From NCBI GenBank assembly GCA_902634775.1, contig CACPLG010000002.1, positions 1-64,000 on the forward strand: a stretch of DNA of 64,000 nt, given 5' to 3'. The stretch comes from an uncultured Pelagibacteraceae bacterium (GTDB lineage Bacteria > Pseudomonadota > Alphaproteobacteria > Pelagibacterales > Pelagibacteraceae). Positions 1-64,000 of the stretch are shown piece after piece. Numbering within the stretch: the first letter of the stretch is position 1; every line of letters begins with the position of its first letter. The translations under genes were made by a program, and so were the position numbers. A model generated the notes under the pieces. That model saw only the letters and a program-made list of their open reading frames with translations. It had not been told where the DNA came from and searched no databases.

Positions 1-886
1 TTCTACTAAAAAATTCTTGTGATAAATTGTCCATTTGTTTTGGTCCTTTTGAGCACTGAAATCTAAATTCATTTTTGTCTTGCAACATGATAGTAGTTCT
101 TTGATCTTTTGGCTGAAAGAGACAATTTGATAAAGTAAAAACATTTACTTCTTGTAATTTTGGATATTTGGTTGTTTTCGAACTATATTCAGATAAATTT
201 AATTGTGTTTTATTAAAATTTATTATTGTTGTTTTACCTTTATTAATATTCAAAATTTTTCCACTATTTAAAATTAAAAAATTTTGGTCATTAAGTTGAG
301 AAAACGAACCTGTTCTGGCATATATAATTCTTGAGTCGCTATTATTGTAGGTATCTTTTATAACTATATTTTCAAATTCGTTTAACTCATTTTTTTTATC
401 AACATAAATTGTTAACTTTTCAACTGTGTCCATAAATTTTTTTGGTTTAACTAATGAAGGCAAAAAATCGATATTTGATTGTCTTATAAAAGATCTAGCT
501 TTATCTTGTGTAAAGGGTATTAAAAAAACATTCAATATAAACTGTAAAATCAAAAAAATTAAGGAATATTTTATTAATATATTTAAAAACTCATTTTTTT
601 TAATACCGTTTGACCAAAATATTAAAATTTGATTTTGATCCTCATATTTTACAATGGTAAAAAAAATTGAGAAAAAAAACATAAAAGGTAAAATTTCGTT
701 AAAAATTTTTGGTAAACTTAGCAAAGTGTATAAAAAATAAACCTTGAAACCATGCCCATCTTCTGTGACAAAACCTAAGTAGTTAACAGCCTGAATAACC
801 CAAACAATAAGTGCGACAGAACTACAAGAAAGTAAAAAAAATATTGTTGTTTCCCTTAAAAAGTTTTTAAAAATAATTTTTTTCAT
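1..886 (-). CDS. lptF: LptF-type LPS export permease (partial, 3' end outside window)
   Basis: Reading the minus strand from the ATG at 886 gives an open frame with no stop up to the window edge, about 295 residues. It starts MKKIIFKNFLRETTIFF and has a hydrophobic segment near residues 15-35, two more in roughly residues 60-130, then a soluble beta-rich stretch. This is the layout of the LptF/LptG (YjgP/YjgQ) family, the inner-membrane subunits of the LptBFG extractor that pulls lipopolysaccharide out of the inner membrane. The gene is divergent from pepA, as lptF is in many proteobacteria, which favours LptF over LptG. The C-terminal membrane segments lie beyond position 1. The short plus-strand frame inside it (426-632) is a shadow. 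Confidence 0.8.
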   Translation of the reverse strand, partial: MKKIIFKNFLRETTIFFLLSCSSVALIVWVIQAVNYLGFVTEDGHGFKVYFLYTLLSLPKIFNEILPFMFFFSIFFTIVKYEDQNQILIFWSNGIKKNEFLNILIKYSLIFLILQFILNVFLIPFTQDKARSFIRQSNIDFLPSLVKPKKFMDTVEKLTIYVDKKNELNEFENIVIKDTYNNSDSRIIYARTGSFSQLNDQNFLILNSGKILNINKGKTTIINFNKTQLNLSEYSSKTTKYPKLQEVNVFTLSNCLFQPKDQRTTIMLQDKNEFRFQCSKGPKQMDNLSQEFFSR

Positions 887-942
887 TGAAATTCTAAAAA
901 ATATACATATACACGTTTTGGTAGAAAAATGAATAAAAAATT

Positions 943-2409
943 ATGATTGTAAAAGATAACTTTTCAAAATTTACAAATATTTCAAAATTTTCTGGATGTA
1001 TTGTCTTTTTTACTGACGAGAAGTTGGAAATAACTCATTTGAAAAAGCACCTTAATTCTTCAGACCATAAAAACTTAACTGTGCTTTTAAAGAATAAAAG
1101 TAAAAATAAAAAAAAAGGTTTATTGTCTTTTGATTTAAATCCAAATCAAAAAATAATATTAATTCCTTTAAAAAAAAACCAGAAATCAAACGAGACAGAA
1201 AAACTTGGAGCAAAGCTTACTGATTTTTTAAATAATGACGGGGCAGAAGTTACTCATATTGTTTCAGATACAATATCTGTAACTTTAAAGCCAGATGCCA
1301 TTTATGAATTTTTACATGGAATGAGACTTAAATCATATTCTTTTGATAGATATAAATCTAAAAAAGAGTCAAACTTTCTAAAAATAAATATAACTTCTTC
1401 AAAAAAATTTAATAAAAAAATCTACAATAAATTCAAAGCAATAGAATTAGGAGTTAACTATACAAAAGATTTAGTATCAGAACCTGGAAATATATTGCAT
1501 CCAGATGAATATGCTAAAAGGCTAACTCAATTAAAAAAAATTGGTCTTAAAGTTTCTGTTTATAATGAAAAGCAATTAAAAAAAATGGGTTGCAACGCAC
1601 TTGTTGGCGTTGGACAAGGTAGTATTAGAGGTTCGTATTTAGTAACACTTGAATGGAGAGGAAAAAAATCAAATTCAAAGCCGCTAGCATTCGTTGGTAA
1701 AGGAGTTTGTTTTGATACAGGTGGTATATCTTTAAAGCCCGCGAGGTTTATGGAAGATATGACTTATGACATGGCTGGTTCAGCTGTAGTTGTAGGTCTT
1801 ATGAAAAATTTAGCTTTAAGAAAATCAAAAGTTAACGCAGTTGGTGTTGTTGGGTTAGTTGAAAATATGCCAGGAGGTAATGCTCAAAGACCGGGGGATA
1901 TTGTCAAATCTTATAGTGGAAAAACTATTGAGGTATTAAATACTGATGCAGAAGGAAGATTAGTTTTAGCGGATGCCATAACTTTTACAGAAAAAAAATT
2001 TAAACCTAGTTTGATTGTAGATTTAGCAACATTAACTGGCGCTATAGTTGTAGCATTGGGATCAGAGTATGCTGGATTATTTTCTAACAACGATAATTTA
2101 TCTAAGCAAATTCATGAAGCTGGTGAAAAAGTTGAGGAAAAAGCATGGAGACTCCCATTGCACTCTAATTACGATAAACTTATGAATTCCAAAAATGCAG
2201 ACATGCAGAATATTAATTATGTTGGTGGAGCAGGCTCGACGACCGCAGCTCAGTTTTTGCAAAGATTTATTTTAAACAAAACACCCTGGGCTCATTTAGA
2301 TATTGCTGGGATGGCTTTTTCAAAATATGCCGGAGCTCTTAATTCAAGTGGGGCAACAGGTTATGGAGTAAGATTATTAAATAAATTTATTGAGGATAAC
2401 TATGAGTAA
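943..2409 (+). CDS. pepA: Leucyl aminopeptidase (M17 family)
   Basis: A 488-residue cytosolic M17 metallo-aminopeptidase that removes N-terminal residues from peptides during protein turnover. The family signature NTDAEGR is at residues 333-339, and the metal and active-site region VGKGVCFDTGG lies upstream of it. The N-terminal domain (about residues 1-170) is lysine-rich and divergent, as is usual for the family. Length matches other PepA proteins (about 480-500). It is divergent from lptF across a 56-base gap, and its last codons overlap the start of ndk by 8 bases, so the two are probably translated from one message. The ATG at 943 has no strong Shine-Dalgarno sequence. Confidence 0.95.
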   Translation: MIVKDNFSKFTNISKFSGCIVFFTDEKLEITHLKKHLNSSDHKNLTVLLKNKSKNKKKGLLSFDLNPNQKIILIPLKKNQKSNETEKLGAKLTDFLNNDGAEVTHIVSDTISVTLKPDAIYEFLHGMRLKSYSFDRYKSKKESNFLKINITSSKKFNKKIYNKFKAIELGVNYTKDLVSEPGNILHPDEYAKRLTQLKKIGLKVSVYNEKQLKKMGCNALVGVGQGSIRGSYLVTLEWRGKKSNSKPLAFVGKGVCFDTGGISLKPARFMEDMTYDMAGSAVVVGLMKNLALRKSKVNAVGVVGLVENMPGGNAQRPGDIVKSYSGKTIEVLNTDAEGRLVLADAITFTEKKFKPSLIVDLATLTGAIVVALGSEYAGLFSNNDNLSKQIHEAGEKVEEKAWRLPLHSNYDKLMNSKNADMQNINYVGGAGSTTAAQFLQRFILNKTPWAHLDIAGMAFSKYAGALNSSGATGYGVRLLNKFIEDNYE

Positions 2410-2812
2410 AGTTGAACAAACTCTTTCGTTGATTAAACCTGATGCAGTTGAGAGAAATTTAGAAGAGGAAATAAAACAATTTTTTATTAAATCTGGTTTT
2501 AAAATTACTAAACAAAAAAAGGTAAAATTAGAAAAAAAAGATGCTGAAATTTTTTATAAAGCACATGAAACAAAACCTTTTTATAATGATCTTTGTAACT
2601 ATCTTTCTTCTGGGCCTATTGTTGCAATGATACTTGAAAAGGTTAATGCAGTTTCTGAAAATCGAAAAGTTATGGGAGCAACTGATCCCACAAAAGCAGA
2701 TGAAGGAACAATACGAAAAAAATATGGAATATCCATTGATAAAAATTCAGTTCATGGTTCAGACAGTGTTGAAAATGCTAATAAAGAAATTAACTTTTTT
2801 TTTAAGACCTAA
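2402..2812 (+). CDS. ndk: Nucleoside diphosphate kinase
   Basis: NDP kinase transfers the gamma phosphate of ATP to other nucleoside diphosphates through a phosphohistidine. The sequence begins MSKVEQTLSLIKPDAVER, the typical beta-1 region, and carries the active-site motif HGSDS with the catalytic histidine near residue 118. I chose the ATG at 2402 (136 residues) because family homology begins there; an upstream in-frame ATG at 2390 would add only four residues inside pepA. The start overlaps the end of pepA by 8 bases, implying translational coupling. The 3' end overlaps the convergent purN gene by 11 bases. Confidence 0.93.
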   Translation: MSKVEQTLSLIKPDAVERNLEEEIKQFFIKSGFKITKQKKVKLEKKDAEIFYKAHETKPFYNDLCNYLSSGPIVAMILEKVNAVSENRKVMGATDPTKADEGTIRKKYGISIDKNSVHGSDSVENANKEINFFFKT

Positions 2813-3371
2813 TAAGTTTTTCTAAAATGATAGGATAAAGTTTATTCTCTTCTTTAAGCACTCTTTTTTCTAATTTTTTTAAAGTTTCTTTTTTGAAAAT
2901 CTTAACTTTCTTTTTTGCAATGATCTTACCAGAGTCTAGTTTTTTACTTACATAATGTATTGTACATCCTGAAAATTTTTCTTTAGCTTTTAAGGCTCTT
3001 TTGTGTGTGTTAAGCCCTTTGTATTTTGGTAATAAAGATGGATGTATATTAATTATTTTATTCTTAAAAAAATTAAGAAAATACGGACTTAAAATTTTCA
3101 TAAACCCCGCTAAACAAATAAACTTTACATCTTTATCAATGAGAATTTTTGCTAATTTTTTTTGTTCAATTTTTAAAAATGATTGGGAAATAACTTTAGT
3201 TATAATTTTATTTTTTTTTGCAATTTTTAATCCAGCAGCATTATTTTTATTACTTATTACATATGCAATTTTATAATTACAAGTTTTCTTCTTTGATCTT
3301 AAAATTAAAGCTTTAAGATTTGTTCCCCTTCCAGAGATAAAAACTGCAATTTTAGCCTTTTCCTTGATCAC
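2802..3371 (-). CDS. purN: Phosphoribosylglycinamide formyltransferase
   Basis: PurN transfers a formyl group from 10-formyl-THF to GAR in step three of purine synthesis. The 189-residue protein has the N-terminal nucleotide-binding stretch FISGRGTNLKAL, and the catalytic triad region with Asn108 and His110 in NIHPSLLPKYKG. The later aspartate is in the motif VSKKLDSGKII. The start is a GTG at 3371 placed one base after the purM stop, so purM and purN form a coupled two-gene unit. An ATG sits two bases upstream but runs straight into TGA, which supports the GTG call. Confidence 0.93.
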   Translation of the reverse strand: MIKEKAKIAVFISGRGTNLKALILRSKKKTCNYKIAYVISNKNNAAGLKIAKKNKIITKVISQSFLKIEQKKLAKILIDKDVKFICLAGFMKILSPYFLNFFKNKIINIHPSLLPKYKGLNTHKRALKAKEKFSGCTIHYVSKKLDSGKIIAKKKVKIFKKETLKKLEKRVLKEENKLYPIILEKLIRS

Positions 3372-3372
3372 A

Positions 3373-4398
3373 TTACCAACGTATATTGTTAGTATATTTT
3401 ACTTTACTTTTATTTTTAATTATTTCTCCAATTATGTAGGGGCGGTATTGTTTGGTAAAAAACTTTAAAATTTTATGAAAATTATTCTTTTTAATTATCA
3501 AACAAAAACCTACACCACAATTAAAAGTTTTGAGCATTTCTTTTTGAGAAACACCATTTTTGTTGATCCAACTAAAAATTTTATGGGTTTTTATTTTGTC
3601 TAAATCTATTCTTGCACAAAGTTTTTGGGGTATTACTCTTTCAATATTATCACCTATTCCTCCACCTGTTATATTTGCACATCCATTAATTAGTTTTCTA
3701 TCAAGCAAATTCACAATTTCTTTTACATAAATTTTAGTGGGTTTTAATATTTCATTCCGCAAAAATTTATTTTTTTTAATATTGATTTTCTTTTTTTTTA
3801 AAACTTCTCTTAATAAGGAGTATCCATTTGAATGAAGTCCGCTAGAAGGTATTGCTAAAATCAAATTATTTTCTTTTATCTTTTCCTTATTTAAAACATT
3901 ATTCTTGTTTACAAGTCCAACAGAAAATCCTGCCAAATCAAATTTATTTTTAGAGTAGGTTCCTGGCATTTCAGCTGTTTCTCCTCCCACTAATTGACAC
4001 TCACTCATTTTGCAACCTTCATGTATGCCTTTAATAATATTTTTTAATTTTGTTAAATTTATTTTATCAATTGAAATGTAATCTAAGAACAAAAGTGGTT
4101 TTGCTCCTAGTACCAGAATATCATTTACACACATTGCAACTAAATCTATTCCAATAGTATTAAACTTATTTAAAATATTTGCTATTTCAAGTTTAGTTCC
4201 AACACCATCAGTGCTACTTACCAATAAAGGATTATTAAATTTTTTTGGAATTTCGTTTATTGAACCAAAACTACCAATATTTTTAAATTTATTTTTAGAA
4301 TTTCCTTTTTTGGTTAATTTAGATATATATTTAATGAATTGATAAGATGCATTTATGTTTACTCCGCTTTTTTGATATGTAAATTTATATTTTTTCAT
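3373..4398 (-). CDS. purM: Phosphoribosylformylglycinamidine cyclo-ligase (AIR synthetase)
   Basis: PurM closes the imidazole ring of AIR using ATP in de novo purine synthesis. The 341-residue protein matches the family length and shows the conserved blocks STDGVGTKLEIA, LVGGETAEMPG and ITGGGIGDN. It is the first gene of a purM-purN unit on the minus strand. Its ATG lies only 8 bases from the divergent start of the DUF2066 gene, so the promoters of both must overlap each other's coding sequence or drive nearly leaderless transcripts. The purM/DUF2066/hdaA neighbourhood recurs in alphaproteobacteria. Confidence 0.95.
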   Translation of the reverse strand: MKKYKFTYQKSGVNINASYQFIKYISKLTKKGNSKNKFKNIGSFGSINEIPKKFNNPLLVSSTDGVGTKLEIANILNKFNTIGIDLVAMCVNDILVLGAKPLLFLDYISIDKINLTKLKNIIKGIHEGCKMSECQLVGGETAEMPGTYSKNKFDLAGFSVGLVNKNNVLNKEKIKENNLILAIPSSGLHSNGYSLLREVLKKKKINIKKNKFLRNEILKPTKIYVKEIVNLLDRKLINGCANITGGGIGDNIERVIPQKLCARIDLDKIKTHKIFSWINKNGVSQKEMLKTFNCGVGFCLIIKKNNFHKILKFFTKQYRPYIIGEIIKNKSKVKYTNNIRW

Positions 4399-4406
4399 AA
4401 TTTAAA

Positions 4407-5483
4407 ATGTTTTTAAAAAAAAATTTTTTGAGGCTTTCATCTTATATAGTTTTTACTATATTTGTAATATTTTTTATTTGTTTTATTCACACTAATATTT
4501 TTGCCAAAATTTTCAAAATTCAAGACATAGAAATTGAAGAACCTTTTAATTCTAATTTTAATAAGGAAAAAGTTATCAATAAAGCATTTGATGAAGCCTT
4601 TGATATTCTTTTGAATAGCTTAATAACCTCTAATGATAAAAATAAAATTAAAAATACACAATTAAAAGATATTAAATATCTTATTGATTCTTTCACTATT
4701 ACGAATGAACAGTTCCTAAATAAAAATTATCAAGCAAATTTCGAGGTAAATTTTGATAAGCCTAAAATTTTAAATTTTTTTGAAAAGAAAAATATATTTC
4801 CATCAATGTATAAAAAAAAAAAATTTCTGACATTACTTATTCTTATAGATAATGATGAAGACAATGCTCTTTTATTTGATAGAAATCCCTTCTATAGAAA
4901 ATGGAATGATGATACAAAAAATTTTTCCCAAATAAATTATGTATTGCATGAAGAAGACATTATTGATCTAAAGTTTATCAATGATAACAAAGATATAATT
5001 GAAAATTTTAAATTTGATCAAATTGTAAAAAAATATGATACAGAGGATTACATAGTTGTAATATATTTTAAGAACAAAAATAATTTAAGGGTGCTTTCAA
5101 AAATGTTTTATGAAGGTAAAGTAAAGATTTTAAATCAAAGTTATAAAAAAGTTGATATTTCCGATGATTTTCAACTATTAAATATTATTGAAAAAACCAA
5201 GATTTTTTTTGAAGATATTTGGAAACAAAATAACCAAATTAATACCTCAATCAAACTTCCACTAAATATTTCTGTTAATTCAAAAAAAGTTAAACAAATT
5301 CAATTTATTGAAAATTATTTAGCACAGCTTGATTTGGTTTCAAACTTTTATGTTACAAATTTTAATAATAATAATACAATTTATAAAATAATTTTTAATG
5401 GTAATCCAAATCAATTTTTAACCTTAATGAAAGAGAAAGATATCGACATCGATACTAATCAAGAAATATGGAAAGTAAGATAA
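4407..5483 (+). CDS. DUF2066 domain-containing membrane-anchored or exported protein
   Basis: A 358-residue protein with a hydrophobic N-terminus (about residues 10-33) that could be a signal peptide or a membrane anchor, followed by a lysine- and asparagine-rich soluble region. The position between purM and hdaA and the general pattern fit the DUF2066 family, whose biochemical role is not established. The 3' end overlaps the hdaA start by 16 bases, so the two are likely co-expressed. Assignment rests on gene context plus modest sequence resemblance; no catalytic motif is visible. Confidence 0.65.
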   Translation: MFLKKNFLRLSSYIVFTIFVIFFICFIHTNIFAKIFKIQDIEIEEPFNSNFNKEKVINKAFDEAFDILLNSLITSNDKNKIKNTQLKDIKYLIDSFTITNEQFLNKNYQANFEVNFDKPKILNFFEKKNIFPSMYKKKKFLTLLILIDNDEDNALLFDRNPFYRKWNDDTKNFSQINYVLHEEDIIDLKFINDNKDIIENFKFDQIVKKYDTEDYIVVIYFKNKNNLRVLSKMFYEGKVKILNQSYKKVDISDDFQLLNIIEKTKIFFEDIWKQNNQINTSIKLPLNISVNSKKVKQIQFIENYLAQLDLVSNFYVTNFNNNNTIYKIIFNGNPNQFLTLMKEKDIDIDTNQEIWKVR

Positions 5484-6142
5484 GAGACCTAAGGCAAGAA
5501 ATATTTAAGTTTGAGCAATTATCAAATTTTGATAAAAATGATTTTTTTGTCAGTGAGTGTAATTATTTTGCATTTAATTTAATCAAAAGCTGGCCCAATT
5601 GGGAAAAAAAAATATTAAATATTTATGGTGAACGCAAATCAGGCAAGTCTCATTTATCAGAAATTTTTTTAGAAAACAAAAAAGGGGTCAAATTTAAATT
5701 AAAAGATTTGAATAAGAAAATATTTGATAGAATTAGGGGGTATGAAAATATTGTAATTGAAGATTTTAATGAAAGATGTGATGAGGAAGCAGCTTATTCT
5801 TTAATTAATATGGTTGAAAAAGAGAACAAATATTTATTAATAACATCTGTGAGAGCTGTAAATGAGATGGAGACAAGGCTTAAAGATTTGAATTCAAGGT
5901 TTAAAAATATTCTTACAGCGAAAATCGATAAGCCAGATGATGAACTTATTCACGCACTTATTGTTAAGAATTTTTCAGATAACCAAATAATTTTAGATAA
6001 AAAACTAATAAATTTTATCTGTAAAAGAATAGCTAGATCTTACGATAAAATATCTGAATTTATATGTACAATTGACGAAATTAGTTTAAAAAAAAAAAAA
6101 CCTATTAATTTGAAAATAATTAAAGAAATTTTAGGAGTATAA
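5468..6142 (+). CDS. hdaA: DnaA-like regulatory ATPase (Hda/HdaA family)
   Basis: A 224-residue AAA+ protein related to DnaA domain III. HdaA stimulates ATP hydrolysis on DnaA together with the sliding clamp to prevent re-initiation of replication. The Walker A is GERKSGKSH (residues 54-62), a variant without the usual GPxGSGKT. A Walker B-like IVIEDF follows. Near the N-terminus the segment QEIFKFE occupies the place of the clamp-binding QLxFDL motif but is degenerate. The start at 5468 overlaps the preceding DUF2066 gene. The family is clear from order and architecture, though the nucleotide-binding motif is weak. Confidence 0.78.
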   Translation: MESKIRDLRQEIFKFEQLSNFDKNDFFVSECNYFAFNLIKSWPNWEKKILNIYGERKSGKSHLSEIFLENKKGVKFKLKDLNKKIFDRIRGYENIVIEDFNERCDEEAAYSLINMVEKENKYLLITSVRAVNEMETRLKDLNSRFKNILTAKIDKPDDELIHALIVKNFSDNQIILDKKLINFICKRIARSYDKISEFICTIDEISLKKKKPINLKIIKEILGV

Positions 6143-6144
6143 AA

Positions 6145-7932
6145 TTGAATAAATTTAGAACACATACTTGTGGAGAACTTACAAAAAAATTTACTAAAAA
6201 AGATGTAATATTATCTGGCTGGATAAATAAAAAAAGAGATCATGGAAACCTTCTTTTTGTCGACCTTAGAGATCATTATGGAATAACACAATGTGTAATT
6301 GATAAAGAAAATAAATTTTTTAAAGAATTAGAAAAACTTCAACTTGAAACTGTTATCAAAGTAAATGGAAAAGTTATTGAAAGAACTAAAGAGACAATTA
6401 ATAAAGATCTTTCAACAGGGGAGATTGAAGTTGCTATTGAAAAATTTGAAATAATTGGAAAAACAAAAGAATTACCCCTTCCTGTTTTTAGTGATCAGGA
6501 ATACTCTGAGGAGATAAGACTTAAGTATAGATTTTTAGATTTAAGAAGAAAACAAATTCATAATAATATTATCTTAAGATCAAAAGTAATTTCTTTTATT
6601 AGAAAAGAAATGGAGAAGATGGATTTTTTAGATTTTCAAACACCCATATTAACTTCATCTAGTCCTGAGGGGGCAAGAGACTTTCTTGTCCCAAGCAGGT
6701 TAAATCCTGGAAAGTTTTATGCTTTACCTCAGGCACCACAACAATTTAAACAACTAATAATGGTTTCAGGATTTGATAAATATTTTCAAATTGCGCCTTG
6801 CTTCAGAGACGAGGATGCAAGAGCAGATAGAAGTCCTGGTGAATTTTACCAACTGGATATAGAGATGTCATTTGTTGAGCAAGAAGATGTTTTTTCAGTA
6901 ATTGAAAATCTGTTTTTAAAATTATTTAAAGAATTTTCGAATAAAAAATTAGCAAGTGAAAAGTTTCCTAGAATTAAATATTCAGAGGCAATTGAAAAAT
7001 ATGGAACAGATAAACCCGATCTTAGAAATCCGTTGGTTATTTCGAATATTACAGAAATTTTTAGAAGAGAAGATGTAAAATTTGATATTTTTAAAAGAGA
7101 AGTTTCAAAAGGTAAAGTTGTAAAAGCAATCATTACAAAGAATACAAAAGATAAACCAAGAAGTTTTTTTGATAATATTGATAATTGGGCCAAGAAAGAA
7201 GGTTCAAGCGGTTTAGCATATTTCACTTTTATTAGAGAAGATAATAAAATTGTGGGTAAAGGTCCTGTTGGAAAGTTTTTTTCTTCAGAAGCTTGTGAAA
7301 AAATTTTGGAGTTAACAAAGTCTAAAATTGGTGACAGTATTTTCATGTCATGTGGACAAAAAAAAGATGTTGAAAAAATTCTTTCATTAGCAAGAAATAA
7401 AATCGCTGAAGATTTAAATTTAATACCTAATAATATGTTTTCATTTTGTTGGATAATTGATTATCCTATGTATGAGATAGATGAAAAGACGAAAAAAATT
7501 AAATTTAGTCACAATCCCTTTTCTATGCCCCAAGGAGACATAAAGGATATTGATTTTTCAAAACCATTAGAAATGAAAGCATATCAATATGATATTGTTT
7601 GCAATGGAATAGAGTTATCTTCTGGCGCCATTAGAAATCATGTTCCAGAATTAATGTATAAACTTTTTGAAATAGCTGGATACAAAAAAAAGGATGTGGA
7701 TAGTAAATTTAGTGGAATGATAAACGCACTAAGTTATGGCGCACCTCCTCACGGTGGAATAGCTCCAGGGATTGACAGAATTGTGATGTTACTAGCAAAT
7801 GAGGCCAATATCAGGGAGGTTACAATGTTCCCAATGAACCAAAACGCGCAAGATTTGATGATGTCAGCACCATCTGAGGTTAGTGAAGATCAATTAAAAG
7901 AGCTTCAGCTTTCAATTGCCAAAAAAAAGTAA
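6145..7932 (+). CDS. aspS: Aspartyl-tRNA synthetase
   Basis: A 595-residue bacterial-type class II synthetase: N-terminal OB-fold anticodon-binding domain (about residues 1-110), catalytic core with motif 2 around FRDEDARADR, the GAD insert, and motif 3 in GIAPGIDRIVMLL near the C-terminus. It charges tRNA-Asp; whether it also charges tRNA-Asn depends on a GatCAB partner not seen here. The start is TTG at 6145, chosen because a good Shine-Dalgarno (TAGGAG at 6132-6137) lies at proper spacing and the usual N-terminal sequence (NKFRTHTCGEL) follows. It lies 2 bases after hdaA, probably in the same transcript. Confidence 0.96.
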   Translation: MNKFRTHTCGELTKKFTKKDVILSGWINKKRDHGNLLFVDLRDHYGITQCVIDKENKFFKELEKLQLETVIKVNGKVIERTKETINKDLSTGEIEVAIEKFEIIGKTKELPLPVFSDQEYSEEIRLKYRFLDLRRKQIHNNIILRSKVISFIRKEMEKMDFLDFQTPILTSSSPEGARDFLVPSRLNPGKFYALPQAPQQFKQLIMVSGFDKYFQIAPCFRDEDARADRSPGEFYQLDIEMSFVEQEDVFSVIENLFLKLFKEFSNKKLASEKFPRIKYSEAIEKYGTDKPDLRNPLVISNITEIFRREDVKFDIFKREVSKGKVVKAIITKNTKDKPRSFFDNIDNWAKKEGSSGLAYFTFIREDNKIVGKGPVGKFFSSEACEKILELTKSKIGDSIFMSCGQKKDVEKILSLARNKIAEDLNLIPNNMFSFCWIIDYPMYEIDEKTKKIKFSHNPFSMPQGDIKDIDFSKPLEMKAYQYDIVCNGIELSSGAIRNHVPELMYKLFEIAGYKKKDVDSKFSGMINALSYGAPPHGGIAPGIDRIVMLLANEANIREVTMFPMNQNAQDLMMSAPSEVSEDQLKELQLSIAKKK

Positions 7933-8763
7933 TTATTTTTTTCCTTTAAGATTTATTCTGATGTCGGATAAGTCAATAAGTTTTCTTTTATAATCGTTTC
8001 TTACAAAACCCTTACTGGTGATATCTTTTACTATTTTGATTAGTTCGTTATTTTCATCATTCATAGCACCTGCATTTTTTTCGTCCGTTTTGTCTGATCT
8101 TCCAATTGACGGAGTATGAGCAAGATCTTCTCTATTTAAATATGAAATAGCAAGTTCTCTAAAAATATAATCTAAAATAGATGAGGCAGAAAGAATTCTA
8201 TCATTTCCGTAAACTTTTCCCGATGGTTCAAATTTTGTGTCTACATAAGCACTAACAAACTCATCTAACGGAACGCCATACTGCAAACCTAAAGATATAG
8301 CTATTGCAAAATTATTCATTAAAGCTTTAACTAGCTCACCTTCTTTACTTGTATCAATAAAAATTTCTCCAATCTTGCCATCTTCATATTCACCAGTGTG
8401 TAAGTAAACCTTATGATCCCCTATGGTAGCTTTTTGAATGTAGCCCTTTCTTCTGTCGGGCATACCAAATCTTTTATTAACTGATTCATTCAGATTTTTA
8501 ACAAAATTATTATTCATATTTTTATTATCATCAATTTTATTTACCTTTTTAATTTGCTTTTCTTTATCACTGAGATTATCTACAGTTTTAAGATTCTTAT
8601 CCAAATTCTTGGTTTTTCGATTATCAATTTTCATATCTAATATTTCAAATTTTCCATCTTCTTTTTTTTCAAGATTTTCTAATTCTTTTTCGTCTATTTT
8701 GTCTAGGTAGTGACTGACTTTAAAAGTGCAGGTATAAAAGGTTTCAACGAGGTATTTTGCCAT
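7933..8763 (-). CDS. TSCPD-type protein resembling the C-terminus of class II ribonucleotide reductase (NrdJ)
   Basis: A 276-residue protein in two parts. Residues 1 to about 95 are charged and low in complexity (KxxxK/E/D-rich) with one short conserved N-terminal block, [14 protein letters not shown]. Residues about 100-235 closely resemble the extreme C-terminal domain of alphaproteobacterial B12-dependent NrdJ, including [20 protein letters not shown], a block beginning [16 protein letters not shown], and [15 protein letters not shown]. No reductase barrel or B12 site is present, so it cannot be a reductase itself. Such stand-alone domains may deliver electrons to, or regulate, a reductase encoded elsewhere, but that is inference. 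It is convergent with aspS with no gap. Confidence 0.7.
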
Positions 8764-8873
8764 AATAGTTTCCTTATTTATTTTGAGTCTAAGAGAATCT
8801 ATTGTATATACAAAAATAATTTTTAGTCTAATTTATTTTTTACAATTTAAAATTGAAAAAAAACTAATTTTTT

Positions 8874-9230
8874 ATGTTGACTCTATTTAAACAAATTTTC
8901 ACTTGGTGGAATCATCAAACTTTAGGCACAAGACTACACACCTTTTTCAAAGGAAAATTTGTCGGCAAAGATGAAAATGGAAACAAATACTATGAGAGTA
9001 AAAATGGAAGAAGATGGGTTATTTATAATGGGGAAGTGGACTCGACCAAAATACCAAATGAGTGGTTTTCTTGGATTCATTTTACGAAAAATAAAATAGA
9101 AAAAGTCCAAGATCAAAAAAAATTTTCTTGGCAAAAATCTCACAAACCAAATCTTACCGGAACAAATAGAGCTTACCATCCAAAAAACAGTAAAAATGAA
9201 AATAAAAAATATAAATCTTGGAAAGAGTAG
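8874..9230 (+). CDS. NDUFA12 (B17.2-like) complex I accessory subunit
   Basis: A 118-residue protein of the NDUFA12 family, an accessory subunit of respiratory complex I that alphaproteobacteria share with mitochondria. Visible family features are TWWNHQTLGTRLHTFFKGKFVGKDENGNKYYE near residues 10-45 (tryptophan, TLGTRL and the DxxGNxYYE block) and RRWVIYNGEVDSTKIPNEWFSWIH. The basic tail is poorly conserved. The start at 8874 follows a short AT-rich gap with no strong ribosome binding site. Its 3' end overlaps the DUF2155 gene by 35 bases. Confidence 0.9.
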   Translation: MLTLFKQIFTWWNHQTLGTRLHTFFKGKFVGKDENGNKYYESKNGRRWVIYNGEVDSTKIPNEWFSWIHFTKNKIEKVQDQKKFSWQKSHKPNLTGTNRAYHPKNSKNENKKYKSWKE

Positions 9231-9597
9231 AATATCAATAACCTCAGTTTTCTTTTATCTTTTTACGATAATAATTGCTCAAGCCGATGATCTCGATTAT
9301 TTTGGAAAAAAAATCGATATCAGAATTTTAGACAAACTTAGTTCAAAAAGTAAATTATTAAAATTGGATATTGGTGAAAATTTTTCATATAAGAATTTAG
9401 AAATTAAAGTTTTGAAGTGTAAAAATTCTAAATTTGATGATAATCCAGAAATAACCACATATTTGCAAGTAAAAGATAATAAAAATTCTAATAATGATGA
9501 GGTTTTTGTTTTTAACGGATGGACTTTTTCATCTAGCCCGTCAATCCAAGTTTTTGATCATCCAGTTTATGATTTATGGATTTTAAAATGTTATTAA
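9196..9597 (+). CDS. DUF2155 domain-containing exported protein
   Basis: A 133-residue protein with an N-terminal hydrophobic segment (about residues 15-30, ending near AQA) that looks like a signal peptide. The mature part has the DUF2155 pattern: VLKCKNS near residue 73 and the C-terminal FNGWTFSSSPSIQVFDHP followed by YDLWILKC. The two cysteines that may pair are in VLKC and the final LKCY. Function is unknown. Its place directly after NDUFA12 and next to accC is conserved in alphaproteobacteria. It overlaps accC by 4 bases at the 3' end. Confidence 0.82.
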   Translation: MKIKNINLGKSRISITSVFFYLFTIIIAQADDLDYFGKKIDIRILDKLSSKSKLLKLDIGENFSYKNLEIKVLKCKNSKFDDNPEITTYLQVKDNKNSNNDEVFVFNGWTFSSSPSIQVFDHPVYDLWILKCY

Positions 9598-10931
9598 ACA
9601 ATTTTTTCATTGTCTAACCAAGTTACATTAAATTTTGAATCAATAAATTTTTCGTGATTTAAAAGTTTTTTATGTAACTTAATTGTTGTGGTAATTCCCT
9701 CTATTACAAATTCATCTAATGATCTTAGGGTTCGCTGAATTGCCTCTGTTCTGTTTCTGCCATGGCAAATTAATTTACATATCATACTATCATAATAAGG
9801 TGTTACTTTAAAACCTTGATAAATTGAACTATCTACTCTAGTTCTAAAGCCAGACGGTTGGTGGCACATTCCGATTATTCCTGGGGATGGTTGAAAATTT
9901 CTACTTGGATCTTCAGCATTTATTCTACACTCGATAGCATGACCTCTAGGGTTTATATCAGACTGTTTTAAGGCAGTGTTTCCTGAATATGCAATCCATA
10001 TTTGTTCTTTAATAATATCTATTCCAGTGACCATTTCTGTTACAGGATGTTCAACTTGAACCCTTGTGTTCATTTCCAAAAAATAAAATTTTCCATCCTC
10101 ATAAATAAACTCTACTGTTCCAGCTCCTTCATAACCAATTTTAGATACCATATTAACAGTCCTATCAAAGAGATTTTTACGAATTTCATCAGTTAAAACA
10201 GGACTTGGAGTTTCCTCAATTAATTTTTGATGTCGTCTTTGAACAGAGCAATCTCTCTCATGCAAGTGAACTGTATGATTTTTTCCTGAGAGTACCTGCA
10301 CTTCAATATGACGTGGATTTTGAAAAAATTTTTCAATATACACTTCATCATTTGCAAAAAATTTTTTGGCTTCCGATTTAGCTGTCAAAAACAAGTTATC
10401 AAATTCTTTTTCAGACCTAACAATTTTCATTCCTTTACCACCACCGCCACCAGCAGCTTTTATAAGGATAGGAAAACCAATTTCTTTGGCTAACTTTTTA
10501 CCACTTTCTAAATCTGAAATACCACCTTCAGAACCTTCGATAACAGGTAAACCATATTTTTTTGCAATTTTCTTTGCTTCAATTTTATCACCCATCATTT
10601 TAATGAGTTTTGAAGAAGGTCCTATAAATTTTATTTTGTTTTCTTCAAGCATACTAGCAAAATTAAAATTTTCTGATAAAAATCCATAACCTGGGTGAAC
10701 TGCTTCAGAATTAGTTATTTCTATTGCAGATAATATTGCTGGAATGTTTAAATAACTGTTTGCAGGTTGATGTGAACCAACACAAATACTTTCATCAGCC
10801 AATTTAACGTGCATACTTTCTTTATCTACATCTGAGTGTATCGCAACTGTTTGTATTCCCCACTCTTTACATGCTCTGATAATTCTAACAGCTATCTCAC
10901 CTCTATTAGCTATTAAAATTTTTTTGAACAT
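9594..10931 (-). CDS. accC: Acetyl-CoA carboxylase, biotin carboxylase subunit
   Basis: AccC carboxylates the biotin on AccB using ATP and bicarbonate, the first step of fatty acid synthesis. The protein begins MFKKILIANRGEIAVRI, the canonical N-terminus, and shows the glycine-rich ATP-grasp loop GGGGKGMKIV and the block FLEMNTRVQVEHPVTE. I take the ATG at 10931 (445 residues) rather than the in-frame TTG at 10943, which would overlap accB. It follows accB by 4 bases, giving the usual accB-accC unit. Confidence 0.96.
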   Translation of the reverse strand: MFKKILIANRGEIAVRIIRACKEWGIQTVAIHSDVDKESMHVKLADESICVGSHQPANSYLNIPAILSAIEITNSEAVHPGYGFLSENFNFASMLEENKIKFIGPSSKLIKMMGDKIEAKKIAKKYGLPVIEGSEGGISDLESGKKLAKEIGFPILIKAAGGGGGKGMKIVRSEKEFDNLFLTAKSEAKKFFANDEVYIEKFFQNPRHIEVQVLSGKNHTVHLHERDCSVQRRHQKLIEETPSPVLTDEIRKNLFDRTVNMVSKIGYEGAGTVEFIYEDGKFYFLEMNTRVQVEHPVTEMVTGIDIIKEQIWIAYSGNTALKQSDINPRGHAIECRINAEDPSRNFQPSPGIIGMCHQPSGFRTRVDSSIYQGFKVTPYYDSMICKLICHGRNRTEAIQRTLRSLDEFVIEGITTTIKLHKKLLNHEKFIDSKFNVTWLDNEKIV

Positions 10932-10935
10932 CTTT

Positions 10936-11352
10936 CTAATCAATTACTACAAGAGTCTGGCCATATTCAACAGGTTGACCGTCTTCAACATTTACACTTT
11001 TAACAACACCATCTTTAGGGGAGGGGACATGGTTCATTGTTTTCATAGCCTCAACTATCATGACAGTGTCTCCTTTTTTAATTTTTTTTCCAGTTTCTAC
11101 AAATTTTTTTGTCCCTGGTTCAGGCGCTAAATAAGCTGTTCCTATAATTGGGGATTTTATCTCAGTTCCAATTATAGTCTCTATTTTTTTATTATTTTTT
11201 TCTATTGTAATTCCCGGTGATATATTTTGACTTACCTCAGTCTGCCTAGACACTTTTATCTTTATATCTTTTTCAGAATATTCAAGCTCAGTAAGTTTAA
11301 ATTCCTCCAAGTTATCAACTAGCTCTTTAATTAATTTTTTATTAATTTTCAT
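10936..11352 (-). CDS. accB: Biotin carboxyl carrier protein of acetyl-CoA carboxylase
   Basis: A 138-residue carrier with an N-terminal leading helix, a linker with few prolines, and the C-terminal biotinyl domain. The biotin-accepting lysine is Lys104 in EAMKTMN, a small variation on the usual EAMKLMN. The thumb region and the final YGQTLVVID are typical. It overlaps aroQ by 11 bases upstream and precedes accC, so aroQ-accB-accC appears to be one transcript. Confidence 0.95.
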   Translation of the reverse strand: MKINKKLIKELVDNLEEFKLTELEYSEKDIKIKVSRQTEVSQNISPGITIEKNNKKIETIIGTEIKSPIIGTAYLAPEPGTKKFVETGKKIKKGDTVMIVEAMKTMNHVPSPKDGVVKSVNVEDGQPVEYGQTLVVID

Positions 11353-11788
11353 TTTTTAAAAGTTTATGCATGGCTATTATGGCTAAAATATATCCTTCAC
11401 TTCCAAGACCAAAAATCCCACCATTTACCACATCACTTATTAGTGATTTTTGTCTAAATTCCTCTCTTTTATAAATATTTGATATATGGACCTCTATTTT
11501 CTTTTTTTTATATATTTCTAATGCATCTCGTATAGCTACAGAGGTATGAGTGAATGCGGCAGCATTTATGATTATTCCTTCAAATTTTTCATTTGCTGAT
11601 TGTATTATAGATACCATTTCACCTTCGACATTCGATTGAATAAATTCAACTTTAAGATCAAGTTCCTTACATTTTTTTTCACATTTTTTTTTTAATTCTT
11701 CATAAGTTATAGAACCATATTGTGATTGTTCTCTTTGACCTAATAGATTAAGATTTGGACCATTTAGAAAAAGTATATTTAAACTCAT
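11342..11788 (-). CDS. aroQ: 3-dehydroquinate dehydratase, type II
   Basis: A 148-residue type II dehydroquinase that removes water from 3-dehydroquinate in the shikimate pathway. Conserved blocks are LNGPNLNLLGQRE, with the flexible-loop arginine and the tyrosine in SQYG, then INAAAFTHTSVAIRDAL, then the histidine in EVHISNIYKREEFR. The start is only 12 bases from the divergent thiS start. It is first in the aroQ-accB-accC unit. Confidence 0.96.
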   Translation of the reverse strand: MSLNILFLNGPNLNLLGQREQSQYGSITYEELKKKCEKKCKELDLKVEFIQSNVEGEMVSIIQSANEKFEGIIINAAAFTHTSVAIRDALEIYKKKKIEVHISNIYKREEFRQKSLISDVVNGGIFGLGSEGYILAIIAMHKLLKNEN

Positions 11789-11800
11789 AAGTTATACATA

Positions 11801-12019
11801 ATGAAAAAAACTAAAAAAATCAAAATTATTTTGAACGGAAAGTCGAGATCTTTACAAAAGGAAACATCAGTTTATGATTTAATGAGGTCTTTAAAATTAT
11901 CAACAGATAAAGTCGCCATTGAATTGAATAAAGAAATAATAAATAAGAAAACAATAAAAAAATTATATTTAAAAAATAAAGATAAGATCGAAATAGTACA
12001 TTTTATTGGAGGAGGGTAA
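11801..12019 (+). CDS. thiS: Sulfur carrier protein ThiS
   Basis: A 72-residue ubiquitin-like carrier ending in Gly-Gly-Gly (FIGGG), the C-terminus that becomes a thiocarboxylate and donates sulfur for the thiazole ring of thiamine. The ILNGKSR block near the start and the INKEII block are typical of the family. The last base is shared with the thiG start (TAATG), so translation is coupled. Cultured SAR11 strains are known to lack ThiC and need an external pyrimidine (HMP), yet keep the thiazole branch, which fits this locus. Confidence 0.92.
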
Positions 12020-12789
12020 TGAAGGATTTTTTAAAAATTGCTAATAAAAAGTTTAAGTCTAGATTAATTGTTGGTACTGGAAAATATAAAAGTTTTTCAG
12101 AATGTGCAAAAGCAATCAAATATTCAGGCGCTGAAATAGTTACTGTTGCGGTTAGAAGGGTAAATATAGTTGATAAAAAGAAACCTTTATTGATGGATTA
12201 TATTGATCCCAAAAAGATAACTTACCTTCCAAACACAGCCGGATGTTTTACGTCAGAAGATGCACTTAGAACTTTACGGTTAGCAAGAGAAATAGGAGGC
12301 TGGAAATTGGTAAAACTTGAAGTTTTAGGTGATAAAAAAAATTTATTCCCAGATATGATTGAAACTTTGAGATCAACAGAAATTTTATCAAAAGAAGGAT
12401 TTAAAGTCATGGTTTACTGTAGCGATGATCCACTGATGGCGAAACGTTTAGAAGACTCAGGTGCAATTGCAATTATGCCATTAGCAGCACCCATAGGATC
12501 TGGATTAGGAATTCAAAATTATACGAACATAAAGATAATAAGAAATCAGACTAAACTACCTGTTATAATTGATGCTGGTATTGGTCAAGCCTCAGATGCT
12601 ACTATTGCAATGGAATTAGGTTGTGATGGAGTTTTGATAAATACAGCTATTGCCAAAGCAAAAAAACCATTTGAAATGGCTGAAGCTATGAAGTTTGCAG
12701 TTATTGCCGGAAGAAAGTCATTTGTTTCTGGAAGAATTTCAAAGACATTACATGGGTCTCCTTCAACAACGAATAAAGGTATTATCTAG
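12019..12789 (+). CDS. thiG: Thiazole synthase
   Basis: A 256-residue TIM-barrel enzyme that builds thiazole phosphate from DXP, dehydroglycine and ThiS thiocarboxylate. Visible blocks are [45 protein letters not shown] (TAGC region), KLEVLGD with the Schiff-base lysine region, and [17 protein letters not shown] with the phosphate-binding glycine segment. It is coupled to thiS and overlaps the end of the convergent RNase E gene by 8 bases. Confidence 0.96.
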
Positions 12790-14545
12790 GTCTTTTACTT
12801 TTATTTTTTCTGTAAAATTTTTTCTTTTTAAAACCTTTTGATTTAAATTTTGGCTTGCCTTTTAGATTCTTTTCAATTTTCTTTTCAACTGTAATTTTTT
12901 TAAGCTCAATTGTATTTTCAACTTTCTCCAAAACTTTTTTGCTTTTATTTAAAAATTCAATTTTATACTCAGGAACTAAAAGGGATAAATCCCCCACAAA
13001 AGTCAACTTAATTTTATTTTTTTTCTCAATATAAAGTATATCTTCTTTAAAACTTTCACTGAGAAAATTTTTAATTTTTTCAGGCACTGTGATTTGAACT
13101 AATTTTGATTTATTTTTAATAGCATTAATCTCAACAGTTTTCATAACTTTTTGAGCAAATGACTCGTTTGTTAATGAGATATTCCACTGAACACTACTTT
13201 CTCTTAATCTTTGACGTGACATTTCTAGTAATCCAAAGCTACTAATTCTTCCAATTTGAATTCTTGCTCTATCTTTCCTACACCTTTCCTTTAATCGTCT
13301 TTCAACTTGTCTTCGATTTCCAAAGCTCATCATATCTATAAAGTCAATTATGATAAGTCCTGAAAGGTCTCTTATTTTTATTTGTCTTGCAATTTCTTCT
13401 GCTGCTTCAAGGTTTGTATCAAGAGCTGTACTTTCAACATTTCTTTGTTTAATTGACCTTCCTGAGTTAACATCAATTGAAACCAAAGCCTCTGTGGGAT
13501 TGATGACTAAATATCCTCCAGAAGATAATTTAACTTGTGTGTCGTAAATATCGTTTAATTTATTTTCAATGTTTTCCTTAATAAATAATGGGACTTTATC
13601 TCTATATTTTTTAATTTTTTTTACATGACTAGGCATTAAAATTTTCATAAAATTTTTTGCTTTTTGATATCCCTCACTACCATCTACAATTATATTTTGA
13701 GTTTCATCATCGTATATATCCCTTAAAGTTCTCTTAATAATATCACTTTCTTGATGGATTAATTTCGGTGCAATAGAGTTCATTGCGTTTTCTTTAATTG
13801 TTTCCCATGACTTTATTAAACTTTGAAGATCATAATCAATTTCATTTTTGCTTTTGTTTGATCCAGCAGTTCTTACAATTAATCCCATTTCTTTCGGAAT
13901 AGTTATTTCATTAAGAATTGACCTTATTTTTTTCCTTTCACCTGAGTTAAAAATTTTTCTTGAAATACCCCCACCTTTTGGAGTGTTAGGCATTAAAACT
14001 ATATATTTGCCTGCGATAGATATAAAAGTTGAAAGGGCTGCACCTTTTAAACCCCTCTCATCTTTCAATACTTGAACTAATATAACTTGATTTGGTTTTA
14101 TAACTTCTTGAATTTTATATCTTTTGGAAGGGGCTCTGCTTAATTTTAGATTTCCCTCATTTTGATTTTCTTCCTCTGGCTTTTTTTCAACTGCATCATT
14201 ATCATTTTTTTCATTATCAATTTCATCTTCTTCACTTTGTTTGGCTAATTCTTCTCTTACTTTTTTTTCTTCCTCTTTTATTTTTTCTAAATCGTTAGTG
14301 GGTATCTGGTAATAATCTGACTGAATATCATTAAAAGATAAAAATCCATGCCTTTCTCTTCCAAAATCAACAAAAGCAGCTTGAAGGGATGGTTCAATCC
14401 TACTTACTTTTCCTAAATAAATATTGTTTTTTATGAGAGTATTTTTTATACCTTCATATTCATAGTCTTCAATATTTCCGTTTTCTTTAAGAACAACGCG
14501 TGTTTCATCCGGATGCGAAGCATCAATGTATAAATTCTTTTCCAT
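12782..14545 (-). CDS. rne: Ribonuclease E/G family endoribonuclease
   Basis: A 587-residue RNase E/G. The order is S1 domain (about residues 35-170) with a long acidic insert near 95-130, a 5' sensor region, and a DNase I-like catalytic region with the metal aspartates in VSIDVNSGR and LIIIDFIDM. It is shorter than a full RNase E, with a basic Lys-rich tail of about 40 residues in place of a large degradosome scaffold. After the conserved MSRQRLRES the usual CPxCxG zinc-link, which joins subunits in E. coli RNase E, is missing and reads [10 protein letters not shown]. It is divergent from PBP1A. Confidence 0.9.
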
Positions 14546-14624
14546 AATATTAGTGTTAAATTTTTCATTTTTTTAAATTCTGATGCCTTATCTTTAACAA
14601 ATTCATGAATTAAATGAAACTAAA

Positions 14625-16967
14625 ATGAGTAAATATTTTAAAAAAACACTAATAATTTTTTTGTCTTCAATTTTACTATTGTTGATTGTAACCATTTCAT
14701 TATTATGGGGTTTTTCTAATGATTTACCTGATTACAAGTTTTTAAAAAATTATAAAGCCCCAGTCTCTAGCAAAGTTTATTCAGGGGATGGTGATTTAAT
14801 TCAAGATTTTTCATCAGAAAAAAGAATTTTTATTCCTTACAATTCAATTCCACCTAAAGTTATAAATGCATTTCTTTCAGCGGAAGATAAAAATTTCTTT
14901 GATCATCCTGGTGTTGACGCAAAAGGTGTGCTTAGAGCGGTGATCAAAAACTTTTCAAATATAATAAACTCAAGAAGACTAGAGGGCGCTTCAACAATTA
15001 CCCAACAAGTCGCAAAGAATTTTTTATTAACTAATGAAGTTAGTTTAAATAGAAAACTTAAAGAAGCCATATTAGCATTTAGAATAGAAAGAAGCTTAAG
15101 CAAAGAAAGAATCCTTGAACTTTATCTAAATCAAATTTATTTAGGTCAAGGAACATATGGTATTGCATCTGCAAGCCTAGAGTATTTTGATAAATCGGTG
15201 GATGAACTTCAATATGTAGAGGCATCTTTATTAGCCGCTTTACCAAAGGCACCAAGTAGATATAATCCTTACAAAGATAAAAAGCTTGCAAAATTTAGAA
15301 GAGATTTAGTTTTAAAAAATTTGCTTGATAATAATTATATAGATAAAAAAAAGCATGAAGAATTAAAAAGTTCTGAGATTAAATTAAAAAAAAGAGAAAA
15401 AGTTTTTTTAGAAGACTCTAGATATTATGTTGAGGAAATTCGAAAAAATACAATTAAACAGTTAGGCTATGACAAGGTTTATAAAGAGGGATTAAATATT
15501 AAAACACCTCTTAATCTAGAACTTCAAAAATTAGCAACAATTTCATTACGTGAGGGGATAGAAAGGTATGATAGAAGAAAAGGATGGAGGGGACCAATTC
15601 AAAATATAAATCTTAGTATAAAAGATTGGCCCAGTGAGATAAAGTTAAAAAAACTTGAAAAAACTCTAAATTGGAAAATTGCAAGAGTCACGGAAATTGG
15701 TATTTCAAACTTTGAAATAGTAACTACAGATGGTGACACAGGTTATATTACTAATGAAAATATTAAATGGACAAGAAAAAAAAATACCTCTTTCAAAGAA
15801 GGGGATATTATTTATGTAAAAAAAAAAGATGGGTCTAAAGAGTACATTTTAAAACAACTTCCCACCGCAAATGGAGCAATTGTTGTAATGGACCCTTACA
15901 ACGGAAGAGTTTTGGCTCTAAGTGGCGGCTTTAGTTTTAATCAAAGTGAATTTAATAGAGCAACACAAGCAAAAAGACAACCAGGTTCTGCATTCAAACC
16001 TTTTGTTTATGCTACTGCCTTAGAAAATGGATATTCTCCTTCAACATTAGTTTTGGATGCACCCTTAGTTTTAGCTCAAGGTACAGATTTAAAAATGTGG
16101 AAACCTGAAAATTATGGTAAAAAATTTTATGGACCATCAACATTGAGGATGGGTCTTGAGAAATCAAGAAATCTTATGACCGTGAGAATTTCTCAGGATT
16201 TAGGTTTAAAAAAAATAACAAAAATTTCTAAAGAACTTGGAATATATGAAAATCCAGATGAATTACTCTCAATTTCCTTAGGATCTGCTGAGACTACTTT
16301 ACTCAAATTAACAAGTGCATATTGTTCATTTGTAAATGGTGGAAAATTTATAGAACCAAAGCTTATAGATAGAATTCAAGATAGTGAAGGAAACACAATA
16401 TATAAAACTGAGGTTAGAGAATGTAAAAATTGTGAAGATATATCTATACAGAGCAATGATGTGCCTGAAATTAAAGATGACTCCAAACAAATTTTCTCAC
16501 CTCAGACTGCTTATCAAATTACTTCAATTTTAGAGGGAGCAACTAAAACCGGTACTGCAAAAAAATTAAGAGATTTAAAAATGGATCTTGCTGGAAAAAC
16601 TGGAACAACAAACAAAAATACAGATACTTGGTTTATAGGTTTTACATCAGATTTAGTAATAGGTGTTTATGTTGGTTATGATGAACCAAAATCACTTGGA
16701 AAATTTGAAACTGGAGCTAAAACAGCAATGCCAATATTTAAAAGTTTTATTAAATCAGCTTTAAAAAAAGAAAATACTAGACCATTTAAAGTACCTGAAA
16801 ATATTACTATGATGGTTGTTGATTCTAAAACTGGAAAAAAAGTAAGCTTTGCCTCGAAGAAAACGTTAATAGAGTCTTTTAAAAGCGATAAAGTTCTCGA
16901 AAAAACAAATATTTCAAAAAAAATTAATAATAGATTTAACAATAATAATATATTAAGATTCTATTAA
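14625..16967 (+). CDS. mrcA: Bifunctional penicillin-binding protein 1A
   Basis: A 780-residue class A PBP that polymerises and crosslinks peptidoglycan. The order is N-terminal membrane anchor (about residues 8-28), GT51 transglycosylase with EDKNFFDHPGVD and EGASTITQQVAKN, an inserted OB-like region, then the transpeptidase with the nucleophile Ser455 in GSAFKPF and the KTGT motif in AGKTGTTNKNTD. The stop shares one base with the prfB start. The PBP1A-prfB order is common in alphaproteobacteria. Confidence 0.95.
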   Translation: MSKYFKKTLIIFLSSILLLLIVTISLLWGFSNDLPDYKFLKNYKAPVSSKVYSGDGDLIQDFSSEKRIFIPYNSIPPKVINAFLSAEDKNFFDHPGVDAKGVLRAVIKNFSNIINSRRLEGASTITQQVAKNFLLTNEVSLNRKLKEAILAFRIERSLSKERILELYLNQIYLGQGTYGIASASLEYFDKSVDELQYVEASLLAALPKAPSRYNPYKDKKLAKFRRDLVLKNLLDNNYIDKKKHEELKSSEIKLKKREKVFLEDSRYYVEEIRKNTIKQLGYDKVYKEGLNIKTPLNLELQKLATISLREGIERYDRRKGWRGPIQNINLSIKDWPSEIKLKKLEKTLNWKIARVTEIGISNFEIVTTDGDTGYITNENIKWTRKKNTSFKEGDIIYVKKKDGSKEYILKQLPTANGAIVVMDPYNGRVLALSGGFSFNQSEFNRATQAKRQPGSAFKPFVYATALENGYSPSTLVLDAPLVLAQGTDLKMWKPENYGKKFYGPSTLRMGLEKSRNLMTVRISQDLGLKKITKISKELGIYENPDELLSISLGSAETTLLKLTSAYCSFVNGGKFIEPKLIDRIQDSEGNTIYKTEVRECKNCEDISIQSNDVPEIKDDSKQIFSPQTAYQITSILEGATKTGTAKKLRDLKMDLAGKTGTTNKNTDTWFIGFTSDLVIGVYVGYDEPKSLGKFETGAKTAMPIFKSFIKSALKKENTRPFKVPENITMMVVDSKTGKKVSFASKKTLIESFKSDKVLEKTNISKKINNRFNNNNILRFY

Positions 16968-18065
16968 TGAGTGAAGAATTCTTTCAAAATGTAACTGAAG
17001 TCAACAAAGTTAATCAAAGAATTAAGGAGTATCTTTGAAAAACACGACTTTGAAAAAAAATTAGATAAGTATAATAAACTAATTTTATCAGAAAATTTCT
17101 GGAAAGATAAATCTGAGGCTCAAAAAGTTCTTAAAGAAAAAAAATTCCATGAAACTTTAATAAATTCTTACACAGATACTACAAAATACCTAAAAGAGTT
17201 AGAGGAATTTTATGATTTAGCCTTGGAGGAAAACAATAAAAACTTAATTCAAGAAACATTAGAAAACATTAAAAAACTTAAAAACACTGTTAAGAAAAAT
17301 GAGATTAAATGTTTTCTCTCAAAAGAAACTGATAGCAATGATTGTTTTTTAGAAATTCATGCTGGTGCAGGAGGAACAGAAAGTCAAGACTGGGCGGAGA
17401 TGCTTAGAAGAATGTATATGAAATGGGCTCAGTCAAAAGAATTTAAAAACCATATTATTAGTGAACATAAAGGTGATGAAGCAGGTCTCAAATCATCAAC
17501 TATAAAAATATCTGGTGATTATGTTTTTGGATGGCTTAAAACAGAGTCTGGAATTCATAGATTAGTAAGAATTTCCCCTTTTGATTCAGGTGCAAGACGA
17601 CACACAAGTTTTGCAAGTGTTTGGGTTTATCCTGTAGTTGATGATAATATTGATGTTGAAATTTTAGAAAAAGACCTAAGAATTGATACATACAGATCCA
17701 GTGGAGCGGGTGGACAGCACGTAAATACTACTGACAGCGCAGTCAGGATTACGCATCTTCCAACGAAAATAGTCGTACAGTGTCAAAACGAAAGATCTCA
17801 GCATAAAAATAAAGAAACTTGTATGCAAATGCTTAAAGCAAGATTATATAATTTTGAATTGGAAAAGAGAGAAAAAGAAAACGAAAACAAACAAGACTCT
17901 AAAAAAGACATAGGGTGGGGTCATCAAATAAGATCATATGTCTTGCACCCATATCGATTAGTTAAAGACAATAGGACTAATCATGAATCAAGTGATCCAC
18001 AAAAGATATTAGACGGAGATATAGATAGCTTTTTAGAAAACTCTCTATTTAAACTAGATGCTTAA
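16967..18065 (+). CDS. prfB: Peptide chain release factor 2, expressed by programmed +1 frameshift
   Basis: RF2 terminates at UGA and UAA. The coding path is 16967-17035 joined to 17037-18065, skipping T17036, and gives 365 residues, the same length as E. coli RF2. The first 23 codons end at an in-frame TGA (17036-17038) inside a classic RF2 shift site. The downstream frame carries SPF at residues 203-205 (stop-codon recognition) and GGQ at 248-250 (hydrolysis). The start ATG overlaps the mrcA stop by one base. A call beginning at the internal TTG at 17223 would lose the N-terminal domain and be wrong. Confidence 0.95.
17024..17039 (+). promoter_or_regulatory. RF2 autoregulatory +1 frameshift site
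   Basis: The sequence AAGGAGTATCTTTGAA contains an internal Shine-Dalgarno (AAGGAG), a 3-base spacer (TAT), the slippery CTT codon and TGA. Spacing is identical to the E. coli prfB element. The base after TGA is A rather than the usual C. When RF2 is scarce, ribosomes pausing at UGA slip by one base and make full-length RF2. Confidence 0.93.
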
Positions 18066-20262
18066 AAAACTTTCTCAAATATTACTTATTATAATTTTCT
18101 TAATAATTTCGTTTTGTATTTATCTAAGCGTATACGGAATAAATACTGATAAGCTTAATGGAATTATCAATGAGAAAATCTCACAGAGAGATAGTGATTT
18201 AGATATAAAATTAAATAAAATTAAAATTTTTCTTGATATAGGAAGTTTTAAATTAGAGGCTAAAACAAAAAATCCAATCATATTCTATAAAAAAAACAAA
18301 ATAGAGTTACAAAGTATAAGCACTGCCTTACCTTTGTTATCTATTTTTACTCAAGAAGCAAAAATAGAAAATCTAAAATTTATTACCAAAAAAAATAAGG
18401 TAAAAGATTTAATTGAGTTTGGCAGAGGCTTTCAAAATACTCCTCAATTATTCATTTTAAAAAAGATGGTGAAATCTGGAGATATTTCTATAGAAGCTAA
18501 GATAAATTTCTCTGAGGACGGCAGCATCTTAAAAGATTATGTAATAGACGGTGATCTTGAAAATGTTAGTTTAAGGTTAATAAATAAAGATATTATTGAT
18601 AATATTAAATTTGGTTTCATTTTAAAAAATAATGATTACGTCATTTATAATGCCTCATCCTTTTATCAGGATATTAAATTTAAATCAGACGAAATTCGAA
18701 TAAAAGAAAAAGACAACACCTTTTTATTTAACGGCAATATTTCCACATTAAAAGATGATCTTAGTCTTAAAACGATATCAAAAATATTCCAATTAGATTT
18801 TGAGAGTCTTAAAAATGATAAAATTGTATTTTCTTCAAACAATAAGTTTTCTTTTGAGTTAAGTAAAAAGTTTAAATTTTCAAATATGAAAGTAAATTCA
18901 AAATTTAATATAGAACGCTTGGAATACCCGACCTCTAGCTTAAAGGAATTTTTTCCAGGTTACAAAGATGGAGTAAAATTTGAAAATAATGTTGTAAATT
19001 TAGATTATCAAAACGGAAATTATAAAATATCAGGAGATAGTAAATTAAATATTAATGAAGATATAGATAGCCTTAGTTATTCAATAGAGAAGAAAAAAGA
19101 TAAAATTTTTTTTAAAACAGATTTTGAGGTTAAAAGTAATGCATTAAACCTTGAACTTTTGAATTATACAAAAAAAAAAGATGTTAAAAGTAATCTTATT
19201 GTAGAAGGAGTTGTAAATAAGAATAATTCAGTCTTTTTAAATAAAATAAACTTCGCTGAATCTAAAAATTTAATTAAAATTAAAAATATCAATTTAAATT
19301 CAAAAAAAAAATTAAAAAGGATTGATCAAATTGACATTGATCTCGTAAACAACAATGATCAAATTAGTCAATTGAATATTAAAAGAAAAAAAAGTAATTA
19401 GTCAATTAATAGCAAAACATTTGATGGAACAAAAATCCTTGATAGAATATTATTTTCTAAGAGTGACGGAAACTCTTTTGATGTCTTTGAAAAATTAAAC
19501 TCTAAAATTTCAATAAACTTTGACACAATTTATATTACAAATGAAGATTATTTAACTGATTTCAAAGCAGATATGATCGTAAATAATAATCAAATTAAAG
19601 ATTTAATTCTATCCTCACAATTTGCAACTAAAGAAGATTTAAAACTTTCAATAAAAACAAATTCAAACAATGAAAAGATAACAGACTTATTTGCTGGTAA
19701 TGCAAAACCTTTGGTAAAAAAATATGATTTTATAAAAGGTTTTGAGGGTGGTTATTTAAAGTTTGACTCTATTGAAAAAAATAAAGTCTCAAATTCAAAT
19801 TTGAAAATTTTTGATTTTAAATTAAAAGAAGTACCAGCATTAACAAAATTACTTACTCTTGCTTCTTTACAAGGAATTGCAGATCTTTTGACAGGAGAAG
19901 GAATAAGGTTTAATGAACTTGAGATGATCTTTAATAACAAAGCTGGTCTTATGACAATTGAGGAAATCTATTCTTTAGGGCCATCAATATCAATATTGAT
20001 GGATGGGTACATTCAAAAAGATGATTTAGTCAGTTTAAGAGGAACTTTAGTTCCCGCAACTACTGTGAATAAAGTTATAGGTTCAATTCCATTAATTGGA
20101 GATATACTTGTTGGCAAAAAAGCAGGGGAGGGCGTTTTTGGGGTCAGTTTTAAGATTAAAGGCTATCCAGATGATTTGAAAACAACAGTAAATCCTATTA
20201 AAACTTTAACTCCAAGATTTATTACGAGAACGTTGGAGAAAATAAAAAAATCTAGCCAATAA
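18058..20262 (+). pseudogene. AsmA-like/DUF3971-type protein gene interrupted by an in-frame TAG
   Basis: One reading frame runs from the ATG at 18058 (overlapping prfB by 8 bases) to the stop at 20262, but has a single TAG at 19399-19401. The first part is 447 residues with a signal-anchor (about residues 4-27). The second part continues in the same frame without frameshift, and its C-terminus (LAGTGEGIRF-like, GTLVPATTVNKVIGSIPLIG, FKIKGYPDD) is typical of AsmA-type envelope proteins thought to bridge lipids between membranes. The second part's first ATG is at 19573. The frame is intact on both sides, so this is a recent nonsense change, a sequencing or assembly error, or a two-piece gene. 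Confidence 0.75.
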
Positions 20263-21484
20263 TTTTTATTAAAACGTGATTTTTCTTACCATGAGAAAGT
20301 TTTAAAACGTCATCTTCAAAGTCAGATACATTAATTGATAAATTTTCATCAGTAACTGTAGAGTTATTTATTTTTAAACCAGAATTTTTTATTGTTCTTC
20401 TAATCTCACTTTTTGAACTAAACAAATTAGTTTTGATAGAGAGGTCAATTATATTTAAACCATTATTAATTTGATCTTTTTTAATTTTTATTACTGGCAA
20501 CTCATCTCCTGAACCACCCGCGAATGTTTTTTTTGCTGTCTCTGAGGCTTTAACTGCAGCTGCTTCACCATGCAAAAGAGTAGTAGCCTCATTTGCTAAG
20601 AGGTTTTTTAAATCATTGATGTTTTTATCTTTTATACTTTCAATTTCAGAAACATCCATATCTGTAAACATCTTCAAAAATTTAACAACATCTCTATCAT
20701 CTGTATTTCTCCAAAATTGCCAGTAGTCATAAGATGACAAAAGTTTTTTATCTAACCAAACAGCTCCCTTTTCTGTTTTCCCCATTTTTGCTCCAGATGC
20801 CAAAGTAATTAATGGAGTTGTTAAACCGTAAACTTGCTTACTAGAATATCTTTTAACTAACTCAACACCATTAACTATGTTACCCCATTGATCAGAACCG
20901 CCAATCTGCATCAAACAATTTTTTGTTTTATTGAGTTCTAAAAAATCGTATGCTTGCAGTATCATATAATTAAATTCCATATAGCTTAAAGATTGCTCTC
21001 TCTCCAATCTAAGTTTAACGCTATCAAAACTAAGCATTTTATTAATAGTAAAATGTTTTCCGATATCTCTTAAAAACTTTATGTAATTTAGTTTACCCAG
21101 CCACTTAAAATTGTTTACATAAATAGGACGGGTTTTAGAATTTTTGTTATTCAGAAATATCGAAAAAACTTTCTTAATATTTTTTATATTCTTTTCGATT
21201 TCTTTTTCTGTAAGAATTTTTCTTGTTTCTTCTTTTCCTGAGGGATCACCTATTCTTGTAGTACCCCCTCCAAGTAATATAATTGGCTGGTGTCCATGTT
21301 TTTGCAACAACCTTAAACACATAATTTGAAGCAAACTTCCAACGTGTAAACTTTGGGCAGTACAATCGAAACCAATATAAGCCCTTATTTTTTTTTTATC
21401 CATTAATCCACTAAGGGACTCTAAATTAGTACATTGATTAAAATATTCTCTTTCATTAAACTCTTTAAGGAATGAATTTTTCAT
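20252..21484 (-). CDS. tyrS: Tyrosyl-tRNA synthetase
   Basis: A 410-residue class I synthetase. The HIGH-like motif is HVGSL, the KMSKS-like motif is KMGKT (in GAKMGKTEKGAVW), and the tyrosine-binding region includes YMILQAYDFL and QIGGSDQWGN. An S4-like RNA-binding domain forms the C-terminus. It overlaps the AsmA-like frame by 11 bases at its 3' end and is divergent from anmK across 61 bases, a pairing seen in many proteobacteria. Confidence 0.96.
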   Translation of the reverse strand: MKNSFLKEFNEREYFNQCTNLESLSGLMDKKKIRAYIGFDCTAQSLHVGSLLQIMCLRLLQKHGHQPIILLGGGTTRIGDPSGKEETRKILTEKEIEKNIKNIKKVFSIFLNNKNSKTRPIYVNNFKWLGKLNYIKFLRDIGKHFTINKMLSFDSVKLRLEREQSLSYMEFNYMILQAYDFLELNKTKNCLMQIGGSDQWGNIVNGVELVKRYSSKQVYGLTTPLITLASGAKMGKTEKGAVWLDKKLLSSYDYWQFWRNTDDRDVVKFLKMFTDMDVSEIESIKDKNINDLKNLLANEATTLLHGEAAAVKASETAKKTFAGGSGDELPVIKIKKDQINNGLNIIDLSIKTNLFSSKSEIRRTIKNSGLKINNSTVTDENLSINVSDFEDDVLKLSHGKKNHVLIKIIG

Positions 21485-21545
21485 TTTTTTATAAAATAAG
21501 CCATTTTCAATATACCTATATTAACTTAATTAAAAAATAAATATT

Positions 21546-22673
21546 ATGTTTAAAAATTACTATAGCCTTGGATTAATGAGCGGTACATCTGGAGATGGAG
21601 TTGATGCGTCTTTAATAAATTCTGATGGGAGTTCAAATTATAAAGTAGAAATTAACAAGTATTTTGAATATGAAAATAACTTCAGTCAAAAAATACACTC
21701 ACTCAAAGATAAAATTAATACTTTCACTGATCTTGAAACATATTCTACTGAGCTTAAAGCTTTGGAGAAAGAATTAACAATTTTTCACTCAAAAGTAGTA
21801 ATGGACATATTTAAAAATACAAAAAAAAAAATTGATTTTGTGGGTTTTCATGGCCAAACAATATTTCACGATCCATCTAAGAAAATCTCTAAACAAATAG
21901 GAGATGGTAAACTTTTATCGCAGCTAACACAGACTACTGTTGTTTATGATTTTAGACAAAAGGATATTCAAAATGGTGGTGAAGGAGCACCATTAGCTCC
22001 TATATTTCATAAGGCATTAGTAAAACAAAATAAAATTGAATTACCTGTATGTATATTAAACATTGGTGGAATTTCTAATGTTACAATAATTGAGGATTAT
22101 GAACAAAATAATCTAAAGAGTAGAGATTTAGGACCGGGAAATTGCTTAATTGATGCATGGGTCAGAAAAAACAAAAAGGGGAATTTTGACAAAGATGGCG
22201 CTTATGCAGCAATGGGCAAAACAAATGATCTAATGTTAAATCAAGCTCTGGATAATTTTGATAATCGACCTGACAAGAATAGACTTTCCTTTGACACTAA
22301 AGACTTTGATATAAACTTTTTAAGAGGTGTAAGTTTTGAAGATGGTGCTGCAACTTTAACAGAATTATCTGGGACAATAATCGGAGGTGGTTTATTTTCT
22401 ATGTTAAGTGAAAAAATAAAAAAATCATGTAAAGTTTTGGTATCAGGAGGTGGAAGAATGAATAAATCTTTAATTCAAAATATAAAGTCTAGAATATCAA
22501 AAAACCTGTTAATTGTTCCAATAGATGATTTTGGAGTAGATGGGGATTATGTAGAGTCTCAAGCCTTCGCATTTTTAGCAATTAGAAGTTTCTTAGAGTT
22601 GCCAATATCATTTCCTGATACTACAGGATGTAAAAGTCCCACCACAGGTGGCGAAGTTGTTAAAAATTTTTAG
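21546..22673 (+). CDS. anmK: Anhydro-N-acetylmuramic acid kinase
   Basis: A 375-residue ASKHA-fold kinase that opens and phosphorylates 1,6-anhydroMurNAc from recycled cell wall, giving MurNAc-6-phosphate. Family blocks are GLMSGTSGDGVDAS at the N-terminus, FHGQTIFHDP, INIGGISNVT, and DLGPGNCLIDAW, with a late GGGRMN. It overlaps the convergent hydrolase by 4 bases. Confidence 0.95.
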   Translation: MFKNYYSLGLMSGTSGDGVDASLINSDGSSNYKVEINKYFEYENNFSQKIHSLKDKINTFTDLETYSTELKALEKELTIFHSKVVMDIFKNTKKKIDFVGFHGQTIFHDPSKKISKQIGDGKLLSQLTQTTVVYDFRQKDIQNGGEGAPLAPIFHKALVKQNKIELPVCILNIGGISNVTIIEDYEQNNLKSRDLGPGNCLIDAWVRKNKKGNFDKDGAYAAMGKTNDLMLNQALDNFDNRPDKNRLSFDTKDFDINFLRGVSFEDGAATLTELSGTIIGGGLFSMLSEKIKKSCKVLVSGGGRMNKSLIQNIKSRISKNLLIVPIDDFGVDGDYVESQAFAFLAIRSFLELPISFPDTTGCKSPTTGGEVVKNF

Positions 22674-23326
22674 TAAAGAGCGGACTCTTTTTTAATATAT
22701 TTATCCAAAACCTTTTTTAAACTCTCTTCAGATTTTGTAAAAAAATGATTTGCATCAGGTACAGACTCAAATTCAACTTTTATCCCTTTTTGAGAAGAAA
22801 GTCTTTTATCAAGTTCATTAATATGTTCTTTAGGGACTAACTCATCCTTTTTTCCATAAACCATAAGCCCAGATGTAGGACACGGTGATAAAAAAGTAAA
22901 ATCATAAACATTAGGTTGCGGAGATATAGAAATAAATCTATTTATTTCAGGACGTCTCATTAACAATTGCATAGAGATTAAAGATCCAAAAGAAAAACCA
23001 GCGACCCAACATTGTGAATTATCAAAGTTTTCTCTCTCTAACCAATCAAGTGCCGCTGCTGCATCTGCTAATTCACCTTGGCCATTATCAAACTCTCCAT
23101 CGCTTTTACCCACACCTCTAAAATTTACTCTACAAACTGAAAATCCATTATCCATGAAAGCGTGAAAAGTGTCTACAACAACCTTATTGTTCATTGTGCC
23201 GCCGTATTGCGGATGAGGTTGAAGAACTAAAGCTATTGGAGATGTAATTTTCTGACTTTTAAAATATTTAGCTTCTAATCTTCCTGCAGGTCCAGGTATG
23301 AAAATTTCTAAAATTTTATTTTCCAT
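22670..23326 (-). CDS. Alpha/beta hydrolase (COG2945-like)
   Basis: A 218-residue alpha/beta hydrolase. The block PHPQYGGTMNNKVV near residue 37, the nucleophile elbow GFSFGS near residue 115, and the catalytic His in DANHFF near the end define the fold; the acid is probably in the YGKKDELVP region. This subgroup is common in proteobacteria but the substrate is unknown. It is divergent from iscR. Confidence 0.85.
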   Translation of the reverse strand: MENKILEIFIPGPAGRLEAKYFKSQKITSPIALVLQPHPQYGGTMNNKVVVDTFHAFMDNGFSVCRVNFRGVGKSDGEFDNGQGELADAAAALDWLERENFDNSQCWVAGFSFGSLISMQLLMRRPEINRFISISPQPNVYDFTFLSPCPTSGLMVYGKKDELVPKEHINELDKRLSSQKGIKVEFESVPDANHFFTKSEESLKKVLDKYIKKESALY

Positions 23327-23408
23327 ATTTGTAAATGATTATTATTCTCACTAAAAAACTTTATTTATCATATTGCAGTGTCAATTTGCGAGTCTTTTTC
23401 TCTAATGT

Positions 23409-23433
23409 AATCTTGACTATTTTAGTCGGGTAT
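23409..23433 (+). promoter_or_regulatory. Predicted type 1 IscR-binding site over the suf operon promoter
   Basis: The 25-base site matches the E. coli type 1 IscR consensus (ATASYYGACTRWWWYAGTCRRSTAT) at 23 of 25 positions, mismatching only at positions 2 and 3. The palindromic core is GACTATTTTAGTC (23415-23427). It overlaps a -35-like TTGACT at 23413-23418, with -10-like candidates TATATA (23435-23440) or TATAAG (23437-23442). Binding here would repress the operon. Confidence 0.85.
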
Positions 23434-23460
23434 ATATATAAGTCCCATAAATTGCGGATT

Positions 23461-23886
23461 ATGAAGCTTAATACTAAATCACGATATGCTGTAATGGCAC
23501 TTGCTGACATGGCAAGGTTTGACGGGAAAAACCCAGTTAGTTTAAGAGATATATCTCTTAGACAAAGTATATCTTTACTTTATTTAGAACAAATTTTTTT
23601 AAGATTAAAAAAAAATAATATTGTTAAAAGTGTGAGAGGCACAAATGGTGGTTATATTATATCTAAAAATATTAACGACCTGAAAATTTCAGATATTTTT
23701 TATGCTTTGGATGAAAAAGTCAAAACAGTTGGATGTAAGAAAGAATCAAAAAAAGGTTGCAATGGAAAATCTTCAAAATGCCTAACTCACAACTTGTGGG
23801 ATGAACTTGACTTACATATTAACTCATTTTTTGAGAATAAAAAATTGGGTGATTTAGTAAAGAGAAAAGAAAGTAGAAATCAATGA
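23461..23886 (+). CDS. iscR: Rrf2 family Fe-S cluster regulator IscR
   Basis: A winged-helix repressor that senses [2Fe-2S] status. I start at the ATG at 23461 ([18 protein letters not shown]), 141 residues, because the upstream in-frame extension to 23335 crosses the promoter and IscR box. The cluster ligands are Cys92, Cys100, Cys107 and His110 in the C-terminal segment ending KCLTHNLW, close to the E. coli pattern C92/C98/C104/H107. This marks it as IscR rather than RirA. It heads the suf operon and its stop overlaps the sufB start by 4 bases. Confidence 0.93.
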
Positions 23887-25319
23887 GAGAAAAAGAACTC
23901 GAAAAATTAAAAGATTATAAATACGGCTTTTCAACCGATATAGAAAACTTTAAAGCCCCAAAAGGGTTAAATGAAGATGTAATTAAATTTATATCTAATA
24001 TTAAAAAAGAACCTAAGTGGCTGTTAGATTGGAGATTAAAAGCTTACAATAGAGTTAAAGTTTTAAAAGAGCCAAACTGGCAGAAACCAAAATATCCTAA
24101 AATTGATTATCAGGACTTATATTATTACTCTGCGCCCAAAAGTTTTAAAGAAAAACCAAATAGTTTAGATGAGTTGGATCCAAAACTTATTGAAACTTAT
24201 AATAAGCTTGGTATTCCGTTAAATGAACAGAAAAGATTAAACGGTATAGCTGTTGATGCAGTGTTTGACTCCGTTTCTGTAGCTACAACTTTTAAAGATA
24301 CATTAACTGAGAAAGGAATTATTTTTTGTTCTATCTCTGAAGCAATTCAGAAACATCCTGATTTAGTAAAAAAATATTTAGGTTCTGTAATACCCATAAC
24401 AGATCATTACTTTGCAACATTAAACTCTGCAGTTTTCACCGATGGGTCATTTGTTTATATTCCACCAGGAGTGAGATGTCCTATGGAGCTTTCTACATAT
24501 TTTAGAATAAATGCTTCTGACACAGGTCAGTTTGAGAGAACTCTTATTATTGCAGATAAAGGGAGTTACGTAAGTTATTTAGAAGGATGCACTGCGCCAA
24601 TGAGAGATGAAAATCAATTGCATGCAGCAAATGTTGAGTTGATTGCTTTAGATGATGCTGAAATAAAATATTCAACAGTTCAAAACTGGTATCCTGGAGA
24701 TAAAGATGGAAAAGGTGGAATTTATAATTTTGTAACTAAAAGAGGTCTGTGTAAAGGTAAAAATTCTAAAATTTCGTGGACACAAGTTGAAACTGGATCA
24801 GCTATCACCTGGAAGTATCCGAGCTGTATATTGCAAGGCGATAACTCAGTTGGAGAATTTTACTCAATAGCAATTACAAATAATCACCAAAAAGCTGATA
24901 CAGGAACTAAGATGATTCACTTAGGCAAGAATACAAAAAGTAAAATTATATCAAAGGGTATCAGCGCAGGTTTTTCTGATATGACTTATAGAGGATTAGT
25001 TGATATTTCTCCTAAATCATCAAACTCTAGTAATTATACTCAATGTGATTCATTGCTAATGGGAAATAAATGTGGTGCACATACAATTCCTTACATTAAA
25101 AATAAAAATGCTAATTCTAATATTGCACATGAAGCAACAACTTCAAAAATAAGTGATGAACAATTACATTATTGCCAACAAAGAGGACTGAATTCTGAAG
25201 AAGCAGTAAGTTTGATTGTAAATGGTTTTTGTAAAGAAGTTCTTCAGCAATTACCTATGGAATTTGCAGTAGAAGCGCAAAAACTTGTTGGTATTAGTTT
25301 AGAAGGGAGTGTTGGTTAA
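23883..25319 (+). CDS. sufB: Fe-S cluster assembly scaffold subunit SufB
   Basis: A 478-residue SufB, partner of SufC and SufD in the SufBC2D scaffold that builds Fe-S clusters. Typical blocks include [19 protein letters not shown]-like (here [12 protein letters not shown]), YLEGCTAP, and the C-terminal [21 protein letters not shown]. The 3' end shares one base with sufC. Expression is expected under IscR. Confidence 0.97.
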
Positions 25320-26053
25320 TGTTAAAAATCAATAACCTTAATGCAAAAATTGAAGATAAATCAATTTTAAATGGTTTTTCTCTTGAAATTAAACCTGGAG
25401 AAGTTCATGCAATAATGGGTCCTAATGGATCGGGAAAAAGTACACTATCTAATATTTTATCTGGAAAGAAAGGGTATGACGTAACAGGGGATGTTTTGTT
25501 TGAAAACAAAAACTTATTTGACCTTCAAACAGAAGAAAGAGCTCACAAAGGAATATTTTTAGCGTTTCAATATCCTCTAGAAATTCCAGGAGTAAATACA
25601 AACATCTTTTTAAAAACTTCTTTAAACGCTATTAAAAAAGCGCGTGGTGAAAAAGAATTAGACGCATTAGAATTTCTCAAATTAGTAAAAGAAAAAGCCA
25701 AAAATCTAAAATTTGATGAAGATAAACTTAGTAGACAACTTAATGTTGGTTTTTCTGGTGGAGAAAAAAAGAAGAATGAAATTTTACAAATGTCTATTTT
25801 AGAACCAAAATTATCAATTTTAGATGAAACAGATTCAGGACTAGATATTGATGCATTAAAAATTGTTGCAGACGGTGTTAATTCATTAAGAAAAAAAGAT
25901 AATTCTTTTTTAATAATAACCCACTATCAAAGATTACTTAATTATATAAAACCTGACTTTGTTCATGTCTTAATGAACGGTAAAGTAGTTAAATCAGGAG
26001 GACCAGAGCTAGCTCTAGAACTAGAAAAGAAAGGTTATGAAAACATAAATTAA
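25319..26053 (+). CDS. sufC: Fe-S cluster assembly ATPase SufC
   Basis: A 244-residue ABC-type ATPase of the SUF scaffold. Walker A is GPNGSGKST (about residues 34-42), the signature region is [15 protein letters not shown], Walker B is [12 protein letters not shown], and the H-loop is TH in [10 protein letters not shown]. It is soluble and works with SufB and SufD, not as a transporter. One-base overlaps at both ends show tight coupling. Confidence 0.97.
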
Positions 26054-27303
26054 TGGAAAATTTTAAAACAGACTTTGAGAAAGTATTAAAAAATAACAAT
26101 TTATCTGAAAAGGAAGTTGCTTTTAAAAATCTTAATGCAAAAGAATTCTCGAGCCATGGTTTCCCAAATAGGAAAGATGAAGATTGGAAATTTTCAGATA
26201 TTAATCAAATTATTAAAAAAGAAATTGGAGAATTAAATTTTTACAATGAACAATTAAAAAAAAGTGAGATAGATAAAGATATCTTACTTAATGAAATAGA
26301 ACATAACAAATTGTTTTTTATAAATGGTCAATTAGTACATATTGACTTCAATTCTGAGGATAAAGGTAAAATAGAATTTTTAGATAATCAAAATAATATA
26401 GATGAACAATTAGCAGATAATTCTTTAATAAATTTGAATAACGCTTTATCAAATAAAAGTTATAAATTATTGGTTAAGAAAAATTATCAAATTAAAAAAC
26501 CTCTTATTATTTATCACACAACTAACAGTGAATTAACATCGCAAAACATAAATTTTAAAATTAATTTTGAGTTAGAGGAAAACAGTTCTTTAAAGTTAAT
26601 TGACCTTGTAAAAGACAAAGGTAATAAAAATTTTATTAATATTTTTTACAATTTTTCTTTAGAAAAAAATTCAATTTTAAAAAACTACAAAATTGATCAG
26701 TTTGAAAATGATAATATTAGATATATGTTTAACAACATTAAACAATCTTCTAATAGCGTTTCAGAAACATTTTATTTATCTAAAGGATCAACTTTTTCAA
26801 AAAATGAAATCTTTTGTGACTTAAAAGGAGAACACTCTTCAGCTTTTGTGAATGGTATATTTTCACTAAATAAAAGCAAACACCACGAGATTAAGGCAAA
26901 AATTAATCATTTAGTTGAGAATACAAAAAGCTATCAGTTAGTGAAAAGTGTTTTAGAAAATAAATCAAGATCAGTTTATCAAGGAAAAATATATGTAGAC
27001 TCGAAAGCACAAAAAACAGATGGCTATCAATTAAGTAAAGCAATATTGGTTGATGAAACAACAGAATTTAATGCAAAACCTGAATTAGAAATTTACGCAG
27101 ATGATGTAAAATGTTCACATGGATCTGCTTCTGGAAGTTTAGACGAAAATTCAATATTTTATCTAATGTCTAGAGGCCTAAGTTACAAAGAAGCAAGAGA
27201 ATTATTAATTAATGGTTTTCTTGTGGAAGTGATCAATCAAATAACTGATGAACCAATTAAAAAACTTATTAAAAATTTATATGGATTAAAAAATGAATAT
27301 TAA
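26053..27303 (+). CDS. sufD: Fe-S cluster assembly protein SufD
   Basis: A 416-residue SufD. The N-terminal half is divergent, but the C-terminal half has the SufB/SufD beta-helix region ending with YADDVKCSHGSASG and MSRGLSYKEARELLINGFL, the diagnostic block. It pairs with SufB. The 3' end overlaps sufS by 11 bases. Confidence 0.95.
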   Translation: MENFKTDFEKVLKNNNLSEKEVAFKNLNAKEFSSHGFPNRKDEDWKFSDINQIIKKEIGELNFYNEQLKKSEIDKDILLNEIEHNKLFFINGQLVHIDFNSEDKGKIEFLDNQNNIDEQLADNSLINLNNALSNKSYKLLVKKNYQIKKPLIIYHTTNSELTSQNINFKINFELEENSSLKLIDLVKDKGNKNFINIFYNFSLEKNSILKNYKIDQFENDNIRYMFNNIKQSSNSVSETFYLSKGSTFSKNEIFCDLKGEHSSAFVNGIFSLNKSKHHEIKAKINHLVENTKSYQLVKSVLENKSRSVYQGKIYVDSKAQKTDGYQLSKAILVDETTEFNAKPELEIYADDVKCSHGSASGSLDENSIFYLMSRGLSYKEARELLINGFLVEVINQITDEPIKKLIKNLYGLKNEY

Positions 27304-28510
27304 AGATATCAAAAAAGAATTTCCAATATTTGATAATAAGGTTCATAATAATGATCTAGTTTATTTAGATAGTGCTAATTCATCTCAAAAGCCTAAAGTT
27401 GTTGTAGATAGAATTTACGATTTTTATACTAAAGAATTTTCAAATGTGGGTCGAAGCGTTCATTATTTAGCGGTGGCAGCAACAAATTTATATGAAAATA
27501 CAAGGGTTTTAGTACAAAAATACATTAATGCAAAAGATCCAAATGAAATAGTTTTCACAAAAGGTGCAACAGAGGCAATAAATTTAGTAGCAAATACTTT
27601 CGGTCAAAAATATTTAAAAGAGGGTGATGAAATTTTAATTACAGAATTAGAACACCATTCAAACTATGTTCCTTGGCATTATTTAAGAAAATCAAAAGGT
27701 GTTAAGATTAATTTTGCAGATGTAGATGAGAACGGTGACATTAGTATTGAAAGTATTGAAAAGAAAATTACTCCCAAAACAAAAATTTTGGCTATCACTC
27801 ATTTATCTAATGTTACAGGCGCAATTCTTCCTATTAAAGAAATTATTCAATTAGCGCATTCAAAGAATATTCCGGTTCTTGTTGATGGTTGTCAGGGAGC
27901 TCCGCATTTAAAATTAGATATGCAAGATCTTGATTGTGATTTTTACGCAATATCCTGTCATAAAATGTATGGACCTACTGGTCTTGGTGTTTTGTATGCT
28001 AAAAAGAAATGGCTAGAAGAATTACCACCTTACCAAGGTGGTGGCGGAATGATTGGTGAAGTAAAAAAAGAAGGAATTACTTTTGGAGATCTTCCTAATA
28101 AATATGAAGCAGGTACAATGGCAACTGCACAAGTGATCGCTTTCGGTGAATCAATTAATTTCATAAACAAACTTGGTATAGAAAAAATTGAAGAACATGA
28201 AAGAGAATTGACAAAATATGGCGAAGAAGTTTTAAGAAAGAATAATTCGGTAAAACTAATTGGAAATCCTAAAAACAAAGGATCAGTTTTATCATTTACT
28301 TTGGATGGAGTTCATCCACACGATATAGCAACGATACTTGATGAAGATGGTGTTGCAATAAGAGCTGGACACCATTGTTGTCAAATCTTACATGAAAAAT
28401 TAGGATTAGCAGCAACTGCAAGAGCATCTTTAGGAGTTTATAATACCAAAGAAGATCTTGATCAATTAAACAACTCAATTAACAAATGTATAAAAATATT
28501 TAATTCATAA
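27293..28510 (+). CDS. sufS: Cysteine desulfurase SufS
   Basis: A 405-residue PLP-dependent type II desulfurase that frees sulfur from cysteine for cluster assembly. The PLP lysine is Lys224 in SCHKMYGPTG, and the persulfide cysteine is Cys362 in RAGHHCCQ, next to a second cysteine. Location between sufD and sufU is typical. It shares one base with sufU. Confidence 0.96.
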   Translation: MNIKDIKKEFPIFDNKVHNNDLVYLDSANSSQKPKVVVDRIYDFYTKEFSNVGRSVHYLAVAATNLYENTRVLVQKYINAKDPNEIVFTKGATEAINLVANTFGQKYLKEGDEILITELEHHSNYVPWHYLRKSKGVKINFADVDENGDISIESIEKKITPKTKILAITHLSNVTGAILPIKEIIQLAHSKNIPVLVDGCQGAPHLKLDMQDLDCDFYAISCHKMYGPTGLGVLYAKKKWLEELPPYQGGGGMIGEVKKEGITFGDLPNKYEAGTMATAQVIAFGESINFINKLGIEKIEEHERELTKYGEEVLRKNNSVKLIGNPKNKGSVLSFTLDGVHPHDIATILDEDGVAIRAGHHCCQILHEKLGLAATARASLGVYNTKEDLDQLNNSINKCIKIFNS

Positions 28511-28980
28511 TGGACTTAAAAGATTTATATCAAGAGATAATTTTAGATCATGGAAAAAATCCTAGGAACTTAGGAAAATTTGAAAATTTCAATAAAGATG
28601 CAAAGGGTCATAATCCCTTGTGTGGTGACAAAGTTCATGTTTACCTTAAAGTGGATGAAAATAAAAAAATCTCAGATATTAAATTTGAAGGTCATGGATG
28701 TGCAATATCAATGGCTTCAGCTTCCATAATGACAGAATTGATGAAAGATAAAGATCAAAAAGAGGTAAATGAATTAATAGAAGACTTCTTAAAAATGATT
28801 AAAGATAATCCTGAACTTAAATCAAATTTGATAAGTGATGATGATAAAACAAAACTTATGTCTTTATCAGGTGTAAAAAAATATCCAATGAGAGTTAAAT
28901 GTGCTACATTACCATGGCATACTTTAATTTCAGCAATGACAAATAAACCCGGAGAAGTAAATACTGAGAAGGAAGATTAA
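28510..28980 (+). CDS. sufU: SufU/IscU-like Fe-S assembly protein
   Basis: A 156-residue NifU_N-family protein. The three ligand cysteines are in NPLCGD, GHGCAIS and RVKCATLPW. The roughly 20-residue insertion before the last cysteine marks the SufU type rather than IscU. In Gram-positives SufU accepts sulfur from SufS; here it probably does the same. The next gene follows immediately after the stop. Confidence 0.93.
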   Translation: MDLKDLYQEIILDHGKNPRNLGKFENFNKDAKGHNPLCGDKVHVYLKVDENKKISDIKFEGHGCAISMASASIMTELMKDKDQKEVNELIEDFLKMIKDNPELKSNLISDDDKTKLMSLSGVKKYPMRVKCATLPWHTLISAMTNKPGEVNTEKED

Positions 28981-29280
28981 ATGGAATTAAAAGATAAAGT
29001 TATAGCAGAAATAAAAAAAATCTATGATCCTGAAATACCAGTAAATATTTATGACTTAGGTTTAATTTATAACGTCAAAGTTGATAAAGAAAATGTGGTG
29101 GAAATAAAGATGACACTTACCACTCCAAATTGCCCAGTAGCTGAAAGTCTACCAAAAGAAGTAGAGGACAGTGTTAAAGGTATTAAGGAAGTTAAAGATG
29201 CAAAATTAGAATTAGTTTGGGAGCCGCCATGGGATAAATCAATGATGTCAGAGGCTGCTAAATTGGAGTTAAATTTATGA
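28981..29280 (+). CDS. sufT: SufT-type DUF59 (MIP18) Fe-S maturation protein
   Basis: A 99-residue single-domain MIP18/DUF59 protein with the family blocks YDPEIPVNIYDLGLIY and TLTTPNCPVAE, including the conserved aspartate and cysteine. SufT helps mature Fe-S proteins. It abuts sufU and overlaps the next gene by 4 bases. Confidence 0.93.
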   Translation: MELKDKVIAEIKKIYDPEIPVNIYDLGLIYNVKVDKENVVEIKMTLTTPNCPVAESLPKEVEDSVKGIKEVKDAKLELVWEPPWDKSMMSEAAKLELNL

Positions 29281-29606
29281 GTCAGATAATTAAACTTAGC
29301 GATAAAGCTGCAGATAGAATTAAGTCAATTTTATCAAATGATAAATCATCTTTAGGAGTAAGAATTGGTGTTAAGAGTGGTGGATGTGCTGGGATGTCTT
29401 ATGTGATGGAGTATGCAAAATCTCAAAACCCAAATGATGAATTGATTGAAGAAAAAGGTGTTAAAGTATTTATAGATCCTGGTGCTGTTATGTATTTGTT
29501 AGGCACTACAATGGACTTTAAAGAAGAGGAGTTTTCGTCTTCTTTTGTGTTTAATAATCCCAATGAAACTGAGCGTTGTGGATGTGGGGAGTCTTTTAAA
29601 GTATAA
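29277..29606 (+). CDS. sufA: A-type Fe-S carrier (SufA/IscA/ErpA family)
   Basis: A 109-residue A-type carrier. The three cysteines are in KSGGCAGMSY and the C-terminal RCGCGESF. It accepts clusters from SufBCD and passes them to targets. It ends the recognisable suf operon; sufA is chosen by context, since A-type carriers cannot be told apart reliably from sequence alone. Confidence 0.92.
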   Translation: MSQIIKLSDKAADRIKSILSNDKSSLGVRIGVKSGGCAGMSYVMEYAKSQNPNDELIEEKGVKVFIDPGAVMYLLGTTMDFKEEEFSSSFVFNNPNETERCGCGESFKV

Positions 29607-29665
29607 GTCCCATTTTGAGCATATCTGCATTGCATAAAATGCATATCTTTGATATTTTCTTAATA

Positions 29666-29836
29666 ATGAATCTTTTTGAATTTAAAATCTTGCTTAATTC
29701 AGAGGACAAGAAAGAAAAGAGAAAGTCTTTTTTTAGAACTCTGATTAAATCTGTTAATGCAGGTGCAAATGGGACACAAGATTATGTCGTAAAAAAAGGT
29801 CCCAACAAAGATAAAATTGCATCTACTGATCAGTAA
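29666..29836 (+). CDS. Small hypothetical protein
   Basis: A 56-residue basic protein starting MNLFEFKILLNSEDKKEKR, ending one base before the glnA stop. An in-frame start further upstream at 29615 would give 73 residues, but the stretch between contains a small inverted repeat and looks non-coding. No known domain is recognised. No clear Shine-Dalgarno lies before 29666. It could be the last suf operon gene or a chance frame. Confidence 0.45.
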   Translation: MNLFEFKILLNSEDKKEKRKSFFRTLIKSVNAGANGTQDYVVKKGPNKDKIASTDQ

Positions 29837-31243
29837 TTAGCAACTGTAATACATATCGAACTCTATAGGGTGTGGTGTGTGTTCGAAATTGTGTATCTCC
29901 TCAAATTTTAATGCAATATATGCATCAATTTGATCATCAGTAAATACGTTACCTTGTTTTAAGAAATCTCTATCTTTATCTAAACTTTCCATTGCTTCTC
30001 TTAAAGATCCACAAACTGTTGGTATTTTTTTTACTTCAGACTCTGATAATGCGTAAAGATCTTTATCGAAAGATTTACCTGGATCAATTTTATTTTTAAT
30101 TCCATCAAGTCCAGCCATTAACATTGCTGCAAAAGTTAAATAAGGATTTCCAGCAGCATCACCAAATCTTACTTCACATCTTGCTGCTTTTTTGCTTAAC
30201 GTAATTGGTATTCTACATGAAGCAGATCTATTTCTTGCTGAGTAAGCTAATAAAACAGGAGCTTCAAAACCTGGAATTAATCTTTTGTAACTGTTAGTAG
30301 TTGCGTTAGAAAATGCATTAATAGCTTTCGCATGTTTTAAAATTCCACCAATATAATTTAAAGCTAAATCTGAAAGTCCAGCATATTTGTCTCCCGAAAA
30401 TAATGCTTTATCACCTTTCCAAATTGATTGGTGCACGTGCATACCAGACCCGTTATCACCTTTAACTGGTTTAGGCATAAACGTAGCCGTTTTACCGAAT
30501 GAATGAGAAACCATGTGAACTGCATATTTATAGAGTTGTAAGTTATCTGCTTGATCTACTAATGTACCAAAGTACATTCCTAATTCATGTTGGCTAGGTG
30601 CTACTTCATGGTGATGTTTTTCAACTTTAATACCCATATCTCTCATAGCTTTCAAATATTCACCTCTCATGTCTTGAGCGCTGTCAACTGGAGGAACTGG
30701 AAAATATCCGCCTTTAATTCCTGGTCTATGTCCCATATTTCCATTTGGATAATCTTTGCCTGTATTATAAGGACCTTCTGTACTATCAATTTTAAATCCT
30801 GTTTCATTCATATCATTTTTGTATTTAACATCATCAAATACAAAGAATTCTGCCTCAGGACCAAAGAATGCTTTATCTCCAATACCCGACTGTTTTAAAT
30901 AAGCTTCAGCCTTTTTAGCTGTACCTCTTGGATCTCTTTCATACGGATCTTTTTTGATAGCATCTAAAATATCGCAGAATATATTAAGTGTATTATGTGA
31001 GGTAAAAGGATCTACGACGATTCTACTTAAATCTGGTTTTAATATCATATCAGACTCATTAATTGCCTTCCAACCAGCAATTGATGAACCATCAAAAAAT
31101 ATACCTTCATTCAACATATCGTCATCAACGATTTTAGCATCCATTGTTACATGTTGAAGTTTACCTCTTGGGTCTGTAAATCTTAAATCTACGTACTCAA
31201 TTTCTTTATCTTTAAGTGTCTTTAATACGTCGCTTGAACTCAT
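29837..31243 (-). CDS. glnA: Glutamine synthetase, type I
   Basis: A 468-residue GSI that makes glutamine from glutamate, ammonia and ATP. Visible blocks are the substrate region [20 protein letters not shown], the ATP-binding [10 protein letters not shown], and RSASCRIP. The adenylylation tyrosine is Tyr397 in DKDLYALSE, matching the E. coli position, so GlnE-type control is possible. An AAGGAGA at 31247-31253 precedes the ATG. The 5' leader contains two inverted repeats (see separate entries). Confidence 0.97.
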
Positions 31244-31270
31244 AATTCTCCTTTAATTGCATGGATTACT

Positions 31271-31293
31271 ATCAAAAATTAATATATTTTGAT
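31271..31293 (-). promoter_or_regulatory. Inverted repeat in the glnA leader
   Basis: Arms ATCAAAA (31271-31277) and TTTTGAT (31287-31293) are perfect complements around a 9-base AT spacer, about 30-50 bases upstream of the glnA ATG. It could be an operator or a weak hairpin. No regulator is assigned. Confidence 0.35.
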
Positions 31294-31312
31294 CTCGTTT
31301 TTAATTAATATC

Positions 31313-31335
31313 TCCTATGCAATTTACTCATAGGA
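31313..31335 (-). promoter_or_regulatory. Hairpin candidate between glnA and ybaK
   Basis: Arms TCCTATG (31313-31319) and CATAGGA (31329-31335) form a 7-bp stem with a 9-base loop. It lies about 70 bases upstream of glnA and 45 upstream of the ybaK start, so it could serve either gene, as an operator or an RNA element. No known riboswitch is recognised. Confidence 0.35.
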
Positions 31336-31380
31336 TTAAACATGAAATATTAAATTTTTGCAATCAATCAAAGGTTGAAA

Positions 31381-31863
31381 ATGAACGAAATCATCAACAA
31401 AGAACCAGTTCAAAGAGTGATAAAGGCATTAGATAAATTTGACAAAAATTTACAAGTACAGGTGCTTAAAGATACTGCTAGAACAGCCAAAGATGCGGCT
31501 AACGCCTTAAATTGTGAAGAGGGCGCAATTGTAAAGAGTTTGGTTTTCAAAACAGAGACAGAATTTTTGGTTTGCTTGGTATCTGGAGATAAAAGATGTT
31601 CCTTAAATAAGCTCAAAAAGGTTATTTCAAAAAAAGATGTTTCAATGGCAAGTGCAGATGATGTTAAGGCTCAAACTGGCTTTACTATTGGTGGTGTTTC
31701 ACCTGTAGGTCATATAAATGACTTAAATATAATTATTGATAAAACGCTTGAAAGATTTCAAATTGTATATGCTGCAGCAGGACATCCAAATAGTATATTC
31801 AAAATAGATATTTCAAAATTAAAAGACCTAACAAAGGGAAGAGTTGAGGATATTACCGAATGA
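31381..31863 (+). CDS. YbaK/EbsC family aminoacyl-tRNA deacylase-like protein
   Basis: A 160-residue YbaK/EbsC-family protein, the fold that edits mischarged tRNAs such as Cys-tRNA-Pro. Visible family features are the lysine in IVKSLVFK and the late GGVSPVGH block. I use the ATG at 31381; the TTG two codons upstream is less likely. Substrate is uncertain. It overlaps the EamA gene by 4 bases. Confidence 0.88.
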   Translation: MNEIINKEPVQRVIKALDKFDKNLQVQVLKDTARTAKDAANALNCEEGAIVKSLVFKTETEFLVCLVSGDKRCSLNKLKKVISKKDVSMASADDVKAQTGFTIGGVSPVGHINDLNIIIDKTLERFQIVYAAAGHPNSIFKIDISKLKDLTKGRVEDITE

Positions 31864-32765
31864 GACAGCCTACTATAACAGATTATTCATTATTAGTTTT
31901 TTTAGCAGTGATTTGGGCCTCTGCTTTTTTTAACATTAAATTAGCAACAGACTCATTTGGTCCTATAACTATAGCATTTATAAGAGTTTTATTAGGATCA
32001 CTACCTTTAATAATTTTATGCGTATATAAAAATATTAAAATAGAAGTTTTTTCAAAAGACTGGCCGTGGTTTGCTGCTATAGGATTTGTAAACTTAGTGT
32101 TCCCTTTTTTTTTAATAGCCTATGGTGTCAAAAATACCCAAAGTAACTTGGCTGCGATATTAATGTCTACTACTCCACTAACATCAACATTGCTAGCACA
32201 TTTTTTTATTAAAAATGAAAAGATAAATTTACTTAAAGTAATTGGAGTTTCTATTGGTTTTGCAGGAATAGTTTATCTATTTTCAGATAACTTTTTAATT
32301 AATGAAAATAATCTATTTTCAGCTCTATGTATTTTAATTGGTTCTCTAGGATATGTAATTGGAGGGATTTTAACACTTAAGATTAGTAATAAAAAAAATG
32401 AGAACGTTACCGCATCAATCTTGATTTGGGCAACAATAATTTTATTACCAATTTGTTTTTATTTTGAAAAACCATGGAACTATAATCCATCATTGACATC
32501 AGTAATTTCAATAACTTATTTGGGAGTTATAGCCACAGGTTTGGCTTGGGTCTTAAGGTTTAAAGTTTTAAAAGATAACGGTTTAGTTTTTCAGTCTCAA
32601 GTTGCTTATTTAATTCCAATCTTTGGAGTAATTTTAGGTTATGTTTTTTTAGACGAACTAATCACATTTAAAGTATTAGTGGCACTCATTGCAATTGTAA
32701 TAGGGATATATTTTGTCAAAAAATCTACTTCTTCGAAGAAGATCTTAAGTCAAAAAAATATCTAA
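31860..32765 (+). CDS. EamA-family (DMT) transporter
   Basis: A 301-residue ten-segment membrane protein built from two EamA repeats. The first repeat starts LAVIWASAFFNIKLA with the usual family pattern, and the second follows near residue 150 (LCILIGSLGYVIGGI). EamA proteins export metabolites or amino acids; the substrate here is unknown. It overlaps the convergent glycosyltransferase by 41 bases, so one of the two tails may be slightly extended. Confidence 0.88.
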   Translation: MRQPTITDYSLLVFLAVIWASAFFNIKLATDSFGPITIAFIRVLLGSLPLIILCVYKNIKIEVFSKDWPWFAAIGFVNLVFPFFLIAYGVKNTQSNLAAILMSTTPLTSTLLAHFFIKNEKINLLKVIGVSIGFAGIVYLFSDNFLINENNLFSALCILIGSLGYVIGGILTLKISNKKNENVTASILIWATIILLPICFYFEKPWNYNPSLTSVISITYLGVIATGLAWVLRFKVLKDNGLVFQSQVAYLIPIFGVILGYVFLDELITFKVLVALIAIVIGIYFVKKSTSSKKILSQKNI

Positions 32766-33609
32766 TATTTGCAGATAATTTTATAAAATTTGTCATAGAT
32801 TTTTTAATATTCAATATCAATAAATATGAAAATCCCCTAAAGATGTATTTTGTTATTTTTTTAAAGTGGTGAATAGTAAATTTTTGTACATTAAAATAAA
32901 TAAGAGGAGAATATTCATTATGAAAAGTTTTTATTAAAAAATTCTGAATGTTCGATTTTGAGGATTTGCCTTGGTTATGTTGAGCTTTAGATTTTGGTGT
33001 TACTATTACACTGGTTTTTTTTGATCTAAATTTTCTACAAAGATCAATTTCCTCCCAAAAAAGGAAATACTTTTCATCAAATTTACCAATGTTTTCAAAG
33101 TGTTTAGCGCTTATTAATAACGCACAGCCTTTGGCAACATCAACGCATAATTCACCCTCAATTTTTGAATCTAACAATAATTCTCTTGATTTAATAGCAC
33201 TTGATGAATCCACATTCTTTAAATTTCTTTCTGGGAATGCTCCGTAAAAATCTTTATCGGGAAGGGTAACTGGAGCAACTATTCCGCAGTCATTATATTG
33301 GTTTAAAGTTTTGAGCATATTTTCTATTGAACTAATATCAATGGAAAGGTCAGGATTTAGTACTAGAAAAAAATTTGTAGATATATTATCAAAAGCAAAA
33401 TTTATTGCTCTACCATACCCAAGATTTTTATTTTTTGAGATAACTTGAATATTTTTAAAATTTTTAATTCGCTCAAGAATTTTTTCATTTTTTCCATTGT
33501 CGACAACAATTATCTTAAAATTTTTTAGACTATCAAAAAAACTCTCAACTATTTCATTTGAGTTATAGAGAACAGTAATGATCGTAATTTCATTATAAAT
33601 TTTGCTCAT
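32725..33609 (-). CDS. Glycosyltransferase family 2 (rhamnosyltransferase-like)
   Basis: A 294-residue GT-A fold transferase. It has the opening TIITVLYNS, the nucleotide-sugar region VVDNGKN and NKNLGYGRAIN, and NPDLS at the DXD position. The later block VAKGCALLISAKHFENIG and EEIDLCRKFR are typical of GT2 enzymes that add deoxysugars to surface polysaccharide. Acceptor and donor are unknown. Confidence 0.88.
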   Translation of the reverse strand: MSKIYNEITIITVLYNSNEIVESFFDSLKNFKIIVVDNGKNEKILERIKNFKNIQVISKNKNLGYGRAINFAFDNISTNFFLVLNPDLSIDISSIENMLKTLNQYNDCGIVAPVTLPDKDFYGAFPERNLKNVDSSSAIKSRELLLDSKIEGELCVDVAKGCALLISAKHFENIGKFDEKYFLFWEEIDLCRKFRSKKTSVIVTPKSKAQHNQGKSSKSNIQNFLIKTFHNEYSPLIYFNVQKFTIHHFKKITKYIFRGFSYLLILNIKKSMTNFIKLSANIRYFFDLRSSSKK

Positions 33610-33758
33610 CTGTGTGAAATAGCTTATATTTTTTTTAAAAAATTTTGTTTTAATTTATTTTTCTATTTCAATTTATAATAGAAGAATTTTGAAAAAACAT
33701 ACCAAATGTTGTTATCGTTTGATAAATCAATAATATTTTCAACTTGAGGTTTTTCTGT

Positions 33759-33774
33759 GGTTTCACGTGAAAAT
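33759..33774. promoter_or_regulatory. parS-like palindrome (ParB-binding site candidate)
   Basis: The 16-mer GGTTTCACGTGAAAAT contains the perfect palindrome TTTCACGTGAAA (33761-33772) and matches the parS consensus TGTTTCACGTGAAACA at 13 of 16 positions. It sits in a gap of about 185 bases, 20 bases before an EamA gene. If real, ParB would load here for chromosome segregation. It could instead be an ordinary operator with a CACGTG core. Confidence 0.5.
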
Positions 33775-33794
33775 ACTATAGGTTTATTAAATTA

Positions 33795-34646
33795 ATGAAT
33801 AAATTTTTACCTCTAATCTTTGTTTTATTGTGGTCTTCAGCTTTTGTTACCACAAAGCCGATAGTAGATAATAGTGATCCCTTTGCAGCTTTAGCTTTTC
33901 GATTTTTTATAGTTGCTTTAGGTTTTTTTATTTATTGTGTTTACAAAAACTTATCTCTGAAATTAAATAGTAGAGACTTTGTCCAGTCTTTTTCAAGTGG
34001 CGTTCTATTTCATGGAGTTTATTTAGGAGGTGTTTTTTTTTCTATCTCAAAAGGTATACCAACAGGCATAACTGCACTTATTGTAACAATGCAACCGATT
34101 TTAACAAATGCTTTGGCTGGACCTTTTCTTAAAGAGCATGTTGGTTGGAAACAATGGATAGGGGTTGCTCTTGGATTTATAGGATCTGCATTAGTATTGG
34201 GGGTAGATATAGGAGGTGCTCTTCCTACAATTGGAATTGTAGCTTCATTCATTGCACTAATATCCATTACATCTGCCACTCTTTTTCAAAAGAAATTCAG
34301 TGGCAATATTCCTTTACCAGTTAGCAATACTTACCAAGCTGCCGGGGGTTGTTTCTTTCACTTAATAATTATTTTGTTTTTTGTCGATCCCTTTATTGAA
34401 TTTAACCCAAGTTTTTTAATAGCAATGGGTCATCAAATCTTTCTTGTATCTTTTGGGGCGTTTACAATATTAATGTTCTTGATCAAAAATAATTCAGCAA
34501 GTAAAACAGTTACTGTATTTTTTTTAATACCAGCAACTTCGGCGGTAATTGCTTGGATATTTCTTAATGAGCAATTATCTTTAATTGATATATTTGGCTT
34601 CATTGTTGCTTCACTTGGCGTGTTTATCGCTACAAGAAAATCTTAA
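33795..34646 (+). CDS. EamA-family (DMT) transporter
   Basis: A 283-residue ten-segment protein with two EamA repeats; the N-terminus MNKFLPLIFVLLWSSAFVTTK is typical, and the second repeat begins near residue 148. It is a paralogue of the transporter at 31860-32765 but not a tandem copy. Substrate unknown. The only large upstream feature is the parS-like palindrome. Confidence 0.88.
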   Translation: MNKFLPLIFVLLWSSAFVTTKPIVDNSDPFAALAFRFFIVALGFFIYCVYKNLSLKLNSRDFVQSFSSGVLFHGVYLGGVFFSISKGIPTGITALIVTMQPILTNALAGPFLKEHVGWKQWIGVALGFIGSALVLGVDIGGALPTIGIVASFIALISITSATLFQKKFSGNIPLPVSNTYQAAGGCFFHLIIILFFVDPFIEFNPSFLIAMGHQIFLVSFGAFTILMFLIKNNSASKTVTVFFLIPATSAVIAWIFLNEQLSLIDIFGFIVASLGVFIATRKS

Positions 34647-34746
34647 ACTATTCTATTTATTGAAAAAAAGCATTTCAACTTAAAATTGAAATATATTTTG
34701 CGCATTTACATCATGCTCAAAATGGTTTTTAATTAAACTTATATAA

Positions 34747-36441
34747 ATGGCTAAGAACAATAAAAAAGCTGTTAAGAAAAGAGGAAAGAAAACAAAAAAG
34801 TCGATTAAAAAAAGAAAAAAACTTAAAACCAAAACGACAAAGAAACTTTCTAAATCTAAAAAGCCAAAAAATCTTAAGCCTAAAACAAATGGAGGAAAAA
34901 TGAGTGCAGAACTAAAAGTGTCATCTGTTCTAGATACTTCTCATTTAAAGGTTAAATTTCCGTTTAAAGCTAAATATGGAAACTACATTAACGGAAAATT
35001 TGTAGAACCTAAGTCTGGTAAATATTTTGATAATGTTAGCCCGATTTCAAATGAGAAAATCTGTTCAGTAGCACGATCAAATGATAAAGACGTGGAAGCT
35101 GCATTAGACGCAGCACACGCAGCTTTCCCTGAATGGGGAAAAACAGACATCACTACAAGATCAAATATCTTGAACAAAATAGCAGATGTTATCGAGAAAA
35201 ATCTAAACTTGTTAGCAGTAGCTGAATGTTTAGATAATGGAAAGCCAATCAGAGAATGTATGGCAGCGGATTTGCCTTTAGTTGTTGATCACTGGAGATA
35301 TTTTGCTGGAGTAATCAGAGCAGAAGAGGGATCAATTGCTGAAATTGCAAACAACCAATACTCATACAATTTTCATGAACCGTTAGGAGTTGTAGGACAA
35401 ATAATTCCATGGAACTTCCCATTGTTAATGGCAACTTGGAAATTAGCTCCGGCACTTGCAGCAGGAAATTGTGTTGTATTGAAACCAGCTGAACAAACGC
35501 CAGCATCAATAAATGTTTTAATGGAACTTATTGGAGATTTATTACCTCCAGGAGTAGTTAACATTGTAAGTGGCTTTGGATTAGAAGCGGGTAAACCATT
35601 AGCATCATCTAAAAGAGTTGCTAAAGTTGCATTTACTGGTGAAACAACAACTGGAAGATTGATTATGCAATATGCTGCACAAAACATAATTCCTATAACT
35701 CTGGAATTAGGTGGAAAATCTCCAAACATTTTTTTTGAAGACGTATTAGATAAAGATGATGATTTCTTTGATAAATGTATTGAAGGTTTTGTGATGTTCA
35801 ATCTAAACCAAGGTGAAGTTTGTACTTGTCCAAGTAGAGCTTTAATACAAGAGTCTATCTATGATAAATTCATGGAAAGAGCTATAGCTAGAACAAAAGC
35901 GGTTGTACAAGATAATCCTTTAAAAATGGAAACAATGATTGGAGCTCAAGTATCATTAGAACAAATGGAAAAGATAAAATCTTATCTAGATCTTGGTAAA
36001 AAAGAGGGTGCTAAAGTTCTATCAGGGGGAAATGTTGCTAAGCTTAATAGTGGTTTGGAAAAAGGTAATTTCATTGAACCGACTATTTTTGAAGCAAAAA
36101 ATAACATGCGAATCTCTCAAGAAGAGATTTTCGGACCCGTTGTATCAGTGATTAAATTTAAAGATGAAGCAGAGGCGCTAAAAATCGCTAATGATACTCT
36201 TTATGGTTTAGGAGCAGCTGTATGGACTAGAGATGGTAATAGAGCTCACAGAATGGGAAGAGGTATTCAAGCAGGAATAGTATGGACTAATTGTTATCAT
36301 GCTTATCCAGCTCACTCTCCATTTGGTGGATACAAACAATCAGGTGTTGGAAGAGAAACTCACAAAATGATGCTTAATCACTATAGACAGAATAAGAACT
36401 TACATGTCTCTTATGCTGAAAAAAAATTAGGCTTCTTTTAA
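34747..36441 (+). CDS. NAD-dependent aldehyde dehydrogenase (ExaC/AcoD-like) with Lys-rich N-terminal extension
   Basis: The frame of 564 codons has a 51-residue N-terminal stretch in which about half the residues are lysine, then a standard ALDH. An internal ATG at 34900 (MSAELK) has a perfect GGAGG at 34891-34895, so the enzyme proper is probably 513 residues from 34900; both starts may be used. Catalytic cysteine is in NQGEVCTCP, the glutamate in ELGGKSP, and the NAD loop in FTGETTTGR. The DUF779 gene follows, as next to AcoD-type acetaldehyde dehydrogenases. Substrate is inferred, not proven. Confidence 0.88.
34891..34895 (+). promoter_or_regulatory. Ribosome binding site supporting an internal ALDH start
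   Basis: GGAGG lies 4 bases before the ATG at 34900, at the end of the Lys-rich segment, inside the same frame. This is a stronger site than anything before the ATG at 34747 and supports translation of the enzyme without the extension. Confidence 0.7.
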
Positions 36442-36456
36442 ACATTAATATATACT

Positions 36457-36481
36457 GGCCCATGATTCTGAATCATGGGCC
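36457..36481 (+). promoter_or_regulatory. Strong hairpin between the ALDH and DUF779 genes
   Basis: Perfect 11-bp arms (GGCCCATGATT and AATCATGGGCC) flank a 3-base CTG loop. The hairpin is unusually GC-rich for this sequence. No T-run follows, so it is not a clear intrinsic terminator. It may protect or process mRNA, or attenuate. The possible ATG at 36475 lies in the second arm, which argues against it as the start of the next gene. Confidence 0.75.
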
Positions 36482-36492
36482 GTACTTTAAAA

Positions 36493-36843
36493 ATGAAAGT
36501 ATCTGCAACCAACTCAGCTCTAACTCTTCTCTCTGAGCTACAGGAAAAATACGGAAAAAAATTGATGTTTCATCAGTCAGGTGGATGTTGCGATGGAAGT
36601 GCACCTATGTGTTTTCAAGAAGGAGAGTTTCCTCTTGGGGACAACGATGTAAAGTTAGGAGAAATCGGTGGAGTTCCTTTTTATATGAATGGGGATATGT
36701 ATGAAAAATGGAAACACACTGACTTAACAATTGATGCAGTTAATGGTATTGGCGGAATGTTTTCATTGGATAATGGAACAGGTCGCAGATTCCTGACAAA
36801 ATCAGAAATCTGCTTAGTCGTTGATAACGACGAAAAAAAATAA
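36493..36843 (+). CDS. DUF779 domain-containing protein
   Basis: A 116-residue protein of the DUF779 family with the cysteine pair in HQSGGCCDGSAPMC near residue 37. DUF779 genes commonly sit beside acetaldehyde dehydrogenases, as here, but the role is unknown; the cysteines suggest metal or redox chemistry. I start at the ATG at 36493 because the ATG at 36475 lies inside the hairpin. Confidence 0.85.
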   Translation: MKVSATNSALTLLSELQEKYGKKLMFHQSGGCCDGSAPMCFQEGEFPLGDNDVKLGEIGGVPFYMNGDMYEKWKHTDLTIDAVNGIGGMFSLDNGTGRRFLTKSEICLVVDNDEKK

Positions 36844-36847
36844 TCTA

Positions 36848-37165
36848 TTATTGTCCCGGCGCTTTGTAACCAATCTTACTTGCTTTAGCAGTTGCTTTAG
36901 AAAAGTCTATTGCTTCCAACATAGTTAAATTACTCACAGCTCCAGATGCTTCTACAACTAATTTTATCGCAGCAAAGTCCTCAAAATTTGGAATATCTGC
37001 AACAACTACGAAATCGTATGAACCTCTTACAATATCCATTGAGTGCATAGTTCCACCCATAGCTTTAGTAAGTTGATCTACTACTGCTTTTCTATCAGTT
37101 GAAGGATCTTTTAAAAATCCCTGAAAAGCTTTTTCCGTATAGTTTCCCATTATATATGCCTTCAT
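36848..37165 (-). CDS. GYD-domain protein
   Basis: A 105-residue protein with the GYD-type beta-alpha-beta pattern, including RGSYDFVVVADI near residue 47. Small dimeric barrel proteins of this kind are widespread and mostly without known function. A strong AAGGAGAAG precedes the ATG. It is divergent from the second ALDH and convergent with DUF779. Similar small genes recur at 46063-46967. Confidence 0.8.
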   Translation of the reverse strand: MKAYIMGNYTEKAFQGFLKDPSTDRKAVVDQLTKAMGGTMHSMDIVRGSYDFVVVADIPNFEDFAAIKLVVEASGAVSNLTMLEAIDFSKATAKASKIGYKAPGQ

Positions 37166-37269
37166 ATCTTCTCCTTTTTTATAAATGTATTATAGTACGA
37201 ATAATGTAGTTTTGTTGACATGTTTTATTTGCACACTAGACACCATTAAAGGTAATGTTAAATTAATAT

Positions 37270-38712
37270 ATGTACGAAAAATTTGGTCAATTTATTGATG
37301 GTAAATGGATTAAATCTTCTAGTGGAGAGACCTATGAAGTAATAAATCCTGCAAATGAGGAAATTCTAGGTAATGCTTCCAAGGCATCCCCAGAGGAAGT
37401 GGAGAAAGCTTTAAAGTCAGCACAACAAGGATTAGAAGTTTGGAAAAAAACTACACCTTGGCAAAGATCATATATCTTAAGACACATAGCAGACAAGATG
37501 AGGGAGAAACAAGATGTTCTTGCAAAATGGATGACCCTAGAAATGGGAAAACCGTTAATTGAGGCTAAAGGCGAGGTTAATGGTGCAGCAGATATTTTTG
37601 AATGGAATGCAGAGGAGACAAAAAGAATTTATGGACAAACTGTAGAGAGTAGATTTGAGGATACTCGTGTACATGTTTACTATCAACCAGTTGGAGTTGT
37701 TGCAGCGTTGGTGCCCTGGAATTTTCCCTTAGTTTTATCATCTAGAAAAATCTCAACAGGATTGGCAGCAGGATGTTCGGTAATTGTAAAACCTGATGTT
37801 ATAACACCAGGTGTAGTTATGGAGCTTGTCGAAATATGTAGAGAGTGTGGGGTACCTCCAGGGGTGATTAATTTACTATCAGGTGACCCACCAAGTATTG
37901 CACAACAATTAATTGCCTCTGACATAGTTAAAAAAATTTCGATTACAGGCTCTTCAAGAGTTGGAAAATTAATTCTCAAACAAGCCGCAGACAAAGTGCA
38001 AAGAGTAACAATGGAGTTAAGTGGTCATTCTCCCTTTATTGTTTTTGATGATGCTGATATTAAAAAGGCTGCTGATATGGCAATAGCAGCTAAGTTTAGA
38101 AATAACGGTCAAGTTTGTATATCACCTAATAGATTTTATATTCAAGAAACTAAGAAGGATGAGTTCGTAAAATTATTTGTAGAAAAAACTAAAAAATTAA
38201 AAATTGGTGATGGAATGGATCCTTCAGTTCAGCTAGGACCTATTACAACAAAAAAAAGATTAAATGAAATAGAAGAATTGGTTGAGACAACAAAGAAAGA
38301 AGGGGCAAAAGTTTTATCAGGAGGGAAAAGACCTTCAGGTTTTAATAAAGGTTATTTTTATGAACCTACAATATTTGATAACGTGAAAGATGATTTTACA
38401 ATTATGAAAGTTGAGCCATTCGGACCCTTAGTGCCAATGCTATCTTTTAAAAGTTTTGATGAAGTAATTGAAAGAGCTAATAATCATGAGTTAGGATTAT
38501 CAAGTTATATTTGCACCAACTCTATGGAGATAGCACATAAAGCATCAGAGCTAATGGAAACAGGAACAGTGGCAGTCAATACACCACAAGTTGCTTTAGC
38601 AGAAGCACCCTTTGGAGGGATCAAACAAGCAGGATACGGAAGGGAAGGTGGGTCTATGGCAATAAAAGATTATCTCAACGTTAAGTACACTCACCTTGGT
38701 TTAAAAGGTTAA
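37270..38712 (+). CDS. NAD(P)-dependent aldehyde dehydrogenase (succinate-semialdehyde dehydrogenase-like)
   Basis: A 480-residue ALDH. The catalytic cysteine is in NNGQVCISPNR, the glutamate in MELSGHSPF, and the NAD loop in ITGSSRVGK. The overall pattern is GabD-like, the class that oxidises succinic semialdehyde to succinate, but many class members act on other aldehydes. It differs from the ALDH at 34747 and is not a duplicate. It has its own 104-base upstream gap; the next gene follows after 5 bases. Confidence 0.85.
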   Translation: MYEKFGQFIDGKWIKSSSGETYEVINPANEEILGNASKASPEEVEKALKSAQQGLEVWKKTTPWQRSYILRHIADKMREKQDVLAKWMTLEMGKPLIEAKGEVNGAADIFEWNAEETKRIYGQTVESRFEDTRVHVYYQPVGVVAALVPWNFPLVLSSRKISTGLAAGCSVIVKPDVITPGVVMELVEICRECGVPPGVINLLSGDPPSIAQQLIASDIVKKISITGSSRVGKLILKQAADKVQRVTMELSGHSPFIVFDDADIKKAADMAIAAKFRNNGQVCISPNRFYIQETKKDEFVKLFVEKTKKLKIGDGMDPSVQLGPITTKKRLNEIEELVETTKKEGAKVLSGGKRPSGFNKGYFYEPTIFDNVKDDFTIMKVEPFGPLVPMLSFKSFDEVIERANNHELGLSSYICTNSMEIAHKASELMETGTVAVNTPQVALAEAPFGGIKQAGYGREGGSMAIKDYLNVKYTHLGLKG

Positions 38713-38717
38713 TTTAG

Positions 38718-39425
38718 ATGACAGAATTAATTTTGGCGTTAGGTGCAGGCCTTCTTAGTTTTTTATCTCCATGTGTTTTACCTTTGATCCCAGGATATAT
38801 ATCTTATGTATCAGGCAAATCCTTAAATGAATTGCTTGAAGAAAAAAAAGTTAATATTACACCAATAATTTTATTTACAGTTGGGTTCTCTCTCATTTTT
38901 ATTGCATTTGGAGCAACAAGTTCTTTAATTGGAAAAATTTTATTAAATAATTCAATTGAGCTTAGAATTTTTTCTGGATTAATTATTATTCTTTTTTCTC
39001 TTCAAATAATCGGAATTATAAATTTAAACTTTCTAAACTTTGAAAAGAGATTAGACACTCAAAAAAGTGCAAATGTTTTTAGTTCTGTTTTAGTAGGGAT
39101 GGCATTTGGTTTTGGTTGGACACCATGCATTGGACCTATTCTAGGCTCTATACTGGCTCTTGCAGCTGTGGAACAAACTCTATTGAAAGCTGTTCTATTA
39201 TTATTATTTTATTCATTAGGATTAGCTATTCCCTTCATTTTATCTGGTTTTTTAATACAAAAATTTATGCTTATTTCAAAAAATTTAAAAAGAAATATAA
39301 ACATAATCTCAAAAACTGGTGGATTTATTCTGTTAGGAACAGGTATTTTGATACTAACAAACCAACTTCAAGCAGTAGGTTTTTACTTGCTAAAATCTCT
39401 ACCTTTTTTACAAAATCTTGGTTAA
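38718..39425 (+). CDS. ccdA: Cytochrome c biogenesis protein CcdA
   Basis: A 235-residue six-segment membrane protein of the CcdA/DsbD-beta family, which carries reducing power across the inner membrane to periplasmic thiols. The two conserved cysteines are in SPCVLPLIPGY and GWTPCIGPILG. It is probably co-transcribed with the ALDH upstream. Confidence 0.93.
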   Translation: MTELILALGAGLLSFLSPCVLPLIPGYISYVSGKSLNELLEEKKVNITPIILFTVGFSLIFIAFGATSSLIGKILLNNSIELRIFSGLIIILFSLQIIGIINLNFLNFEKRLDTQKSANVFSSVLVGMAFGFGWTPCIGPILGSILALAAVEQTLLKAVLLLLFYSLGLAIPFILSGFLIQKFMLISKNLKRNINIISKTGGFILLGTGILILTNQLQAVGFYLLKSLPFLQNLG

Positions 39426-39455
39426 AAAAATTGTCTTTTTTGATATAATCTTGAA

Positions 39456-40475
39456 ATGTCATTAAGTTATTTAATAAATCAATCTAGTAAGTTTATCTGG
39501 TATTCTGCGCACTACATCATTTCTTTTAAGTACGCGACACCTATTAAAATAGATAAGTCTAATCCACCTCCGTTTTATGGCAAAATGCCAACAGGGAAAA
39601 AACTATTTTTTGAAATGATGAAACTTTTAAATGAAGAGCGAAAGTTGATTAATTCAAAATTTTACAAAATACCTAAAACAGAACTAAAAGATTTGATAAA
39701 TACAGCTAAAGGAAGTTTTGATTTTTTTCTCGATTTACCTAAAATTGATAAAAGAAGAACATCAGGTAAATTTTCTGAAGTTAAAACGAATAAAGACTTA
39801 CCAAAATATTTTCTTAGAAATTTCCATTATCAAACAGATGGTTATTTAAGTGAAAAATCTGCAAGATTATATGAGTTTCAAGTTGAGACTTTATTCTCAG
39901 GGTGCGCCGCAACAATGAGAAGGTTTTCAATGATCCCCTTAATTAAATTTATAAAAGATGAAAATTTACCAAGAACAAAGTTGTTAGACATTGGTACTGG
40001 CACAGGGGATATAATTCAAACATATAAATTAAACACTAAAAATTTAGAGGTCACTTGTTCTGATTTATCAGAAGAGTATTTAAATGTTGCAAAAGAAAAA
40101 TTAAAGAAATTCTCAAATATTAAATATGTAAATTGTAAAGGAGAAGAGTTGCCATTTGATGAGAAATCTTATGACATTGTTACTTCTACCTATGTTTTTC
40201 ATGAAGTTCCTTCTGCTATAAGAAAAAAAATTTTTAGTGAAATCTCAAGAGTTTTAAGAAAAGGAGGGATTTTTATTTTAACAGACTCTTTACAAATGGA
40301 TGATAATCCTATTTTAAATCCATTATTGGAATTTTTTCCTTATTCAACACATGAACCTTATTATCCTAAATATATACGAGAAGATCTAGCTAGTGTTGCT
40401 AAACAAAGTGGATTAGAACTTTTTTATTCTAAAAATGCCTATCTTTCAAAAAGCTTAGCTTTTAAAAAAATCTAA
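39456..40475 (+). CDS. SAM-dependent methyltransferase (class I)
   Basis: A 339-residue protein. The first 130 residues are an extension without a known domain. The class I methyltransferase core starts with motif I LLDIGTGTGD near residue 174, and EVPSAIRKK with RVLRKGGIFILTD follows. The substrate is unknown. It ends at 40475, directly against the convergent TauD-family gene. Confidence 0.85.
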   Translation: MSLSYLINQSSKFIWYSAHYIISFKYATPIKIDKSNPPPFYGKMPTGKKLFFEMMKLLNEERKLINSKFYKIPKTELKDLINTAKGSFDFFLDLPKIDKRRTSGKFSEVKTNKDLPKYFLRNFHYQTDGYLSEKSARLYEFQVETLFSGCAATMRRFSMIPLIKFIKDENLPRTKLLDIGTGTGDIIQTYKLNTKNLEVTCSDLSEEYLNVAKEKLKKFSNIKYVNCKGEELPFDEKSYDIVTSTYVFHEVPSAIRKKIFSEISRVLRKGGIFILTDSLQMDDNPILNPLLEFFPYSTHEPYYPKYIREDLASVAKQSGLELFYSKNAYLSKSLAFKKI

Positions 40476-41591
40476 TTAACTAAATTTTCTTAGTAAGTGT
40501 CTAAGTTTACCTTCTGAAGAGTCGTAATCTATATAACAACCTTGTAAAAATCTATTACCCTCATTAGGATTAAATTCTGTTCTACCGTGAAGTAATCTAT
40601 AATTATCCATCATCAGCAAGTCACCTGGATTTAACTTAAATTTAATTAAAAATTTATCTGAGTTATAAATTTCTGAAATTTTATTTCTTGCTTTATAATA
40701 TAAGTCTAACCTATCTTTTTCTAAGGCTGGAACAAAATCTAGTCTGGTACTAAATCTAACTTGTTTAAATCGTTTATTTTGATCTAATTCAATAAGCTCC
40801 CCATAATTTTCTAAAACAACATTTTTATCTGCAAATCTAAATTTCACTTTTACATCTGTAAGAATTTTGAAAAATTCAGGAAATTCTTTTTTTAAATTTT
40901 CTGCCACTGCAAATCCATCAACTAGAGTGGAAAATCCACCTTTAACCTCATTTTCAATACAATGTAATAACTGAATATTGGGAACTGGTTTTCTGTAAGG
41001 ATTGTCAGTATGAGGTGATAGAGGAAGAGGTGTATAAGCTAAATCATTTGGATTTGGTTTTGACCTAACATTAAAGTATTCACCAAAATTTGTTCTTCTG
41101 ATGCTACCAATTGAATTTGCAAAATTTACAATGAAATTATTTTTAGTTGGAACATTTGAAATAATAATAAAACCATTTTTATAGAATGATTTTAAAAGCT
41201 CAAGCATCTCACCGCTTTCTAAAAAATTATCATTATATTTAAAGTTCTTTATATTCTTAAGGTCAGAATTCCAAAGCGTTGGCTGCATTAATCTTTCTAA
41301 TTCCTTATCTGAAGAAAACTCTTTTTCAATTTTTTTAATGTCAAATTTAGACTTTACTCCATCACTAAACTCGAGATTTAAAAGATCATTATCAATTTTA
41401 ACATCTTTAATTGTTATATTTTTTAGAAAAGATGGATCAAATAATCTTTGTTCGGTATTAGCATCTAGATGTTCTTTTTCAGACACTCTTTCTCTTAACC
41501 AAATAGGATGTAATTCTTTCTTTTCTGATCCTAGAAACACAAATATTTTGTTATTTTTTTCTAATTGTATTTTCATATCTACAATTAACAT
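40476..41591 (-). CDS. Gamma-butyrobetaine hydroxylase-like TauD/TfdA-family dioxygenase
   Basis: A 371-residue Fe(II)/2-oxoglutarate dioxygenase. The N-terminal region (HPIWLRERV) is the DUF971-like domain that binds zinc in carnitine-synthesis hydroxylases. The TauD core has HTDN (first His and Asp) near residue 195 and MDNYRLLHGRTEF (distal His) near 335. An alternative start at 41576 gives MKIQLEK and removes five residues. The substrate may be gamma-butyrobetaine or a related compatible solute or phosphonate. Confidence 0.85.
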   Translation of the reverse strand: MLIVDMKIQLEKNNKIFVFLGSEKKELHPIWLRERVSEKEHLDANTEQRLFDPSFLKNITIKDVKIDNDLLNLEFSDGVKSKFDIKKIEKEFSSDKELERLMQPTLWNSDLKNIKNFKYNDNFLESGEMLELLKSFYKNGFIIISNVPTKNNFIVNFANSIGSIRRTNFGEYFNVRSKPNPNDLAYTPLPLSPHTDNPYRKPVPNIQLLHCIENEVKGGFSTLVDGFAVAENLKKEFPEFFKILTDVKVKFRFADKNVVLENYGELIELDQNKRFKQVRFSTRLDFVPALEKDRLDLYYKARNKISEIYNSDKFLIKFKLNPGDLLMMDNYRLLHGRTEFNPNEGNRFLQGCYIDYDSSEGKLRHLLRKFS

Positions 41592-41659
41592 TTCAATAAA
41601 AAATAGCTTTAATCAAGCAAAATTAAATAGTAATAAGATCTTAAGATAAATCAAAACAA

Positions 41660-42445
41660 ATGAAAAATATTGAATTTTATAGATTTTTAATCTCTTTAGC
41701 TAAAGACTTAAATAGATTTTACAAAAAGAATTTAAACAAACCTTTTAAGGCCATTAACAAAGGTAAAGGCTCTAACTATGACCCAGTCACTATAGCTGAT
41801 AAAAAATTTGAAAAATTCATAAGATCAAAGATTAATAAAAAATACCCGTCCCACTCTATCGTTGGTGAAGAATTTGGAAAGAAAGAAACTAAAAGTGACT
41901 ACTCTTGGGTAATAGATCCAATTGATGGGACAAGATCTTTTGTAATTGGTAATCCTTCATGGAGTAATCTTGTAGCTATTTGCCACAAAGGACAACCAAT
42001 TTTTGGGTTAGCAAACTTCCCTGAATTAAACAAATTTTATATAAACAAAAACACTAAAGAGGCTTTTTTATTTAGGGATAATAAAAAGACAAAATTAAGA
42101 TCTTCGAAAGAAAAAAATTTCAAAAAGATAAAACTTTCTGGAAATTTTCATGGTCATTTTTCTTTAGATAAGCTCAAGAAAGTTAAAAAAATTCTACCTA
42201 TGATGCAATTTCCTTGTATGGATGCATTAAGCTATTCTCACTTTTGCGAGGGTAAAATCGATGTTGTCTTCCAATGTGGAAACAAAATTTGGGATATTTT
42301 TCCATTGATACCAATCATAAGGGCCTCAGGTGGAATAGTAACAAATTGGAAAAATCAATTTAACTTTAAAAGTGGAAATGTTTTGGTCTCTCCAAACAAA
42401 ATCTTGCACTCAAAGATGCTTAAAATGCTTAGACCCCTAAATTAA
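41660..42445 (+). CDS. hisN: Inositol monophosphatase family, HisN-like phosphatase
   Basis: A 261-residue metal-dependent phosphatase. The metal-binding block is WVIDPIDGTRSFVIG, whose TRSFVxG form matches histidinol-phosphatase HisN more than SuhB/CysQ types; GEEFGK upstream is the first metal site. HisN would do the eighth step of histidine synthesis. It is not beside other his genes, so inositol or related phosphates remain possible. Confidence 0.8.
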   Translation: MKNIEFYRFLISLAKDLNRFYKKNLNKPFKAINKGKGSNYDPVTIADKKFEKFIRSKINKKYPSHSIVGEEFGKKETKSDYSWVIDPIDGTRSFVIGNPSWSNLVAICHKGQPIFGLANFPELNKFYINKNTKEAFLFRDNKKTKLRSSKEKNFKKIKLSGNFHGHFSLDKLKKVKKILPMMQFPCMDALSYSHFCEGKIDVVFQCGNKIWDIFPLIPIIRASGGIVTNWKNQFNFKSGNVLVSPNKILHSKMLKMLRPLN

Positions 42446-43320
42446 TTATTATTAATAAAAGATTTAATATAATCTCTGAGTTTTATTTTACCGAAATGTT
42501 TATAAACTTTATTTGATAAATTCATTGTAGTAAGTGCTGATGCATATCTTTCACCAGGTCTTTTTGATAAAAGCCTAATTCGTTTTTTAAACAACTTTGC
42601 AACTTCTAAAATCGTAAAACTTTGCTTATGGGAAATACTATAATGTCTGCATAGATTTTTTTTCCAAGCCATATAGCAAACATTAACCGTATCATCAATA
42701 TGGGTAAATCTTCTTGATTGTGTACCTGGCTTAACCACTGGCAAAGTTTTATTTTTTTTGTAACAATCTTCAAATATTCCTATTACAGTGGCCATGTTCC
42801 CTTTACTTATTTGATTAGGACCATATACATTATAAAAATAAATCACCTCATATTTAAATTTAAACCATTTTTTTAAATTCTCTAATAACTCCAAATTCTT
42901 TGCTTTTGTAAATGCATATGGAGATAAATTTTTGTCGTTTCCTTTATTGCCAAGTGATGCAGATGTTGCGCTATAAACTAGTTTAATTTTATTTTTTAAG
43001 CAAAAATTTAAAACAGCGTTTGTTCCAATTGAGTTAGATTCAATACATTTATCCATTTGTAAAAAACTTTGATAAATCCTTGCAAATTCCCCAAAATGAA
43101 AAATTGAATGTATTTTTTTTGGATTTAATACTGCTGAAATATTCTTTGTGTGAGCATTTATGTATTTTACTCGAGAATCTTTAATATGATTTTTACTTGT
43201 GCTGGAGCTGTAATCATCAATTGAAATCAATTTGTAACTTGTTTTTTTTAAAAGTAACTTAATTAGATTAGTACCAACAAAACCTGCACCACCAGTGATT
43301 ACTATCTTTTTTGAGCTCAT
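42442..43320 (-). CDS. NAD-dependent epimerase/dehydratase
   Basis: A 292-residue short-chain dehydrogenase-type protein with the Rossmann motif GGAGFVGTNL at the start and the YxxxK catalytic pair in SPYAFTKAKN. It resembles UDP-glucose 4-epimerase and nucleotide-sugar dehydratases; the exact sugar is not clear. It may serve surface polysaccharide with the nearby FkbM and glycosyltransferase genes. Overlaps the HisN-like gene by 4 bases. Confidence 0.88.
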   Translation of the reverse strand: MSSKKIVITGGAGFVGTNLIKLLLKKTSYKLISIDDYSSSTSKNHIKDSRVKYINAHTKNISAVLNPKKIHSIFHFGEFARIYQSFLQMDKCIESNSIGTNAVLNFCLKNKIKLVYSATSASLGNKGNDKNLSPYAFTKAKNLELLENLKKWFKFKYEVIYFYNVYGPNQISKGNMATVIGIFEDCYKKNKTLPVVKPGTQSRRFTHIDDTVNVCYMAWKKNLCRHYSISHKQSFTILEVAKLFKKRIRLLSKRPGERYASALTTMNLSNKVYKHFGKIKLRDYIKSFINNN

Positions 43321-43395
43321 TAGCTTTTTATCTATTAATTTAAATATTTATTTATGTAAATAACTAAATTACAATGCATTAAAAATAGGAGGAAT

Positions 43396-43788
43396 ATGGA
43401 AATTTTTAAACCAATTAACGAAAAAAAAACTAACACAAAAGTAAAAAGAATTTTTAATGAAATTAAGAAAACGAGAAAAATTACTAAAATTCCAAATTTC
43501 TGGAAATCTATAGCACATAATCCCCAACTTTTAGAAAGAACCTGGAATAACCTTAAACAAATTATGAAAGATGGTGCGCTTGACTCAGCTACTAAAGAGT
43601 TAATTTATGTTGCTGTATCAATTACAAATAGTTGCAGTTATTGTACTAGGTCACATACTTTTGCTGCTAAAAAAAAGGGTGCATCTGACGAAATGATTAA
43701 AGAAATGATAGATGTAGTTGGTATTGCCAATCAAAACAATAAACTTGTTGAAGCGTATCAAGTTGAAGTAGATAAAATTTATAAATAA
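43396..43788 (+). CDS. Carboxymuconolactone decarboxylase (AhpD-like) family protein
   Basis: A 130-residue CMD-fold protein with the CxxC-like SCSYCTRSHT motif near residue 78, as in AhpD thiol peroxidases. Likely a redox or peroxide-related protein; true decarboxylation is not implied. An AGGAGG precedes the ATG. The SMR-like gene follows after 3 bases. Confidence 0.87.
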   Translation: MEIFKPINEKKTNTKVKRIFNEIKKTRKITKIPNFWKSIAHNPQLLERTWNNLKQIMKDGALDSATKELIYVAVSITNSCSYCTRSHTFAAKKKGASDEMIKEMIDVVGIANQNNKLVEAYQVEVDKIYK

Positions 43789-43791
43789 GCT

Positions 43792-44127
43792 ATGACGAAT
43801 ATTATTGGATATTTATACCTTTTGTTAGCGATAATTTTTGGAATTACTTCTAACGGTTTTCTTAAAACTACAAATGGATTTACAAATTTACTTCCCACAA
43901 TAATGTGCATTATGACTATTGTTATTTGTATTTTTTTTCTTGCAAAGGCAATGATGATCATCCCTGTTGGTTTTACTTACGCAACATATGGCGGACTGAC
44001 AATTACAGCAGTAACATTATTTGGAATATTCAAATATAATCAAATTCCAAATGTCTTGGGTATAACTGGAATAACATTAATTATAATTGGTGTTATTTTA
44101 GTAAATTTTTTAGGAAAAACAAATTAG
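43792..44127 (+). CDS. SMR-like four-helix membrane protein lacking the conserved glutamate
   Basis: A 111-residue protein with four membrane helices that aligns along its whole length to EmrE-type small multidrug transporters. Landmarks are YLLLAIIFGITS, NGFTNLLP, IPVGFTYATYGG and the C-terminal IIGVILVNFLG. The glutamate of helix 1 (Glu14 in EmrE), which binds proton and drug, is Gly17 here (codon at 43840-43842), and the tryptophan of helix 3 is tyrosine. It cannot be a normal proton-drug antiporter. It may pair with another subunit or carry lipids or polyprenyl sugars, as some distant relatives do. Confidence 0.82.
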   Translation: MTNIIGYLYLLLAIIFGITSNGFLKTTNGFTNLLPTIMCIMTIVICIFFLAKAMMIIPVGFTYATYGGLTITAVTLFGIFKYNQIPNVLGITGITLIIIGVILVNFLGKTN

Positions 44128-44132
44128 TTGTA

Positions 44133-44966
44133 ATGCTTAAATTTAGCACTTCAGCAAAAGTATATTTTGCAACAATATTAAGTAAATTACTAATATTTAT
44201 TTTACGAAAAAAAAATTTTTTAATAATTAGAAATGGAATAAAATATAATGTTGATTTAGAAGAGGGGATTGATTTAGGAATATTTTTAAATCTTAAAAAT
44301 GAAAAAAAACTATTTAAAGTAAGAAAATATATTGATATTAATGAAAAATCTTTAATTGTAGATATTGGCGCAAACATAGGTTCAGTATCATTGCCATTAG
44401 CTCAAAATTTTAACAATGCACAGATATACTCAATTGAACCTACAATATATGCATTTAAAAAACTCAAACAAAATATTAATTTAAATCTTAAATTAAAGAA
44501 AAGAATTAAAACATTTAATAATTTTGCCACATATAGAAATAAAAAAATTAAATTTGTACATTCATCTTGGAAACTTAATAGTGGTGATAAAAAACATGGG
44601 ATACATAAGGGTATATTAAAAAAAACATCAAATAAATCAATTTCAATAGATAAACTTTTAAAAAGAAATAAAAAACGTGTCAGATTAATTAAAATAGATG
44701 TTGATGGTTATGAATTAGAAGTTTTAAAAAGTGCTGAAAAAACTTTAAAAAAAGAAAAGCCAATTATCTATTTTGAATTAGCGCCATATTTGTATAAAGA
44801 AATGGGATATACAGCAGATCATTTGATTAGGTACATTAAAAAAATGAACTATGCTTTTTATGATGAAGATTTTAAACCAGTTTTAGATATAAAATTGGTT
44901 TCATCAAAACTCACAGATAAATCTCAGAATTATTTTTTGTTTCATAATTCTTTTTTGGTGATTTAG
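44133..44966 (+). CDS. FkbM family methyltransferase
   Basis: A 277-residue SAM methyltransferase with motif I VDIGANIGSVSLPLA near residue 82 and IYSIEPT after it, and the FkbM-type IKIDVDGYELEVLKS segment. FkbM enzymes methylate hydroxyls on sugars or secondary metabolites. It probably belongs with the adjacent surface genes. Its end abuts the DUF2798 gene. Confidence 0.88.
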   Translation: MLKFSTSAKVYFATILSKLLIFILRKKNFLIIRNGIKYNVDLEEGIDLGIFLNLKNEKKLFKVRKYIDINEKSLIVDIGANIGSVSLPLAQNFNNAQIYSIEPTIYAFKKLKQNINLNLKLKKRIKTFNNFATYRNKKIKFVHSSWKLNSGDKKHGIHKGILKKTSNKSISIDKLLKRNKKRVRLIKIDVDGYELEVLKSAEKTLKKEKPIIYFELAPYLYKEMGYTADHLIRYIKKMNYAFYDEDFKPVLDIKLVSSKLTDKSQNYFLFHNSFLVI

Positions 44967-45188
44967 TTATTTTGTAATTTTATCAACAAAATTTTTAGTC
45001 ATTGGGCCAACTACCAAGGCAGCTATTATTGCAATTGGAAGACTTACTACCCAAGCTTTTAAAAACCTATTTATGTATTCACTATCCATCCCTGTGTTAA
45101 TGTATGTGATGATAAGAGTCATCATGAGGCTCATTCCAAACCCCATGATTAAAATAAACAATAAATTAGAATATTTTTTTGGAAACAT
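44967..45188 (-). CDS. DUF2798 small membrane protein
   Basis: A 73-residue protein with two membrane helices and the DUF2798 pattern (LIMGFGMSLMMTLIITYINTG, WVVSLPIAIIAALVVGP). Function unknown. It may be the last gene of the small-protein run on the minus strand. Confidence 0.8.
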   Translation of the reverse strand: MFPKKYSNLLFILIMGFGMSLMMTLIITYINTGMDSEYINRFLKAWVVSLPIAIIAALVVGPMTKNFVDKITK

Positions 45189-45230
45189 TAAATTGTAAAA
45201 GTTACCTTGTAGCTCCTGTTTCCTGATGAA

Positions 45231-45614
45231 TTATTTTTTCATCGCGTTGAACATACTTAGTGTGTCGTCGAAAGTCATCATACTGATCATTTTTCCACTG
45301 TCGCTTACTTCAAAGTAATGACCAAACATTGTTTCCATACCATCCGCTGACCCCTTTACTCTTACAAAAACTTTATTTCCTTCACTTATCATCTCAATAG
45401 GTTCAACTTTGAAATTTGACCATTTTTCTGGAATTTTTGAAAATGCCCCCATCATTGCTTGTGGACCTTTGTGAACTCCTGATAGAGGATGGACTCCTTC
45501 TTTTCCAGGGAAAGTCCATGTAGTGTTTTCATCTACCAACTCTTTAAAAAAAGTCTCCATATCGTGTTTATTAAAAAGATCGTAACCTAATTGTATTCTT
45601 TCTTTTGCGTTCAT
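45231..45614 (-). CDS. NTF2-like (SnoaL-type) protein
   Basis: A 127-residue cone-fold protein, starting MNAKERIQLGYDLFNKHDMETFF, the usual first helices of the NTF2/SnoaL fold, with TWTFPGKEGVHPLSG as the strand region. Such proteins bind small hydrophobic molecules or act as isomerases. An AAGGAG precedes the start. Substrate unknown. Confidence 0.82.
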   Translation of the reverse strand: MNAKERIQLGYDLFNKHDMETFFKELVDENTTWTFPGKEGVHPLSGVHKGPQAMMGAFSKIPEKWSNFKVEPIEMISEGNKVFVRVKGSADGMETMFGHYFEVSDSGKMISMMTFDDTLSMFNAMKK

Positions 45615-45638
45615 TTGCTTCTCCTTTTTGATTAATTA

Positions 45639-46055
45639 TTACACATAAATTTTATCAGCTAATCCGTAACAAAGAACAGCACTAATAATCACTAGTACTA
45701 ACGGAGCATATATTCCATCATTTCTGGTTTTCTTAGTTAATCCCGTCTTATCAATTTTTAATGTATAAAAATTTGCCATCAAAATTGTAACGTTGATAAT
45801 AAAGACTAAATTAAAGAATGCCCAAGTAGCCTCTAAACCACCTGATCTGATAAAAGCGACATATATTGCCATTAAAACTAATGCGATCATAAATGAACCA
45901 GCAAATCTGGTAATTAGTGTTGCTGTCTTATCTACACCTCTACCTTTTAAAAATTTCTGAGTGTCAAAGACTAATTGGTAAGCGTAAGCACCAACTATTA
46001 TGAAATGAGCTAAGTAAATTATTAAATAAAAAGCGTTTCCAAATTTATCGATCAT
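45639..46055 (-). CDS. Hypothetical four-helix membrane protein
   Basis: A 138-residue protein with about four predicted membrane helices and a conserved-looking LVFDTQKFLKGRGVDKTATLI segment between the first two. No family is confidently recognised. It lies 7 bases after the neighbouring small gene, so it is likely co-transcribed. Confidence 0.72.
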   Translation of the reverse strand: MIDKFGNAFYLIIYLAHFIIVGAYAYQLVFDTQKFLKGRGVDKTATLITRFAGSFMIALVLMAIYVAFIRSGGLEATWAFFNLVFIINVTILMANFYTLKIDKTGLTKKTRNDGIYAPLVLVIISAVLCYGLADKIYV

Positions 46056-46062
46056 AAATATC

Positions 46063-46350
46063 CTATGCGTTGTAGTCCATTACTTGATCTGTACACTCAA
46101 CAAACTTGTGTGGAGTAAAAAAATCGTTCATTTGACCTAGTTGATTAATAATTGATTCCTCGTCTTTACCCTTCCACCAACAGAACATTTCCATTGTATC
46201 ACCCGGAGTATTCCAAGTCATCTGACAAGCAGCATTATCGCTTTTCATACTTTTAACAATATCTTCCATCTTCATTGAAGCCACTGTTTCAGTAAACTTC
46301 TCTTTCATCTCTTTAGATTTGAAAGTGTGTGTTACCATATAGTTTTTCAT
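46063..46350 (-). CDS. Small hypothetical protein with alpha/beta-barrel-like pattern
   Basis: A 95-residue protein starting MKNYMVTHTFKSKEMKEKF, with a strand-helix-strand pattern and the block MFCWWKGKDEESI. The size and pattern suggest a ferredoxin-like dimeric barrel, but I recognise no family. A clear AAGGAG lies 6-12 bases before the ATG, indicating efficient translation. Confidence 0.7.
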   Translation of the reverse strand: MKNYMVTHTFKSKEMKEKFTETVASMKMEDIVKSMKSDNAACQMTWNTPGDTMEMFCWWKGKDEESIINQLGQMNDFFTPHKFVECTDQVMDYNA

Positions 46351-46360
46351 TTTTTCTCCT

Positions 46361-46651
46361 TTATAGATTTATTTTAGATAATTCGTATAACTGTGCGCTC
46401 TCTACACACTCAGCATAAATTGCTTTTGCTGTAGCATTATTTCCATTTACGAATTCTTTCATTCCCGCTTCATTATGAACATTAACTTTGAACAACAGCC
46501 CACTTTTATCGGGTATCATAGCCCCAACAGTTTTTTCTGGATAAGCAACACTTTTTCTGACACCCATACCTTCATCTGATTGCATCCAACCCATGAAAGT
46601 TTCTAATTTACCCTCTTTAAGTTTAAGATACACTAACATCTCCTTTTCCAT
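46361..46651 (-). CDS. Small hypothetical protein with alpha/beta-barrel-like pattern
   Basis: A 96-residue protein starting MEKEMLVYLKLKEGKLETF, again with a strand-helix-strand rhythm typical of dimeric ferredoxin-like barrels. It is preceded by AAGGAGAG. No family or function is assigned. Confidence 0.7.
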   Translation of the reverse strand: MEKEMLVYLKLKEGKLETFMGWMQSDEGMGVRKSVAYPEKTVGAMIPDKSGLLFKVNVHNEAGMKEFVNGNNATAKAIYAECVESAQLYELSKINL

Positions 46652-46679
46652 TTTTCTCTCCTTTCATTGAATGGTTTCA

Positions 46680-46967
46680 TTACACTCCCTTAATTATAAT
46701 TAAATTACCTTCAGAATTTTTTTGGCGAAGTTCTTTAACTGGTTTATATAAATCAGAATTATACCACTCTAAAGCTTTTTCGTAAGTAGGAAATTCAATT
46801 ATAACATTCCTAGTGTAATCCCATTTACCTTCCAATGAGGTATATTCGCCGGCTCTAATAATATATTTCCCACCATAGTGCTTTATAGTTTGAGGTACTT
46901 GTTCCGCGTAAATTTTAAAACCTTCTTTATTCGTCATATTAATCTGAGCAATCACGTATCCGCTCAT
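46680..46967 (-). CDS. DUF1330 domain-containing protein
   Basis: A 95-residue DUF1330 protein. The sequence SGYVIAQINMTNKEGFKIYAEQ, the GG(K)YIIRAGE block and WDYTRNVIIEFPTYEKALEWYNS are characteristic. It is a dimeric ferredoxin-like barrel of unknown function. It starts 3 bases after the upstream gene's stop. Confidence 0.9.
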   Translation of the reverse strand: MSGYVIAQINMTNKEGFKIYAEQVPQTIKHYGGKYIIRAGEYTSLEGKWDYTRNVIIEFPTYEKALEWYNSDLYKPVKELRQKNSEGNLIIIKGV

Positions 46968-46970
46968 TTA

Positions 46971-47372
46971 TTAATAAAGAGTTTGAGCGACTTTTTTCAC
47001 TCGCTCTTCGCCATTTGGAATAGTTGTTTCTAAGAATTTATGACACTGATTAGTTAATTTCTCATTATATTTAGATCCATAGCGTTTATCGACAGCTTTA
47101 TTTACACCTTTGTCCCAATCAGTTTCTTTAATACCAATTTCGATTGCATAAGTTTTCCAAACTTTTACAGATGCCATGGATTTTTCTTTCATTCCATACT
47201 CAAATTTTTCACCAGATGGTAAAAAGTAATTAGCCATGTAAATTCCAACACAATCCCAAGCTTTTTCCTTATCTTTTTTGTTTAGATCAGCTAATGCTAA
47301 AGAAAAAATAAACAAACTAAACAGCACAATTAACAATAGCGAGAAGAAATTTTTTTTAAATAGTTCGTTCAT
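46971..47372 (-). CDS. Exported protein of unknown function
   Basis: A 133-residue protein with an N-terminal signal peptide (hydrophobic residues about 11-28, then LALADL). The mature part has two cysteines (AWDCVGIY and NQCHKFLE) that could pair. No family is recognised. It heads the minus-strand run of small genes. Confidence 0.7.
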   Translation of the reverse strand: MNELFKKNFFSLLLIVLFSLFIFSLALADLNKKDKEKAWDCVGIYMANYFLPSGEKFEYGMKEKSMASVKVWKTYAIEIGIKETDWDKGVNKAVDKRYGSKYNEKLTNQCHKFLETTIPNGEERVKKVAQTLY

Positions 47373-47448
47373 AGTATAAATAACTAAATTATTTAACTAC
47401 AATATCTTTATTATGTAAAAGATTTATTAAAGTGTGCGCTAAAAAAAA

Positions 47449-48450
47449 TTAAATCCAAGCGGGAATCGGTAGTCCTTTTTCCTCTAAAAATTTTCTATTA
47501 AACAGCTTGGAGTTGTATTTATCTGATCTGTCACAAAGAATTGTAACGATTGTTTTACCTGGTCCTAATTTTTTGCCAAGTCTTATAGCACCAGCAATAT
47601 TTACCCCACAACTTGTACCTAAACTTAGTCCTTCATTTTGAATAAGGTCATAAATGACAGGCAAAGACTCTTTATCTTCAATAGAGAAAGCACCATCAAT
47701 TTTTGCTTCAGCAAAATTGGCTGTAACTCTACTTGATCCTATACCTTCAGTAATTGAATTGCCTTCACCCTTTAACTCTCCATTTTCAATGTAGTTATAA
47801 AGAGATGATCCAGCAGGATCTGATAAATAAATCTTAATATTTTTGTTTTTTTCTTTCAAAAAACTGCTTACACCAGCAATTGTTCCTCCTGTACCAGACG
47901 AGCAAACAAAACCATCAACTTTTCCATCAGTTTGCATCCATATTTCTGGTCCAGTGGTCTCGTAATGTCCTTTAGAATTGGCGGTATTATCAAATTGATT
48001 AGCCCAAACTACTCCGTGATTGTTGCTACTCTTTAATTCATCAGCGAGTCTACCTGCTACTTTTACGTAGTTACCATCATCTTTGTATGGTTTAGGTGGG
48101 ACTAACCTTAAATCAGCTCCCATGTTCTTTAACATATCTTTTTTTTCCTGAGTTTGATTATCATTCATCACAATTATCGTTTTATACCCAATAGAATTTC
48201 CTATTAAGCAAAGACCAATACCAGTATTCCCAGCTGTACCTTCAACAATTGTTCCACCTTTTGTAATTAACTTTTTTTCTTGAGCATCTTTAATTAATGC
48301 TAAAGCTGCTCTATCTTTTACAGATCCACCTGGATTTAAGTATTCTGCTTTACCATAAATATTGCATCCAGTAATTTCGGATGCAGCTCTTAATTTTACT
48401 AATGGTGTATTACCAATCCCCTCAATGAAATTATTTTGAGCATTTTTCAT
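47449..48450 (-). CDS. cysK: Cysteine synthase A
   Basis: A PLP-dependent O-acetylserine sulfhydrylase that makes cysteine from O-acetylserine and sulfide. The PLP lysine is in NPGGSVKDRAA, with TAGNTGIGL and GTGGTIAG motifs. I use the ATG at 48450 (333 residues), one base after the cysE stop; an upstream GTG at 48465 would overlap cysE. Together with cysE it forms a cysteine-synthesis unit headed by the Cys-rich peptide. Confidence 0.95.
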   Translation of the reverse strand: MKNAQNNFIEGIGNTPLVKLRAASEITGCNIYGKAEYLNPGGSVKDRAALALIKDAQEKKLITKGGTIVEGTAGNTGIGLCLIGNSIGYKTIIVMNDNQTQEKKDMLKNMGADLRLVPPKPYKDDGNYVKVAGRLADELKSSNNHGVVWANQFDNTANSKGHYETTGPEIWMQTDGKVDGFVCSSGTGGTIAGVSSFLKEKNKNIKIYLSDPAGSSLYNYIENGELKGEGNSITEGIGSSRVTANFAEAKIDGAFSIEDKESLPVIYDLIQNEGLSLGTSCGVNIAGAIRLGKKLGPGKTIVTILCDRSDKYNSKLFNRKFLEEKGLPIPAWI

Positions 48451-48451
48451 A

Positions 48452-49033
48452 TTAATTTTTATCACTTTCGAAGGTTATACCATAAGGTTTAAAGTTTTCA
48501 TCTGAACCTAAAGTTTCCCCGACATTTTTTGCTGGTATTCCAACCATCACTGCATTTTCTGGTACATCTTTTGTAACTACTGCGTTTGCGCCAATCTTTG
48601 CGTTTTTGCCAACAGTCACCGGTCCAAGTACTTGTGCACCAGACCCAACTACCACATTATCTTTAAGAGTAGGATGTCTTTTTATATTTCTTTGTTCATT
48701 AGAATTTATACTTGGTGAAATACCACCTAGTGTTGCCATGTGATAGATCGTTACATTATCTCCAATTTCTGAAGTTTCACCAATTACAACACCCATTCCA
48801 TGATCAATAAATAAATTCTTTCCAATATTTGCTTTTGGGTGAATTTCTATTCCAGTTAAAAATCTTGAAAACTGAGAGATTATTCTTGCAATTAAATTAA
48901 ATTTTGCAATTGCAAAAAAATTTGCGATTTTGTGAAAAAAAACAGCCTTAGCACCAGGATAAGTTAATATGATACTTAACTTTGATTTGGCAGCTGGATC
49001 TCTCTTAATTATAGACTCTAAAAATTCATTCAT
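48452..49033 (-). CDS. cysE: Serine O-acetyltransferase
   Basis: A left-handed beta-helix acetyltransferase that makes O-acetylserine. Hexapeptide repeats run through residues about 70-165, with the active-site histidine in [17 protein letters not shown] and MATLGGIS. I start at ATG 49033 ([18 protein letters not shown], 193 residues), the canonical N-terminus of the EpsC/CysE short type, not the in-frame upstream start at 49123, which runs through the Cys-rich ORF. No clear ribosome binding site precedes 49033, so translation may be coupled to the upstream peptide. Confidence 0.93.
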
Positions 49034-49058
49034 AATTTTGTGAAATTGAATAAGCTTA

Positions 49059-49175
49059 CTAATTGCAACAACAACAAACACCTTCAGGTTTGCAATTACA
49101 TTGCATATCCCCGTCGCAAGCACATGTGTCGTTCGTGCAGTTTGTGCAAATACATTTTGAATTGTCGCAAGCCAT
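49059..49175 (-). CDS. Cysteine-rich micro-ORF upstream of cysE
   Basis: Reading the minus strand from ATG 49175 gives 38 residues and TAG (stop at 49059-49061). It has 12 cysteines, at residues 3, 8, 10, 13, 18, 20, 26, 28 and 34-37, the last four being consecutive just before the C-terminal Asn. It lies 25 bases upstream of the cysE start. The -10-like TATATC ends 4 bases before the ATG, so the transcript may be leaderless. The arrangement fits a cysteine-sensing leader peptide; the CxC and CxxC spacing also fits a small metallothionein. No homologue was searched. Confidence 0.7.
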
Positions 49176-49225
49176 AATTGATATATAGAGCTAATAACTT
49201 AATAATCAACCCAATTTTTGTCGCT

Positions 49226-49918
49226 TTAAATTTGATTTAAAGTAAGGCCTTTTACGTTTGCAGGCACAGCCACATCCATCATTTTTGGATTAGCTAATTT
49301 TAGATTATTCATGATCTCTACATATTGATCTATTGAATTGACTTGTAATCTTGGATTATTCTTTATTTCGTTTCCAATTGTAGAATTTTTTTTTCCATTA
49401 TAATCATGTGCTGGAAAAACTATTGTGTTCTCTGGAAGTTTAAGTAATTTATTGAATAAAGAGTCATATTGTTGATTTGCATTTCCATTTTGAAAATCAG
49501 TTCTTCCGGTACCATTTATTAATAATGTATCTCCAGTAAAAACTCTATCATTCATTAAAAAACTATAAGAACAATCTGTATGTCCAGGCGTATATAAAAC
49601 TTTTAATTCAATACCATCCAAATTAATTTTTTCATTTTCTTTTACTCTTAAATCAACTACTTGAGATTTAGAATTTTCACCCATTATTTTTGTGCAATTA
49701 GTTCTTTTGCTCAATTCATTTAGCCCAGTAATATGATCAGCATGAATATGAGTATCAATTACTTTAACTAATTTTAATTTAAGTTTTTCTAAAAGCTTGA
49801 TGTAATCCTCAGTGTGCTCTATCACAGGATCAATAATTAAAGCTTCCCGACCTTCACCGCTTGACAGTATGTACGTGTAAGTTGAAGACTTATTATCAAA
49901 TAGTTGTTCAAAAATCAT
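49226..49918 (-). CDS. ETHE1-like persulfide dioxygenase / MBL-fold hydrolase
   Basis: A metallo-beta-lactamase-fold protein with the HxHxDH metal motif in THIHADHITG and the later GDTLLINGTGRTDFQ block, which marks the ETHE1/persulfide dioxygenase branch rather than glyoxalase II. It would oxidise glutathione persulfide to sulfite. I use ATG 49918 (MIFEQLFD, 230 residues); upstream ATGs at 49930 and 49957 look less likely. It lies beside cysteine synthesis genes, consistent with sulfur handling. Confidence 0.85.
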   Translation of the reverse strand: MIFEQLFDNKSSTYTYILSSGEGREALIIDPVIEHTEDYIKLLEKLKLKLVKVIDTHIHADHITGLNELSKRTNCTKIMGENSKSQVVDLRVKENEKINLDGIELKVLYTPGHTDCSYSFLMNDRVFTGDTLLINGTGRTDFQNGNANQQYDSLFNKLLKLPENTIVFPAHDYNGKKNSTIGNEIKNNPRLQVNSIDQYVEIMNNLKLANPKMMDVAVPANVKGLTLNQI

Positions 49919-49993
49919 GTTAATTATCATCATATAAAAAATTGCATCGCAAATCAATCTTGCATATAATTTGTTTTTAAAAAGGAGATGTAA

Positions 49994-50656
49994 ATGACTC
50001 TAAAAATAAATAGTTTAGCGCCTGACTTTAAAGCTAAATCGACAATTGGCGATATTTCATTTCATGAATGGCTAGGTGATAGTTGGGGTGTCCTATTTTC
50101 GCACCCAAAAGACTTCACACCTGTTTGCACAACAGAATTAGGTTCTCTTGCAAAATTAAAACCTGAATTTGAAAAAAGAAATGTAAAGGTAATAGGTCTA
50201 AGTGTTGATCCAGTATCAGATCACGTAAAGTGGTTGGAGGATATAAAAGATGTCACTGGAAAAAAACCAGACTATCCAATTATAGCTGATGAAGATCTTA
50301 AAATTGCAAAACTTTATAACATGTTAGAAGGCGATGCAGGAACTACTTCAATGGGTAGAACTGCAGTAGACAATCAAACAGTTAGAACAGTTTTTATTAT
50401 AAGACCTGACAAAAGAATTGGTTTGTTCTTAACTTACCCAATGGCGACTGGAAGAAATTTTATGGAATTATTGAGATCAATAGACTCAATGCAGCTAACA
50501 GCTAAACATAAAGTAGCAACCCCAGCTGATTGGAAAAAAGGTGAGGAAGTTATCATTGTACCTGCTGTTAAGGATGATGAAGCTAAAAAATTGTTTCCTA
50601 AAGGTTGGAATGCAATTAAACCTTATTTAAGAAAAGTTCCAGATCCATCTAAGTAG
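49994..50656 (+). CDS. 1-Cys peroxiredoxin (Prx6-type)
   Basis: A 220-residue peroxiredoxin. The peroxidatic cysteine is in HPKDFTPVCTTELGSL, and the C-terminal extension with YPMATGRNF is typical of Prx6. It removes peroxides. An AAAGGAGATG at 49980-49989 gives a strong ribosome binding site. It is followed one base later by a methyltransferase. Confidence 0.94.
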   Translation: MTLKINSLAPDFKAKSTIGDISFHEWLGDSWGVLFSHPKDFTPVCTTELGSLAKLKPEFEKRNVKVIGLSVDPVSDHVKWLEDIKDVTGKKPDYPIIADEDLKIAKLYNMLEGDAGTTSMGRTAVDNQTVRTVFIIRPDKRIGLFLTYPMATGRNFMELLRSIDSMQLTAKHKVATPADWKKGEEVIIVPAVKDDEAKKLFPKGWNAIKPYLRKVPDPSK

Positions 50657-50657
50657 A

Positions 50658-51311
50658 TTGGACAAAAAACTTTTAAACCTACAATCTCAGCATTGGGAAA
50701 ATAATTTCTCAAGTAAGCCTGAGATGTTTGGTTTTGAACCGAGCTACTCAGCAAAAAAAGCTCTCGAAACATTTAAAAAAAATAACATTACAAATATTAT
50801 TGAACTTGGCGCAGGTCTTGGAAGGGATACAATATTTTTTGCACAAAATGGAATTTATGTGCATGCAATTGATTACAGTTTGTCAGCAACAAATATTATT
50901 AAAAAAAGATCTAAAGAAAACAATTTAGACGCTTTAATAAAAGTTGAAAATCAAGATATTAGAAAAAAACTGGATTGTGATAATGAAAATTTTCAAGCAT
51001 GTTACTCACATATGTTATTTTGTATGGCTCTAACAAATCAAGATTTAAAAGATTTAAATCAAGAAATTTTGAGAGTTTTAAAAAAAGACGGTTTTAATAT
51101 TTATACTGTAAGAAATCATATGGATGGCGATTTTAAGAAAGGAGCGCATAGAGGAGAAGATATGTATGAAATGAATGGTTTTATTGTTCACTATTTTTCA
51201 GAAAACAAAATAAAGAATCTTTTAGATGGATTTACAAATGTAAGTATTGAAAATTTTGATGAGGGTAGTTTTCCTCGAAAATTGTCTCTAGTAATAAATA
51301 AGAAAAAATAA
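50658..51311 (+). CDS. Class I SAM-dependent methyltransferase
   Basis: A 217-residue methyltransferase with motif I IIELGAGLGRDTIFFAQNG near residue 45. The start is a TTG one base after the peroxiredoxin stop, so it depends on coupled translation. It resembles the tellurite-resistance/thiopurine-type methyltransferase group that detoxifies small compounds, but the substrate is unknown. Confidence 0.85.
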   Translation: MDKKLLNLQSQHWENNFSSKPEMFGFEPSYSAKKALETFKKNNITNIIELGAGLGRDTIFFAQNGIYVHAIDYSLSATNIIKKRSKENNLDALIKVENQDIRKKLDCDNENFQACYSHMLFCMALTNQDLKDLNQEILRVLKKDGFNIYTVRNHMDGDFKKGAHRGEDMYEMNGFIVHYFSENKIKNLLDGFTNVSIENFDEGSFPRKLSLVINKKK

Positions 51312-51371
51312 CGTTTTTTGAGTGCAATTTAGCCCCATTGGTTTTTTTTAAATAGTTATTAAATATAAGGT

Positions 51372-52124
51372 ATGAGTAATTTAGACAGTCATTATAAACC
51401 AAGTAATTTTAGTGATAAGGTAGCTTTATCTTTCACAAAATTCTTAAGGTTCCTTGCAGATACTTTTTTCAAAAAAAGGTACGGACATAGAGCTGTTGTA
51501 TTAGAAACTGTAGCAGCAGTTCCAGGTATGGTTGCTGGAATGTTAATCCATTTAAAATCTCTTAGAAAGATGGAAGATGATAAAGGATGGATTAAAACTC
51601 TTTTAGATGAAGCTGAAAATGAAAGAATGCATTTAATGACATTCATTCAAATTGCAAAACCAACTTTTATTGAAAGAATTGTAATAATGATTGCACAGTT
51701 TATATTCATTGTAACGTACGCAATCATCTACATTGTATCTCAAAGAACAGCACATAGAATTGTTGGTTATTTTGAAGAAGAGGCTGTCAGAAGTTATACA
51801 GAATATTTACATGAATTAGAAACTGGTAAAATTAAAGATCAACCTGCTCCTGAAGTTGCAATTAATTATTGGAATTTACCCTTACATGCAACACTAAAAG
51901 ATGTTGTAAAAGTGATAAGAGATGATGAGGCAGGACATAGAGATGTAAATCATAGTTTTGCCGATGTTATAGACGAAAGAAAAACAAAAGAAAAAATTAA
52001 TGTCTTTGATTTAATTAAAAAAGCGAAACCTATTAAATCAAATATTGATCCTTATAAAATGCATAAAGTAAAAATAACTAACAAAGAAATAACAACAAAG
52101 GAAAACTTAGGAGGAAATAATTAA
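51372..52124 (+). CDS. aox: Alternative oxidase
   Basis: A 250-residue AOX, a non-proton-pumping diiron ubiquinol oxidase. The metal-ligand blocks are all present: LETVAAVPG, ENERMHL, EEEAVRSYTEYL and RDDEAGHRDVNH. Two hydrophobic helices (about residues 55-75 and 108-130) sit against the membrane. AOX gives a cyanide-resistant electron sink. It starts a unit with a cupredoxin and a DUF4396 gene. Confidence 0.95.
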   Translation: MSNLDSHYKPSNFSDKVALSFTKFLRFLADTFFKKRYGHRAVVLETVAAVPGMVAGMLIHLKSLRKMEDDKGWIKTLLDEAENERMHLMTFIQIAKPTFIERIVIMIAQFIFIVTYAIIYIVSQRTAHRIVGYFEEEAVRSYTEYLHELETGKIKDQPAPEVAINYWNLPLHATLKDVVKVIRDDEAGHRDVNHSFADVIDERKTKEKINVFDLIKKAKPIKSNIDPYKMHKVKITNKEITTKENLGGNN

Positions 52125-52126
52125 TT

Positions 52127-52636
52127 ATGACTAAAATTTATATATATATTTTGACTATATTTTTTATTTTTACATCTGCTTCATTTGCAGATAAAAATAT
52201 GATGATTGGTTCAAAAGGAAAACTTAATGAGGTAAATAGAACAATCAAAGTGAATATGTACGACAACTACTATGAGCCAAAATCTTTCAATATTAAAAAA
52301 GGTGAAACGATAAAGTTCGAAGTAGTTAATGCAGGTAACCTTGTACATGAATTTAATATTGCTAATGCAATGATGCACAAAAAACATCAGCCTGAAATGG
52401 AAAAAATGGTTGAGAATGAAATTTTATTAGCTGACTCAATTGATAGAGAGAAAATGAAAAAAATGGCTAAGATGGATAAGTCAATGGGACATTCACATAC
52501 TAATAGTGTTCTTTTAGCTCCAAATGAAAAAGGGGATTTAGTTTGGAAGTTTGATAATGCAATGAATATAGAGATTGCTTGCAATGTACCTGGTCATTAT
52601 CAAATTGGAATGGTAGCTAAAGTAGAGTTAGAATAA
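52127..52636 (+). CDS. Cupredoxin-domain copper protein
   Basis: A 169-residue exported protein with a signal peptide (about residues 5-22) and a cupredoxin domain: the first histidine in GNLVHEFNI, then the C-terminal CNVPGHYQIGM with the Cys, His and Met of a type 1 copper site. A Met/His-rich insert (MMHKKHQPEMEK and KKMAKMDKSMGHSHT) suggests extra copper binding. It lies 2 bases after AOX, hence probably co-expressed. Confidence 0.87.
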   Translation: MTKIYIYILTIFFIFTSASFADKNMMIGSKGKLNEVNRTIKVNMYDNYYEPKSFNIKKGETIKFEVVNAGNLVHEFNIANAMMHKKHQPEMEKMVENEILLADSIDREKMKKMAKMDKSMGHSHTNSVLLAPNEKGDLVWKFDNAMNIEIACNVPGHYQIGMVAKVELE

Positions 52637-52658
52637 CTCTATTAAAAAATTTACTTAA

Positions 52659-53102
52659 ATGAGTTCAGAAAGTTTAACCTTTAATTGGTCTTGTAAACAC
52701 ACTTGGAAAAGAAGTGCAAAAAACACAGCTTGGTGTTTACTTGGATGCTCAATTGGTGACTTTGGAACAATCTTATTTTTTCAACTAACTCAAATTCCAT
52801 TTCCAGTTTTTGGAATAATGACTTTAGCAATAATTAATGGATTAATCACAAGTATAATTTTGGAAACAGTTATACTTATGAGACAAAATTTTGATTTTAG
52901 AAAAGCATTTAATACAGCGATAGGGATGAGTTTTATATCCATGATTAGTATGGAAGTTGCAATGAATTTAACAGATTATCTTTTAACAGGGGGAGCAATA
53001 TTAACTTGGTGGGTTGTCCCATTAATGTTGATTGTAGGTTTTGTAACACCTTGGCCCTATAATTATTGGAGATTAAAGAAGTTTAATATAGCTTGCCACT
53101 AA
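52659..53102 (+). CDS. DUF4396 membrane protein
   Basis: A 147-residue protein with about four membrane helices and the DUF4396 pattern, beginning SCKHTWKRSAKNTAWCLLGCSIGDFG. Function unknown; association with copper is only suggested by its neighbours. It overlaps the convergent HisD-family gene by 4 bases. Confidence 0.78.
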   Translation: MSSESLTFNWSCKHTWKRSAKNTAWCLLGCSIGDFGTILFFQLTQIPFPVFGIMTLAIINGLITSIILETVILMRQNFDFRKAFNTAIGMSFISMISMEVAMNLTDYLLTGGAILTWWVVPLMLIVGFVTPWPYNYWRLKKFNIACH

Positions 53103-54385
53103 TTCGAATAACCATATTTTCGAAGTCTCACATCACCAGTTCTTGCATGAGCTTCCATTCCTTCGTATCTTGAAATTCTAGCAGCTGCAGCACCAACTTC
53201 TTTTGTAGACTCTTTAGTCATTCTTTGAAAACTTAATGTCTTAATAAATTTTCCCACAAATAAACCGCCAGTATATTTTCCAGCTCCTTTTGTAGGTAAT
53301 ATGTGGTTAGTACCAGAACATTTGTCACCATAAGCAACAGTAGTTTCTTCGCCTATAAATAATGATCCATAATTCTTAAGTTTTTCATGGAACCATTTTA
53401 AATCTTTTGTTTGTAACTCTAAATGTTCAGGAGCATAATCATCACTCACTTTGACCATTTCTTCATTAGTGTCACATAAAATAACTTCACCATAATCTCT
53501 CCATGCTGCTTCAGCACTTAATCTTGGAACTTCTGGTAATTCATCGATTAATTCTGGAACTCTTTTCATCACCGCATCAGCTAGTTTTTGACTTGTTGTA
53601 TATAACCAAGCTGGTGAATTATAACCATGTTCTGCTTGCCCAACTAAGTCAACTGCAACAATTTCTGGATCTGCTGTATCATCAGCTATTATTCCAATTT
53701 CTGTTGGTCCAGCAAATAAATCAATACCAACTTTACCAAACAAAATTCTTTTAGCTTCAGCTACAAATTGATTTCCAGGTCCAACTAAAATATCAGCCGG
53801 AGCATTACCAAATAAACCATAGGTCATTGCAGCTATAGCAGGAACTCCACCTAAATTTAAAATTACATCAGCACCACATAAGTCAGCAGTATAAATTATA
53901 GCAGGGTGGGCACCTATATTTTCTTTTGGCGGGCTACATGCAATAATATTCTTAACTCCAGCTACCTTCGCGGTAGTTACACTCATAACAGCTGAAGCGA
54001 TATGCGCGTACCTTCCACCAGGAATATAACATCCTGCGGTATTTACCGGCACTAGTTTTTGTCCAGCATACAAACCATTTGAAAGCTCCACCTCAAAGTC
54101 TTGACCATAGTTTTTCAATTGGGCTTCAGCAAATTTTTTAACTCTATCGTAAGAAAATTTAATATCGTCTTTAGTTTTTTGATCTAATTTCTTTTTAATC
54201 TCTTCAATTTTTTCTTTAGATATAATTATTTCACCATCGTATTTATCAAATTTTTTTGTTAATTCTTTACAACCTTCTTCTTTTGATTTTTCAAGTTCTT
54301 TTAAAAGATTTTGAACTATCTCTTTAGTTTTAGTATCGTCCGTTGAAGCTGTTTTAGTTGCTTTTTTCAAATATTTAATTGTCAT
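53099..54385 (-). CDS. Histidinol dehydrogenase-family enzyme (possibly sulfopropanediol dehydrogenase)
   Basis: A 428-residue HisD-family oxidoreductase with the family blocks VPVNTAGCYIPGGRYAHIASA, ILVGPGNQFVAEAKR, GPTEIGIIADDTADP and QAEHGYNSP. Some of this family (HpsN) oxidise 2,3-dihydroxypropane-1-sulfonate rather than histidinol. It is not in a his operon, and its neighbours are sulfonate-type genes, so an HpsN role is plausible but not proven. Confidence 0.8.
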   Translation of the reverse strand: MTIKYLKKATKTASTDDTKTKEIVQNLLKELEKSKEEGCKELTKKFDKYDGEIIISKEKIEEIKKKLDQKTKDDIKFSYDRVKKFAEAQLKNYGQDFEVELSNGLYAGQKLVPVNTAGCYIPGGRYAHIASAVMSVTTAKVAGVKNIIACSPPKENIGAHPAIIYTADLCGADVILNLGGVPAIAAMTYGLFGNAPADILVGPGNQFVAEAKRILFGKVGIDLFAGPTEIGIIADDTADPEIVAVDLVGQAEHGYNSPAWLYTTSQKLADAVMKRVPELIDELPEVPRLSAEAAWRDYGEVILCDTNEEMVKVSDDYAPEHLELQTKDLKWFHEKLKNYGSLFIGEETTVAYGDKCSGTNHILPTKGAGKYTGGLFVGKFIKTLSFQRMTKESTKEVGAAAARISRYEGMEAHARTGDVRLRKYGYSN

Positions 54386-54408
54386 TTATATAAATTTATA
54401 TTTCATTC

Positions 54409-55320
54409 TTAATCTAATGCAACAACTGCTGCAGCTATAGAAGCTAATCTTGCAACGGCTTCATCTGATCTACTAGTAATTACTACTGGAACTTTTCCAC
54501 CAACAACCACACCTGCTGCACATGCTCCCATAAAATATATCATCATTTTTACTAATGCATTACCAGTTTCAACACTTGGAACCAATAAAACATCAGCATC
54601 ACCAGCAACAATATTTTTAATTCCTTTAATAGAAGCTGATTTTTTAGAAATACTGTTATCAAATGCTAGCGGACCAAAAACATCTGCATCTAAATTTTCT
54701 TTTTTTGATAATTCGGTTATTTCTTTTGCCTCTATTGAACTTTGAATACTATCTAAAACTTCCTCTGTTGCAGATAAAACTGCAACTTTAGGTCTATTAT
54801 TTCCAATTCTCTTAGAGAAATTTATTACATTCTTTAAAATATGCATTTTCGTTTTCACATTTGGCAAAACATTTAAAGCTCCATCTGTAATGATTAAAGG
54901 CTTATCATTTTTATCTAAAGACATATGCCAAATATGACTAAGCCTAGTTTTTCCTAAAAGTTGATATTCCCTTTTTAAAACCTCTTTCATTAATATATCT
55001 GTGTGAATATGTCCTTTAACTATAATTTTAATTTTTCCCTCTTTCGCTAACTTAGCAGCCACAATTGCTGTATTATTTTCTACTGGTTCATGAATAATTT
55101 CATACTGCGAAATATCAAATTTAATTTCTTCAGCATATTTTTGAATTTGATCTTTATCTCCTATAAAAATTGGTTTTATCAAATTTTCTTTGACCGCATC
55201 CATTACTGAAAGCATTGGCAAAGGTTTTCCAGCATTTACAATTGCTGCACTGACATCTTTCTTTTTGCTAGCCGCATCCAAAAGATTGTTGGGACACACT
55301 ATTTGCTTATCTGAAATCAT
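54409..55320 (-). CDS. Phosphate acetyl/butyryltransferase
   Basis: A 303-residue PTA/PTB-family acyltransferase with the block VAGDADVLLVPSVETGNALVK near residue 240 and the AGVVVGGKVPVV segment. It would convert acyl-CoA to acyl phosphate. I use the ATG at 55320 (MISDKQIVCPNN); the upstream in-frame extension crosses the divergent symporter. In sulfonate degraders a Pta follows sulfoacetaldehyde acetyltransferase; xsc is not in this window. Confidence 0.87.
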   Translation of the reverse strand: MISDKQIVCPNNLLDAASKKKDVSAAIVNAGKPLPMLSVMDAVKENLIKPIFIGDKDQIQKYAEEIKFDISQYEIIHEPVENNTAIVAAKLAKEGKIKIIVKGHIHTDILMKEVLKREYQLLGKTRLSHIWHMSLDKNDKPLIITDGALNVLPNVKTKMHILKNVINFSKRIGNNRPKVAVLSATEEVLDSIQSSIEAKEITELSKKENLDADVFGPLAFDNSISKKSASIKGIKNIVAGDADVLLVPSVETGNALVKMMIYFMGACAAGVVVGGKVPVVITSRSDEAVARLASIAAAVVALD

Positions 55321-55388
55321 TAAAAATCTTATATTTGTTTTTATAATGAGTATAAAGGAATTTGAGCATATTTGTGGTATTATAAATT

Positions 55389-56243
55389 GTGGAAATTGTA
55401 ACGAAAATAACACCAATAATACTTGCATTAATAATGCTTGGATTGGGATTAGGTTTAAAACTCGAAGATTTTACAAGAGTATTTAAAACACCTAAAGATT
55501 TTATAGTTGGTTTTATTTCACAACTAATAATTCTTCCAATTGTTGCTTATCTATTAATTATAATTTTGAAAACACCTCCTGAAATCGCAATTGGAGTAAT
55601 GATTATTGCTGCAGCACCAGGAGGAGTTACTTCAAACGTTATGACTAAATTTGCTGACGGGGATGTTGCTCTATCAATTTCTTTAACGGCAATAATAAGT
55701 TTATTAAGTATATTTACAGTTCCTTTTATAATATTTACATCTGCTGATTTATTTGGAATTACTAATATTTCAGAAAATATATCAATGATTGGTATCGCAT
55801 TTAAAATGTTTTTAGTTGTTTCTGTGCCAGTTATATTAGGTATGATTATAAGAAAATTTGCAGAAAATTTTGTAGCTTCAAAAGTAGAAACATTTAACAA
55901 ACTTAATATTGTATTATTTGCAGTTTTTTTCTTTGCAGCGTTTTATGAAGAAAGAGAAAACTTAATAAATTTATTGAAACAAGCAGGTCTTATTGCTTTA
56001 ATCTTAAATGTGACAATGATGATAATTGCATATTATCTTGGTAAAATTTTTGCATCAGGATTTAAGCAACTTAAATGTATTGCTTTAGAATGTGGTTTGC
56101 AAAATGGGACTTTAGCATTGTTTGTTTCTACACAAATATTTGGATCTGATATATTGTATGCAATACCAACAGGTGCCTACGCACTTATAATGTATATAAC
56201 TGGGTTCACTTTTGTATTTTTACTAAGACGAACTACTAATTAA
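55389..56243 (+). CDS. Bile acid:sodium symporter (BASS) family transporter
   Basis: A 284-residue protein with about nine to ten membrane helices and the BASS signature near ALECGLQNGTLALF. These import organic anions with sodium. Start is GTG at 55389 (MEIVTKITPIILALIMLG); a TATTAT box just upstream suggests a near-leaderless message. It overlaps the convergent Ldh-family gene by 21 bases. Substrate unknown. Confidence 0.82.
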   Translation: MEIVTKITPIILALIMLGLGLGLKLEDFTRVFKTPKDFIVGFISQLIILPIVAYLLIIILKTPPEIAIGVMIIAAAPGGVTSNVMTKFADGDVALSISLTAIISLLSIFTVPFIIFTSADLFGITNISENISMIGIAFKMFLVVSVPVILGMIIRKFAENFVASKVETFNKLNIVLFAVFFFAAFYEERENLINLLKQAGLIALILNVTMMIIAYYLGKIFASGFKQLKCIALECGLQNGTLALFVSTQIFGSDILYAIPTGAYALIMYITGFTFVFLLRRTTN

Positions 56244-57242
56244 TTTTTCTAAATCTTTTTTTATTTCTTTTGGTAAGTTGATTTTCTTTTTGGAATTTTT
56301 TGAGAATCTTTTTGCCTTATTTTCCCCAGGATAAGAAATTGAGGCAAAACCTTTGACACGTGGAAGTTTTTTAATAATTTTAATATTTTCTTTTATTCTT
56401 TTAATATAATTTTTTCCAATAAAGATATTTGGTTTAATAGCTAAAAATAAATGACCAACATTTTGAGGTCCCCTAAAATCATCAAATGGATCTCTGACTT
56501 TCCCACCATGACCAGCCCCTGTCATTACTCCACTTAAAATATCAACCATCCAAGCTAAACCTGATCCTCTAAAACCTCCAATGGGAAGCTGAACCCCTTC
56601 TAAAGCTTTTTTAGCATTTATTGTGGGGTTTCCATTGTTATCTAAGGCAACACCAGCTGGAATTTTTTTACCAAGTCTAGCAGCAACTCTAATTATACCT
56701 CTATTAATCATTGAAACAGATGTGTCTAAAATAAATGGTACTTTTCCTCCTGATGGAGTTCCAAAACAAATTGGATTAGTTCCGAACAAAGTTTTTTTTG
56801 CGCCATAAGGTGCTATTGCAGGTGGAGCATTAGTAAAACACCAAACCATTAAATTTTTTTTTACTGCTTGTTCTACATAGTAGCCAGATAAACCATAATG
56901 ACCTGAATTTTTTACACCAACTAATCCAATACCTGTTTTTTTTGTACTCTTTATCAAAGTTTTAATCGCGGTATCTGCAGCAACAAAACCAATTGAATTG
57001 TTTGCATCAATAAATGATATCGAATTAGATATTTTCTTAATCTTAATTTTTGGTTTTGGATTAATGACTTTTTTCTTAATTCTTTCACAATACATTTTAA
57101 GTCTTGATATACCATGACCATATGCACCGACATATTCAGCATTTATTAAAGCATCCGCACTTATTGATGCATGAGAAAGATTTAATCCTCTTTTTCTCAA
57201 TATTTGGATTACAATTTTTTTTAGTTTTTTTCCATCAACCAT
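56223..57242 (-). CDS. Ldh-family oxidoreductase (malate/lactate/sulfolactate dehydrogenase type)
   Basis: A 339-residue NAD(P)-dependent dehydrogenase of the Ldh_2 family with YGHGISRLKMY, KNSGHYGLSGYYVEQAV, and FRGSGLAWMVDILSG blocks. Relatives include ComC and sulfolactate dehydrogenases. The sulfonate-rich neighbourhood hints at that, but malate, lactate or ureidoglycolate is possible. Its start overlaps the end of the PQQ gene by 22 bases. Confidence 0.85.
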   Translation of the reverse strand: MVDGKKLKKIVIQILRKRGLNLSHASISADALINAEYVGAYGHGISRLKMYCERIKKKVINPKPKIKIKKISNSISFIDANNSIGFVAADTAIKTLIKSTKKTGIGLVGVKNSGHYGLSGYYVEQAVKKNLMVWCFTNAPPAIAPYGAKKTLFGTNPICFGTPSGGKVPFILDTSVSMINRGIIRVAARLGKKIPAGVALDNNGNPTINAKKALEGVQLPIGGFRGSGLAWMVDILSGVMTGAGHGGKVRDPFDDFRGPQNVGHLFLAIKPNIFIGKNYIKRIKENIKIIKKLPRVKGFASISYPGENKAKRFSKNSKKKINLPKEIKKDLEKLISSSS

Positions 57243-58282
57243 AAACCGTCCTTACTAAGAAAATAAATCTTTCCGTTGACGGGATGAACCTGAATATCTC
57301 TAATTCTTCCAATTTGATTTTGAAATATAATTTTTTCTCGCACATTTTTTGTGTCAGAAAAATCAAGCTTTCTCAAAGACATATCTTTTAAAGATGTAAC
57401 TAATGCTTGACCATTCCATTCTTTAAATTCATTACCTTTATAAATTGTTATTGCACTTGTTGCAATTGATGGAACCCAATATTTAATAGCTTTTGTGTAA
57501 CCTGGCATCCATTTTGGTCCTATCTTAGTTCCACTATAATTTGTTCCACCCCAACCTAATATTTTCCATCCGTAATTTTCACCCTTTTTGATTTCTCCAA
57601 ACCAATCTCCACCTTTTGCTCCATGATTACTTGCATAAACTTTTTTATCAAAAGGAGATATTGTTAATCCTTGTGGGTTTCTTACACCAATTTGAAATAT
57701 TTCTGGCAACCAATCTTTTTTATCAATAAATTTTGGATTATCTTTTGGAATACTTCCGTCTAATTTAATCCTTATAATACTTCCAGGATGTTGAGTTGGA
57801 TCTTGTGCTATCATTCCTTGTCCTCTTTCACCAACTGATGCAAAAAGAAATTCATCTTTAACTGCTAGTCTTGAACCAAAATGATAACCTGAGTTTATAG
57901 GTGGTTGAGCAACAAATATGTTATCAAATTTTAATTCACCTTTATCTAAATTTGCTCTTGCGATGGAAGTAGTCGATTTAAATTTTCCGTGATCTTCAGA
58001 GTAACTTACATATACAATATTATCTTTATATAGAATATCTAACAAACCTCCCTGACCATCTTCTAAAATTTTTAAATTATGATTTACTTCTGAATTATTG
58101 CCAGTGTTTAGATTTATTAATTTAATTTTTCCTGACTTTTCAGTAATTAATAATTCTTTACTAGAAACAAAAGTTGAGCCCCAAGGAGCATCTAAATCTG
58201 TGATTTTGCTAATTCTAAATTCTTTTGCTTCAGCTGATACTGAAAATATAAATAAAAAAAGAATTATCCCTTTCCACGCCAT
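57221..58282 (-). CDS. PQQ-dependent sugar dehydrogenase-like beta-propeller protein
   Basis: A 353-residue exported protein with a signal peptide (about residues 4-18, ending AEAKE). The rest is a six-blade propeller of the soluble aldose dehydrogenase family with GERGQGMIAQDPTQHPGSI, GVRNPQGLT, and NHGAKGGDW (metal or PQQ region). The role could be sugar oxidation, but no pqq genes are seen here. It overlaps tauC by 19 bases. Confidence 0.85.
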   Translation of the reverse strand: MAWKGIILFLFIFSVSAEAKEFRISKITDLDAPWGSTFVSSKELLITEKSGKIKLINLNTGNNSEVNHNLKILEDGQGGLLDILYKDNIVYVSYSEDHGKFKSTTSIARANLDKGELKFDNIFVAQPPINSGYHFGSRLAVKDEFLFASVGERGQGMIAQDPTQHPGSIIRIKLDGSIPKDNPKFIDKKDWLPEIFQIGVRNPQGLTISPFDKKVYASNHGAKGGDWFGEIKKGENYGWKILGWGGTNYSGTKIGPKWMPGYTKAIKYWVPSIATSAITIYKGNEFKEWNGQALVTSLKDMSLRKLDFSDTKNVREKIIFQNQIGRIRDIQVHPVNGKIYFLSKDGLWLMEKN

Positions 58283-60189
58283 GGAATAGTTTTATCTATT
58301 ATTTTTCTTAATGTAACGTCGAATAAAAGTCCCAGCATACCCATAATGAAAATAGTTATCCAAATAACCTCATATTGGAAATATTTTTTTGCGACATTTT
58401 CAACAAATCCTATTCCTGTAGTACCTGCTAAAAATTCTGCTGCAACAAGTGTTCCCCAGCACATTCCAACTGCAACTCTAATCCCTGTAAGAATTTCTGG
58501 TAAAGAGTTTGGAAAAATTACATATCTTAAAATTTGTTTTTTAGATGCACCAAGTGAATGAGCTGCATGAATTTTAGAAAGTTGAGTTCCAGATGCACCA
58601 GCTCTTGCAGAAATAATCATTATTGATAAAGAGACCATAAATAATAAAAATACTTTTCCAGTATTATCGATACCTAGAACTGAAATAATTAAAGGAGCCC
58701 ATGCTAATGGTGGCACAGGTCTGTAAAGTTCAATTAAAGGATCAAAGAAACCTTTAGCAAATCTATTTAAGCCCATAAACAATCCCAAAGGAACACCAAT
58801 CAGAATTCCAAAGATAAGTCCTAAAAATACTCTTAAAAATGAATCCCAAATATGTCCATAAGGAACTGGAATTTTAAATAATTTAAAATCTCCTGTGACA
58901 ACTTTTAAAACTTTCCCCTTAAAATTTTGTTCAACAACACCGTCCTTAGTATGTATCGGATATTCTCCTGGGAGAATATCAGCAATCCAATCTGGTAAAA
59001 TAAATCCAACTATTTTACTAACATCCATCATATCAATCCAAAGTAGAGGGATATTCTTGTAACCAACACTTGGTTTAGACATTAATATAAACTTGTTTAA
59101 TGTATCAGAAGGTTTTGGTAGCCATCTTCCAGACCCTTGTTCTGAACAACTAGTACCACTAGAAATAATCGTTCCCGCTGGAAATAAGAACATATCCACC
59201 AGTCTTAAACCACCTTGTTCAGACTTTTGAACATTATCAAATTCAATAATTGCATTTTGCATTTCATTTAAAGCATTAGGCGGGTAAATACTTGCATACT
59301 CAATTCTTCTTGCAATTTTTACAATATCTTTAGCATAAGTAGACGCTACTTCCCCAGTATCATCTAAACCACTTCTGTATTCTTTAATTTTATCTTTTAA
59401 TTCCTTAATTGAATTTTTGAACTGTGGATTGTGATTTCTTAATTTAAAAAACTTATCGCTTATAATCTCAAGTTCTTTTGCAGCAGCATCAAATTTAAGA
59501 CCTTTGCTAGTAGCAGGGACTAAAGGAACTTCAATGGTATTCTCTATTGATCCAGTTCCTGATTGAACTTTTGTAATACCCCAATTACCTTGTTCAGATA
59601 CTGCTCTTTGTCTTTCATTTCTTTCTTCATCCGTTTCATAAGGATATTCTTTCTTTTTAAAGTTTGCCGTTAAAAGTCTTAATTCTTCAGTCATTTCTTT
59701 TAACTTAATTTTTGTATCTGTTTCCACTAAATTATCGTTTGTTAATAACGGAATTAGTTGTTTAGTTTTACTGACAAAACCAACTAAAATTGTTTTTTGT
59801 TGAGTGTTTAAATCCGGAGAACTTTGTATTTCGTTAGTAATTAATTGAAGATTTTTATTTTCAATCTTGATTATTGATGTACTTTTGAATTCTCTTTCCT
59901 CTATTGGAAATTGATATTTCAATCCTAAAAGAGACTCATTTACTTTTGCTACCTGACATAATTCATTTGCAGATTTCGGATAAAATCCTTTGGCGATATC
60001 CCAAGAGTAATATAACCAAACTAATAATATTGCACCACTTCCAACAATTATCCAATGCGTTCCACCTTTTGCTCTTTCAGGGTTACCAAATACAGCATCA
60101 ACTTTTTCTGTCTTTATTAATCTTCTTCCATAAAGAATACATCCGACAATCGATACTAGGATTGATATTGTAATAAATTGGGTAAACAT
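58264..60189 (-). CDS. tauC: TauC-like ABC permease with a very large N-terminal extracytoplasmic region
   Basis: A 641-residue permease. The ordinary TauC/SsuC permease is about 250 residues; here it is only the last 200 or so, with the EAA loop HAAHSLGASKKQILR near residue 560. Before that come two membrane helices (about residues 5-25 and 46-65) and roughly 370 residues of mostly soluble, helix-rich sequence. It is directly downstream of tauB. The long extension may help recognise the binding protein or substrate; that is inference. Confidence 0.88.
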   Translation of the reverse strand: MFTQFITISILVSIVGCILYGRRLIKTEKVDAVFGNPERAKGGTHWIIVGSGAILLVWLYYSWDIAKGFYPKSANELCQVAKVNESLLGLKYQFPIEEREFKSTSIIKIENKNLQLITNEIQSSPDLNTQQKTILVGFVSKTKQLIPLLTNDNLVETDTKIKLKEMTEELRLLTANFKKKEYPYETDEERNERQRAVSEQGNWGITKVQSGTGSIENTIEVPLVPATSKGLKFDAAAKELEIISDKFFKLRNHNPQFKNSIKELKDKIKEYRSGLDDTGEVASTYAKDIVKIARRIEYASIYPPNALNEMQNAIIEFDNVQKSEQGGLRLVDMFLFPAGTIISSGTSCSEQGSGRWLPKPSDTLNKFILMSKPSVGYKNIPLLWIDMMDVSKIVGFILPDWIADILPGEYPIHTKDGVVEQNFKGKVLKVVTGDFKLFKIPVPYGHIWDSFLRVFLGLIFGILIGVPLGLFMGLNRFAKGFFDPLIELYRPVPPLAWAPLIISVLGIDNTGKVFLLFMVSLSIMIISARAGASGTQLSKIHAAHSLGASKKQILRYVIFPNSLPEILTGIRVAVGMCWGTLVAAEFLAGTTGIGFVENVAKKYFQYEVIWITIFIMGMLGLLFDVTLRKIIDKTIPWRGKG

Positions 60190-60987
60190 TTAATTATCTT
60201 TCCCCATTATTTCTTCTTCCATGTTCCATATCATGGTTAGTATTTCTTCTCTTTTTGATGAAAATTCTGTATTTTTTTTGATTTCCCTTAAGTCTTCTTC
60301 TAAACCCATTTTAGCAAATGGAAGTTTATATTCCTTATGAATTCTTCCTGGCCTTGGAGCCATTACATATAATCTTTCACCTAATAATAAAGCTTCTTCA
60401 ACTGAGTGGGTAATTAAAATAATTGTCTTTCCAGTTTCTTTCCAAATTTTTAACACAAGAGACTGCATCTTCTCTCTTGTTAAAGCATCTAATGCACCTA
60501 AAGGTTCATCCATTAAAATTAAATCAGGATCATTAATCAAACATCTAGCAAGCGCTACTCTTTGTTGCATACCACCTGATAATTGGTAAGTAGGAGTATT
60601 CCCGAAACCTTTTAGACCGACTATTTCTAACCACTCATCAACTTTTTTTTGTGTTTCACCTGGATCTTTTTTCTTCATTCTTAATCCAAAGTTGACGTTT
60701 TCAGAAACAGTTAACCATTCAAATAAAGCTCCCTGTTGAAATACCATTCCTCTATCAACTCCAGGACCATTAATTTCATTTGAACCTAAAGTAATAGTTC
60801 CTGATGTAGGTCTAATAAAACCAGCTGCAATATTTAGTAAAGTTGTTTTTCCACATCCTGAAGGACCAAGTACTGTTAACAGCTCACCCTTTTTGATTGT
60901 GAAATTTAAATCTTTTAATGCATGAACCGTTTCTCCTTTAGGAGATTTAAAGATCATATTTAAATTTTGAGAAACTAAATCACTCAT
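60190..60987 (-). CDS. tauB: TauB-like ABC transporter ATPase
   Basis: A 265-residue nitrate/sulfonate/taurine-class ATPase. Walker A is GPSGCGKTT (residues 41-49), signature LSGGMQQRV, Walker B LILMDEPLGALD, and H-loop TH in ILITHSVEEALLL. It pairs with the TauC-like permease one base downstream and is separated from tauA by a hairpin. Confidence 0.94.
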   Translation of the reverse strand: MSDLVSQNLNMIFKSPKGETVHALKDLNFTIKKGELLTVLGPSGCGKTTLLNIAAGFIRPTSGTITLGSNEINGPGVDRGMVFQQGALFEWLTVSENVNFGLRMKKKDPGETQKKVDEWLEIVGLKGFGNTPTYQLSGGMQQRVALARCLINDPDLILMDEPLGALDALTREKMQSLVLKIWKETGKTIILITHSVEEALLLGERLYVMAPRPGRIHKEYKLPFAKMGLEEDLREIKKNTEFSSKREEILTMIWNMEEEIMGKDN

Positions 60988-61012
60988 AACAAGACCTTAC
61001 ATTAAAATTTGT

Positions 61013-61053
61013 GCAAAAAAAATAGGCACCAATTAAAAAAATTGGCGCCTATT
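61013..61053 (-). terminator. Intercistronic hairpin with U-tract between tauA and tauB
   Basis: Arms 61021-61034 and 61040-61053 form a 14-bp stem in the minus-strand RNA, with one G-U pair, around a short T-rich loop, followed by a run of U (from the A-run at 61015-61022). This is an intrinsic terminator or attenuator oriented after tauA, likely giving more binding protein than transporter. Confidence 0.8.
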
Positions 61054-61074
61054 TAATTCTATTTTACCTTTAGA

Positions 61075-62016
61075 TTATAAAGGTAAGAAACTAGTGTCTA
61101 CGTTTCCTCTTGGTGTTCCCATTCCTTTTAAGAATGCATCAAGATTTCCTTTAGTCATAGATTGCTTAGTTTCTGATGGTGTTAAGAATTTGAAACCACT
61201 TAAAGTTTCTTTCATATCACCAACTTTCATTTCAGAAGCCTTAGACATTGAATTCATGTCGCTTTTGCCAGCTCTGTATCTGTCATTAGCTTCATGAGTT
61301 ACTTCTATAAAAGTTCTAAGCATTCCAGGATTTTCTTTCATGAACTTAGTAGTTACTGAAGTAATATCTATACCTAGGATACCAGCATCTCTTGCTTCTT
61401 GAACTGTAAGTAATCTTGTTCCAACAGCTGTTGCAGCTTTAATTGAATTACCACCAAATAAACATGCCATTACAACATCACCACTTACTAATGCAGCAGC
61501 ACCTTCTTCAGGGTCCATTTGAATAATATCCATTTTTTTTCTGTCTGCGCCAACAACTTTCATACTTTCATCAAAAACGTATTCAGCCATTGTTCCTAGT
61601 GGTACAGCAACTTTTTTACCTTCAAGTTCAGTAGCATTAGCTTTTGTAATTCCTGAAGCATTTGAAGTTACACAAGTTGTTCCACCCATTCCATATTCCA
61701 TAGCTATATCTACAAGTTTGATAGGTGCTTTAGATTTAACTGCGTTTATGAAAGGTACTAAACCTTGTGAGTAAGAAATATCGATGTCTCCCGCTAACAT
61801 AGCGTCAGTCATTGCTCCACCGTTTGTGAAGTTAGTCCACTTAACTGGTACACCTAAAGCTTTAGCAAAATTTTTCTTCTGCATGTCTTCTAGGTTTGGA
61901 CTAGGCCATTCTAAAAAGTAAGCAACTCTAACTTCTTTTGCAGCTGAATTAGCTACTGAAATAGTTAAGTTAAGAGCCAAGATACTTCCAAGAATAAAAC
62001 TTAGTATTTTTCTCAT
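61075..62016 (-). CDS. tauA: TauA-like periplasmic taurine/nitrate-type substrate-binding protein
   Basis: A 313-residue periplasmic binding protein with a signal peptide (about residues 1-24, ending SVANSAAK) and the ABC-type pattern of the TauA/SsuA/NrtA group (EVRVAYFLEWPSP, GDIDISYSQGLVPFINA, GKKVAVPLGTMAEY). TauA is abundant in SAR11 proteomes. Taurine is likely but not proven. An AAGGAGAGG before the start gives strong translation. Confidence 0.88.
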   Translation of the reverse strand: MRKILSFILGSILALNLTISVANSAAKEVRVAYFLEWPSPNLEDMQKKNFAKALGVPVKWTNFTNGGAMTDAMLAGDIDISYSQGLVPFINAVKSKAPIKLVDIAMEYGMGGTTCVTSNASGITKANATELEGKKVAVPLGTMAEYVFDESMKVVGADRKKMDIIQMDPEEGAAALVSGDVVMACLFGGNSIKAATAVGTRLLTVQEARDAGILGIDITSVTTKFMKENPGMLRTFIEVTHEANDRYRAGKSDMNSMSKASEMKVGDMKETLSGFKFLTPSETKQSMTKGNLDAFLKGMGTPRGNVDTSFLPL

Positions 62017-62136
62017 TTATTCCTCTCCTTATTTAAATTTATAACCAGTATTTAAGTTGAAAATAGACCAGAAGTAAATGAAGTTGTTAACAGGAATGGG
62101 TGTCAAAATAGACTATTCAATTTTTGGTTGTACTGC

Positions 62137-62142
62137 TATAAT
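62137..62142 (+). promoter_or_regulatory. Predicted -10 box upstream of the aminotransferase
   Basis: A perfect TATAAT lies 54 bases before the ATG at 62197, within the 180-base divergent gap to tauA. A perfect 16-bp AT palindrome (62156-62171) follows it. No clear -35 box is seen. The gap holds no gene. Confidence 0.5.
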
Positions 62143-62155
62143 AGATTTTTATAGT

Positions 62156-62171
62156 TAATTAATATTAATTA
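62156..62171. repeat. Perfect AT palindrome in the tauA/aminotransferase gap
   Basis: TAATTAATATTAATTA is its own reverse complement over 16 bases, 25 bases before the aminotransferase start. It could be an operator for the divergent pair or simply AT-rich sequence. Confidence 0.4.
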
Positions 62172-62196
62172 GTCTAAATATTATGAATAGAAAAAA

Positions 62197-63537
62197 ATGA
62201 GCCAAAAACCTTCAATACCAAATTCGCTTAACGAACATTGGATGCCATTTACATCCAACAAAGATTTTAAAGAGAGACCAAGATTAATTACTGAAGCTAA
62301 AGGTGTTTATCTTAAAAACCACGAAGGAAATACTCAAATAGATGCAAGCTCTGGACTTTTTTGTAATCCACTTGGTCATGGTCGAATGGAAATTATTGAT
62401 GCAATTACAAATCAATTAAAAACATTAGATTATGCTCAACCTTTTCAACAAGGTTTTGGTGGATCTTTTGAATTAGCAACTAGAATTTCAAAACACACTC
62501 CAGGAAACTTAAATAGAATTTTTTATACAATTTGTGGATCTACTGCTGTAGAGACTGCAATTAAAATTAGTGTAGCTTATCATAAAGCAAGAGGTGAAGG
62601 TCAAAGATTTAGATTTGTAGGAAGAGAAAGAGCTTACCATGGTATGAATATTGGGGCTACTTCTGTAGGCGGTATGATTAATAACGTTAAAGCATATGCA
62701 AGTGTCTTGATGCCAGGTGTAGTTCACATGAGACATACACATTTAGACGAACATAAATTTGTATCTGGTCAACCAGAAACTGGTGCAGATATAGCAAATG
62801 ACTTAGAAAGAATTTGTACAAACTTTGGATCGGAAAATATTGCAGCATGTATTGTTGAACCAATTGCAGGTTCAACAGGGACACTTGTTCCTCCAGTTGG
62901 ATACTTACAAAGATTAAGAGAACTTTGTGATAAACATAATATTCTTTTAATTTTTGATGAAGTAATAACTGGATGGGGTAGAACAGGTTCTGCTTTTGGC
63001 GCACAAGAATTTGGTGTTACTCCAGATATCATGACAATGGCAAAAGCAACAACTAATGGAATTGTTCCATTTGGTGTTGTTGCATGCAAAGAAGAAATTT
63101 ATGATGCTGTTGTAGACGCGGCACCTAAAGGTGCAGTAGAATTATTTCATGGATATACATATTCAGGAATTCCTGTATCTGTAGCTGCTGCTTTAGCAGT
63201 ACAAGATATTTTTGAAAAAGAAGACATTTTTAAAAGAGCAAAAGAATTAAGCCCATACTTTCAAGAAGGATTATTTTCACTAAAAGATATTGATGTAGTT
63301 GAAAATATAAGAGGATATGGAATGATGGGTGGAATTGATATTAAGATGGATGGAAAACCAGGTAAAGCAGGACTAGCAACTTTCAAACATTGTTATGATG
63401 CTGGAGTTAATTTCAAAGCTACAGGTGATGCGCTTATTATTGCACCTATGTTTATATGTGAAAAAAAACATATTGATGAAATAATCGAAAAATTAAGAAC
63501 TGGAATTACTAACTACAGTAAAAGTAAAAAGAATTAA
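62197..63537 (+). CDS. tpa: Taurine/beta-alanine:pyruvate aminotransferase (Tpa-like)
   Basis: A 446-residue class III omega-aminotransferase with the PLP lysine at residue 283 (MAKATTNG), the DEVITGWGRTG motif and the early NEHWMPF and SSGLFCNPLGHG blocks. It transfers amino groups from an omega-amino compound to pyruvate, giving alanine. Placement between a TauABC-like importer and ald points to taurine (as Tpa, giving sulfoacetaldehyde); beta-alanine is the alternative. Divergent from tauA. Confidence 0.88.
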   Translation: MSQKPSIPNSLNEHWMPFTSNKDFKERPRLITEAKGVYLKNHEGNTQIDASSGLFCNPLGHGRMEIIDAITNQLKTLDYAQPFQQGFGGSFELATRISKHTPGNLNRIFYTICGSTAVETAIKISVAYHKARGEGQRFRFVGRERAYHGMNIGATSVGGMINNVKAYASVLMPGVVHMRHTHLDEHKFVSGQPETGADIANDLERICTNFGSENIAACIVEPIAGSTGTLVPPVGYLQRLRELCDKHNILLIFDEVITGWGRTGSAFGAQEFGVTPDIMTMAKATTNGIVPFGVVACKEEIYDAVVDAAPKGAVELFHGYTYSGIPVSVAAALAVQDIFEKEDIFKRAKELSPYFQEGLFSLKDIDVVENIRGYGMMGGIDIKMDGKPGKAGLATFKHCYDAGVNFKATGDALIIAPMFICEKKHIDEIIEKLRTGITNYSKSKKN

Positions 63538-63545
63538 TTTTCTTT

Positions 63546-64000
63546 ATGAAAATTGGTGTCCCCAAAGAAATAAAACCACAAGAAAATAGAATAGGATTAA
63601 CGCCTGAAAGTGTAAAAACTTTAGTAGGTGAGGGTCATGAAGTTTTAGTTGAGAATAATAGTGGATTTGAAGCTGGTTTTGATAACGATCAATACTCTAA
63701 AGCTGGTGCAAAAATTGTAAAAACAGCTGGTGATATTTTTAACGATGCAGACATAATAGTAAAAGTAAAAGAGCCTCAAAAAGCTGAAGTAGATATGTTA
63801 AGAGAAAATCAAATTCTTTATACTTATCTTCATTTAGCAGCCGCAAAAGAACTTACTGAAGGATTGATTAAATCTAAAAGCATCAATATTGCTTATGAAA
63901 CCGTTACAGATGATAATGGCAGACTTCCGTTACTTGCTCCAATGAGTGCAGTTGCGGGTCGTATGTCAGTTCAAGCTGGAGCCCATTGTTTAGAAAAAAA
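63546..64000 (+). CDS. ald: Alanine dehydrogenase (partial, cut by window end)
   Basis: The ATG at 63546 opens an unbroken frame of 151 codons, reading MKIGVPKEIKPQENRIGLTP, with KVKEPQ (substrate lysine) near residue 75 and NIAYETV near 112. This is the N-terminal part of alanine dehydrogenase, which regenerates pyruvate from alanine made by the aminotransferase while releasing ammonium. PntAA shares the start but here the Ald-like motifs and context agree better. The start lies 9 bases after tpa. Confidence 0.9.
   Translation, partial: MKIGVPKEIKPQENRIGLTPESVKTLVGEGHEVLVENNSGFEAGFDNDQYSKAGAKIVKTAGDIFNDADIIVKVKEPQKAEVDMLRENQILYTYLHLAAAKELTEGLIKSKSINIAYETVTDDNGRLPLLAPMSAVAGRMSVQAGAHCLEK

Follow-up and report, generated by a model that had tools for sequence, protein, structure and literature searches.

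A 38-residue micro-ORF with 12 Cys, situated directly before the cysteine synthesis genes cysE and cysK of a SAR11 bacterium, probably codes for a genuine peptide of metallothionein-like type, which functions as a protein, is made from a leaderless message and is co-transcribed with these genes. Few cells in the sea are as abundant as SAR11 bacteria, and in a survey that used Pfam profiles Pelagibacter is reported to have few known detoxification systems (PMC4161860). If our reading is true, a metal-thiolate peptide too small and odd for Pfam profiles would lead to a revised view of Zn, Cu and Cd handling in open-ocean bacteria.

The micro-ORF and its locus

The window, that is the whole stretch of 64,000 nucleotides from an uncultured Pelagibacteraceae bacterium that was analysed, carries the micro-ORF (called MTL here) in the following arrangement, given in the direction of reading.

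49226-49933, minus strand: MBL-fold protein gene, 5' of MTL on the same strand; 91 of 96 distinct loci have such a gene upstream
49204-49209, minus strand: −35-like element TTGATT; 87 of 95 loci have TTG at −34 to −32 relative to the ATG
49182-49187, minus strand: −10-like element TATATA; TATAT at −12 to −8 in 82 of 95 loci
49059-49175, minus strand: MTL, metallothionein-like micro-ORF, 38 residues, 12 Cys; read from the sequence and a family of 95 distinct SAR11 loci
49034-49058, minus strand: spacer between MTL and cysE, 25 nt; in relatives without conserved structure and without a Shine-Dalgarno (SD) core
48452-49033, minus strand: cysE, serine O-acetyltransferase (NCBIfam); directly behind MTL in 93 of 96 distinct loci
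47449-48450, minus strand: cysK, cysteine synthase (NCBIfam)

The MTL frame runs from an ATG at 49175 to a TAG at 49061-49059, with Cys at residues 3, 8, 10, 13, 18, 20, 26, 28 and 34-37, and the cysE ATG at 49033 is 25 bases past the stop; the ORF, its coordinates, its 12 Cys positions and the distance to cysE, all given by the original prediction, were confirmed from the sequence. The Cys richness is beyond chance, as the richest ORF of 25-60 residues contained 4-8 Cys in 100 first-order Markov windows versus 12 in the real window.

MTL and cysE are presumed to lie on one message. Both cysteine genes are assigned by NCBIfam models (cysE by TIGR01172, 214.3 bits with a cut-off of 210.65; cysK by NF007989, 518 bits with a cut-off of 387), and the matches of the MBL-fold protein to GloB (119.8 bits) and to the Blh sulfur transferase/dioxygenase (100.4 bits) both fall below cut-off. 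A peroxiredoxin gene diverges from the MBL-fold gene upstream of MTL, and no metal regulator or SmtB-like repressor was found among the neighbour genes scanned. No Rfam family reached its cut-off in a scan of the whole window. Downstream of cysK lie two small protein genes, 46361-46651 and 46680-46967 (both minus strand), the second of which encodes a DUF1330 protein.

A family of small proteins in SAR11

MTL is the founding member of what sequence comparison identifies as an unannotated family of small conserved proteins, comprising 81 proteins of 36-43 residues from 95 distinct SAR11 loci. The original prediction was to be given up if related genomes held no conserved ORF; this was checked, and the ORF is conserved across these loci. 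The set derives from 148 loci (L001-L148), 128 of which have the ORF by a rule of at least 9 of 11 framework Cys, reduced to 95 distinct. A set of 96 distinct loci, used for gene order, was obtained from the 148 by leaving out 29 duplicates and 23 loci without the strict pattern, among them three single-Cys variants (L118, L119 and L139).

The single peptide as query found relatives in 19 of 151 same-genus genomes, one of them the window's own; a 26-row profile (A2) found them in 70 of 349 genomes of the genus with a completeness of 60% or more, one match each. The same profile recovered members from 22 of 297 genomes and 4 of 14 genera in a draw from the family, and from 17 of 197 genomes and 1 of 10 genera in a draw from the order. 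The class draw gave nothing credible besides the window's own genome; one weak candidate there (G541, E 0.001) was rejected, being antisense to a long ORF judged by eye to be ccmF-like. In the phylum draw, a mixed bacterial-phage profile (A3) matched 1 of 249 genomes, which was again the window's own.

A scan of named genomes for cysE yielded 548 relatives, and because only the nearest 80 were retained, the sample is biased to close kin; within it MTL is present in 61 loci and absent from 18, with one locus cut off before the ORF. On a quick cysE tree of the 79 loci, presence and absence of MTL need at least five changes, two of which are forced by well supported branches. MTL is therefore widespread in SAR11 and has been repeatedly lost or gained.

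Constraint on the peptide

All 11 framework Cys are kept in 88 of the 95 distinct loci and 10 of 11 in the other 7, under search rules that favour Cys-keeping members and admit only ORFs with at least nine. The N-terminal Cys are kept like those of the final Cys run, and every framework column uses both TGT and TGC (537 and 353 codons in 77 distinct coding sequences, a set chosen by a stricter pattern that itself requires eight of the Cys). Changes in length stay in frame, e.g. the 3-residue loop difference of a 36-residue subfamily.

Over 33 disjoint pairs, MTL has a pN/pS ratio of 0.305; the sum over 644 pairs gives 0.436. Leaving out the Cys columns raises the ratio to 0.516 (disjoint pairs) and 0.81 (summed, 1,331 pairs), and the spacer residues are therefore loosely held. 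Fixed Cys between loose spacers is the pattern that should be expected of a thiolate scaffold, and, judged by comparison of the relatives, the frame and its Cys framework are shown to be selected as protein.

Promoter-like boxes and a probable leaderless start

In an ungapped alignment of the 60 bases 5' of 79 distinct starts, TTG stands at −34 to −32 and TATAT at −12 to −8. Both boxes occur at exactly these distances before 79 of the 95 MTL starts, compared with 80 of all 17,757 ATGs in the same loci. By this comparison MTL is shown to have promoter-like boxes of its own, kept at a fixed distance from the ATG, and the −10-like box near the ATG that had been pointed out in the window is real and also kept in relatives. 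As the boxes keep a fixed distance from the ATG, the message probably begins at the ATG, and with a −10 box that ends at −7 transcription would start at about its A. The MTL mRNA is thus probably leaderless, as originally predicted, and the comparison of boxes in relatives supports this.

Loci without MTL fall into different arrangements. In nine, the distance from the MBL-fold stop to cysE is 14-22 nt, TATAT is absent, and a weaker TGTAAA, TGTAAT or TATAAA is found there. Four others (L051, L083, L094 and L097; 35-39 nt) contain a TATAT-like box shortly 5' of the cysE ATG.

Association with cysE

cysE begins 25-41 nt behind MTL in 93 of the 96 distinct loci, and 93 of 95 have a CCC run within their last eight residues; together with the inferred leaderless start, this matches the layout of a polycysteine leader, a short leaderless ORF with consecutive Cys codons ahead of a cysteine gene. 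No attenuator-type RNA structure, terminator or SD masking was found between MTL and cysE, and constraint is not confined to regulatory Cys codons, given that the entire framework is retained. Among 26 non-redundant loci (from 78), an SD core (AGGA, GGAG or GAGG) occurs in none of the last 20 nt of the spacers, so that the missing ribosome binding site before cysE, first noted in the window, fits the relatives as well. These spacers have a GC content of 12%, and 16 of the 26 contain four T in a row, which is to be expected in DNA of this composition. The alignment of the same 26 rows from ORF to cysE folds at 0.00 kcal/mol, with no conserved RNA structure, and single-sequence folding from the MTL end through the cysE start gave a mean z of −0.15, with 1 of 77 loci below −2.

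The tie to a downstream cysteine gene is not obligate, since three of the 96 distinct loci have none behind MTL. In two of these (L111 and L113), msrB (SelR domain) lies 3 nt behind MTL. In the third (L142/L170), cysE, cysK and the next ORF are missing; relatives of 46361-46651 and 46680-46967 of the window (65% and 53% identity) stand directly behind MTL in swapped order, and MBL-fold and peroxiredoxin genes lie on its other side, as they do in the window. The stretch behind MTL is assembled in each case, and no cysE or cysK was found at E ≤ 1e-10 in any of the three assemblies (66, 75 and 80% complete). Within the msrB genus, cysE is present in three genomes and cysK in two of these. The boxes are kept in all three cysE-less loci, as TTG with TATAAT (L111 and L113) or with TATATT (L142). 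Comparison of these incomplete assemblies (66-80%) shows MTL persisting where cysE appears to be missing, independently of cysE, and such natural losses make the question of leader versus protein directly testable.

Comparison with known families

Metallothioneins are short, have about a quarter to a third of their residues as Cys in CxC, CxxC and CC motifs, and contain few aromatics. The MTL family has this composition (30% Cys overall, range 26-33%; F, Y or W in 15 of 81 proteins), and its Cys spacing is kept by protein-level selection, with the search rules favouring members that keep their Cys. Twenty-six members scanned against Pfam, NCBIfam and PHROGs gave no match better than E 0.15, and a profile search of the PDB gave only weak matches, at E 0.23 or worse, to Cys-rich domains (mucin, LDL-receptor repeats). 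The AlphaFold2 model of MTL is poor, with a mean pLDDT of 54.5. Membership of the SmtA family (PF02069, Metallothio_Pro) is excluded, as none of the 26 members and none of the 151 same-genus genomes match, whereas the control, Synechococcus elongatus, does. A comparison of the peptide with metallothionein families had been proposed at the outset; the composition fits, as that of a new sequence family, and the PF02069 match is absent. MTL would therefore be metallothionein-like by anatomy and outside every metallothionein family tested.

SmtA/BmtA resemble MTL in being small Cys-rich peptides expected to hold metals via thiolates, according to excerpts of two papers (PMC7387436, PMC10612145). 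His is noted in bacterial metallothioneins in part of the latter source (PMC10612145), whereas 58 of 81 MTL proteins lack it and 23 contain it; SmtA/BmtA differ further in the PF02069 match and in the SmtB-like repressor that the scanned MTL neighbours lack. MymT, the mycobacterial copper metallothionein, is likewise described in an excerpt as a small Cys-rich bacterial peptide (PMC7387436); as a difference, MTL members have no Pfam or NCBIfam match.

Among openly licensed PMC papers, no description of the MTL gene was found under SAR11 or Pelagibacter metallothionein, and nothing was found on phage metallothionein, on SAR11 small cysteine-rich proteins or on Pelagibacter serine acetyltransferase and cysteine synthase. 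Canestrari in 2020 reportedly treated the leaderless polycysteine ORFs found in mycobacteria. Such ORFs precede cysteine genes, as parts of two papers describe (PMC13236596, PMC9094748), and MTL is like them in being short, Cys-rich, directly 5' of cysteine genes and probably leaderless. Unlike them, MTL has a Cys framework over its whole length, no conserved RNA structure, copies kept where the cysteine genes were not found, and relatives in phages.

Relatives in marine phages

Two scans of IMG/VR identified 11 marine phage contigs with a shorter relative of MTL. A 31-residue version is present on six; L150, the one tested, has behind the ORF a gene with matches to virion structural and tail-fibre PHROGs, and before it one that matches a PHROG of unknown function. 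Four carry a 35-residue version, whose 3' end is shared with the beginning of a NifU-like gene (L152 tested), and on one (L169) a 28-residue version is separated from a NifU_N gene downstream by about 530 bases, which include a small ORF. NifU-like or NifU_N genes are thus found near the ORF in two of the three phage lineages (L152-L155; L169).

The phage versions share with the bacterial peptides Cys 1-8 of the framework, identically spaced, and have a further Cys at position 15; they do not have the terminal CCC, and AGGAG-type ribosome binding sites precede their ATG. Those tested had no Pfam or PHROG match, and no cysE or cysK (E ≤ 1e-3) was found in the flanks examined. The DNA around L150 and L152 is weakly cyanophage-like (60-80% identity over at most 12% of 8 kb), resembling cyanophages that we take to be T4-like; psbA, as a cyanophage sign, was not found in 10 of the 11 contigs, many being fragments. 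tblastn against INPHARED phages and PLSDB plasmids gave no match, in a search whose low-complexity filter may hide such queries.

At the non-Cys positions, the likeness of phage peptides to eight chosen SAR11 peptides was reached by 0 and 5 of 20,000 shuffles; the test is weaker without the positions used by the scan (6 and 101 of 20,000). Common descent of the bacterial and phage peptides is likely on this evidence, and the phage versions suggest that an MTL-like peptide matters in infection too. Tentatively, SAR11 and T4-like marine phages may share an unrecognised family of tiny metal-thiolate peptides, which in the bacteria would form the leaderless first cistron of a cysteine operon, and in the phages a shortened, nine-Cys version, near NifU-type Fe-S scaffold genes in two of three lineages, that could serve as an auxiliary gene for metal or cluster handling in infection.

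Proposed function and alternative explanations

In the proposed mechanism, the mRNA would start at the ATG and the ribosome would make the 38-residue peptide, whose 11-12 thiolates, in CxC, CxxC and CCC motifs, would enclose soft metal ions (Zn, Cd or Cu) in a small cluster. The number of thiols would correspond to a capacity of about four divalent ions, or more of Cu(I); a mammalian metallothionein domain with 11 Cys is alike in number to the MTL framework. The same message would carry cysE and cysK and so provide the cysteine that the peptide consumes, or, alternatively, co-transcription might tie the supply of thiols to the load of metal or oxidants. Both the metal-thiolate cluster and the benefit of co-transcribed cysteine synthesis are putative. 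Several observations count against this reading. A free-standing metal protein would not need to stand before cysE, as MTL does in 93 of 96 loci, and many SAR11 genomes lack MTL, 70 of 349 same-genus genomes having it. Further points are that no known metallothionein model matches, the structure model has low confidence, non-Cys positions are weakly constrained, aromatics do occur in some members, and no metal regulator is present among the neighbours scanned.

An unlikely alternative is that a working metal-thiolate peptide doubles as a meter of cysteine, its Cys codons tuning cysE-cysK by coupled translation without a dedicated hairpin. The spacing of 25-41 nt to cysE and the missing SD core suggest coupled translation, and a first cistron with 30% Cys would lend itself to sensing how much cysteine is needed. 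However, folding found no conserved cis element, the ORF is kept where cysE was not found, and cysE occurs without MTL in 18 of the 79 named loci (from the nearest 80 of 548 relatives).

It is quite improbable that MTL is a sulfur, redox or Fe-S peptide rather than a Zn or Cu metallothionein, one that would buffer sulfane sulfur, oxidants or cluster intermediates. Such a role is suggested by the neighbourhood: the adjoining MBL-fold protein, with some similarity to sulfur dioxygenases, the peroxiredoxin, MsrB behind MTL in two genomes, and the NifU-type genes of the phages. Closely spaced CxC and CxxC thiols have the look of metal-thiolate clusters, and the 11 of MTL resemble these, which counts against such a role.

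A cysteine-sensing polycysteine leader, at whose Cys codons ribosomes would stall when Cys-tRNA is scarce and so raise cysE-cysK, the peptide being disposable, is very improbable: the position before cysE, the CCC run, the inferred leaderless start and the mycobacterial precedent described in parts of PMC13236596 and PMC9094748 agree with it, but the N-terminal Cys are kept as well as the final run, the GC-poor spacer holds neither conserved RNA structure nor SD core, three genomes retain ORF and boxes with cysE and cysK not found in their 66-80% complete assemblies, and the phage relatives have neither the CCC run nor cysE or cysK in the flanks examined. Of the two readings first offered for this ORF, this one is thus unsupported, and a tiny metallothionein fits, as a putative new sequence family.

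Two further observations concern the genes beyond the peroxiredoxin. Adjoining it is a methyltransferase gene (50658-51311, plus strand), which scores 223.8 bits with the MduS selenoprotein methyltransferase model NF045649 (cut-off 380). An alternative oxidase gene (51372-52124, plus strand; PF01786, 278.5 bits) is directly followed by one for a cupredoxin-like protein (52127-52636, plus strand; PF13473, 34.7 bits).
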